Source: Actinomycetes bacterium (GTDB lineage: Bacteria; Actinomycetota; Acidimicrobiia; Acidimicrobiales; Bog-793). From it: 37,444 nucleotides of DNA. The notes under the pieces are model-generated. The model was not told the origin of the DNA. It did no database searches and worked only from the letters and a program-made list of their open reading frames with translations. The stretch is taken from positions 1-37,444 of the forward strand of contig JAJZLV010000071.1 of assembly GCA_021803215.1 (NCBI GenBank). Direction: 5' to 3'. The translations under genes were made by a program, and so were the position numbers. This document shows positions 1 to 37,444 of this stretch, piece after piece. Positions within the stretch are counted from its first letter, which is position 1. Each line of letters starts with the position of its first letter.

Positions 1-365
1 AAGGCCCGGTAGAGCATGGCTGCGATCTCCTCGGGGCTGACGGGCTCCGTGCCGCCCGCCCCCTCTGCGACCTGTCTTGCCCCCTCGGCTCGGCCGGCGC
101 CGGCCGAGCCCTCCGGGCTCTTGCCCGCTCCCTCGATCTCGTACTGGGGGCCGCGGAGGGAGAAGTAGACCTCGAAGGCCGTCTCGAAGGCCCGCCAGTG
201 GGCCGACGACTTCACGAGGGTGGCGCCGAGGGCGTACTTGATCGCCGGGCGGTCCTCGAGCGGCAGGTGGCGGACGGCTTCGGCGGCGTCCGCCGCCTCG
301 GTGACCGAGACCGGGAGGCCGGCCCGGCGGAGCTCTGTCACAAAGCCCGTCAGGACATCGAGCAA
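1..365 (-). CDS. VWA-domain (CoxE-like) protein, N-terminal part, runs off the window
   Basis: The minus strand reads open from a TTG at 363-365 to the window edge with codon use like its neighbours, giving a start LLDVLTGFVTELRRAGLPVS. Motifs such as YALGATLVK and HWRAFETAFEVYFSLRG match the N-terminal region of VWA/CoxE-type proteins, which are the usual partners of MoxR ATPases. An AGGAG lies six bases before the TTG, and the MoxR stop is only nine bases upstream, so the two genes are probably cotranscribed and coupled. A CTG directly before the TTG is an alternative start. The metal-binding VWA core itself lies beyond the window, so the assignment rests on the N-terminal motif and the neighbour. 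Confidence 0.7.
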   Translation of the reverse strand, partial: MLDVLTGFVTELRRAGLPVSVTEAADAAEAVRHLPLEDRPAIKYALGATLVKSSAHWRAFETAFEVYFSLRGPQYEIEGAGKSPEGSAGAGRAEGARQVAEGAGGTEPVSPEEIAAMLYRA

Positions 366-374
366 CAGGGGCTC

Positions 375-1277
375 CTACACCGAGGCTTCCGTGCCGGCCT
401 TCGAGAGCTCGAGCGAGGCCGCCTCGATGTCCGAGCGGTACTTGAGCAGGAGGTGGAGCGTCGAACGGGCTGCCTCCACGTCGACCGACTCGATCCCGAG
501 GATGACGAGGGTGCGGGCCCAGTCGAGAGTCTCGGAGATCGAGGGATGCTTCTTCAAGTCGAGCGAGCGGAGCGAGCGGACGATGCGGGCCACCTGGTCG
601 GCCAGCTGCTCGGTGACGCCCGGCACCTTGGTGAGGATGATCTCGCGCTCCCGCTCGACCGAGGGGTAGTCGAGATGGAGGAACAGGCAGCGCCGCTTGA
701 GGGCCTCGGAGAGCTCTCGCGTGTTGTTCGAGGTGAGGAAGACGAGCGGGATCTGGCTCGCCACGATCGTGCCGAGCTCGGGGATGGAGACCTGGTAGTC
801 CGAGAGCACCTCGAGCAAGAGGGCCTCGGTCTCGATCTCCACCCGGTCGACCTCGTCGATCAACAGCACGACCGGCTCCTCGGCCCGGATCGCCTCCAGG
901 AGGGGGCGTGTGAGGAGGAAGGGCTCTGAGAAGATGTCCTCCTCGAGCTCCGACCAGCCTGCCCCCTGCTCGACTTGGATCCGGAGCAGCTGCTTTTTGT
1001 AGTTCCACTCATAGAGGGCCTTCGACTCGTCGATCCCCTCGTAGCACTGCAGCCGGATGAGGCGGGCGCCGGTCATGGCGGCGACCGACTTCGCCAGCTC
1101 GGTCTTGCCTGTTCCGGCCGGTCCCTCCACGAGGACCGGCTTGCCGAGCCGGTCCGCCAGGTAGACGACGCCCGCCAGGCCGTCGTCTGCCAGGTAGTCG
1201 ACCGAGGCGAGTCGCTCTCGCACGTCGGCGACCGCAGCGAACCGGCTGCCTGGCAAAGAGCCGTTGGGCGTCGTCAA
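375..1277 (-). CDS. MoxR-family AAA+ ATPase
   Basis: A 300-residue AAA+ ATPase. Walker A is GPAGTGKT at about residues 52-59, Walker B VVLLIDEVDR at 136-145, sensor 1 LTSNN at 181-185, with the arginine pair in EALKRRC just after. This small single-domain layout is typical of MoxR/CoxD proteins, which work as chaperone-like ATPases that mature or insert metal cofactors into partner complexes together with a VWA protein. The start is TTG and its TTGA overlaps the proA stop, so translation is likely coupled to proA. The following gene on the same strand begins a VWA protein, supporting a MoxR-VWA pair. The client enzyme is not visible here. Confidence 0.88.
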   Translation of the reverse strand: MTTPNGSLPGSRFAAVADVRERLASVDYLADDGLAGVVYLADRLGKPVLVEGPAGTGKTELAKSVAAMTGARLIRLQCYEGIDESKALYEWNYKKQLLRIQVEQGAGWSELEEDIFSEPFLLTRPLLEAIRAEEPVVLLIDEVDRVEIETEALLLEVLSDYQVSIPELGTIVASQIPLVFLTSNNTRELSEALKRRCLFLHLDYPSVEREREIILTKVPGVTEQLADQVARIVRSLRSLDLKKHPSISETLDWARTLVILGIESVDVEAARSTLHLLLKYRSDIEAASLELSKAGTEASV

Positions 1278-2527
1278 TTCCTCACCTGTCCCTCTCCGTG
1301 GACGACATACTTCACACAGGTCAGCTCCTCGAGGCCCATCGGGCCCCGGGCGTGCAGCTTCTGGGTAGAGATCCCGACTTCGGCCCCGAGGCCCAGCTCG
1401 CCCCCGTCTATGAAACGGGTCGAGGCGTTCACGAGGAGGGCGGCCGCGTCCACGGCGGCGACGAAGCGCTCGGAGGCCCGGAGGTCGTTGGTGACGATCG
1501 CCTCGGAGTGGCCCGAGGAATAGGCCGCGATGTGGGCGATAGCCCCCTCGAGGTCGTCGACGACGGCGACCGCCATCTTCAAGGTGAGGAACTCGGTCGC
1601 GAAGTCCTGGCTCGTCGCCTCGGCCATGGACGGCCAGAGGGCCCGGGACCTCTCGTCTCCTACGAGCTCGACGCCCGCGTTCGCCAACGAGGCGGCCACC
1701 CTCGGCAGGAATGAAGCGGCGATCGCCTCGTCTATGAGCAGGCTCTCGGCGGCGTTGCAGACACCCGGGCGGGAGACCTTGGCGTCGAGGACGATCGCCT
1801 CGGCCATCTTCTCGTCGGCCGCCTCGTGCACGTAGACGTGGCAGTTGCCGGCCCCGTCGATCACATAGGGAACCTTCGCCTGCTCTCGCACCATGGCGAC
1901 GAGGCCCGGCCCGCCACGGGGGATGAGGCAGTCGATCGTCCCTTCGAGCTTCACGAACTCCTCGGCGCTCTGACGCGAGCCGTCGGCCACCAGCAAGACA
2001 GCGTCTCTCGGAAGGCCCGCCTCGAGCGCCGCCTCGGCGAGCAGGCCGGCGAGGGCGGCGTTCGAGCGGGCGGCCGAGGAGGAGCCGCGCAAAAAGGCGA
2101 CGTTGCCCGACTTGAGGCAGAGCCCGGCCGCGTCCGAGGTCACGTTGGGCCGGTTCTCGTAGATGACCCCCACCACCCCGAGGGGGACCCGGACCCGCTC
2201 CACCTTGAGGCCGTTCGGCCGGGTGGAGGAAGCCACCAACCGCCCGACCGGGTCGGGAAGGCGGGCGATCGCCTCCAGCCCGGCCGCCATCTGCTCGATG
2301 CGAGCCCTGTCGAGCAAGAGCCGGTCCCGCCCGATCCGATCCGTCGCGCGCCGGGCAGCTTCCTCGACGTCGGCCCGGTTGGCCTCCAAGAGAGGGCCCG
2401 TCTCTCGGCGAAGCAGCTCGGCGGCGTGCAGCAGGGCGGCGTCCTTCTGCTCGCCGCGGGCCACCCGCATGGCGGGGACGGCGGCTCTGGCCCTCGCGGC
2501 CAGCTCTTGGAGAGGGGGGCTCGGCAC
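1274..2527 (-). CDS. proA: Gamma-glutamyl phosphate reductase
   Basis: A 417-residue protein of normal ProA length, catalysing NADPH-dependent reduction of gamma-glutamyl phosphate to glutamate semialdehyde, the second step of proline synthesis. Recognisable blocks are VIYENRPNVTSDAA (about 121-134), CLIPRGG (200-206), RPGVCNAAES with the catalytic Cys at 257, and the late HSEAIVTN. The start is GTG with no obvious SD; an internal ATG (MRVARGEQ) would remove conserved N-terminal sequence and is less likely. proB lies about 1.7 kb upstream on the same strand rather than directly adjacent, with an unrelated gene pair between them. The 3' end overlaps the MoxR gene by four bases. Confidence 0.95.
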   Translation of the reverse strand: MPSPPLQELAARARAAVPAMRVARGEQKDAALLHAAELLRRETGPLLEANRADVEEAARRATDRIGRDRLLLDRARIEQMAAGLEAIARLPDPVGRLVASSTRPNGLKVERVRVPLGVVGVIYENRPNVTSDAAGLCLKSGNVAFLRGSSSAARSNAALAGLLAEAALEAGLPRDAVLLVADGSRQSAEEFVKLEGTIDCLIPRGGPGLVAMVREQAKVPYVIDGAGNCHVYVHEAADEKMAEAIVLDAKVSRPGVCNAAESLLIDEAIAASFLPRVAASLANAGVELVGDERSRALWPSMAEATSQDFATEFLTLKMAVAVVDDLEGAIAHIAAYSSGHSEAIVTNDLRASERFVAAVDAAALLVNASTRFIDGGELGLGAEVGISTQKLHARGPMGLEELTCVKYVVHGEGQVRN

Positions 2528-2570
2528 TGAGCGCAGGCTAGCTGGCCCCTAGGGCCGGGCCACCGGGCAG

Positions 2571-3491
2571 TCAGCAGGCTGGCCCGGTGGTCTCCTCGAG
2601 CCCGAGGGCTCTGGCGAGGAGCCGGAGCTGGTATGCCCGCTCGCCTCTCTCCGCCTCTTCGCCCGAGGTGTCGGCCATCGCCTGGCGGGCCCGCTCGGCA
2701 GCCTCGGCGGCGGCCACCCAGGCCGGGACGACGCCCCGCCTGCGGCCGCCGCTGAAGTTGCCCCACGGAGTCGAGAGGGTCTCAGGTGCCGGGCCGCCCG
2801 CCATCTGCTCCTCCTCGTAGACGACGTTCTCGCCCTCCGTGAGACGGGGCATGGCCCGGTGCCGGATCGCCTCGACCGCCGAGAGGAGCGCCTCGCGCAG
2901 CGCGGCCGCCGCCGTCCAGGCCGGATCTGCGAAGGTGTCCTCGCCGGCCGCCTCGTCCTCCAGCGCGAAGCCGAAGGCCACGTCGGCCACCTCGTCCCCC
3001 TGCCGTCTCAGCCGGCGGGCGAGTGCCAGCCGGGAGATCGAGTGGAGGATCCCCTTCTCGACCTTCCCTTCCTCGAGGAAGCCCCGGACCTCGGCGAGGA
3101 GCTCTGAGACCGAGGCGCCGTTCGGCAGGCGGAGGTCGCCCGAGCCTCCGACGATGTGGTCGACGCAGTCGAGGGCGAAGCGGGCCGCCGCCTCGAGCGA
3201 CCAGGCTGTCTCGCCGATGAGACGGGCGCTCTCCGGCCGCTCGGGCTGGCCCACCACCGGCTCGGCCAGAAAGATCCTCTCTCCTAGGTCCTCGAGGAGC
3301 GAGTCGAGGTCTCTCAGGGCCAGCCTGGCGCCTCTCGGGGGCCGAAGCGGGGCGCCCGGGCGAAAGCCCCCGGTCCCGTCCGGCTCGGGAAGTGGCCAGC
3401 TGAAGCGCTCCCCCTCATAGAACTGCACGCCGTCGGCATCGGTCGGCACGAAAAATCTGGTCTCGCTCACGGCGCGAAAGGGTAATGCCAC
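2571..3491 (-). CDS. Protein of unknown function
   Basis: An acidic 306-residue protein that I do not recognise. It has no signal peptide and no membrane segment. The N-terminus reads ETRFFVPTDADGVQFYEGE, followed by a proline- and arginine-rich stretch (GTGGFRPGAPLRPPRGARL) and then long alanine/glutamate-rich helices to the end. The GTG at 3491 has GAGG seven bases upstream; a second GTG at 3470 lacks an SD. Codon use matches the surrounding core genes, so it looks like a genuine native gene. It sits between proA and a divergent HD hydrolase, 43 bases before proA on the same strand. No function can be assigned from the sequence. Confidence 0.72.
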   Translation of the reverse strand: MALPFRAVSETRFFVPTDADGVQFYEGERFSWPLPEPDGTGGFRPGAPLRPPRGARLALRDLDSLLEDLGERIFLAEPVVGQPERPESARLIGETAWSLEAAARFALDCVDHIVGGSGDLRLPNGASVSELLAEVRGFLEEGKVEKGILHSISRLALARRLRRQGDEVADVAFGFALEDEAAGEDTFADPAWTAAAALREALLSAVEAIRHRAMPRLTEGENVVYEEEQMAGGPAPETLSTPWGNFSGGRRRGVVPAWVAAAEAAERARQAMADTSGEEAERGERAYQLRLLARALGLEETTGPAC

Positions 3492-3523
3492 TCGGCCGCC
3501 TCGGGCCGAGCCATGATGGCGCG

Positions 3524-4174
3524 ATGGAGCCAGCCGAGAACCCGCCCTGGTTGGAAGGACCGCTCACGAGCCTCGCTGAGGCAGGTGATCCCCTCGCGGG
3601 GCGCCTGGCGAGCCAGCTCTCGTTCCTGCTCGAGCTGGACAGGGCCAAGCAGGTGCTGAGACGCACCTACCTGACGGACAACAGCCGGCGCGAGAACGAC
3701 GCCGAGCACATGTGGCACGCCAGCCTGGCCGCCCTCGTCCTGGCGGAGCACGCCAGCGAGGAGGTGGAGCCGACCAGGCTCGCTCTCATGCTGGCCGTCC
3801 ACGACATAGTGGAGATAGACGCCGGAGACACCTTCGTCTACGACGCCAGAGCGGACAAGCAAGCCCGTGAGAAGGAGGCGGCCGACCGGATCTTTGGCCT
3901 CTTGCCGGAGGACCAACGAGAGCTCTTCTGCTCCCTTTGGACCGAGTTCGAGGAGCGCCGCTCCCCGACGGCGAGGATGGCGGCCGCCATCGACCGGTTG
4001 CTGCCGCTCTTGATGAACCGGGCTGTCGAGGGCCGGACCTGGCGGGAGCACGGCATCTCCGCCGAGCAGGTCTTCTCGGTCAACGCCTCGATCGCAGACG
4101 GCTCCCCCCGCCTGTGGCACCTCGCCCGCCTGCTCCTCGACGAGGCGGTGGCAGACGGGGTGCTCGCACCGTAG
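3524..4174 (+). CDS. HD-domain phosphohydrolase (YfbR/HD family)
   Basis: A 216-residue soluble protein with the ordered metal-binding motifs of the HD superfamily: an N-terminal helix with RRENDAEHMWHASL (the first His), the HD doublet in LAVHDIVEIDAGDTFVYD, and a later conserved Asp in AAAIDRLLPLL. This order fits the YfbR-like subgroup that includes 5'-deoxynucleotidases and similar nucleotide phosphohydrolases, but the substrate cannot be read from the sequence. The ATG at 3524 precedes the first helix; an in-frame upstream start at 3485 overlaps the divergent gene. It is the only plus-strand gene in the first 19.8 kb. Confidence 0.85.
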   Translation: MEPAENPPWLEGPLTSLAEAGDPLAGRLASQLSFLLELDRAKQVLRRTYLTDNSRRENDAEHMWHASLAALVLAEHASEEVEPTRLALMLAVHDIVEIDAGDTFVYDARADKQAREKEAADRIFGLLPEDQRELFCSLWTEFEERRSPTARMAAAIDRLLPLLMNRAVEGRTWREHGISAEQVFSVNASIADGSPRLWHLARLLLDEAVADGVLAP

Positions 4175-4226
4175 GGCTCCGTCCTCCTCCGCCGTCGGGC
4201 GGCCGACGCGACCGGTCTCCTCCCAG

Positions 4227-5333
4227 CTAGCAGCCCCGGTCCTGTTCGAGCACGACGAGGTCGTCTCGGTGCACGACCTCGTCAGGGAAGCCCGCCGGCA
4301 GCTCGGAGCTGCGGCGCCCGAGCCACTCACCGGCCCGCTCGGAGCCGAGGCGGGCTATCCCCTTTGCGAAGACGGTGCCCTCTACGCCGGCGATCTCGAC
4401 GGCGTCTTCGGGCACGAAGGAGCCCTCGACCTTCACGACCCCGGCCGCCAGCAGGCTCCTCGAGCGGCGCGTGAGGGCCTCGCGGGCCCCGGCGTCGACG
4501 GTGAGCCTTCCCCTTGCCCTCATGGCGAAGGCGATCCAGAGCTTGCGGGCCGGCATGCGCTCGGCGTGCGGGAGGAACAGGGTGCCGAGCCGCCGCTCCC
4601 CGAGGACCGCGGCCGGCAGGACCTCGGGCCTCTCGGCTGAAGCGATGAGGGTGGTGACTCCAGAGCGGGCCGCCATTCGGGCGGCTGAGAGCTTCGAGGC
4701 CATGCCGCCCCGCCCGAGGCCGCTCTTGGAGGGGCCGGCCGCCTCCTCGAGCTCCCGGTCCACGGCCCGTACCTCCTCGATCAAGGTGGCCCCCGGGTCG
4801 ACCGAGGGGTCGGCCGAGTAGAGGCCCGGCAGGTCGGTAAGGAGCACCAGGAGGTCGGCCCGCACGAGATGGGCGACGAGTGCTGCCAGACGGTCGTTGT
4901 CGCCGAAGCGGATCTCGTCGTCGGCGATGGCGTCGTTCTCGTTCACGATCGGCACCACCCCGAGCTCGAAGAGGCGCTCGAGCGTCTGGCGGGCGTGCAG
5001 GTAGCGCCCCCGCTCGGCGAAGTCGAGCGGGGCGAGGAGCACCTGTCCGGCCAGGAGGCCCTCGGTCCCGAGGGCGTCGTCGTAGGCGCGCATCAGCCGC
5101 TGCTGGCCGATCGATGAGAGGGCCTGCAAGGTGACGGGATCCACCGGGCGCTCCCCTCCGGCGAAGTAGGCGGCGGCGCCGCTCGCGACTGCACCGGAGG
5201 AGACGAGCACGCAGTCGTGGCCGGCCTTCCTGAGCGAGGCGAGCTCGTGAGAGATCTTGGCGACGGCCCGGATGTCGATCGCCCCGTCCGGGAGCGTCAC
5301 CGAGGAGGTGCCGACCTTGGCCACCACCTTCAT
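4227..5333 (-). CDS. proB: Glutamate 5-kinase with PUA domain
   Basis: A 368-residue glutamate 5-kinase, which phosphorylates glutamate with ATP in the first and feedback-controlled step of proline synthesis. An amino-acid-kinase domain (VVAKVGTSSVT at the N-terminus, VLVSSGAVASG, VNENDAIADDE, GRGGMASKL) is followed from about residue 270 by a PUA domain (RGRLTVDAGAREAL), the usual full-length layout. The start is the last ATG of a seven-ATG array: the 14-bp repeat upstream provides AAGGTG as a weak SD with a five-base spacer, and proB itself starts with the same bases ATGAAGGTG. Translation probably depends on reinitiation through that array. obgE lies immediately upstream on the same strand. 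Confidence 0.96.
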   Translation of the reverse strand: MKVVAKVGTSSVTLPDGAIDIRAVAKISHELASLRKAGHDCVLVSSGAVASGAAAYFAGGERPVDPVTLQALSSIGQQRLMRAYDDALGTEGLLAGQVLLAPLDFAERGRYLHARQTLERLFELGVVPIVNENDAIADDEIRFGDNDRLAALVAHLVRADLLVLLTDLPGLYSADPSVDPGATLIEEVRAVDRELEEAAGPSKSGLGRGGMASKLSAARMAARSGVTTLIASAERPEVLPAAVLGERRLGTLFLPHAERMPARKLWIAFAMRARGRLTVDAGAREALTRRSRSLLAAGVVKVEGSFVPEDAVEIAGVEGTVFAKGIARLGSERAGEWLGRRSSELPAGFPDEVVHRDDLVVLEQDRGC

Positions 5334-5420
5334 GCCGGCACCTTCATGCCGGCACCTTCATGCCGGCACCTTCATGCCGGCACCTTCATGCCGGCACCTT
5401 CATGCCGGCACCTTCATGCC
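5331..5420 (-). repeat. 14-bp tandem repeat: chain of MKVPA mini-ORFs leading into proB
   Basis: Six exact copies of a 14-bp unit (minus strand ATGAAGGTGCCGGC) stand head to tail between the obgE stop and proB. On the minus strand the ATGs fall at 5417, 5403, 5389, 5375, 5361, 5347 and 5333, the last being proB's start. Each upstream ATG reads Met-Lys-Val-Pro-Ala then TGA, and that TGA overlaps the next ATG as ATGA. Every unit also supplies AAGGTG, an SD-like sequence five bases before the next ATG. Because 14 is not a multiple of three, successive mini-ORFs change frame, but each ends in its own stop. The unit resembles the proB 5' end, so it probably arose by slippage from it. Confidence 0.97.
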
Positions 5421-5426
5421 GCCCGC

Positions 5427-6722
5427 TCACTCGTCCGGCTCCCACTCGAACTGGAGCCCTCCGATGCTCACCGGGTCACCCCGCCTGGCACCGGCCCTCT
5501 GCAGGGCGCGGTCGACTCCGAGCCGCCTCAGGCGACGCTGGGCGAGGGCGAGGGCGTCGGGGTCGGTCAGGTCCGAGAGGGCCACCGCCCGGAGGGCGTC
5601 CCGTCCCGAGACGGCGAAACCGGGCCCCTCGCGTGCCACCGAGACGGCCTCTTCGAGCGGGCGGTGCACGACGGGAGCCCGCCGGGGACCTCTCCCCGCC
5701 GCCCGGCTCTGCTCGACCAGGTCGGCGAGGCGGCCGACGAGCGTCGGGATCCCCTCTCCGGTGGCGGCCGATATCTCGAAGGCGCCCCCGTAGCTGGACG
5801 GCGCCGGCCGCTCGTCGGTCGGCACGACGTCCGCCCGGGAGCCGACGACGAGGCGGGGGCGCTCGAGGAGCGCGGGACGGTACTGGCCGAGCTCGCTCAG
5901 GAGGATCTCGAGCTGCTCGGAGGCCGGACGTCCCTCGCTCGGCGAGAGGTCGACCAGCACGAGAAGGACGCGGGCCCGCTCGACGTGGCGGAGGAACCGA
6001 TGGCCGAGCCCCCGGCCGAGGGCTGCCCCCTCGACCAGGCCGGGGATGTCGGCGATCACGAACTGGCCGGCCGACTCGGCGCCGCCCGTGAGCTGCCGGC
6101 GCCCCCTGCCACCGAGGTAGACGACGCCGAGGTGAGGCGTGAGGGTGGTGAAGGGATACTCGGCGACCTTGGGCCGAGCGGCCGAGAGGCGCGAGACGAG
6201 CGTCGACTTGCCGGCGTTCGGGAAGCCGACGACGGCCACGTCCGCCATCAGCTCGAGCTCGAGGTTGAGCCAGCGCTCCTCTCCGAGCTCGGCCTGCTCG
6301 GCAAAGGCCGGAGCCCGCAGTCGATTGGTGAGGAAGCGGGCGTTCCCCTTCCCGCCCCGGCCGCCCCGGGCGGCCAGCAGGCGGTCACCCCTCTCGGCGA
6401 GATCGGCCAGCAGGTCCCCGTCAAAGTTGCGCACCAGGGTGCCCTCCGGCACGAGCACCACCAGGTCGTCGCCCCGTCGCCCGTGCTTGCGCTTTCCGCC
6501 TCCATGGCCGCCGTCGCCCGCCCGCCGGTGGGGATGGTCCTCGAAGGCAACGAGGGAGACGACGTTGTTGGAGGCCTCCAGGTAGACGTCCCCCCCGTCC
6601 CCACCGTCCCCGCCGTCGGGCCCACCTTTGGAGACGTGGGCCTCGCGCCGGAAAGCGACGGCACCGGCACCGCCGTTGCCTGCCTTCACATGCACCTGCG
6701 CCTCGTCGACGAAGCCCGGCAA
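5427..6722 (-). CDS. obgE: Obg-family GTPase
   Basis: A 431-residue Obg GTPase that acts in late 50S ribosome assembly and stringent-response signalling. The glycine-rich Obg fold spans roughly residues 1-160 (KAGNGGAGAVAFRRE, KGGPDGGDGGDGG). It is followed by the G domain with G1 GFPNAGKST, switch region YPFTTLTPHLG, G3 ADIPGLVEGA and G5 SAATGEG, and a C-terminal OCT-like domain. The G4 position reads SRAD instead of NKxD, keeping the Asp. The start is TTG at 6722, with AGGAG overlapping the yqgE stop; longer in-frame extensions upstream would overlap yqgE and do not resemble the family. It is the last of the rplU-rpmA-yqgE-obgE run. Confidence 0.95.
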   Translation of the reverse strand: MPGFVDEAQVHVKAGNGGAGAVAFRREAHVSKGGPDGGDGGDGGDVYLEASNNVVSLVAFEDHPHRRAGDGGHGGGKRKHGRRGDDLVVLVPEGTLVRNFDGDLLADLAERGDRLLAARGGRGGKGNARFLTNRLRAPAFAEQAELGEERWLNLELELMADVAVVGFPNAGKSTLVSRLSAARPKVAEYPFTTLTPHLGVVYLGGRGRRQLTGGAESAGQFVIADIPGLVEGAALGRGLGHRFLRHVERARVLLVLVDLSPSEGRPASEQLEILLSELGQYRPALLERPRLVVGSRADVVPTDERPAPSSYGGAFEISAATGEGIPTLVGRLADLVEQSRAAGRGPRRAPVVHRPLEEAVSVAREGPGFAVSGRDALRAVALSDLTDPDALALAQRRLRRLGVDRALQRAGARRGDPVSIGGLQFEWEPDE

Positions 6723-6730
6723 CGGCGCTC

Positions 6731-7345
6731 CTAGTTGAGAGAGGGGTCGACCGGATGGCGCGAGAGCGCCGCCAGCCAACCCCCCTGCTGGCGAAGGACC
6801 CGCTGCCACAGCTCTTCCGGCTCGGGCGTGAGGATCTGCTCGGGGAGGCCGTCCAGCACGAACCAGGCTTCTTCCTCTATCTCCTCTTCCAGCTGACCGG
6901 GCCCCCAGCCGGCATAGCCCTGGAAGACCCGCAGCCCGGCGAGCCCGACGGAGATCTCTTCCGGCTCACGCTGCAGGTCGACCGTGCCGAGCGCCTCGGT
7001 GAGAGGCGAGTAGCCCTCGAAGAGCTCTCCGCCGTCGTCGCCTCCGAGTGCGAGCCCGGAGAGGGGCGAACCGGGGAGAGAGGCCTCGCCGACCCGGCGG
7101 CCGACGCAGATGGCGGCGTTCGGTTGCACGGGCCCGCCGGCGAAGAGGACTCCGGGCGGCGAGACATGCAGTGACCAGCTGGGCACCACCTCTGCCACCG
7201 GGATGTCGCTCGGACGGTTGAGCACCACGCCGAGGGCGCCGCCCCCGTCGTGCGCGAGGAGCAGCACCACGGTGCGGAAGAAGTTCGGGTCAGAAAGGCT
7301 CGGAGCGGCCACCAGGAGCCGGCCCCTCTCGGGAGGCGGGCTCAT
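6731..7345 (-). CDS. YqgE/AlgH family protein
   Basis: A 204-residue member of the YqgE/AlgH family. Characteristic stretches are the N-terminal GRLLVAAPSLSDPNFFRTVV, LLAHDGGGALGVVLNRPSD, FAGGPVQP and VFQGYAGWGPGQLEEEI, in the expected order and spacing. The family is widespread and has a known compact fold, but its biochemical role is not established. It lies between rpmA and obgE; the obgE SD overlaps its stop codon, so the two are very likely cotranslated. Confidence 0.9.
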   Translation of the reverse strand: MSPPPERGRLLVAAPSLSDPNFFRTVVLLLAHDGGGALGVVLNRPSDIPVAEVVPSWSLHVSPPGVLFAGGPVQPNAAICVGRRVGEASLPGSPLSGLALGGDDGGELFEGYSPLTEALGTVDLQREPEEISVGLAGLRVFQGYAGWGPGQLEEEIEEEAWFVLDGLPEQILTPEPEELWQRVLRQQGGWLAALSRHPVDPSLN

Positions 7346-7358
7346 CCCCGCCCCTCCG

Positions 7359-7616
7359 TCAGGACTCGTCGGGGAGGACGTCGACGAGGCGCCGGTTGCG
7401 CCGCGTCCCGAACTTCACCCGCCCGTCGGCCCGGGCGAACAGCGTGTCGTCCTTCCCCCGCCCGACGTTCTCGCCGGGGTGAAAGTGAGTGCCGCGCTGG
7501 CGCACGATGATCGATCCGGCCGGCACGTAGGTGCCGTCGTAGACCTTCACGCCGAGTCGCTGGGCAGCCGAGTCGCGGCCGTTGCGGGTGGAACCGCCAC
7601 CTTTGGTCTTCGACAT
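7359..7616 (-). CDS. rpmA: 50S ribosomal protein L27
   Basis: An 85-residue basic protein matching L27 throughout: [20 protein letters not shown] at the start, then [27 protein letters not shown] and the late [12 protein letters not shown]27 reaches toward the peptidyl-transferase centre. It begins 10 bases after the rplU stop, the standard bacterial arrangement. The N-terminus lacks the cleavable extension found in Firmicutes L27. Confidence 0.97.
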
Positions 7617-7626
7617 CTGCTGCCTC

Positions 7627-7962
7627 CTACTTCGCTGCCGAGCCGGCCGCGGCGGCCGACTCGATCCCGGTGATCTCGAGCGTCGTGTAGCGCTGGCGAT
7701 GGCCGTAGCGACGCCGAGCGCGAGCCTTCGCCTTGTAGGTGAAGCCGTTGATCTTCGGGCCCTTGGTCTCGCCGACCACCTTGGCGACCACGGCCGCCTC
7801 GGCGAGCGCCACCCGGTCGGTCACGACCTCCTCTCCGTCGACGAGGAGGAGCGGCGTGAGACGGAGCTCGTCGCCCGGCTCGCTCGCCAGCAGCTCGACC
7901 TCGACGGTCTCACCGACGGCGACCCGCGCCTGCTTGCCTCCGGAGTTGATGACGGCGTACAT
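7627..7962 (-). CDS. rplU: 50S ribosomal protein L21
   Basis: A 111-residue protein with the L21 signature: [20 protein letters not shown] at the start and the RNA-binding [19 protein letters not shown] near the C-terminus, with a short alanine-rich tail. L21 binds 23S rRNA in the large subunit. It opens the rplU-rpmA-yqgE-obgE run and is 43 bases downstream of the RNase E/G stop, so readthrough from that gene is likely. Confidence 0.97.
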
Positions 7963-8005
7963 AGGCCGACCAGGATATCAGGCGGGAAAAGGAGCCCTGC
8001 CTGGC

Positions 8006-9757
8006 TCAAGTGGCCGGGCCCTCCCTGAAGACGATGCCGCGGCCGTTGCACATCGGGCAGGTCTCCGAGAGCGTCTCCACCAGGCCCTCCCCGACCCTCT
8101 TGCGGGTCATCTCGACCAGTCCCAGCTCGGAGATCTCGAAGACCTGGGTCGGCGTCTTGTCCCGAGCGAGGGCGGCCTTGAAGGCGGCAAGGACCGACTG
8201 GCGGTTCGACTTCACCTCCATGTCGATGAAGTCGATGACGATGATCCCGCCGATGTCGCGAAGGCGCAGCTGGCGGGCGATCTCCTCGGCCGCCTCGAGG
8301 TTGTTCTCGAAGACCGTCTCCTCGAGGCTCGACGAGCCGACGTTCTTGCCGGTGTTGACGTCGATGACGGTGAGCGCCTCGGTCCGCTCGATGATGAGCG
8401 AGCCGCCCGATGGGAGCCACACCTTGCGGTCGAGCGCCTTGTGCAGCTGCTCGTGGACGTGCTGCCGCTCGAAGAGCGGCAGCGACTCCGAGGAGGTGTC
8501 GTAGAGCTCCACCCGCTCGGCGAGGTCGGGGGCGAACTCGGCCACGTAGGCCTTCACGACCTCATAGAGCTCGGCGTCGTCGATGAGGACCGCCCGGTGC
8601 TCTTCTGTCAGCTCCTCGCGGATGATCCGCACCGCCATGTGCGGCTCGGAGTAGAGCAGGGCCGGAGCCGGCAGCCGGGCCGCCCGCTCGTCTATCTCGT
8701 CCCACTTCGCCACGAGCTGCAGGACGTCGCGCCTCAGCTCGTCGGCGGCCGCCCCTTGGGCGGCGGTGCGCACGATGATCCCGTGGCCCTCCGGCTTCAC
8801 CTCGTCGAGCGTCTTGCGGAGGCGCTTTCGCTCGTTGTCGTCGAGGCGGCGGGAGATGCCGTAGGTGCTCGAGTTCGGCACGAGCACGACGAAGCGGCCC
8901 GGCAGGGAGACCTCCTGGGTGAGGCGGGCGCCCTTCAGCCCGATCGGGTTCTTCGTCACCTGGCAGGTGATCGTCTGGCCCGGGCGGAGCAGGTGCTCGA
9001 TGCGATTCGCGCCCGACTCCCGGTCGATCTCGTCCTTGTCGTAGGAGACGTCGCCCCAGTACAAGACGGCGTTCTTCGGCGTCCCGATGTCGACGAAGGC
9101 AGCCTCCATGCCGGGAAGGACGTTCTTCACCCTGCCCCGGTAGACGTTGCCGATGATCTGGTGGGCGTCATCCTGCGGGCGGGCCACGTAGTGCTCGACG
9201 AGGGCCCGCCCCTCGAGCACGGCGATCTGGGTCGCCTCCGGCTCGACATGGACGCACATGAGGTAGCGCCCGGTGGTTCGGCTCGAGCGCTCGCGCCCGC
9301 GGCGCGAGCGGGGACGAGAGCGCCGTGCGGACTGCTCCGCGAGGGCCGGCTCTTTCGACTGCGCCTTGCCGGCGACGACCGGCGAGGCCTGGCGCGGCGA
9401 CTCGGCGGGCGACTCGCTCTGATCGCTCGGCGGCCGGGCTTGGCTCGAGCCGGCCGGCCGTCGCCTCCCTCTCCCACCCCGCCGGCGGCGGGAGCCCGAC
9501 GAGGCGGGCTGAGCGGATCCGCTCTCGGAGGGCGCGGGACGGCCGGCGGACTGGCCCGGCGGGGCTGGGCGGGTGTCTCCTATCTGGGGACGGCGTCCTT
9601 GCGAGGAGAGCCCCTTGTCAGAGAGCTCGCCGGCGCCTCTCGGCGGGGTCTCGGGGGGTCCCTCGGGAGCTGGGCGGCGCGGGGCTCGCCCGTTGGCTGA
9701 GGAGCCGGGCTCGGCAGGCGCTTCTCGCACCTCCCGATCCGTGCTTGGGTCGGACAT
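8006..9757 (-). CDS. Ribonuclease E/G
   Basis: A 583-residue endoribonuclease of the RNase E/G family that processes rRNA precursors and decays mRNA. The first 160 or so residues are a disordered, Arg/Pro/Ser-rich region. An S1 domain follows (IIGNVYRGRVKNVLPGMEAA), then the catalytic core with TVIDVNTGKNVG and GGIIVIDFIDM carrying the two metal-binding Asp residues, and the zinc-link CPMCNGRG near the end. There is no C-terminal degradosome scaffold; the disordered extension is at the N-terminus, a common actinobacterial arrangement. The ATG at 9757 has AAGGGATC upstream. The gene follows the cell-shape operon and precedes rplU. Confidence 0.93.
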   Translation of the reverse strand: MSDPSTDREVREAPAEPGSSANGRAPRRPAPEGPPETPPRGAGELSDKGLSSQGRRPQIGDTRPAPPGQSAGRPAPSESGSAQPASSGSRRRRGGRGRRRPAGSSQARPPSDQSESPAESPRQASPVVAGKAQSKEPALAEQSARRSRPRSRRGRERSSRTTGRYLMCVHVEPEATQIAVLEGRALVEHYVARPQDDAHQIIGNVYRGRVKNVLPGMEAAFVDIGTPKNAVLYWGDVSYDKDEIDRESGANRIEHLLRPGQTITCQVTKNPIGLKGARLTQEVSLPGRFVVLVPNSSTYGISRRLDDNERKRLRKTLDEVKPEGHGIIVRTAAQGAAADELRRDVLQLVAKWDEIDERAARLPAPALLYSEPHMAVRIIREELTEEHRAVLIDDAELYEVVKAYVAEFAPDLAERVELYDTSSESLPLFERQHVHEQLHKALDRKVWLPSGGSLIIERTEALTVIDVNTGKNVGSSSLEETVFENNLEAAEEIARQLRLRDIGGIIVIDFIDMEVKSNRQSVLAAFKAALARDKTPTQVFEISELGLVEMTRKRVGEGLVETLSETCPMCNGRGIVFREGPAT

Positions 9758-10051
9758 GAGGAAGATCCCTTCTCGCGGGCACGCAGCCGCGGCGTGCCGA
9801 CGACGACGCCAGCTCCGGCGCTGCGCACCGCGGTGCAGCGACGCGGCCGAAAGGGTCGTCACGTTCCAGGCGGAGCGGTGTGTCCTCGGTCTCCTCGCCG
9901 ATCGCTATCCCGAGGGCGCTCGGGCCGATGAGGACACAAAGGACGGAGCAGACGGCCACTGCGGGTGCTGACCGGAGCCAGCTCGGCGCGAATCGGGCGG
10001 TCGTCATCTCAGCCGACAGCTTACCGGGGGGGCGGCCCGGGACCGTGAAGG
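9758..10051 (-). other. Gap between mrdA and RNase E/G; possible short membrane ORF
   Basis: No convincing gene fills this 294-base stretch. The minus strand is open from an ATG at 10007 and begins TTARFAPSWLRSAPAVAV followed by a hydrophobic run (CSVLCVLIGPSALGIAIG), which could be a single membrane segment. The frame then becomes arginine- and serine-rich and runs into the RNase gene on the same strand, which is unlikely for a real gene. The SD is weak. In related gene orders rodA occupies this place, and nothing here resembles rodA. It may be a small membrane peptide, a relic, or chance. Confidence 0.3.
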
Positions 10052-12151
10052 TCAGCCGGCCCCCTGTGGAGCAGCCGGCCGCAGCTTCGGAAGCGGGTGG
10101 TGGATGAGCCACTCGAAGATGCGGAAGACGACGGGAGCGGCGGCCCCGGCGCCGTAACCGGCCCGCGGGATGACAGCCGCGATGCAGTAGATCGGGTGCG
10201 ACACCGGGCCGAAGGCCACATAGAGCGAGTCGGTCAAGTTCGGGTTGGTGGCGCTGATGTTGGAGGTGCCGGTCTTGCCGGCGATCGGCATCTGGGCGTA
10301 GGGGTAGTGCAGGCCGACGTAGTCCTGGTAGGCGGTGCCGCCGGGGGTCAGCACCTCGTCCTCGAAGCCGTGCAGCATGGCGGCGTGGTCGACGGGTGAG
10401 AGCGGCACGTGGCCGAGCACCTTCGGCCTGATCCGCTTCACCACCTTGCCGCTGGGCGAGATGATCTCGGCCGCCAGGCGGGGGGCGTAGCGGGTGCCGC
10501 CGTTGGCGAAGGTGGAGTAGGCCTCGGCCAGCTGGAGCGGGCTCACGAGTGTCTCGCCCTGCCCGAAGGCCGTCTCGAGCGCGTCGCCCGGGCCGTAGTA
10601 GGTGTAGGGGTAGGCCTTCGGGGCGAGCCGGTGCAGGTACTTTCGCAGCTGGGGAGAGTCCACCTGGCCGGTGTTGGCCGAGCCGGGCGGCAGGTCGATG
10701 CCGGGCTGGCGGCCGAAGCCGTACTGGGCGGCGGCTTGCTGGATCGGGGTCGGGCCGTACTTCTTCTGCTGGACGAAGAAGTCGAAGCCCATCGTGTAGA
10801 AAAAGACGTCGTCGGAGATGGCGATGGCCTTCGTCACGTTGCAGTAGCAGCCACCGGGCCCGGCATCGATGAAGGTGCAGCTACCGGTGCAGTTCGGGAT
10901 CGTGAACGAGCCCGGGTCGTTTATGTAGGTGTAGGGCGTGATGAGCCCGGTGCGAAGGGCGGCCGTGGCGGTGGCGAGCTTGAAGGTCGAGCCCGGGGTG
11001 TACTCGCCCTGGATGGCCCGGTTCAAGAGGGGGTCGCTGGCCGACTGCGAGGTCAGGTAGCGGTAATGCTGCTCGGAGATGCCGCCCACCCACCACTGGG
11101 GGTTGTAGCTCGGGAGCGACACCATGGCGAGGACGGCGCCGTTCTGCGGGTCCATGACGACGACCGAGCCCGAGGTGGCGCCGGGGTAACCGGTCGACTG
11201 CAGGGTCCTCATCTCTTGGGCGAGGTAGCTCTGAGCCGTCTCCTCGAGCGCGAGGTCCATGTTGAGCACCACCTCGTCACCCGGCTTGGCCGGCCTGATG
11301 CTCTTCGTCCCGACCGGCTGGCCGTAGTTGTTGACGAGCAGGTTCCGCACCCCAGGGCTGCCGCGGAGGTACCTCTCGTACTCGGCCTCGATGCCCGACT
11401 GACCGATCAGGTCGCCCGGGAGGTAACCCTGATTCTCGAGCACCTTCAGCTGCCCGGGAGAGATCTGTCCCAGGTAGCCGAGCGTCTGGGCCGCCAGGTC
11501 CTTGTAGGGGTACTGCCGCTCGGCGATGTCGGAGATGGTGACGCCTGGGAAGAGCGACCTGTGCTCGGCCAGGTAGACGACCTGGCTGGCCGGCACGCCG
11601 ACTTCGATGGGCGCCGGCTGGTAGATCGAGGTCTGGGTGTTGGCGAGGTCGGCCTTTATCTGAGAGACGGGGACGCCGAGGGCGATGGAGAGGCGGCCGA
11701 TCACGGCCGGGTGGATCGAGGCGACCTGCCGGTTCAAGGTCACGACCGGCTCGACCTTGTCAGAGACGATCACCTGGCCCCCGCGGGCCTCTATGAGGCC
11801 GCGGGGAGGCGTCACCACGACCTGGCGGGTCGTGAGCGTCGTGACGCTCCGAAGCGCCTGGGAGGAGTGGAGGACCTGGAGGGACCAGAGCCGGAAGATG
11901 ATGGCCGAGAAGAGGCCGAGGATTATGACCCCCATGACCGAGAGGCGAAGGCCGGCGTGCACGCTCGTCGTCCGCCGGGCCCACTCCCTCTCCTCCTCCT
12001 CGAGACGCTTGAGCGAGCTGGCCGGCGGCCGGGAGCGGAGAGAGCGGTCCTCCGGCTCCTCGAGGCCGGGCGAGCGCCCGACCGGCCGGGGGGCACGGCC
12101 GGGACCGCTCGCGCCCGGCGGGCGCCTTGACGGCGGGCGGCCCGGAGCCAT
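10052..12151 (-). CDS. mrdA: Penicillin-binding protein 2 (elongasome transpeptidase)
   Basis: A 699-residue class B PBP that crosslinks peptidoglycan during cell elongation. A proline/arginine-rich cytoplasmic tail of about 80 residues precedes one membrane anchor (LSVMGVIILGLFSAIIF). After the PBP dimerisation region, the transpeptidase domain carries S388 of the SxxK motif (GSTFK), an SDD in the SxN position, and K626 of KTGTS. Between the first two motifs lies an insertion with four cysteines (NCTGSC, then GGCYC). The ATG at 12151 overlaps the mreD stop as TGATG, fixing the start and implying coupled translation. The partner glycosyltransferase RodA is not next to it. Confidence 0.94.
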   Translation of the reverse strand: MAPGRPPSRRPPGASGPGRAPRPVGRSPGLEEPEDRSLRSRPPASSLKRLEEEEREWARRTTSVHAGLRLSVMGVIILGLFSAIIFRLWSLQVLHSSQALRSVTTLTTRQVVVTPPRGLIEARGGQVIVSDKVEPVVTLNRQVASIHPAVIGRLSIALGVPVSQIKADLANTQTSIYQPAPIEVGVPASQVVYLAEHRSLFPGVTISDIAERQYPYKDLAAQTLGYLGQISPGQLKVLENQGYLPGDLIGQSGIEAEYERYLRGSPGVRNLLVNNYGQPVGTKSIRPAKPGDEVVLNMDLALEETAQSYLAQEMRTLQSTGYPGATSGSVVVMDPQNGAVLAMVSLPSYNPQWWVGGISEQHYRYLTSQSASDPLLNRAIQGEYTPGSTFKLATATAALRTGLITPYTYINDPGSFTIPNCTGSCTFIDAGPGGCYCNVTKAIAISDDVFFYTMGFDFFVQQKKYGPTPIQQAAAQYGFGRQPGIDLPPGSANTGQVDSPQLRKYLHRLAPKAYPYTYYGPGDALETAFGQGETLVSPLQLAEAYSTFANGGTRYAPRLAAEIISPSGKVVKRIRPKVLGHVPLSPVDHAAMLHGFEDEVLTPGGTAYQDYVGLHYPYAQMPIAGKTGTSNISATNPNLTDSLYVAFGPVSHPIYCIAAVIPRAGYGAGAAAPVVFRIFEWLIHHPLPKLRPAAPQGAG

Positions 12152-12687
12152 CAGAGGCCTCCCCCGGCCGGGGTGACCTGGCGGCCGCCCGGGCGGCTCG
12201 GCACCGCGAAGACCCAGCGGAGCGCCCACACGGCCGGCACCGCCAGGGCGGCGTTCGCCACCGAGACGACCACGATGACGTCGGTCAGCTCGCCCCTCGG
12301 GAGGTGGGGCTGGCCGAGCAGGATCATCAAGACCTCATAGAGCAAGGTGCCGCCGATGCTCCCGACGAAGGCCGTGGCGACCTGGAAGAGATGGGGCGCC
12401 CTGTCGCCCTGCAGCGGCGTGCCGATGCCTACTCCGAAGGCCACGAGCACGTAGCAAAGGGCCGAGAGGCCGTAGGGCGTCGGCATGAAGACGTCGGCCA
12501 CCAGCCCGACGACGAAGCCGACCACCGCCCCCGCCTGCGGGCCGGCGACCAGCCCGGCGCAGATGGCGAGGAGCAAGAAGGTGTCCGGGTGGGCACCGAG
12601 GAAGACGAGCTGCTGGAGCGCGCAGACCTGGAAGAGGACGGCGACGAAGCCGACCACGAAGAGCCGGCGCCAGACGCGAAGCGTCAT
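12151..12687 (-). CDS. mreD: Rod shape-determining protein MreD
   Basis: A 178-residue, very hydrophobic protein with about five or six membrane helices (FVVGFVAVLFQVCALQ, TFLLLAICAGLVAG, AVVGFVVGLVADVF and others). LVADVFMPTPYGLSALCYVL fits the MreD pattern. MreD is an elongasome membrane subunit linking MreC and the synthases. It lies 7 bases after mreC and overlaps mrdA by TGATG, so its identity is strongly supported by position. Confidence 0.9.
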   Translation of the reverse strand: MTLRVWRRLFVVGFVAVLFQVCALQQLVFLGAHPDTFLLLAICAGLVAGPQAGAVVGFVVGLVADVFMPTPYGLSALCYVLVAFGVGIGTPLQGDRAPHLFQVATAFVGSIGGTLLYEVLMILLGQPHLPRGELTDVIVVVSVANAALAVPAVWALRWVFAVPSRPGGRQVTPAGGGL

Positions 12688-12694
12688 CGCGACC

Positions 12695-13531
12695 TCAGGC
12701 GGCCGGTAGCCACTGGATCACGTCGACGTACTCGATGTTGCTGAGGTTGGCGACCGGGGTCATCGAGACCTCCCGGGTGAGCGCCCCACCGCTTGTCCTC
12801 ACGGCCGAAACGGTACCCACGGGAATGCCGGCGGGGAAGGCAGCCCCCTGCAGGCCGCTCGTCACGACCAGCTGCCCCTTCTTCGGCCTCGGGGCGCTGG
12901 CCGTTATGTCGGCCAGCGAGAGCGGCGAGCCCCTCCCCTGGCCGTCGGCGACTGCGATCGTGCCGTTCGGCAGGCGGACGCCGATCTGCGAGCTCGGGTC
13001 GGTGATGAGCCGCACGACCGCCGTGCTCGAACCGGCGCTCACGATCGTGCCGACGAGGCCGGCCCCGCTCACGACAGGCATACCGGTCCCGACGCCCTCG
13101 GCCGTCCCCCGGTCGATCACCATTGTGAGGGCGAAATTAGAGCTCGAGTTGGAGATGACGTTCGCCACCACAGCCTTCGAGTTCTGCAAGAAAGGCAGGT
13201 GCTCGACCGCCAAGAGCTCGCTCAGCTGCTGCTCGGCCGTGGCGTTCTCGAGCGCCTGGCGGCGCGCCTGGCCGAGCTCGTTTCGCAGCTGCTGGTTGTC
13301 GGCCACGACGTTTCCGTAGTTGACGGCGCCGGCGAAGAAGTCGCCGAGCGGTCGGAAGAGGGCCGAGAGACCCCTTTGGAGCGGAGCCACCGCGTCGCGG
13401 GCGCCGTTCCTGATCGACCCGATGGCAGAAGAGGCCGGCCCGCGGTAGTCGAGGGTGATCGCCGTGATCGAAGCGAGTACGAGGATGAGGAGGGTCAGCC
13501 GCTGGCTGCTCTGTCGCCGTGAAGCCGCCAA
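12695..13531 (-). CDS. mreC: Rod shape-determining protein MreC
   Basis: A 278-residue MreC with one N-terminal membrane helix (LTLLILVLASITAITLDY), then a coiled-coil region (DNQQLRNELGQARRQALEN), then the extracytoplasmic beta-rich domain with MPVVSGAGLVGTIVSAGSST and VRLITDPSSQIGVRL. The start is TTG at 13531, preceded by a GAGG that overlaps the mreB stop; much longer in-frame starts would lie inside mreB. MreC scaffolds the elongation machinery in the cell envelope and is the second gene of the mreBCD-mrdA operon. Confidence 0.93.
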   Translation of the reverse strand: MAASRRQSSQRLTLLILVLASITAITLDYRGPASSAIGSIRNGARDAVAPLQRGLSALFRPLGDFFAGAVNYGNVVADNQQLRNELGQARRQALENATAEQQLSELLAVEHLPFLQNSKAVVANVISNSSSNFALTMVIDRGTAEGVGTGMPVVSGAGLVGTIVSAGSSTAVVRLITDPSSQIGVRLPNGTIAVADGQGRGSPLSLADITASAPRPKKGQLVVTSGLQGAAFPAGIPVGTVSAVRTSGGALTREVSMTPVANLSNIEYVDVIQWLPAA

Positions 13532-13542
13532 GGCGACCCGCC

Positions 13543-14574
13543 TCAGCGGTTGGAGGAAGAGCTGAGGACCTGCTTCAAAGCCTCGAACTCCTCGAGACAC
13601 ATCCCGCTGCCGAGAGCGACGCAGTTGAGCGGATCCGGGGCCACGACGATCGGCATGTGCGTCTCTGACTGGAGGCGGACGTCGAGACCGTGCAGGAGCG
13701 CTCCACCGCCGGTGAGGACGATGCCCTGCTCCATGATGTCGGCCGCCAGCTCGGGCGGACAACGGTCCAAGGTGACCTTGACGGCGTCGACGATGGCCGC
13801 CACCGGCTCTTCGATCGCCTTTCGGATCTCCTCGGTCGTGGTCACAACCGTCTTCGGAAGGCCGGTGACGAGGTCGCGGCCGCGGATCTCGGCGTGCAGC
13901 TCCTCTTCGAGCTCGCAGGCCGAGCCGAGGGCGATCTTTATCTCCTCGGCCGTCCGCTCGCCGAGGGCGAGCGAGTACTCCTTCTTCACGAACGAGATGA
14001 TCGCCTCGTCGAGCTCGTCGCCCCCGATCCGGATCGACTGGCTGACCACGATGCCACCAAGCGAGATGACCGCCACCTCGGTCGTGCCGCCGCCGACGTC
14101 GACCACCATGTTCCCGGTCGGCTCGTGGATGGGAAGGCCGGCCCCGATGGCGGCGGCCATCGGCTCCTCGACGATGTAGGCCTTGCGGGCGCCGGCGAAC
14201 TCGGCCGCCTCCTGCACCGCCCTCTTCTCGACGCCGGTGATGCCCGAGGGAACGCAGATGACCATGCGGGGCTTGGAGAAGCGCCGCGGGTGCACCCGGC
14301 GGATGAAGTAGCGCAGCATCATCTCGCAGATCTCGAAGTCTGCGATGACGCCGTCTTTCAGGGGGCGGATCGCCTGGATGTTGCTCGGCGTGCGGCCGAT
14401 CATCCGCTTCGCCTCGACGCCGACGGCCAGCGGGTGGCCGTCCTTCACGTTGATGGCGACCACCGAGGGCTCGTTTAGCACGATCCCCTTGCCCCGGACG
14501 TAGACGAGCGTGTTGGCGGTGCCTAGGTCGACCGCCATGTCGCGGCCGATAAACGAGAGGCTGTTCTCGGGCAT
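13543..14574 (-). CDS. mreB: Rod shape-determining protein MreB (actin-like)
   Basis: A 343-residue bacterial actin that polymerises under the membrane and guides side-wall peptidoglycan synthesis. Nucleotide-binding motifs are in order: phosphate 1 DLGTANTLVYV near residue 16, the connecting VPSGITGVEKRAV, phosphate 2 MVVDVGGGTTEVAVISLGG, and the adenosine motif IVLTGGGALLHGLD. The ATG has GAAGGAG upstream with normal spacing. It heads the cell-shape operon and is preceded by a promoter-like stretch. Confidence 0.97.
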   Translation of the reverse strand: MPENSLSFIGRDMAVDLGTANTLVYVRGKGIVLNEPSVVAINVKDGHPLAVGVEAKRMIGRTPSNIQAIRPLKDGVIADFEICEMMLRYFIRRVHPRRFSKPRMVICVPSGITGVEKRAVQEAAEFAGARKAYIVEEPMAAAIGAGLPIHEPTGNMVVDVGGGTTEVAVISLGGIVVSQSIRIGGDELDEAIISFVKKEYSLALGERTAEEIKIALGSACELEEELHAEIRGRDLVTGLPKTVVTTTEEIRKAIEEPVAAIVDAVKVTLDRCPPELAADIMEQGIVLTGGGALLHGLDVRLQSETHMPIVVAPDPLNCVALGSGMCLEEFEALKQVLSSSSNR

Positions 14575-14618
14575 GAGAAAGAGGACTCCTTCAGGATCCC
14601 GCCGAGCGGGTCCGTATC

Positions 14619-14648
14619 AGGCTAGGGGATTCAAAGCAAGTATTTCAA
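14619..14648 (-). promoter_or_regulatory. Candidate promoter of the mreBCD operon
   Basis: In the gap before mreB the minus strand carries TTGAAA (14643-14648) and TAGCCT (14619-14624) separated by 18 bases, in a locally AT-richer patch unusual for this window. The predicted transcript would start about 35-45 bases before the mreB ATG. The -10 match is only partial, and an overlapping alternative (TTGCTT with TACGGA) exists, so the exact promoter is uncertain. Confidence 0.35.
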
Positions 14649-14677
14649 CGCGCCCAGCCGCAAGGCCGGGCTTGGCA

Positions 14678-15085
14678 CTAAAGGCCCGGGAAGAAGAGAG
14701 AGATCTCCCGGGTGGCCGCTTCGGCGCCGTCCGATCCGTGCACGAGGTTCTCTGTCATCTCGGTGCCGAAATCTCCCCGGATCGTGCCCGGGGGGGCTTC
14801 GGCCGGGTCGGTCGGACCCATCATGGCCCGGACGATCTTCCAGGTGTCCTCCGGCCCCTCGACCACCATCACGAAAGAGGGCGATCGCGTGATGAACGAG
14901 ATCAGATCGGAGTAGAAGGCCTTCCCCTCGTGCTCAGCATAGTGGGCGGCCGCCGTCTCGGCGCCGATCATCCTCAGCTCAGCGGCGACGAGCCTGAGAC
15001 CCTTCTGCTCGAGGCGCCGGACGATCTCGCCCACAAGGCGGCGCTCGACGGCGTCTGGCTTGGCGATGACGAGGGTCCTTCTCAC
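14678..15085 (-). CDS. ndk: Nucleoside diphosphate kinase
   Basis: A 135-residue NDP kinase, which transfers the terminal phosphate between nucleoside triphosphates and diphosphates through a phospho-His. It begins RRTLVIAKPDAVERRLVGEI, and the active-site block NLVHGSDG places the catalytic His at 116. The length is normal. The start is GTG. It lies 37 bases after folC on the same strand, as in many actinobacteria, where folC and ndk are neighbours. Confidence 0.97.
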   Translation of the reverse strand: MRRTLVIAKPDAVERRLVGEIVRRLEQKGLRLVAAELRMIGAETAAAHYAEHEGKAFYSDLISFITRSPSFVMVVEGPEDTWKIVRAMMGPTDPAEAPPGTIRGDFGTEMTENLVHGSDGAEAATREISLFFPGL

Positions 15086-15122
15086 GAAGCGGGCAGGCTA
15101 CTACCGGCCGGGGGCCCCAAGC

Positions 15123-16493
15123 TCAGGCCGGCCGGGACGCCCCGTAGAGGCTGCGGGCCGCCCCGACCACGTAAAGAGAGCCGGTGACGAGCACGAGGTC
15201 GTCCGGGCCCGCCAACCTCCGGGCCTCCTCGACGGCCTCTCCGACCTCCTCGACGACGCTGGCGCAGATGCCCATCTCCCTCGCCGCCTCGGCCACCGCC
15301 CCAGCCGGCTGGGCCCGCGGCGAGGGAGGCCGGCAGGCGACCACATGGGCGAGGCGCTCGTCGGCCAGGCCCTCGAGGAGCTCTCGCGCCGAGCGGTTGC
15401 GGAGACAGCCCATCACGAGCACGATCCGCCGGGCAGAGGAGAAGTCCTCCGCCAGGGCCTCTCCGGCCGCGGCCGTCCCGGCCGCGTTGTGAGCCCCGTC
15501 GAGCACCAAGAGGGGCTGGCGGGCGAGGACCTCCATCCGGCCCGGAAGGCGCAGGGAGGAGAACCCCTCGCGCACCACGTCGTCTGGCAGGACCTCTCCG
15601 ACGAAGGCCTGCACGGCCGCCAGGGCCGCGGCGGCGTTGTCGCACTGGTAGCTGCCCCGCACCGGCAAGAAGACCTCTTCGTAGCGGGCGGCCGGCGTCC
15701 ACAGCTCTGCCGCCCGGCCCCCGACCGCCAGCCGCAGCTCATCGGCTCCGAAGTCCCTCCCCCTCCGCCAGCACGAGGCAGCCCCGACGGCGGCCGCCTC
15801 CGCTTCGAAGATGGCGGCTATCTCGTCGTCCGGCTCGCCTATGACAGCCACGCTCCCAGGCTTGATGATGCCGGCCTTCTCGCTCGCGATGAGCTGGCGG
15901 GTCTTTCCAAGGATCTCGGTGTGGTCGAGATCGACGTTCGTGACAACGGCCACGGCCGCCTCGGCGACGTTGGTGGCGTCATAGCGTCCTCCGAGGCCCA
16001 CCTCGATCACGGCCGCCTCGACCGCCTCGTCGGCGAACCACCTGAAGGCGGCGGCCGTCATCAGCTCGAACCAGGTGGGCTTGATCGAGAGGAAGCGCTC
16101 GAGCTCGGCAAGGGCGGCCAGCTGGGAGGCGAGCTGGTCGTCGTCTATCGGCTGGCCGGAGATCGAGAGCCGCTCGTTCAGCCGCTCGAGGTGGGGGCTC
16201 GTGTAGGCCCCGGCGTTGAGCCCGACTGCCTCCAGCAGCGAGGCCACCATGCGGGTGGTCGAGCCCTTGCCGTTCGTGCCGGTCACGTGCACGACCGGGT
16301 AGGCCCGCTGGGGCGAGCCCATGGCGTCGGTGAGGGCCCCGATCCGCTCCAGCGTCGGGGCGCCGTGGGAGCCGGCCTTGCCGGCCTCGATGGCCTCGAG
16401 GTTGATGTGGCGGTCCAGCCAGGCCAGGGCCTCGCCGATGCTGGCCTTCTCCGGCCCGTCGGCGGGGGGCGAGAAGGGTCCGGTCTCGCTCAG
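15123..16493 (-). CDS. folC: Folylpolyglutamate/dihydrofolate synthase, probable CTG start
   Basis: FolC adds glutamates to folates (and may make dihydrofolate). The ATP-binding loop is VVHVTGTNGKGSTTRM, followed by SPHLERLNERLSI, EVGLGGRYDATN, LDHTEILGKT and, in the C-terminal domain, LVLDGAHNAAG. The only standard start (ATG at 16322) lies just before the loop. However, the same frame continues upstream with typical FolC N-terminal sequence (ALAWLDRHINLEAIEAGKAG, then GAPTLERIGALTDAMG) until an in-frame TAG. No ATG, GTG or TTG occurs there. The CTG at 16493, read LSETGPFSPP, follows GGGGGTAGGAG and gives a normal length of 456 residues. A start at an ATC after GGAGAAGG is the alternative. 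Confidence 0.88.
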   Translation of the reverse strand: MSETGPFSPPADGPEKASIGEALAWLDRHINLEAIEAGKAGSHGAPTLERIGALTDAMGSPQRAYPVVHVTGTNGKGSTTRMVASLLEAVGLNAGAYTSPHLERLNERLSISGQPIDDDQLASQLAALAELERFLSIKPTWFELMTAAAFRWFADEAVEAAVIEVGLGGRYDATNVAEAAVAVVTNVDLDHTEILGKTRQLIASEKAGIIKPGSVAVIGEPDDEIAAIFEAEAAAVGAASCWRRGRDFGADELRLAVGGRAAELWTPAARYEEVFLPVRGSYQCDNAAAALAAVQAFVGEVLPDDVVREGFSSLRLPGRMEVLARQPLLVLDGAHNAAGTAAAGEALAEDFSSARRIVLVMGCLRNRSARELLEGLADERLAHVVACRPPSPRAQPAGAVAEAAREMGICASVVEEVGEAVEEARRLAGPDDLVLVTGSLYVVGAARSLYGASRPA

Positions 16494-16515
16494 CTCCTAC
16501 CCCCGGTGGCGTCGG

Positions 16516-17790
16516 TCAGGAGGCGGCCCGGCGCGAGCGCTCGGGCTTCTCCGGAGCCCCCCGCGGGACGAGCGAGGGGGCGACGTGCTCGAGGACGACG
16601 GAGCGGTCGACGACGCAGCGGCCGATGTCCTCCCGGCTCGGCAGGTCGTACATGACGTCGAGGAGCACCTCCTCGAGGATCGCCCGCAGCCCACGAGCTC
16701 CGGTGCCGCGCAAGAGGGCTTGGTCCGAGATCGCCTCGAGGGCGTCCTCTGTGATCTCGAGCTCGACGTTGTCCAGCTCGAAGACCCGCTTGTACTGGCG
16801 GGCCAGGGCGTTCTTCGGCTCGACCAGGATGCGCACGAGGGCTTCCCTGTCGAGGCTGGAGACGGCACCTATCACCGGCAGGCGGCCGACGAACTCCGGT
16901 ATCAGCCCGAACTTCAAGAGGTCCTCGGGCAGGACCTGCATCAACAGCTCGCCCTCGTCCCAGCGCTTGCCGCGGCGCACCTCGGCCCTGAAGCCGATGC
17001 CGGCCCGACCGATGCGGTTCTCGATGATCTTGTCGAGCCCGGCGAAGGCCCCGCCACAGATGAAAAGGACGTTCGTGGTGTCGATCTGGATGAACTCCTG
17101 GTGGGGGTGCTTCCGGCCCCCCTGCGGCGGGACCGAGGCGGTCGTGCCCTCGAGGATCTTCAACAGAGCCTGCTGGACCCCCTCGCCCGAGACGTCCCGG
17201 GTGATGGAGGGGTTCTCCGACTTACGGGCGATCTTGTCGATCTCGTCGATGTAGATGATGCCCGTCTCGGCCTTCTTGACGTCGTAGTCGGCCGCCTGGA
17301 TCAGCTTGAGGAGGATGTTCTCGACGTCCTCTCCGACATAGCCGGCCTCGGTGAGGGCGGTGGCGTCCGCGATGGCGAAGGGGACGTTCAGCATCCGGGC
17401 GAGCGTCTGGGCGAGAAGTGTCTTACCGCAACCGGTCGGCCCGAGGAGCATGATGTTCGACTTGGCGATCTCGATCTCGCCCTCTTTGTAGACGCCGGCC
17501 TGGACCCGCTTGTAGTGGTTGTAGACAGCCACCGAGAGGATCTTCTTCGCCTGCTCCTGGCCGACCACGTAGTCGTTCAGGAACTCGAAGATCTCCTTCG
17601 GCTTGGGAAGGTCCTCGAAGCTGACCTCGCTCGGCTCGGCCAGCTCCTCCTCGATGATGTCGTTGCACAGCTCGATGCACTCGTCGCAGATGTAGACGCC
17701 TGGACCGGCGATCAGCTTCTTGACCTGCTTCTGCGACTTGCCGCAGAAGCTGCACTTGACTAGCTCGCCCCCGTCGCCGAACTTGGCCAC
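16516..17790 (-). CDS. clpX: ATP-dependent Clp protease ATP-binding subunit ClpX
   Basis: A 424-residue AAA+ unfoldase. The N-terminal zinc-binding domain has the four cysteines in [10 protein letters not shown] and [10 protein letters not shown]. The AAA+ core carries Walker [13 protein letters not shown], Walker [11 protein letters not shown], the [10 protein letters not shown] region and a C-terminal small domain with the RGTGARGL sensor 2. ClpX unfolds tagged substrates and feeds them to ClpP. The GTG start has GGGGAGGAAAAG before it, 14 bases after the clpP stop, so clpP and clpX form one unit. Confidence 0.97.
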
Positions 17791-17804
17791 CTTTTCCTCC
17801 CCGA

Positions 17805-18434
17805 TCAGGCAGCGCCGACAGCCACGATGCTGCTGACGGCCTCTCTCGTGCTTATTACCTCATCGATGAGCCCATACTGCATGGCCTCATCGGCGCTCAT
17901 GACGAAGTCGCGGTCCGTGTCGGAGTGGATCTTCTCGATCGGCTGGCCGGTGTCGGCGGCCAGGATCTGGTTGAGTAGGTCCCGCATCCGGAGGATCTCC
18001 TTCGCCTGCAGCTCTATGTCCGTCGCCTGTCCGGCCACCCCGCCGTAGGGCTGATGGAGAAGGATTCTCGCGTGTGGAAGAGCGAAACGCTTGCCTTTGG
18101 TGCCAGCCGCAAGCAGAACTGCCGCCGCCGAGGCGGCCTGGCCGAAGCAGAAGGTCGACTTGTCGGGCCGGACGAACCTCATCGTGTCGTAGATCGCGAA
18201 CAGCGCCGTGATGTCGCCGCCCGGCGAGTTGATGTAGACGTTGATGTCCTTCTCGGAGTCCTCCGACTCCAAAAAGAGCATCTGGGCGCAGACGAGATTG
18301 GCGATCGTGTCGTCGATCGGCGTGCCGATGAAGATGATCCGCTCCTTGAGGAGGCGAGAGTAGAGGTCATAGGCCCTCTCACCCCTGCTCGACTGCTCGA
18401 CGACTGTCGGGACGAGATAGCTGGACGCGCTCAA
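17805..18434 (-). CDS. clpP: ATP-dependent Clp protease proteolytic subunit
   Basis: A 209-residue ClpP serine protease. Its triad residues are visible: Ser102 in GQAASAAA, His127 in ARILLHQP and Asp172 in HSDTDRDF. The first 15 or so residues may be a propeptide. Only one clpP copy stands before clpX here, whereas many actinobacteria carry a clpP1-clpP2 pair; a second copy could lie elsewhere. The TTG start overlaps the trigger-factor stop as TTGA. Confidence 0.96.
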
Positions 18435-19837
18435 ACCGACTCCTCCTCACTTCCGTCCTGGCCACTCTCGACCGTAGCGCTGCCCTCGGCGACCGGCGTC
18501 TCCTGACCGGCCTCCCCGCCCTCGGGAGCCTCATCGCTAAGCAAGGCTGCTCTGTCCATCGGATTCCCCTGCTCGTCGACGATCTCGACGTGCTCTGTGA
18601 GCCACGCCGCAGCCTTTTGGTTCCTTATGTCCGAGCGTAGCCTCTCGAGGACGGAGTTCTCGGCGAACCGGGCCGCCACCTCGGCCGGGGGACGTCCGAC
18701 CGACGAGGCATAGGCGGCGATCTCCCGGGCCAGGTCGTCGTCGGTCGCCTGCAGCTCCTCGGCATCGGCCAGTGCCCGGAGGGCCAGGTCGACCCGCACC
18801 TGCTCGGTGGCCTGCTGGCGCATCTCCTCCACCAGCTGCTCGACGTCCTGGCCGGTCGCCTCGAGGTACTGCTCCAGCTTGATCTTGCGCTCGGAGAGCC
18901 GTTCGACGAAGTGACCCTGCAGGTGCTCGAGCTCCTGGTTGACGAGGGTCTCGGGCATCTCGTCCTGCACGAGCTTTGCCAGCTCCGCCAGGGCCGCCTC
19001 CCTGAACACGAGGCGGGCTTGCAGGCGCCGCATCATGGAGAGCTGCCTTTCCACGTCGGCTCTCAGCTCCGCCAGGGTGTCGAACTCGGAGGCCTCCGAG
19101 GCCCACTCGTCGTCTGCCTCGGGCAGCACCTTCTCGCGGACCTGTTTCACGAGGACCTTGAGGGTCGCGGCGCCGCCCTGGGCGTCTGGCGCCTCCACCT
19201 CGACGATCTCGCCCGCCTTCACGCCGCCGAGCTTCTGGTCGAGCCCCGGCGCCACCATCTCCGAGCCGACCTCGTAGACGAAATCGGTCGTCGAGAGGTC
19301 ATCGACGGGCTCGCCCCCCCGGGTGGCGCTCACGTCGATCGTCACGACGTCGCCGCTGGCCACCGGGCGCTCGACGTCGTTCAGCTGCGCGAACTGCTCG
19401 CGGAGGCGGTCTATGCGCTCGTCGACCTCCTCCTTTTTCACCTCGATGGAGGGGAGGGTGACCTGGAGCCCCTCGTAGCCGGCGACCGAGACCTTCGGGC
19501 GGACCTCCACGACGGCGTCGAAGCCGAGCGGACCCCCCTCCTCGCCCGAGGTGATGTCGATCTCGGGAGAGGCGATCGTGTCGAGCGCCGCGTCCTCGAC
19601 GGCCTGGGCGTAGTACTCGGGCAGGCTCTGGCGGATGACCTCTTCTCGGATCGCCTTCGGGCCGAGCCGGGTCTCGAGCAGCCTGACCGGCACCTTGCCC
19701 GGGCGGAAGCCGGGCACCCGCACCTCGCGCTGCAGGCGCTTCAGGGTCTCGGTGACAGCCTTCCCCAGCTCGTCTTCGTCGACCTCGACGGAGAGCTTCA
19801 CCTTGTTGCCTTCGAGTACCTCGGCCGATGAGCGCAT
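18431..19837 (-). CDS. tig: Trigger factor (ribosome-associated chaperone)
   Basis: A 468-residue trigger factor. The ribosome-binding signature [13 protein letters not shown] lies near residues 44-56. It is followed by a peptidyl-prolyl isomerase domain (about 150-240) and long C-terminal helices that cradle nascent chains. The last 40 residues are an acidic tail ([17 protein letters not shown]). The ATG has no SD, and a TAGGAT -10-like box sits only 12 bases upstream, suggesting a nearly leaderless message. It is the first gene of tig-clpP-clpX. Confidence 0.95.
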
Positions 19838-19848
19838 ATGGCTTGAGG

Positions 19849-19854
19849 ATCCTA
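19849..19854 (-). promoter_or_regulatory. Candidate -10 box for a near-leaderless tig transcript
   Basis: TAGGAT on the minus strand lies 11 bases upstream of the trigger-factor ATG. A start site 6-8 bases downstream would leave almost no 5' leader, which would explain the missing SD. No clear -35 is visible. A short imperfect inverted repeat, CCGGT...ACCGG, lies just upstream and could be an operator in this divergent region. Confidence 0.28.
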
Positions 19855-19921
19855 CCGGTTACCGTAATACCGGAGCGCCGGGAAGCCTGGTCGGCACGAG
19901 GTCCTAATTGCAAGGAGATAC

Positions 19922-20929
19922 GTGCCGACAGCCCTCGCCCCAGTGCTGGCAGAGTTCCTGGGCGGCGCCGCGGCCAGCCTCGTCGCCAGCCACCTGCTCA
20001 CCTCCCGGCTCGAGCGGCTCGGAGGACGTTTCTCCCTCTCCGAGGCACTCCTCGGCCTCGTCACGGCCCTGGCGGCCGACAGCCCGGAGATCACCTCCTC
20101 GGTGAGCGCCATGCAGAGCGGCCGGCACACGATCGGCATCAGCGTGGTGCTCGGCTCGAACGTCTTCAACATCGCCGCCCTGCTCGGGCTTGGCGCCATC
20201 GTCGCCGGCCGGGTCCACCTGCACCGCGACGTCGTGGCGCTCGAAGGGATCGTCGCCGCGGCCGTCGCGGCCGTCGCCGTCGCCGTCGCAGCCGAGGCTC
20301 TGCCGGCTACGGTCGGCCTCGGGCTCTGCCTGCTCGTCGTGGCCGGCTACGCCCTCGCCATCGGCCTCGGCTCGAGGCGACTGCGCCGGGCGCCATTGCC
20401 GAGGAAGGTGGTCGCCTTCCTCGACGAGGCCGCTTGCGACGAGTGCCTCGAGATCGGACCGCCCGAGACCGCCCCGGCCGGGACGCCTGCCTGGCAGGAC
20501 GGCGGGCTGGCTGCTCTGGCGCTCGTCGTCGTCGTCGTCGCCAGCGTCCTCATGGAACGAACCGGGGTCTCTCTCGGAGCAAGGGCCCACCTCCCGGCGG
20601 TGGTAACCGGCGGGCTGGTGCTGGCGGCCGTCACCTCCCTCCCCAACGCCGTCGCGGCCGTCTACCTGGCGAGGCGGGGACGGGGAGCGGCGGTCCTGAG
20701 CGAGGCGATGAACTCGAACGCCCTCAACGTCACCGCCGGCCTGCTCGTGCCCGGGGTGCTGGTCGGCCTCGGTGCCCTCGGCGAACAGGCGGTGACCGTG
20801 GCGGCCTGGTACGCAGGGCTGACAGTCGCCGTTTTGAGCGTCGCCTTCCTCTTCCGTGGCATCAACCGGGCAGTCGGCGTCGGGATCGTCGCCGCCTACG
20901 CGGTCTTCGTCGCCCTGCTCCTAGCCTGA
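19922..20929 (+). CDS. Ca2+/cation antiporter (CaCA, YrbG-like)
   Basis: A 335-residue membrane protein with about ten hydrophobic helices in two homologous halves, as in the CaCA sodium/calcium exchangers. The first alpha-repeat reads VTALAADSPEITSSV with GSNVFNI following; the second reads VTSLPNAVAAV with NSNALNV. The first repeat has the ion-binding Glu (PE), but the second has Asn (PN), which differs from the classical GTSLPE. The GTG at 19922 follows AAGGAGAT with good spacing. It is divergent from tig. The transported ion cannot be fixed from the sequence. Confidence 0.86.
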   Translation: MPTALAPVLAEFLGGAAASLVASHLLTSRLERLGGRFSLSEALLGLVTALAADSPEITSSVSAMQSGRHTIGISVVLGSNVFNIAALLGLGAIVAGRVHLHRDVVALEGIVAAAVAAVAVAVAAEALPATVGLGLCLLVVAGYALAIGLGSRRLRRAPLPRKVVAFLDEAACDECLEIGPPETAPAGTPAWQDGGLAALALVVVVVASVLMERTGVSLGARAHLPAVVTGGLVLAAVTSLPNAVAAVYLARRGRGAAVLSEAMNSNALNVTAGLLVPGVLVGLGALGEQAVTVAAWYAGLTVAVLSVAFLFRGINRAVGVGIVAAYAVFVALLLA

Positions 20930-20965
20930 CCTCCGGTTCGGCTCCCGATAGGGTTTGGGCGTCGA

Positions 20966-21040
20966 CGGGGCGTGGCGCAGCTTGGTTAGCGCGCCTGCTT
21001 TGGGAGCAGGAGGTCCCGGGTTCGAATCCCGGCGCCCCGA
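20966..21040 (+). tRNA. tRNA-Pro (anticodon TGG)
   Basis: A complete cloverleaf: acceptor CGGGGCG paired with CGCCCCG and discriminator A; D-arm GCGC...GCGC; anticodon stem CCTGC/GCAGG around loop TTTGGGA, with TGG at 21001-21003; T-arm CCGGG TTCGAAT CCCGG. The 3' CCA is not encoded. It sits between the exchanger and the Smr gene. Confidence 0.97.
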
Positions 21041-21056
21041 CGCACGGAGGCCACCG

Positions 21057-21311
21057 GTGAAGCTGAAGCTCGACCTGCACGAGATCTACAACAACCGCAT
21101 GAAGCTCGACGACGCCCTGCGGGGGATCATGGACGAGGCCGAGAGGACGAAGGCCTCCGTCGTCGAGATCATCCCCGGGAAGGGCTCTGGACAGTTGAAA
21201 AAGCACGTCCTTCGCTACCTCGACCAACCCGAGGTGAAAAAGCGGTACCACCGGGTCGAGAAGGACTCGAAGAACTGGGGCCGCCTCTTCGTGCACTTCC
21301 GCTGGAAGTGA
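21057..21311 (+). CDS. Small Smr-domain protein
   Basis: An 84-residue protein consisting almost entirely of an Smr domain. It has the N-terminal KLKLDLHEIYNNR (the LDLH motif), helices with DDALRGIMDEAERT, then VVEIIPGKGSGQLKKHVLRYL, the glycine-rich loop corresponding to HGxGxGxLR in the family. Smr domains are found in MutS2 and as stand-alone proteins and are associated with nucleic-acid cleavage or binding. The GTG at 21057 has ACGGAGG upstream; the open frame extends back into tRNA-Pro but that part is not coding. Its stop overlaps the next gene as GTGA. Confidence 0.85.
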   Translation: MKLKLDLHEIYNNRMKLDDALRGIMDEAERTKASVVEIIPGKGSGQLKKHVLRYLDQPEVKKRYHRVEKDSKNWGRLFVHFRWK

Positions 21312-22222
21312 CGAGCCGGAAGATCGCCCTCGCACCTCCGTGCCCCCTCGCCGGGGCTCTCGCCGGAGCGGTGGCAGCCGGAGGGGGCGAGCCGGTCGAC
21401 GACCCGAGCGAGGCAGCCGGCCTGGTCTGGTGCCATCACCGTCCGGGCCACCTCGGTGATCTCTTGGCTGCGAGCCAGGGGCTCTCTTGGGTGCAGGTCC
21501 CCTATGCGGGCATCGAAGAGTTCAGGGGGCTCCTGGACGACAGTCGGGCGTGGAGCTGTGCGAAGGGGATCTACGGGCCGGTTGTAGCCGAGTTCGGCCT
21601 CGGCCTCATCCTGGCCGGCCTTCGCCACCTCGACCGTTACGCCAGGATGAGGCGCTGGGAGCCGCTCAGCCAGCGCACGCTCGCCGGCTCGAGGGTCCTG
21701 ATGCTCGGGGCGGGCGGGATAGGAGCTTCTCTGGGCAGGATGCTCGTCGCCCTCGAGGCAGAGGTGCGATTCGTGTCGCGCTCGGGCGGCCGGGTGGACG
21801 CCCTCGAAAGCCGCCCGCTTTCCGCCCTTTTCGAAGAGGTGGCGGCGGCCGACGTCGTCGTCCTCGCCCTCCCGCTCACCGCTGAGACGACCGGGCTGGT
21901 AGATGGCCGCTTCCTCGCCGCCATGAAGCGCGGCGCCTGGCTGGTCAACCTGGCACGGGGTCGGGTCGTCGTCACAGACGAGCTCGTCACAGCCCTCGAG
22001 GCGGGGCGGATAGGCGGGGCCGCCCTCGACGTCACCGATCCCGAGCCCCTCCCGCCCGAGCATCGTCTCTTCGAGCTCGACAACGCTCTCATCACGCCAC
22101 ACGTCGCCAACACGCCCGAGATAGGAACAGCCGCCCTCGGGCGGCTCGTCACCGAGAACACGAGACGCTTTCTCGCCGGCGAGCCCCTGCTCGGGCTCGT
22201 CGACCCCGGCCTCGGCTACTGA
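21308..22222 (+). CDS. D-isomer-specific 2-hydroxyacid dehydrogenase family protein
   Basis: A 304-residue NAD(P)-dependent dehydrogenase. The Rossmann loop is MLGAGGIGASLGRML with SRSGGRVD after the second strand. The catalytic Arg is in NLARGRVVVTDE, and the catalytic His in ALITPHVANTPE, with the acidic residue in DVTDPEPLPPEH between them. The order and spacing match the D-2-hydroxyacid dehydrogenase family (glyoxylate/hydroxypyruvate reductase-like). The N-terminal substrate domain is short, so the substrate is unclear. The GTG overlaps the Smr stop by GTGA. Confidence 0.9.
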   Translation: MTSRKIALAPPCPLAGALAGAVAAGGGEPVDDPSEAAGLVWCHHRPGHLGDLLAASQGLSWVQVPYAGIEEFRGLLDDSRAWSCAKGIYGPVVAEFGLGLILAGLRHLDRYARMRRWEPLSQRTLAGSRVLMLGAGGIGASLGRMLVALEAEVRFVSRSGGRVDALESRPLSALFEEVAAADVVVLALPLTAETTGLVDGRFLAAMKRGAWLVNLARGRVVVTDELVTALEAGRIGGAALDVTDPEPLPPEHRLFELDNALITPHVANTPEIGTAALGRLVTENTRRFLAGEPLLGLVDPGLGY

Positions 22223-22225
22223 GGC

Positions 22226-22963
22226 TCATCCGAAGCGCTCGAGGGCGAGCGCCGTCGCCAGCAAGACGGCGAACCAGCTCAGGCAGAGCAGGCCCCGCTC
22301 GATCGGCCGGAGGAGAAAGGCGACGTCGATCTGCTCCACGGCTCCGTCGCTCGTCACCAGCCGGCCATCGACCTTCCGAGCCGCGCGGCGGACGCGGCGT
22401 GCCCGGGTGCTAAGCGCCCGCTGGGCCGCCGAGAGGAAGAAGGCGGCCCCGGCCGCCACGACACCGACCACGCCGAGGTCGCGGGCCTCTGCCACGTAAG
22501 CCGTGAGGAGCGGGAAGCTCCCCCACCCGAGGGCGAAGGTGAAGTCGTTGTGGAGGCGCCCACCGAAGAGCTCGAGGTTGTAGGCGAGGGCGAGAAAGGC
22601 ACCGGCCGCGACAAACGGGATGAGGACTGGGCCGACCCGTAGGACCCCGAGGATCCCGACCCCCACGGCGCCGGCGAGCGAGAGTGCCGCCACCGCGGCG
22701 AGGGTCGAAGCCGGTATCGAGGTGCCGAGCGGGCGGCCCTTCAGCTCGTCGAGGGCATGGGCGCCCACTCCGACGGCGAGGAAGAAGGCGACGAGCGAGC
22801 CGAAGAGGGGCTCGAGGGCCCCTCGGGTCGCGAGCGAGGCGCCTATGGCCACATAGGAGAGATGCCAGAGGGTGTAGGGCGGGTGGAGAAGGGTCCACCA
22901 CTCGCGAAGGCGGCCGCCCGAGCGGGCGGCGTAGAAGGCGGGGCGGGCGTCAGGGCTGCTCAA
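22226..22963 (-). CDS. UbiA-like polytopic membrane protein
   Basis: A 245-residue protein with about seven hydrophobic segments. It begins, after a short polar lead, with REWWTLLHPPYTLWHLSYV, and contains HALDELKGRPLGTSIP, resembling the second Asp/Arg motif of UbiA prenyltransferases (DxxxxRPLxT). A classical first Asp-rich NDxxD motif is not evident. The TTG start overlaps the methyltransferase stop as TTGA. Together with the UbiE-like gene just upstream, this hints at a role in prenylated quinone or lipid metabolism, but that is inference from the pair; no substrate is visible. Confidence 0.68.
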   Translation of the reverse strand: MSSPDARPAFYAARSGGRLREWWTLLHPPYTLWHLSYVAIGASLATRGALEPLFGSLVAFFLAVGVGAHALDELKGRPLGTSIPASTLAAVAALSLAGAVGVGILGVLRVGPVLIPFVAAGAFLALAYNLELFGGRLHNDFTFALGWGSFPLLTAYVAEARDLGVVGVVAAGAAFFLSAAQRALSTRARRVRRAARKVDGRLVTSDGAVEQIDVAFLLRPIERGLLCLSWFAVLLATALALERFG

Positions 22964-23790
22964 GCCGGACCGGTCTCGCCTTTCACAGCCGGCCGGCGCC
23001 CCCACATGACCACACCGCCGCCGAGGCTCATCTGGCGCCATCCCACTTCGACGAGGCCGGCCGCCTCGAGGGCCGAGACGGTCCAAGAGATCGGGTAACG
23101 GCGATAGTGAGCGGTGATGCTCGGGCCGAGGAAGCGCCCGACCTCGTACCACTCCCGGCCGCCGGCCAGAAGGCCTCCGATGGGCAGGACAGCCCGGGTG
23201 TAGAGCCACCAGGCGGCCCACCATGATCGCCTCGGCGGGACGGCGAACTCGAGGCTCGCGACGACGCCGCCGGGTCGCACCACGCGGACGAGCTCGGCCA
23301 GCACCCTGGCCGGTTCGGGGACATAGCGAAGGAGGTAGGTGAAGCTGAGGGCGTCGAAGCTGCCGTCGGGGAAGGGCAGCTGTTCGGCGGTCGCCCGCAG
23401 GAGGTCCACTCGCTCGCTGAGCCCGCCTCGGGCCAGGATCTGCGAGGCCTGGCGGAGCATCGCGTCGGTGACGTCGAGGCCGATCACCTGGGCTTTTGAG
23501 CGCCGGGCGATCTGGCGGGCTACGCCAGCCGGTCCGGTGGCCACGTCGAGCACCAGCCGGGGCCCGTCGCTCACGAGGTGCCCGACCATCTCGTGGCGCC
23601 AGCGGGAGTTCTGGCCGAACGAGAGCAGGTCGGCCAGCAGGTCGTAGCGATGCGGGAGCGGAGAGAAAAGACCCTCGGCGAAGTGGTGCGAGCGGCTCTT
23701 TTCTATCTCGGCTCGGCGAAAGCGCACGGGACGAAGGCTCTCACAAGCCCGGGTCACCTGCTCGGCGGCGTCGGTGTTAGGAAGTGCCAT
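22960..23790 (-). CDS. UbiE/MenG-like SAM-dependent methyltransferase
   Basis: A class I methyltransferase with the SAM-binding motif LVLDVATGPAGVARQIA, then VIGLDVTDAML, LPFPDGSFDALSFTYLLRYV and RPGGVVASLEF. The segment PLPHRYDLLADLLSFGQNSRWR is close to the N-terminal signature of UbiE/MenG quinone methyltransferases. The final motif (VGWRQMSLGGGVVMWGRR) also resembles that group. The start is unresolved: the ATG at 23790 shares CATG with the divergent nitroreductase start and lacks an SD, while GTGs at 23757 and 23727 would leave an intergenic space. It is coupled to the UbiA-like gene downstream. Confidence 0.84.
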   Translation of the reverse strand: MALPNTDAAEQVTRACESLRPVRFRRAEIEKSRSHHFAEGLFSPLPHRYDLLADLLSFGQNSRWRHEMVGHLVSDGPRLVLDVATGPAGVARQIARRSKAQVIGLDVTDAMLRQASQILARGGLSERVDLLRATAEQLPFPDGSFDALSFTYLLRYVPEPARVLAELVRVVRPGGVVASLEFAVPPRRSWWAAWWLYTRAVLPIGGLLAGGREWYEVGRFLGPSITAHYRRYPISWTVSALEAAGLVEVGWRQMSLGGGVVMWGRRPAVKGETGPA

Positions 23791-24394
23791 GGAGTTCAAG
23801 GAGGTAATTCGCCGGCGCCACATGGTCCGCCGCTTCACCGACGAGCCCCTCGACGAGGTGGTGGTGGAGCGGATCCTGCGGGCAGGGCTGCGGGCGCCGT
23901 CGGCTGGCTACAGCCAGGGTTATGCCCTGCTCGCGCTCCAGACGGCAAAAGAGCGCCAACGCCTCTGGGCGACCCACTCCCCCTCGACCAGCCCGGCCGG
24001 CTGGTCGGCCGAGGTGAGGGACGGGATCAAAAGAGCTCCTCTCGTAGTGGTGGTCCTCGCCTCGAAAGAGGCCTACCTCGATCGCTACGCCCGCCCCGAC
24101 AAGGGCTGGACCGACAGGGACGAGGCCCGCTGGCCGGTGCCCTACTGGTACGTGGACGCCGGCTGCGTAGCCCTGTTGTTGTTGCTGGCGGCCGTCGACG
24201 AGGGCCTCGGAGCCCTCTTTTTCGGCGTGGCCCCCGAAGACGTGGCAGCCTTCAAAGGGGCCTTCTCCATCCCGGACGGTCATGAGGTGGTCGGCTGCGT
24301 CGCCCTAGGTCACGAGGACCCCGACGCCCCCCGCCGCGACCTGAGCTCACGACGCAGGCCGCCCGAGGAGCTGATCCACCGCGGCCGGTGGTGA
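23789..24394 (+). CDS. Nitroreductase-family flavoprotein
   Basis: A 201-residue nitroreductase-family protein. The N-terminus MEFKEVIRRRHMVRRFTDEP contains the arginine cluster that binds the FMN phosphate. RAGLRAPSAGYSQGYA follows, and the C-terminal half has a glycine/leucine-rich stretch (LLLLAAVDEGLGALFFGV) and VVGCVALGHED, all typical. Such proteins use FMN to reduce nitro, quinone or related groups; the physiological substrate is unknown. The ATG has AGGA upstream. The start is divergent from the methyltransferase, and the stop is one base before the GNAT gene. Confidence 0.9.
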   Translation: MEFKEVIRRRHMVRRFTDEPLDEVVVERILRAGLRAPSAGYSQGYALLALQTAKERQRLWATHSPSTSPAGWSAEVRDGIKRAPLVVVVLASKEAYLDRYARPDKGWTDRDEARWPVPYWYVDAGCVALLLLLAAVDEGLGALFFGVAPEDVAAFKGAFSIPDGHEVVGCVALGHEDPDAPRRDLSSRRRPPEELIHRGRW

Positions 24395-24395
24395 G

Positions 24396-24773
24396 ATGAG
24401 CCGGGTCCGTCCGGCCACTAGCGGGGACGCGGCTGCGATCGGCAGGGTCGTCGTCGGCATCTGCGCCTTCGGCCCGGCCCGGCAGGGCGATCTGGCTGTC
24501 GGAAAACCGGTCCAGACCGGGACGGGCGAGCTGATGATGATCAACGTCGAGCCGGGCCAGTGGGGAGCTGGACTCGCCCGCGAGCTCCTCGACAAAGCAG
24601 TGGCGGGACTTCGCCAGCACGGCTACCCGGAGGCGATCTTGTGGGTGCTCGACGCCAACGGCCGTGCCCAGCGCTTCTACGAGAAGGCCGGCTGGGTCAA
24701 AGACGGCGCCGAGCGGTGGGACCACCGGGCCGGCTCCCTCCTCCACGAGCTGGGCTACCGAGCCAAGCCCTGA
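24396..24773 (+). pseudogene. GNAT acetyltransferase with apparent internal deletion
   Basis: A 125-residue open frame with a GNAT start (SRVRPATSGDAAAIGRV) and an intact acetyl-CoA half (MINVEPGQWGAGLARELLDKA, then WVLDANGRAQRFYEKAGW). The usual family length is about 160-170 residues. The region that normally forms helix 2 and strands 2-3 is absent, so GRV near residue 18 joins directly to VVGICAFGPAR. The join repeats a GRV/VVG pattern, as expected if a deletion occurred between similar sequences; the reading frame is preserved. It may be inactive, or a shortened functional variant. It lies one base after the nitroreductase stop. Confidence 0.72.
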
Positions 24774-24812
24774 ACCGGGAGAGGACCGGACCGGGCGGGA
24801 GTGCAGCCCTCC

Positions 24813-25277
24813 TCAGGTGAAAGAGGCAAGCGTGCCGCCGGTCATCTCTATGAGGCTCCCGAGCGGGATCTCGAAGACCGCCTCCGGGGCGCCCGCCGCC
24901 GCCCAGACGACCTCGAAGCGACACAGGCTCTCGTCTACGAGGGTCTCGAGGGTCTTCGGATGGCCGATCGGGGCCACACCACCGATGGCAAAGCCGGTTG
25001 CCGCCTTCACCTGCTCAGGCGTCGCCATGGCGGCAGGGCGTCGCCCGGTCACCTCCTCGAGCCTGCCGGTGTCGACGCGCCGGTCGCCGGCGACGAGGAG
25101 CAGGACGGCCTCACCCGAGAGGTTGAACACGAGCGACTTCACTATCTGGCCGAGCTCGATTCCTATGGCGCTCGCGGCTTCGAGCGCCGTCCGGCCCGGC
25201 CTCTCCAAGAAGACGACCTCGGAGCGGCACCCGGCGGCCAGCAGGGCCGCCTGGACCCGGTCGGTGCTGGCGCTCAC
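24813..25277 (-). CDS. YbaK/EbsC-family aminoacyl-tRNA deacylase
   Basis: A 154-residue YbaK/ProX-like protein. Visible motifs are IVKSLVFNLSGEAVLLLVAGDRR in the expected order, KAATGFAIGGVAPIGHP matching the conserved glycine/proline loop, and ETLVDESLCRFEVVWAAAG. Family members hydrolyse mischarged tRNAs (for example Cys-tRNA-Pro) or act on free substrates. The conserved Lys in KSLVF is present. Start is GTG. A prolyl-tRNA synthetase is present later in the window, but they are not neighbours. Confidence 0.88.
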   Translation of the reverse strand: MSASTDRVQAALLAAGCRSEVVFLERPGRTALEAASAIGIELGQIVKSLVFNLSGEAVLLLVAGDRRVDTGRLEEVTGRRPAAMATPEQVKAATGFAIGGVAPIGHPKTLETLVDESLCRFEVVWAAAGAPEAVFEIPLGSLIEMTGGTLASFT

Positions 25278-25316
25278 GGGGACACGGAGCGGACCGCTTG
25301 CCGGGCACTCACGGCG

Positions 25317-25508
25317 TCACCTGCCACACTCGGAGGCTCCCGCCCCCACATCCTCGAAAGCGACGAGGTCGCAGCGGCCTTCGAGGGCCGGCGCGACGAA
25401 CCGCCACAGGTTCTCCTCGCAGCCGTGCCCGTGGGCAAAGACGACGGGTCGGACGTCGGCACTACCGTGCACGGTCACCTTGCTCCTTCGGAGCACCTCG
25501 GAGTCCAC
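25317..25508 (-). pseudogene. 5' fragment of an RsbQ-like alpha/beta hydrolase
   Basis: A 63-residue open frame from the GTG at 25508 reads VLRRSKVTVHGSADVRPVVF, AHGHGCEENLWRFVAPALEG and DLVAFEDVGAGASECGR, then stops. This is the N-terminal strand-and-oxyanion region of RsbQ-type alpha/beta hydrolases (family pattern roughly NNVxVxGxG...FAHGFGCDQxMWRxVxPxF...DxVGAGxSD). The catalytic Ser, Asp and His regions are missing, because the frame ends just after the VGAGxSD motif. The next gene downstream is YbaK on the same strand. Most likely a truncated relic. Confidence 0.68.
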
Positions 25509-25618
25509 AATGCCCGACACTAGGAGGCGGCCCGGCCCTGCACTGCGCCCGGAGCGACAGGTCCCGCCCGGGAGACGTTTCCAGGGATCCGCCCCAGCCG
25601 GGTAGTCTCGCCTCACCC

Positions 25619-25689
<71 letters not shown>

Positions 25690-25699
25690 CCGCTGCGTT

Positions 25700-26102
25700 T
25701 CCCCTGGTAGAAGCCAAGTCTCATGGCAGCGAGGTCGAGGTCTTCGACCACCACCTCGCTGTAGGTATCCGCCGGCCAACTGCTGAGCTGGTGGTGGGAC
25801 TCCCACCGCAGGTGCACGACCCTTGGTCCAGCCGGGCGAGCTTGGCTTTCGCCGCCCGGTGAGCCGGGGATGCGCCGGGAGAGCTGTCGTCTGTTCCGGC
25901 GCCGCTCGCTGAGCGTGGCGCAAAGAGGGGCGGGATCGGGGACTTGGGTGATGGTGCCCGAGTCGTCGGCGATGGTGGCGATCACCTGCAGGCCGAGATC
26001 CACCCCGGCCCGGCCGCTCTTGTTCGGAGCCTGATAAAGATGGGCTTCGACGATGAAAGCGAACAAGGCGAACAGCCGTTCCCGACGCCCGGACAAGGTG
26101 GC
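25700..26102 (-). pseudogene. TnpB (IS605/IS607 OrfB) transposase remnant
   Basis: On the minus strand a frame of about 134 codons reads like the central part of a TnpB. RuvC-I is GRAGVDLGLQVIATIADDSG (catalytic Asp in VDLG near 26000), then an Arg-rich linker (ERRRNRRQLSRRIPG), and RuvC-II TYSEVVVEDLDLAAM (Glu near 25745). The N-terminal nucleic-acid-binding half, the zinc finger and RuvC-III are missing. The frame runs directly toward tRNA-Gly, where it becomes nonsense. No start codon or inverted repeats are evident. This is a decayed insertion-sequence fragment rather than an active gene. Confidence 0.75.
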
Positions 26103-26176
26103 GTTCAGGATACGGGCCTCGTAGCCTGGCGGCGAGGCGAGACGAGGGGAGCGCATCAACACAAAAGGAGGACACG

Positions 26177-27427
26177 ATGCCCGAGACACGGTTCTGGCAC
26201 CCCTTCGCCAACATGGCCGAGGTGCGCAATTCTTCGCTCACGATCGCGCGGGCGGAGGGCTGCTACGTATGGGATACGGACGGCAACCGCTATCTCGACG
26301 GCACGGCAAGCCTCTGGTACGTCAACGCGGGACACGGCCGCACCGAGATAATCGAGGCGATACACCGCCAGGCGGCGATGCTCGACGCGTACTCGACATT
26401 TGGCGACTACACGAACGAGCCAGCCGAGCAGCTGGCAGCCCGGCTGGCGGCGGTCGCTCCGGTCAAGGAGGCGAAGGTCTTCTTCGGCAGCGGGGGCGGC
26501 GACGCCATCGAGACCGCCGTCAAGCTGGCCCGCCGCCACTTCATCGTCGAGGGGGCGCCTGACCGGGTCCACATCGTCACCCGGGTCGGGGGCTATCACG
26601 GCACACACGGCTTCGGGACGTCGATGGCGGGGATCGAGCCGAACCATTCTGGGTTCGGTCCGCTCGTACCTGGGCACTCGACTGTCCCATGGGACTCGGT
26701 GGAAGCGCTCGCGGCGGAGTTCGACCGGGTCGGTGCCGAGCGCGTCGCCGCCTTCTTCTGCGAGCCGGTCGTGGGCGCCGGCGGCGTCTACCCGCCTCCC
26801 CCCGGCTATCTGGAGTCGGCCGCCGCGCTGTGCAAGGAGGCAGGTGTCCTCTTCGTCGCCGACTCGGTGATCTGCGGCTTCGGGAGGATCGGCGGCTGGT
26901 ACGGCGTGGAGCGATTCGGCGTCGAGCCCGATCTCATCACCTTCGCGAAGGGGGTGACGAGCGGCTACCAGCCACTGGGCGGCGTCATCGTCTCGGGTGA
27001 CGTGAGCCGCCACTTCTGGGAGGGCGACGGCGAGGTCTTCCGCCACGGCGCGACCTATGCGGGCCACCCCGTCTGCTGCGCCGCCGGGCTCGCCAACATG
27101 GACCTGCTCGAGCGGGAGGGGCTCGTCGGGCGCGGGCAGGAGATGGAGCAGGTGCTGTTGGACGCGCTGCTCCCACTGGCGGACCACCACTTCGTGAAGG
27201 AGGTGCGCGGGGGCGTCGGGCTGCTCGCCGCCGTCGAGCTCTCTCCCGCGCTGATGAGCGAGCGGCCGTCCGCCGTGCGCGATCTGCAGCTGGCCGTCAG
27301 GGAGCTCGGCGTGCTCGTGCGGCCGCTCGCCAGCGCCGTGGCGGTCTCCCCGCCACTCGTGGTCGGGCAGGAGGAGATCGAGGCTATCTCTCTGGCGATC
27401 TCGAAGGGCCTGGCGAGCCTGGGCTGA
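26177..27427 (+). CDS. Class III (omega-amino acid type) aminotransferase
   Basis: A 416-residue PLP-dependent class III transaminase. It begins RFWHPFANMAEVRNSSLTIA, then DTDGNRYLDGTASLWYVNAG, FFGSGGGDAIETAVKLARR and GGYHGTHGFGTSM. The PLP Asp is D229 in VADSVICGFGRIG and the Schiff-base Lys is K258 in TFAKGVTSGYQPLGG. The usual ADEV motif reads ADSV here, with Glu replaced by Ser. Related enzymes act on amines or omega-amino acids with pyruvate or 2-oxoglutarate; the substrate is unknown. A strong AAAGGAGG precedes the ATG. An amino-acid/amine permease follows 29 bases later, suggesting uptake and use of one substrate. Confidence 0.9.
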   Translation: MPETRFWHPFANMAEVRNSSLTIARAEGCYVWDTDGNRYLDGTASLWYVNAGHGRTEIIEAIHRQAAMLDAYSTFGDYTNEPAEQLAARLAAVAPVKEAKVFFGSGGGDAIETAVKLARRHFIVEGAPDRVHIVTRVGGYHGTHGFGTSMAGIEPNHSGFGPLVPGHSTVPWDSVEALAAEFDRVGAERVAAFFCEPVVGAGGVYPPPPGYLESAAALCKEAGVLFVADSVICGFGRIGGWYGVERFGVEPDLITFAKGVTSGYQPLGGVIVSGDVSRHFWEGDGEVFRHGATYAGHPVCCAAGLANMDLLEREGLVGRGQEMEQVLLDALLPLADHHFVKEVRGGVGLLAAVELSPALMSERPSAVRDLQLAVRELGVLVRPLASAVAVSPPLVVGQEEIEAISLAISKGLASLG

Positions 27428-27455
27428 GAGAACGACAAGATGAAAGGAGGCGGCA

Positions 27456-29006
27456 ATGTCACTCGACGAGACCGGAGGGGCCGCCGTGCAGGGGGTGGAG
27501 GGAAGCCCGAAGGCCGGGGAGGAGCTTCCAACCAAGCTCCGGCGCGGCTCGGTCGGAATCTTCGAGGCCGCCTTCCAGTCCTTCTCCTACGTCGGCCCGG
27601 CCGGCGACGTGGCGATCCTGCTGATCGGCACGGTCTTGTACGCGGGCGGCGCGACACCGCTCGCCGTCCTCATCGCGTGGGTTCTCTACGGCCTGTGGAT
27701 GGTGACCCCGGTGGAGTTCTCGCGGCACATCACGAACGCCGGCAGCTTCTATGCGTACTCCTCGCGCGGCTTCAACGGAGGCGGAGCGCTCGCCCTGTGG
27801 TTCTGGATAGGCGAGAACCTGACGGGACCGGCATTCGCCGTTCTCGGTCTCAGCGGCTTCCTCTTCGTCCTATTCAGCTCGCTGTCCAGCACCGGCTGGG
27901 CCTGGGCCCCGATCGCCATCGCCACCTTGCTGTTCGGCGTCGTCCTCTCCTACCGCGGCGTGCGACCCTCCACTCGCTTCACCCTGGTCGCGGGATCCTT
28001 CGAAGCGCTGTTCCTGATCGTGACCGCCGTGATCATCATCTTCAAGGTCGGCCCCCACAGTTCCGTGACGGCGTTCACCCTCAACACCATCCACAACAAC
28101 GCTCACCTGCTCTTCCTGGCGGTGATCTTCTCGGTGCTGGACTTCACCGGCCTCGGCACCGCTACCACCCTCTCGGAGGAGCTCGCCGGCTCGAAGACGA
28201 AGATGTACAAGGCGCTGTGGCTCGGATGGGCCATCTCCGGGGTGGCTCTCATCCTCCCCGCCTACGCCCTTACCGTGGGCTGGGGGATCCACAACATGGC
28301 GCACTACGCCTCGTCGGCGGACCCCGGCCTCATAGTCTACAAGCACTTCCTCGGCAACATTGGATGGGGAATCCTGATCGCGGTCACCATCACGAGCTAC
28401 CTCTCCTACATGGTGGCCAAGGTCAACGCCGTCACCCGCATCTGGTACAGCGGCGGACGCGACGGCATCTACTTCCGCCGAGTCTCGAAGGTGCACGAGC
28501 GGTTCCACACTCCGTACCAGGCGGTGCTGCTCTTTTTCGTTGTCATTCTCGCCATCAACCTGATCGCAGGTGGCCTGCTCGGTCCCACCAACGGCGGCTT
28601 GTGGCTACTCACGATCTCGGGTGTGTGCATCATCGGCGTGCACATCGTTGCCAACACGGGCCTCACCGCGTTCATGGCGAAAGGCGAGCACAAGTTCAAC
28701 GTCATGCTCCACGGCGTGATTCCGTCCGCCTCGTCGATCATCGGCGGCGTCGTCATCTATTACAGCGTCTACCCGCTCCCGTCCGGATCAGTCGGCATCG
28801 CGGTCATCGTCTCGCTCGTGTGGCTGGCGCTCGGGTTCATCTCCTGGGGCTGGTATGTCCGGCGCCACCCGGACAGGTTGCGCTTCGCGGGCTGGTCGCG
28901 GGGCGACGACGGGCCGGTTCCGGCTGCGGCGGTCGCCACAGCCCAAGCAGGCCACCCCGGGGTTGGAAGCGGCCCGGGGACGCCTCACCCCGCCTCCCCG
29001 GCCTGA
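27456..29006 (+). CDS. APC-superfamily amino acid/amine permease
   Basis: A 516-residue membrane transporter with a cytoplasmic N-tail of about 30 residues and roughly 12 hydrophobic helices. TM1 is FQSFSYVGPAGDVAILLIGT. The segment FSRHITNAGSFYAYSSRGF matches the conserved APC region after TM2 (NAGSxYxYxxxG), and FSVLDFTGLGTATTLSEEL matches the TM6 region. The C-tail is Gly/Pro/Ala-rich. It has its own AAGGAGG SD. With the aminotransferase immediately upstream it probably forms a two-gene uptake/catabolism operon for an amine or amino acid; the substrate is inferred only at class level. Confidence 0.9.
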   Translation: MSLDETGGAAVQGVEGSPKAGEELPTKLRRGSVGIFEAAFQSFSYVGPAGDVAILLIGTVLYAGGATPLAVLIAWVLYGLWMVTPVEFSRHITNAGSFYAYSSRGFNGGGALALWFWIGENLTGPAFAVLGLSGFLFVLFSSLSSTGWAWAPIAIATLLFGVVLSYRGVRPSTRFTLVAGSFEALFLIVTAVIIIFKVGPHSSVTAFTLNTIHNNAHLLFLAVIFSVLDFTGLGTATTLSEELAGSKTKMYKALWLGWAISGVALILPAYALTVGWGIHNMAHYASSADPGLIVYKHFLGNIGWGILIAVTITSYLSYMVAKVNAVTRIWYSGGRDGIYFRRVSKVHERFHTPYQAVLLFFVVILAINLIAGGLLGPTNGGLWLLTISGVCIIGVHIVANTGLTAFMAKGEHKFNVMLHGVIPSASSIIGGVVIYYSVYPLPSGSVGIAVIVSLVWLALGFISWGWYVRRHPDRLRFAGWSRGDDGPVPAAAVATAQAGHPGVGSGPGTPHPASPA

Positions 29007-29131
29007 GCAGCGAGGCAGAAAAGCGCTGCGACGACGAGCCCATCGAACCCTCCTTCAAGGCACCCTCGCCCCCGACCTGAACCAAGGCTTTCGCGCCGGC
29101 CCTCCTCGAGAGTCAGGCAACCGCTGAGGTT

Positions 29132-29148
29132 CCTCGGGTCGACCGAGG
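29132..29148. terminator. Hairpin between convergent permease and Nramp genes
   Basis: CCTCGG-GTCGA-CCGAGG forms a six-base-pair stem between two convergent genes. There is no T-tract on either side, so intrinsic termination is doubtful, but the location suits a bidirectional terminator. The rest of the 260-base gap shows no gene or other clear feature. Confidence 0.3.
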
Positions 29149-29266
29149 CAGCGACCGCTGCCGGCGATTGCCGACGGAGCGGGCGTCGACGCTGCTCGAC
29201 TTTGTGGCTCTCGGCTTCGAAGCGACCTGCGCCGCAAGGCGCCGGAGCTCCACCGTTCGAGCCCAG

Positions 29267-30898
29267 CTACTTTCTCGCCCCGAGCTCGACCGCCTTCACC
29301 AGGAGCATGACGACGGCCGCCACCAGGTAGCCACGAAGTACCCACATGCCGACCAGTCGGCTCCGCGACCAGCGAGGTCGGCTCAAGAGGGCCAGTGGGG
29401 GCATGCGCCAGTTGGCGCGCTCCTCGGCAGAAAGCGGCTGTCGCGGCTTTGTCTTGCGGTTGCGGAGCAGAACGGCTCCGCCCCCGAGGTAGGAGAGGAG
29501 GAGGATGCCGCCGAGCGCGAGCGAGAGGGTCTTCACGTCGATCCGGGGGAACAGCGTCGTAGCCATGAGGACGAGCGACATCATCAACAGGACCGAGACG
29601 ATGACACCAGCTACCGCGTTCAGCCAGGGACGGTTGACCCAGGGCCCAAGGACGTCCTTGTCGTTGCAGAGCAGGAGAAGGAAGACCGTTGCGCTCGGCA
29701 GGAGGACACCGGCGAGCGCCTGCACGCCAGTCGTGATCAGACCGAGCGGCGCTCCGGGGATGACGACGAGGCCCGCTGCGACCACCACCATGCCGGTGAA
29801 GGCACCGTAGAAGAGCTTCGCCTCTCGCCAGCTGCGATGGAGCGAGTGGCGAGCTCCGAAGGCGTCGCCGAATGCGTACGAGGTCGAGAGCGTCACCGAT
29901 GCCGCTCCGATGATCGAGGCGTTGAGCAGCACGACCGCATAGAGCGACCCGCTGGCACCCCCGACATAGCGGCTCAGCCCATGAGCGACACCGGCCGCGT
30001 TGGTGAAGTGACCGGCCAGAGGGGTCCTGGCAAAGGCTGAGGCCACGACGGCCATCAGGAGGGAGGCCCCGAGCACGGTGACGAACGATCCCAGGACGGT
30101 GTCCATCCGCTCGTAGTTGATGTAACGAGGCGTGATCCGCTTGTCGACGATGTTCGACTGCTGGAAGAAGAGCTGCCAGGGAGCGACCGTGGTGCCGACG
30201 ATCGCGATTATCAGCAGCACCGAGGTCGAGTTCAGTCCCCCTTTCACGCCCGGGATCACCATGTCGTGGAGGAAGGCACCGGCTCGAGGGTGGCTGTAGA
30301 TCGCGAGCGGGATCACCAAGAAGTTGGCGACTATGAACACGAACATGAACCGCTCCCAACGACGGAAGCTCCCGGTCGCCGTCATGACTACGAGGAGTAG
30401 CGCAGCGATCGGAACGGAGAGGTACTGACTGACGCCGAAGTACCCGAGCGAGAGGCTGACGCCGATGAACTCGGTGGCAATCGTGAGGAAGTTGAGGACG
30501 AACAGATCACCGACCGAGAAGGCCGCCCAGAACTTGCCGAAGCGCTCCTTGATGAGACGCGCATGTCCCACGCCCGTGACCGCGCCCAGTCGCACCACCA
30601 TCTCTTGGTTCACGATCAGTACGGGGATGAGCAGCGGGAGCGTCCAGAGCAGCGTCAGGCCGAAGTTCTGGCCCGCTTGGGAGTAGGTGGCCACCCCACC
30701 GGCATCGTTGTCGCCGACCATCACGATCAGGCCGGGGCCGAGTATCGCGAGAAAGGTGAGAAGGCGGGCTCCCCAGGTCCGCCTGGCTCCGCTGTCGGAC
30801 TGTTGGATGGTGCCGAATGCGCCCTCGATGTCACCGAGGTGAGCTTGGTCGAGAACGGCGCTCGTCGGCTCGTGGTTCGCCTTCACGTCGTCGGCCAC
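29267..30898 (-). CDS. Nramp-family divalent metal transporter with non-canonical metal site
   Basis: A 543-residue protein with about 11-12 membrane helices and Nramp architecture. TM1 reads GPGLIVMVGDNDAGGVATYS, where canonical Nramps have DPGN, so the Asp is kept but Pro and Asn are Ala and Gly (about residues 65-68). TM6 reads GTTVAPWQLFFQQS, where canonical Nramps have MPH, so the metal-ligand Met and the His are Ala and Trp (about 239-241). In the family, loss of that Met relaxes selectivity toward Ca2+/Mg2+, and divergent Nramps that carry Mg2+ are known. The GTG at 30898 has AGGAGG five bases upstream. An MgtE-N/CBS gene lies upstream on the same strand. Confidence 0.88.
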   Translation of the reverse strand: MADDVKANHEPTSAVLDQAHLGDIEGAFGTIQQSDSGARRTWGARLLTFLAILGPGLIVMVGDNDAGGVATYSQAGQNFGLTLLWTLPLLIPVLIVNQEMVVRLGAVTGVGHARLIKERFGKFWAAFSVGDLFVLNFLTIATEFIGVSLSLGYFGVSQYLSVPIAALLLVVMTATGSFRRWERFMFVFIVANFLVIPLAIYSHPRAGAFLHDMVIPGVKGGLNSTSVLLIIAIVGTTVAPWQLFFQQSNIVDKRITPRYINYERMDTVLGSFVTVLGASLLMAVVASAFARTPLAGHFTNAAGVAHGLSRYVGGASGSLYAVVLLNASIIGAASVTLSTSYAFGDAFGARHSLHRSWREAKLFYGAFTGMVVVAAGLVVIPGAPLGLITTGVQALAGVLLPSATVFLLLLCNDKDVLGPWVNRPWLNAVAGVIVSVLLMMSLVLMATTLFPRIDVKTLSLALGGILLLSYLGGGAVLLRNRKTKPRQPLSAEERANWRMPPLALLSRPRWSRSRLVGMWVLRGYLVAAVVMLLVKAVELGARK

Positions 30899-30904
30899 TC
30901 TCAC

Positions 30905-31162
30905 CTCCTCGCGGTGCTCAGCGACGGCCGGCGTCGCGTCGCCCGGGGAGGTGTCAGGCCATGAAGGGCCTCACCTCCGCCAGCAAAGCGGGCCGTCGGC
31001 GGAGCCTCGGTCTCGGAACCTCACCAGCGCTCAGCGCTACTCCTTGTGGTCAGGGGCTCCGCCCCGACCAGATGTCAGCCGGGGCCTCAACGTCAGCTGA
31101 GTGAGCCTTCTACTGGGATGATACGCACTTGCGTCCGACGCCAACAGCCGGCCTCTTGGCAA
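30905..31162 (-). promoter_or_regulatory. Structured leader between the MgtE-N/CBS and Nramp genes
   Basis: This 258-base gap has three minus-strand hairpins before the Nramp SD: TGGTCGGGGC...GCCCCTGACCA at 31047-31070, GCGC-TGA-GCGC just after it, and CTCCGCC...GGCGGAG pairing 30998-31004 with 30975-30981. GGAGTAGC (31036-31043) and CGAGACC (31009-31015) resemble the two conserved loop sequences of yybP-ykoY Mn2+ riboswitches, but they are much too close together for that fold. A GGAGGTGAGG followed by ATGGCCTGA could be a two-codon leader ORF. The first hairpin may simply terminate the upstream gene. Regulation by metal is plausible, not shown. Confidence 0.35.
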
Positions 31163-32458
31163 TCACTCCTCTCGGGCGGTCAGTCCGTAGTCCCGCCGGA
31201 AACCGGTCGGCAACAGAAGCTCCACGACGTCATCGATCGTCACGACGCCGAGCAGCTCACGATGTTCGTGATCGAGCACGGGCGCAACGGTCAAGTTGAA
31301 GTCCGACATCTTCCTCACCGTCGCGCCGAGGTCCCACTCGGGATGGACATGAGCCGCCCGGCTCTCGGCGGCGAGCGCGCCGACCGGGCTGGCGGGAGCG
31401 GCCTTCACGAGCTCCACCACGCTGACTGCGCCCTTGAAGAGTCCATCGTCGTCGAGAACGAAGACGACGGCAAGAGCTTCGGGAGGCGCCTCGCTCGCTC
31501 GGACAGCGGCGAGCGCCTGCTCCACCTTTGACGACGAATCAACACAGGCGAAGTCCGGGATCATCAGCCCCCCGGCCGTCTCGGGGTGGTAGCTGAGCAG
31601 CGAGCGCAGCTTCTGTCGCTGAGGCGGCGGCATCAGGTCGAGGATCGGCAGGCGACGGTCTTGTTCCACCTCGACGATGAGGTCGGCGGCGTCGTCCGGT
31701 GCCATAGAGGAGAGCAAACGAGCTGCCTCGACGTCAGAACGGCTCTGGAGGAACTCGAGCTGGTGCCCGGTGTCAAGCTCCTCGAAAACGTCGGCCTCGA
31801 GCTCCCGGTCGCCGTGCACGGCCTGGATGATCTCCTCGCCCTCTTCGTGCGAGGCGGCCTCGACCAGGTCCGCGATCTGAGCCGGATGCAGCCGAGCCAA
31901 CTTGCGATACGGGATCCGGAGCCGGGCGCTCGGTACGTGCGCCACGAAGGGCTCGATGCTCGTCCAGTCGACCACCGTCTTGGGAGAGCCCCTTCGTCTC
32001 CGAAAGTGCCGCAGGACCAGGGGACGGCTCGTCGGGTCGACCCCCATCACCTCCCACCGGCCGCTGACGCAGGCCAGCTCGATCTCATTGGCCCTGATGA
32101 GGCCGCCCGTGACGACGTTGATCAGGTGATGAGTCGAGAGGTCGCGTCCGAGCAGCAGCTCGCCAGGACGGCGCTCGAAGCGCCGCAGGTCGACCTCGTT
32201 GCCCGAGAAGACCACCCGGCCGGTGCCAAGTCCTGTCGTCTTGTCAATCGGGACGAAAAGATCCCTTCCTCCGATGCGCACGACGAGGCCGGTGACCGGA
32301 GGGTGCGAAGCTCCATCCATGCGGGCGATCAGGTCCACGACGCGCCCGAGGCGCTCCCCCGACTGATCGACGAGAAAACGTCTGAGGACGCCCGAGAGAG
32401 GGAAGCTCGAAATCCCGCTCCCCCGATCTGAGGGTTCCACCTTGTGAAGACTAACCAC
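31163..32458 (-). CDS. Soluble PRC-barrel / MgtE-N / CBS-pair protein
   Basis: A protein of about 431 residues without membrane helices. PRC-barrel-like segments come first (GVLRRFLVDQSGERLGRVVD, then FSGNEVDLRRFERRPGELLL). Next is an MgtE N-domain superhelix (LHPAQIADLVEAASHEEGEE, AARLLSSMAPDDAADLIVEV, SYHPETAGGLMIPDF), then two CBS motifs (ALAVVFVLDDDGLFKGAVSV and LTVAPVLDHEHRELLGVVTI). In MgtE these cytosolic domains bind Mg2+ and close the channel; here the MgtE membrane domain is absent. The Nramp gene follows downstream, so this may be its separate Mg2+ sensor. The start is uncertain: GTGs at 32458 and 32440 both precede the PRC domain. Confidence 0.85.
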   Translation of the reverse strand: MVSLHKVEPSDRGSGISSFPLSGVLRRFLVDQSGERLGRVVDLIARMDGASHPPVTGLVVRIGGRDLFVPIDKTTGLGTGRVVFSGNEVDLRRFERRPGELLLGRDLSTHHLINVVTGGLIRANEIELACVSGRWEVMGVDPTSRPLVLRHFRRRRGSPKTVVDWTSIEPFVAHVPSARLRIPYRKLARLHPAQIADLVEAASHEEGEEIIQAVHGDRELEADVFEELDTGHQLEFLQSRSDVEAARLLSSMAPDDAADLIVEVEQDRRLPILDLMPPPQRQKLRSLLSYHPETAGGLMIPDFACVDSSSKVEQALAAVRASEAPPEALAVVFVLDDDGLFKGAVSVVELVKAAPASPVGALAAESRAAHVHPEWDLGATVRKMSDFNLTVAPVLDHEHRELLGVVTIDDVVELLLPTGFRRDYGLTAREE

Positions 32459-32696
32459 GCTCCGACGGGTAGGCGAGAGGCCGGAGCCAGGACAAGCCAG
32501 CCGCTCTCGCGCCGGGCCGCTCCCCGAGCACCGAAGCCTCGAGCTGTCCGTCCCACCCCGCTGCTCGGAGGGCGGCGGCCTTTGGAGCTGCCTCTGTGGC
32601 CGCCGGCAGCTTTGCCAAGTCCGCCGTCGGCACCGCCGGTCCGGCCCTGCGATCTGTCTGGTGGGACCTAGCTCAGACGGCTCGGCCGGACGTCGC
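32459..32696 (-). other. Gap upstream of the MgtE-N/CBS gene
   Basis: No gene is supported in these 238 bases. The frame of the downstream gene stays open but becomes Pro/Arg/Ser-rich and codon use is lost, so it is probably untranslated leader. Several short G+C hairpins can be drawn (for example around GCCGCCGGC), but I recognise no riboswitch consensus. Confidence 0.4.
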
Positions 32697-33475
32697 TCAG
32701 CCTCCCCCGGCGGGAGCGAAGGTGCCGACCCCGGAAGCGGGACTGTCGAGCCCGCCGGAGTAGCCGGAGCGCAAGAGGGCACCGCGATGGAAGACGTAAC
32801 ACTGGCCCCGCCACGAGACTAGAGAGGCGATCTCGATCGAGCGAACTACTCCGTCTTGCCGGTAGACGAGCCGCTCGCCCGGCGCATGCCGGCAGCCGAT
32901 CGAGTTGTAGCAGCAGCCGGGAGGGATCCAAGCCACCTCGTCTTCGGCCACCAGTACCTCGAGGAGCTTGGCTGAGGCGCCCCCGGGCTGGAGAAGATGT
33001 AGTCGTGGGCGGCCCCGCGAGGTCGAGCTTGCAGTCGGCCACCAGGCGAACTCGCCGGTCGAGGGCGGGATCGCTGATCGCCTTCAGCCGGACGTAGACG
33101 TTCTCGGGGAAGAAGGGCGACATCGCCGCCTCAGAATCGTGGGAGAGGATGCCACGCCAGAGCGCCGCCATGGCCCCCCTCAAGTGCGCCGAGCTCACGG
33201 CTGGGCGAACCGCTGTCTGGGAAAGCGCCCCCGCCGGGTTCGTCGTGGTCGGGAAAAGGGTTGAGTTCGTGGTCGTGGTGATTGCGGTCGTGGTGGCTGT
33301 GGCGGTCGTGGTCGTGGTGGGTGGCGCTGGTGCTCTCTCTCCTCACCTCCGCAGAGGCCTTGCCTGCCGAGCAGCCGGAGAGCAGCAGCGAGAGCGAGAG
33401 GGCTGCTGCGAGGAGCACGGGGCCCTCTCGTGGAACTGAGCACGGGGGCGAGCTACCCGTGGAAGTCGCTCTCAC
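32697..33475 (-). pseudogene. Lipoprotein with Thr-rich linker and conserved C-terminal domain, two frameshifts
   Basis: Three consecutive minus-strand frames join into one recognisable lipoprotein. Frame 1 (from GTG 33475) gives a signal peptide and lipobox, LLAAALSLSLLLSGCSAG. After a skip of one base near GAGAGAG (about 33340) frame 2 gives a Thr-rich linker (TTTTTATATTTAITTTTN) and MAALWRGILSHDSEAA, FFPENVYVRLKAISDPALDR. A second one-base skip near CTCGCGGGG (about 33020) moves to frame 3: GASAKLLEVLVAEDEVAWIP, YNSIG, GERLVYRQDGVVRSIEIASL, VSWRGQCYVFHRGALLR. The last blocks match a domain common in actinobacterial secreted proteins (AWIxPGxCYN, SLISWRGxWYVVH). Pseudogene or sequencing error; an ATG at 33123 with GAGG could start a shorter product. 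Confidence 0.62.
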
Positions 33476-33580
33476 ATCGAGCGCCTGCCGCTTGCGCCCG
33501 CCGCTTGGTAGCTTCGATCCGCATCCTTGCGATGCATTGCCAGGACCGCCGGCCGATCAGGAGCGAGAAGAGGAGGGGAC

Positions 33581-34006
33581 TTGTCGCTGGATGCCGAGTG
33601 CGACCTTGCACCAAGCGGCAGCTCGCCAGCCGCCGCCAGGTCGTTTGTTGCAAGAATGCTGAGGCTCTGGGGCTTGAGCGAGCTCGAGGACGTCACCGCG
33701 CTTCTTGCAAGCGAGCTCGTGACCAATTCGGTTCTCCATGCATCGACGCCGATGCGACTCCGACTGCAGCTCGAGCCACCCTCTCTCCGCGTCGCGGTCG
33801 AGGACGGCGCCCCGCAGCTACCGCAGAGCCTTCCTCTCAGCCCGAGCTCGGACCGGGGAAGGGGGCTGTGGATGATCGAGCGGCTGAGCCGTCGCTGGGG
33901 TGCGACGCCCTCATCGGCCGGCAAGACCGTCTGGTTCGAGCTGGAGATCGAGGCGACCGGCGACGGCAGAGAGGAACGGTCGCCGAGAGAGGGCGCTCTC
34001 TCCTGA
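33581..34006 (+). CDS. RsbW-like histidine-kinase-type ATPase (anti-sigma regulatory)
   Basis: A small single-domain ATPase of about 141 residues. The N-box is ASELVTNSVLHA, the G1 region SSDRGRGLWMIERLSRRWG, and the end GKTVWFELEIE, the layout of RsbW/SpoIIAB-type proteins and actinobacterial ATP-binding regulators. In that family the protein sequesters a sigma factor or phosphorylates an anti-sigma antagonist. No sigma factor or antagonist is adjacent. The start is uncertain: TTG at 33581 after AGGAGG is preferred, while an ATG at 33527 would add an Arg-rich lead without an SD. Divergent from the lipoprotein. Confidence 0.78.
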   Translation: MSLDAECDLAPSGSSPAAARSFVARMLRLWGLSELEDVTALLASELVTNSVLHASTPMRLRLQLEPPSLRVAVEDGAPQLPQSLPLSPSSDRGRGLWMIERLSRRWGATPSSAGKTVWFELEIEATGDGREERSPREGALS

Positions 34007-34074
34007 GCGGCGCGGCATAGCGCCGCGGCCGAAGCGGCGAGCGGCGAGCTCGCAACCAGGGTAGTAAGGGGGGC

Positions 34075-34956
34075 GTGCTCTACATCGGAACGACTCGCCA
34101 CCTAGAAGAGCTGGACGGCTCTTACACCCTGGCTCTCGACGTCTCCGTCACGTCCATCACTACGCAGCGGGGTGGTCCTTCTTTCGTCCTTCTCGACGGA
34201 GAACGGATCGCTCGCATCAACGAGCTCGACGTGACGCCGATCGCCGAGCTCTCTGGAGCTCGGGCGCAGTCGATCGCCCTGGTCGACCGCTCGGAGCTGC
34301 TGGTCGGGCTGGAGGGCGCTTCGCTCTCTCTGCTGGCTTCCGACGGCCGCCTCGCCCGCCTCGAGGCGTTCGAGAGCGTTCCGGGTCGCCAGGGCTGGGA
34401 GAACCCGGCCGGCCCGGAACCGGCCGTGCGCTCGATCGCCGTCTCCGGCGGCAGCTGGTACGTGGCCGTGCACGTCGGCGGGCTCTGGCGTTCCGAGGAC
34501 CGGGGAAGAAGCTGGCAGCAGCTCCTCGAGCCGGGACGCGACGTCCACGAGGTGGCCACCAGCGGGGCGGGGCTATGTGTCGCGACCGCCGGTGGCTTCG
34601 GCTGGAGCGACGACGGCGGCGAGAGCTGGCGGTGGAGCACCGAGGGCCTGCACGCCCCGTACTGCCGGGCAGTGGCGCTGAGCGGCGAGACCGTCTACCT
34701 CTCTGCCTCTACCGGGCCACGCACGGCGGACGGACGGCTCTACCGAGCCCGGCTCGGCGAGGCATTCTCGGTCTGCGGGGGGAGCCTCTTCTCCTCGTTC
34801 CCGGCCAACATCGACACCGGCACCGTCGCCGCCGACGGCTCTGGAGTCGCTTTCGGCACCTCCAGCGGACAGGCCTACCGCTCGGACGACGGCGGCGAGA
34901 GCTGGCGACAGGTGGCCTCGGAGATGCGGCCCGTCACCTTCTGCCGCTTCGCCTGA
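34075..34956 (+). CDS. BNR/Asp-box beta-propeller protein
   Basis: A 293-residue protein with repeated beta-propeller character. Three Asp-box motifs (SxDxGxxW) are visible: SEDRGRSW near residue 140, SDDGGESW near 179 and SDDGGESW near 270. No signal peptide is present, so it is probably cytoplasmic. The start GTG (VLYIGTTRHLEELDGSYTLA) has AAGGGGGG upstream. BNR-type propellers of this kind are often annotated as sialidase-like or photosynthesis-system-like, but no glycosidase active site is identifiable and the function is unknown. It starts 68 bases after the RsbW-like gene on the same strand. Confidence 0.8.
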   Translation: MLYIGTTRHLEELDGSYTLALDVSVTSITTQRGGPSFVLLDGERIARINELDVTPIAELSGARAQSIALVDRSELLVGLEGASLSLLASDGRLARLEAFESVPGRQGWENPAGPEPAVRSIAVSGGSWYVAVHVGGLWRSEDRGRSWQQLLEPGRDVHEVATSGAGLCVATAGGFGWSDDGGESWRWSTEGLHAPYCRAVALSGETVYLSASTGPRTADGRLYRARLGEAFSVCGGSLFSSFPANIDTGTVAADGSGVAFGTSSGQAYRSDDGGESWRQVASEMRPVTFCRFA

Positions 34957-34979
34957 GCCGGGCAGCGACGCCCAGCAGC

Positions 34980-36701
34980 TCAGGTTCCCCGGCTGGCAAA
35001 GCGCTCGGGCAGCTTCGCTCTGACCCAGGCGACGAGATCCTCCTCGGCGAGGATCTGAGCCTCGGCTCCGAGCGGCTTCCTCGCCTTGGCCTCGACTCCT
35101 CCGCTCGCGAGGGAACGCTTCGACACGGTGAGGAGAAGCGGGCAGCCGATCAGCTCGGCGTCGGTGAACTGGACGCCGGGCCGCTCGCCGCGATCGTCGA
35201 CGAGCAGGTCGATGCCGGACGACTGCAGCCTCCTCTCGATGCGAGCGGCTGCCTCGAGACCCTCCTCTCCGATGGCACAGAGGTGGACGGCGAAAGGTGC
35301 GACGGCCGCCGGCCAGGAGAGACCGCCCTCGTCGTGGTTGGCCTCGGCTATGCAGGCGAGCAGGCGGCCGACCCCGATGCCGTAAGAGCCCATCACGATC
35401 GGCTTCTCGGTCCCGTCCTCGTCGAGGAAGTAGGCGCCGAGAGTGTCCGCGTAGCTGGTGCCGAGCTTGAAGATGTTGCCGACCTCGACTCCCCTTTCGG
35501 TGCGCAGCGGCGAGCGACAAACGACGCAGGGCTGTCCCTCCTCGACTGCCGTCAGATCCGTGATGAAATCGGCGTCATAGTCCCGGCCGAAGTTGGTGTT
35601 GCGAAGGTGGAAGCCCTCTTCGTTCGCCCCGGCCACGAGGTTGTGGCTCTCGGCGACGATCTCGTCGACGACGACCGTGGCCCGGTTCCCGACGCCGATC
35701 GGTGAGGCGTAGCCGGGGACGCAGCCGATGGCGGCGATCTCGTCTGCTGTCATGGGACGCAGCTCGGCGGCGCTCACCGCGTTGGCCAGCTTGGTCTCGT
35801 TCACCTGCATGTCGCCCCGCACCACCCCGACGACGAAACGACCGTCCGATGTGGCCTCGAAGACCACCTTGGCGGTCTTCGAGGCCGGGATGGCGAGATG
35901 GCCGGTCAGGCTCTCGATCGTCGTCGTCCCCGGCGTGGAGACCCGCTCGAGAGCCTCTGGCTTCTCGTCCGGCACCTCCGGGCGAGCAGCCCTCGCCACC
36001 TGGCGGTTCTGGGCGTAGCCGCAGGAGTCGCACAAAACGAGCGTGTCCTCGCCGATCGGGCTCAGGTACATGTACTCGCGGGCCTCGCTGCCGCCCATGA
36101 CGCCGACGTCGGCCTCGACCGCCAGCACCGGCAGCTCGCATCTGGCGAAGATCGCCAGGTAAGCCTGGTGGAGGCGGTCGTACTGGAGATCGAGGCCTCT
36201 CTCGTCCCGATCGAGGCTGTAGGCGTCTTTCATCGTGAACTCGCGCGTGCGGATGAGCCCGGCCCGCGGCCGGGGGTCGTCGCGGAACTTGAGCTGGATC
36301 TGGTAGACGAGGCGCGGCAACTGGCGCCAGGACTGCACCTCGCTCGCCGCCAGAGAGGCTGTCACCTCCTCGTGGGTGAGCGCGAGCACCATCGGACGGT
36401 CTCTCCGATCGGAGAAGCGGAGCAGCTCGGGTCCGATCTTGTCGTAGCGGCCACTGCGCTTCCAGAGCTCTCCCGGCTGGGCGAGCGGCATCGAGAGCTC
36501 CACTCCCCCGGCTGCTTCCATCTCCTCCCGCATGATCTGCTCTATCCGGCGGATGACCCGCACTGCATAGGGCAGATAGGAGAAGATCCCCTGCCCCAGC
36601 TGGCGGAGGTAGGCGCCTCGCAGCAAGAGCTGGTGGCCGGGCGTCTCGGCTCCCGCCGGGGCCTGGCGGAGGGTAACGCCGAGCTGTCGGGACATACGCA
36701 T
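34980..36701 (-). CDS. proS: Prolyl-tRNA synthetase, bacterial type
   Basis: A 573-residue class II aminoacyl-tRNA synthetase of the long bacterial type, charging tRNA-Pro. It begins SRQLGVTLRQAPAGAETPGH, then LLLRGAYLRQLGQGIFSYLP, ALTHEEVTASLAASEVQSWR and IQLKFRDDPRPRAGLIRTRE (motif 2). An editing-type insertion domain (about 220-390, with HLAIPASKTAKVVFEAT and MTADEIAAIGCVPGYASPIG) precedes motif 3 IVMGSYGIGVGRLL and the anticodon-binding domain. An in-frame TGA lies nine bases upstream of the ATG at 36701, fixing the start; no SD is visible. tRNA-Pro(TGG) is in the same window. Confidence 0.96.
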   Translation of the reverse strand: MRMSRQLGVTLRQAPAGAETPGHQLLLRGAYLRQLGQGIFSYLPYAVRVIRRIEQIMREEMEAAGGVELSMPLAQPGELWKRSGRYDKIGPELLRFSDRRDRPMVLALTHEEVTASLAASEVQSWRQLPRLVYQIQLKFRDDPRPRAGLIRTREFTMKDAYSLDRDERGLDLQYDRLHQAYLAIFARCELPVLAVEADVGVMGGSEAREYMYLSPIGEDTLVLCDSCGYAQNRQVARAARPEVPDEKPEALERVSTPGTTTIESLTGHLAIPASKTAKVVFEATSDGRFVVGVVRGDMQVNETKLANAVSAAELRPMTADEIAAIGCVPGYASPIGVGNRATVVVDEIVAESHNLVAGANEEGFHLRNTNFGRDYDADFITDLTAVEEGQPCVVCRSPLRTERGVEVGNIFKLGTSYADTLGAYFLDEDGTEKPIVMGSYGIGVGRLLACIAEANHDEGGLSWPAAVAPFAVHLCAIGEEGLEAAARIERRLQSSGIDLLVDDRGERPGVQFTDAELIGCPLLLTVSKRSLASGGVEAKARKPLGAEAQILAEEDLVAWVRAKLPERFASRGT

Positions 36702-36751
36702 CGGTAGTCAGGGACGCGGCGCTCTTGCGAGCCCGGTTCCCCATCCTCCTT

Positions 36752-37310
36752 TCAATGCGGACATGCGGTCTGCCCGCACTCCATTGCTGGCGGTCTGCTG
36801 GACACGGTGAGGCTGCGCTCGGGTATCGGATGGCCCGCGGCAGCTGCCACGGGGCCTGGCCAGGCGAGCTCGCGGCCCGGCTGCTCCACGGCGGATCGCT
36901 CCCGATGGAGCGACAGCCCGAGGTGGCCCCAGATGGCGGTCGCCCGCCGCCGGGTTGGCCCGGCCCGGCCCCGAGAGCTGCCGCGAGGCGCTAGGTGGCC
37001 GCCGTCGCGGACGACCTCTGCGCCGCGAGAGCCGACCGAGGCCCGGTCGAGCGCATGGAGGTAGGCGGCGAGCGTTCTGCAGGCTGCCCGTGACCACCTC
37101 GGAGGGCGCCGCCACCGCCAACAGCAGCGCCCCAAGCCAACGGCGAGGGACCCCGAGGACCCGGCGGCCCGGCGCCCCCACAGCTACCGGCGAGCAGTGC
37201 CCCGCGGTGTGGATCTCGCCGGAGAGCTTCTCGATGCCGGCTTCGAAGACGAGCCGCTCGCCCTCGATGGAGCCGGCTTTGATCCTCCTCACGTCGTCGG
37301 TCCTTGCCAC
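36752..37310 (-). pseudogene. Unrecognised ORF with an apparent frameshift
   Basis: Two minus-strand frames appear to form one gene. The first, from a GTG at 37310, reads VRRIKAGSIEGERLVFEAGI, then GEIHTAGHCSPVAVGAPG, RRWLGALLLAVAAPSEVVTG, after which it degrades. The second frame takes over near 37070-37085 with well-formed codons (TLAAYLHALDRASVGSRGAE, VVRDGGHLAP) and continues through SLHRERSAVEQPGRELAWPG to a stop at 36752. I do not recognise the protein. Neither start has a good SD. It precedes proS on the same strand. The whole could be a decayed gene, a sequencing slip, or partly chance; confidence is low. Confidence 0.35.
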
Positions 37311-37349
37311 CGCACCAAGTTAGGTGCTCGCCGTGGGGCCCGAGTCCTA

Positions 37350-37444
37350 TCAGCCGGGAGGCCTCCTGAGGCTCCCCGTGAGCTGCCAGGTGTGGCCCTT
37401 CGGCGCCCCGGGTAGGTTGAGCTGCAGGCTCTCTCGTTCGGCGG
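37350..37444 (-). CDS. C-terminal end of an unrecognised gene, runs off the window
   Basis: The minus strand is open from the window edge to a TGA at 37350 and reads ERESLQLNLPGAPKGHTWQL, then TGSLRRPPG. Codon use (CTG CAG CTC AAC, GGC CAC ACC) is coding-like. It is only about 30 residues, so no product can be named. It lies 39 bases before the next candidate ORF on the same strand. Confidence 0.35.
   Translation of the reverse strand, partial: AERESLQLNLPGAPKGHTWQLTGSLRRPPG

Follow-up and report, generated by a model that had tools for sequence, protein, structure and literature searches.

The window, a stretch of 37,444 nucleotides from an uncultured actinobacterium, carries two neighboring genes on the minus strand, and both ORFs were confirmed. 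One encodes a carrier related to the Nramp family; the other, upstream of it, encodes a stand-alone protein homologous to the cytosolic domain of MgtE, which we refer to as the sensor (Table 1). The sensor ORF starts with GTG at position 32458 and stops at 31163, leaving 258 bases to the carrier ORF when both are taken as listed. A better start for the carrier is probably the GTG at 30898, which is preceded by GAGGAGGTGA. The two ORFs share one reading frame.

Table 1. Features of the carrier–sensor locus, in window coordinates
Feature	Position	Strand	Remarks
NRMT-type Nramp carrier, 545 aa	29267..30904	(-)	Pfam Nramp E 5e-75; EleNRMT 7qia E 1e-63
C-terminal motif W[RT]MPPLxLL, conserved, preceding the carrier's last helix	29384..29410	(-)	
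TM6 metal-site motif T238-T-V-A241-P-W243 (TxxA)	30176..30193	(-)	Met and His both replaced
TM1 metal-site motif D67-A-G-G70 (DxxG)	30695..30706	(-)	NRMT signature in PMC8806188
Cytosolic N-terminal motif AVLDxAHxGDIxGA[LF]GTI, conserved	30806..30859	(-)	nearly all of 80 relatives
Stand-alone sensor, 431 aa: PRC-like + MgtE_N + CBS pair, no membrane part	31163..32458	(-)	
Sensor C-terminal tail PTGFRRDYGLTAREE, replacing the MgtE plug helix	31166..31210	(-)	
Paired CBS domains of sensor	31199..31561	(-)	D410 = MgtE D247, N388 = D226, E413 = D250
MgtE_N superhelical domain of sensor	31580..31891	(-)	D255 = MgtE D91, D259 = D95, D223 = E59
PRC-barrel-like N-terminal domain of sensor	32036..32410	(-)	beta-rich in the single-chain model, pLDDT mostly >90

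Sequence comparison strongly supports the classification of the carrier as an Nramp-related Mg2+ transporter (NRMT), as it has the DxxG-TxxA site and resembles EleNRMT more than it does MntH, NRAT or DMT. Its closest solved relative is EleNRMT (PDB: 7qia), with an E value of 1e-63, other Nramps reaching 2e-16 at best, and EleNRMT is also the top fold match, with a TM-score of 0.89. The NCBIfam MntH model scores the carrier at 91.6 bits, below its cut-off of 430. The substitutions named in the original prediction, DAGG for DPGN in TM1 and APW for MPH in TM6, are read directly from the translation; EleNRMT has GTTIAPW where the carrier has TTVAPW, with the same Trp at the TM6 His position. According to the EleNRMT study (PMC8806188), the full DxxG-TxxA site is the mark of NRMTs, the TM6 motif taking the form TxxA or TxxT, and EleNRMT transports Mg2+ and Mn2+, not Ca2+, without H+ coupling. 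The idea that loss of the TM6 Met in itself admits alkaline-earth ions does not extend to Mg2+ in that study, where EcoDMT M235A gained Ca2+ and an interaction with Mg2+ was not seen. Mn2+ is probably a substrate of the carrier besides Mg2+. The conserved N-terminal motif, which occurs in paired and unpaired relatives alike, may represent a regulatory or docking element.

The sensor matches Pfam MgtE_N (E 7e-21), contains two CBS stretches and aligns with the MgtE cytosolic domain (PDB: 2yvy) at E 1e-23. These domains and the lack of a membrane part agree with the initial reading of this gene; the PRC domain also named there falls below threshold in the window sensor (E 0.24) and is backed by relatives, 15 of the 20 aligned matching Pfam PRC (best E 3e-7). 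The transmembrane MgtE pore domain (PF01769) was found neither in the sensor protein nor in the host genome. A single-sequence structure prediction of the sensor was poor (pLDDT 45) and was discarded.

The Mg2+ residues between the sensor domains are highly conserved. D91, D95 and D247 of MgtE are retained in 64/64 sensors, and the E59 position is Asp in 63/64, a conservative change; the MgtE Mg4, Mg6 and Mg7 sites are required for Mg2+-dependent closure (PMC5882242). Residues of the Mg5 site are altered, with D226 changed to Asn and D250 to Glu. The ATP-contact residues Y170, R187, D188, N203 and F227 of MgtE correspond to V, V, E, A and L in the window sensor, the last being Leu in 62/64 sensors. 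In MgtE, the plug helix is the element that closes the pore. This helix, with the Mg2/Mg3 residues E258/D259, is missing from the sensor, and nearly all of the 64 sensors have a short basic tail of the P-x-x-W/F-R-R type. A simple reuse of the MgtE channel gate, as originally proposed, is thus not what the sequence holds: a different conserved tail stands in place of the gate.

The Nramps of 40 related genomes were surveyed for linkage of the two genes. An MgtE_N gene lies within 6 kb of 28/34 DAGG- or DAGA-type Nramps and of 0/22 Nramps of other types (Fisher p 4e-10), and the pair is retained in 63/74 informative carrier loci from several phyla. The co-occurrence anticipated for Nramps with an altered site is therefore borne out, and the adjacency is far beyond chance. 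Gene order varies, with the sensor upstream, downstream or divergent, and sensor type tracks carrier type in 28/28 nearest neighbors. The host itself has two paralogous pairs, each carrier with its own sensor paralogue. Among 11 unpaired carriers, four belong to genomes that lack a full-length sensor, and a carrier is therefore able to work alone. No natural sensor–carrier fusion was found in 80 loci. In other genomes, related sensors adjoin DUF1003 membrane proteins, and one lies about 2 kb or less from a stand-alone MgtE pore protein; a search of the literature on Rv1232c/Rv1231c and on DUF1003 with magnesium returned no mechanism.

Searches of the host genome (95.5% complete) for CorA, the MgtE pore and MgtA gave no match over the cut-off, while the control for the CorA search was positive in 14/14 genomes. 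In the family, both CorA and the MgtE pore are absent from 12/15 pair-bearing genomes that are at least 90% complete. The only two Nramps of the host are both of the pair type, and thus no separate MntH was found. The pair seems to be the only recognized Mg2+ importer in this lineage, which makes the question of the sensor's role directly testable. M-box riboswitches are present upstream of a subset of NRMTs and are not a defining feature. In three Alicyclobacillus species and at one Mycobacterium locus, an M-box (RF00380, E ~1e-31 to 1e-35) immediately precedes clade-A carriers, and this Mg2+ riboswitch also lies ahead of three mycobacterial pairs. No M-box was detected within the window or in the Acidimicrobiia loci scanned; an Rfam riboswitch search of the window, including the 258-base gap, gave no match, the hits in the gap being at chance level.

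Given these features, we lean towards the view that the pair constitutes an NRMT Mg2+ uptake carrier throttled in trans by its own cytosolic Mg2+ sensor, and we infer that the sensor exerts feedback regulation on the carrier. When cytosolic Mg2+ rises, the ion would bind between the N and CBS domains of the sensor at sites of the Mg4, Mg6 and Mg7 type, locking it in a compact form that would act on the carrier from the cytosolic side to slow transport. Since the plug helix has been lost, MgtE cannot share this output step. Contact would probably be made by the sensor tail or PRC part on the conserved cytosolic N-terminal or C-terminal segments of the carrier; the presence of the N-terminal motif in unpaired carriers counts against this picture.

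The shared reading frame allowed carrier and sensor to be folded by AlphaFold as a single artificial chain, reading through the intergenic stops, a construct with no bearing on real translation. The alignment had 79 rows, of which 12, not counting the query, were linked. Domains were predicted confidently, with a pTM of 0.59, about that expected without a defined interface, and no confident interface emerged; this is weak evidence, since modules of the MgtE type work as dimers and the linked rows were few. Of the split system originally envisaged, an NRMT carrier linked to a detached MgtE-type sensor with its Mg2+ residues kept stands, but neither the predicted complex nor co-expression of the A. 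capsulatum partner bears out a physical coupling. The unpaired carriers, the altered Mg5 site, the lack of an M-box in the window and in the scanned Acidimicrobiia loci, and the C. acetobutylicum carriers that work on their own also count against the feedback model.

We considered that the carrier could import chiefly Mn2+, or divalent ions broadly, its sensor reading Mn2+ or total divalent load instead of Mg2+. With the A. capsulatum NrmT, whose gene also neighbors an MgtE-like one, rescue was complete for a Mn2+ transport defect and weak for a Mg2+ defect (PMC4072509); Mn2+ is also among the EleNRMT substrates (PMC8806188), and no separate MntH was found in the host besides its two pair-type Nramps. 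Such an importer is nevertheless unlikely in view of the M-box Mg2+ riboswitches preceding close relatives, the failure to find CorA, MgtE pore or MgtA in the host, and the loss of the TM6 Met, a residue favoring transition metals. A sensor that makes no contact with the carrier, acting as a Mg2+ buffer or chaperone or on another target and linked through shared expression only, would fit the missing interface in the single-chain model, the unpaired carriers in genomes without a full-length sensor and the neighborhoods with DUF1003 or a stand-alone MgtE pore protein, and Shin et al. named a chaperone role as an alternative (PMC4072509). The several gene orders and paralogue-specific pairing favor direct co-function, and we assign this option a low probability.

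The PRC-like domain and the new C-terminal tail, which lack MgtE counterparts, together with the lost plug helix, would also suit a role in activation or assembly, such as that of a membrane-targeting partner, instead of a Mg2+-dependent brake. We hold this to be quite improbable: the Mg4 and Mg6 interdomain residues are present in all sensors, and an obligatory activator is disfavored by the C. acetobutylicum carriers, which function in B. subtilis without a partner (PMC4072509). A degenerating relic of an mgtE gene, placed by the carrier through chance, would explain the absent pore domain; it is contradicted by cross-phylum full-length conservation, invariant Mg2+ residues, the extra PRC-like domain and the conserved tail, and was ruled out as having practically no chance of being correct. 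Returning to the trans-acting brake, a more specific form of it, whose chances we put somewhat short of even, is that the sensor is a soluble subunit dedicated to inhibition, which is locked by Mg2+, blind to ATP and acts through a new tail instead of the plug helix. It may be a portable Mg2+ brake, used on LeuT-fold NRMTs and conceivably on DUF1003 proteins and detached MgtE pores as well, and would govern the lineage's only recognized Mg2+ import.

The carrier–sensor pair is not new, because Shin et al. (2014, PLoS Genet, PMC4072509) reported an NrmT with an MgtE-like ancillary gene and proposed Mg2+ feedback. Their loci are Ca_c0685/Ca_c3329 of C. acetobutylicum and Acp2976/Acp2977 of A. 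capsulatum; when the A. capsulatum carrier was expressed in B. subtilis, co-expression of its MgtE-like partner brought no further rescue (PMC4072509). What is new here are the pair counts, the two pairs of a host without another recognizable importer, the riboswitches at relatives, and the sensor residues kept and lost. The comparison yields precise predictions, with Mg2+ sites kept, the output element replaced and carrier segments conserved. If the sensor throttles the carrier, a module common to an unrelated channel would be exerting feedback in trans on a metal carrier of the LeuT fold.

As in the pair of Shin et al., the window has an Nramp-related carrier adjoining a separately encoded homologue of the cytosolic part of MgtE, with a feedback role proposed for both. 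The window locus differs in having no M-box, in a PRC-like domain that is unmentioned in the main text of PMC4072509, and in a host with two such pairs and without CorA, MgtE pore or MgtA. With EleNRMT of Eggerthella lenta (PDB: 7qia, 7qji), the carrier shares DxxG-TxxA, NDAGG, GTT[IV]APW and the Nramp fold, whereas it is longer at both ends, the aligned part spanning about residues 48-447 of 545; the passages retrieved from the 2022 EleNRMT structural study (PMC8806188) contain no discussion of the role of an MgtE-like partner. Like T. thermophilus MgtE (PDB: 2yvy, 2zy9), the sensor combines an MgtE_N superhelix with a CBS pair, keeping Mg4 and Mg6 with Mg7 conservatively changed; in contrast to MgtE, it is separate, has an extra PRC-like domain and lacks the pore, plug helix and ATP-contact residues. 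MntH and the classical Nramps have the same fold as the carrier, at about 20% identity in structure alignment, whereas the DPGN and MPH metal/proton residues of these Mn2+/Fe2+ transporters are replaced in the window carrier.

Both window genes were recovered on the minus strand, at the positions originally predicted, as open reading frames with Pfam matches, and the DAGG of TM1 and the APW of TM6 (within T-T-V-A-P-W) were read directly in the carrier. The frames as listed lie 258 bases apart; GTG 30898, with GAGGAGGTGA just upstream, is the likelier carrier start. Of the domains foreseen for the sensor, MgtE_N and two CBS stretches were found, while its PRC part was sub-threshold (Pfam E 0.24); 15 of 20 aligned sensor proteins match Pfam PRC. 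The seemingly interrupted coding sequence upstream of the sensor may be a disrupted gene or an artefact of assembly.

Positions of the sensor and carrier genes and of related loci (L-numbers, fetched loci)
Feature	Location	Strand	Description
Carrier gene	window 30904-29267	minus	545 aa; Pfam Nramp E 5e-75
Sensor gene	window, GTG 32458 to stop 31163	minus, upstream of carrier	431 aa; MgtE_N and two CBS stretches
Seemingly interrupted coding sequence	window 32668-33475	minus, upstream of sensor	Lipoprotein-like start (LLLSGCSAG) and low-complexity stretch; apparently split across several frames
Second host sensor-carrier pair	L005:2883-5850 (contig C65)		Carrier type GNDAGG/TTISPY
Two adjoining carriers	L072:1020-5360	divergent	Both DNDAGG/TTVAPW; no sensor within fetched stretch
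Sensors beside DUF1003 protein	L092:3716-5477; L095:4262-6164		Same architecture, no Nramp neighbour; directly adjoin DUF1003 membrane protein (PF06210)
Sensor near MgtE pore protein	L094:3416-6518	same strand	Stand-alone sensor; at most about 2 kb away is a protein whose sole identified domain is the MgtE pore (PF01769)

The window carrier scores far below the NCBI MntH cut-off. Its best solved-structure match is the Eggerthella lenta Nramp-related Mg2+ transporter EleNRMT (E 1e-63; remaining Nramps 2e-16 or weaker), which is also the top structural hit of the pair model (TM-score 0.89 by target length). In the EleNRMT study (PMC8806188), this member of the NRMT clade is characterised as carrying Mg2+ and Mn2+ without H+ coupling, and the clade signature is given as DxxG (helix 1) and TxxA/T (helix 6). 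The window carrier matches this signature exactly. The study also reports no interaction of EcoDMT M235A with Mg2+; the premise that loss of the TM6 Met admits alkaline-earth ions therefore holds for Ca2+ but not for Mg2+.

The proposed co-occurrence was borne out. A survey of 40 genomes related to the host gave 57 Nramp matches, of which 28 have MgtE_N within 6 kb; by motif, all 28 belong to type A (DNDAGG/TTVAPW) or to type B (GNDAGG/TTISPY). Pairing was seen for 28/34 Nramps of DAGG/DAGA types versus 0/22 of other types (Fisher p 4e-10), with none for the DDDPSG, DTDAGS/AVIMPW, DNDPTT or FVDIGD types. Two seeming orphan sensors in the host family sit at contig ends. A wider scan yielded 80 loci, which were picked by similarity to the window carrier and hence speak for its clade only, labelled Actinobacteria (including Mycobacterium and Streptomyces), Chloroflexi, Dormiibacterota, Alicyclobacillus, Proteobacteria and others; 63 loci have a sensor next to the carrier, 11 do not and 6 are truncated by contig edges, and no locus holds a sensor-carrier fusion. 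Linkage persists with the sensor upstream, downstream or divergent, and in several mycobacteria the carrier match starts within about 20 bases of the end of the sensor frame. In nearest-neighbour tests, sensors group by carrier type in 28/28. Two type A carriers (L069, on G006:C92, and L070, on G031:C61, a contig equal in length to that of L163) have divergently oriented sensors seemingly distant from those typical of type A, which may reflect an exchange of partners.

We aligned 64 sensors to T. thermophilus MgtE, using published Mg2+ and ATP site definitions (PMC5882242, PMC5529423). At the sites Mg4, Mg6 and Mg7 between the N and CBS domains, D91, D95 and D247 are retained in 64/64, and E59 is replaced by Asp in nearly all. 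The Mg5 site is changed (D226 to N, D250 to E), ATP contacts are gone (F227 to L in 62/64; R187 mostly V/I/A), and the plug helix with E258/D259 is missing, a short tail, usually [IL]PxxWRRR, standing in its place. On this pattern, the sensors plausibly still make the Mg2+-dependent closing movement and have probably lost tuning by ATP, and their output element is new. The second host sensor ends in LLPERGRLHFPRFLQ, without the WRRR tail. Elsewhere, the sensors adjoining a DUF1003 protein suggest another partner of this module, and the L094 arrangement looks like a split MgtE.

The most likely reading is that the carrier takes up Mg2+, probably also Mn2+, and that the Mg2+-bound sensor would lower its activity; the main rivals are that Mn2+ is the substrate, and that the sensor acts without contacting the carrier. 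Mn2+ was mainly transported when the A. capsulatum pair was tested, and the MgtE-like partner added no further rescue (Shin et al. 2014, PMC4072509). M-box Mg2+ riboswitches directly precede the carrier in three Alicyclobacillus species and one Mycobacterium, and three mycobacterial sensor-carrier pairs also have one upstream; for the type A clade, this favours Mg2+ as the ion that matters. The window and the Acidimicrobiia loci scanned yielded no such riboswitch. In its 2.64 Mb (95.5% complete), the host genome encodes just two Nramps and two MgtE_N genes, which form two pairs, as well as one CNNM-type protein; it yielded neither CorA (control search positive in 14/14 genomes) nor an MgtE pore nor an MgtA match above the cut-off. 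Across 24 genomes of the host family, the MgtE pore occurs in none and CorA in 6; both are missing from 17/22 pair- or sensor-bearing genomes (12/15 of those at least 90% complete), and MgtA exceeds the cut-off in one genome and matches strongly but only in part in a second. These absences suggest, though they do not prove, that Mg2+ import in the host lineage runs through the pairs.

As to contact, the two genes share a frame, and reading through the stops between them joined both proteins into one artificial chain of 1063 residues, which was folded with 79 aligned rows (pLDDT 83.6, pTM 0.59). Rough estimates of the expected pTM are about 0.54-0.57 without an interface and 0.76 with one, so this prediction supports no interface, in what is a weak test (1:1 single chain, 12 linked rows). 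Of the 11 unpaired carriers, seven have a full-length sensor elsewhere in their genome, and the genomes of the other four have none; the sensor is therefore not strictly required. Two motifs recur in clade-A carriers, AVLDxAHxGDIxGA[LF]GTI in the cytosolic N-terminal part and W[RT]MPPLxLL in the C-terminal part; both are candidate contact points for the sensor, though unpaired carriers bear them likewise. Some carriers without an adjoining sensor (L177, L180, L165) have an extra charged insert before a W-x-TP motif of the C-terminal region. For the split system originally predicted, the comparison establishes what the parts are, that they are linked, that the Mg2+ residues persist and that the plug helix has gone; the ion in the host, direct contact and direction of effect are inferred.

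The novelty of this system did not survive: Shin et al. (2014, PMC4072509), who coined NrmT, found next to most members a gene with homology to the N-terminal cytosolic domain of MgtE, and speculated on two roles for it, cytoplasmic feedback acting on NrmT or a metal chaperone function. Our finding is therefore a rediscovery in another lineage; the pair exists, its conservation is good, and its kind had been described before. For the function of the MgtE-like partner, the present comparison sharpens predictions: the sensors share the interdomain Mg4 and Mg6 residues with MgtE and have a conservative change at Mg7, and they differ from it in Mg5, the ATP contacts and the plug helix.
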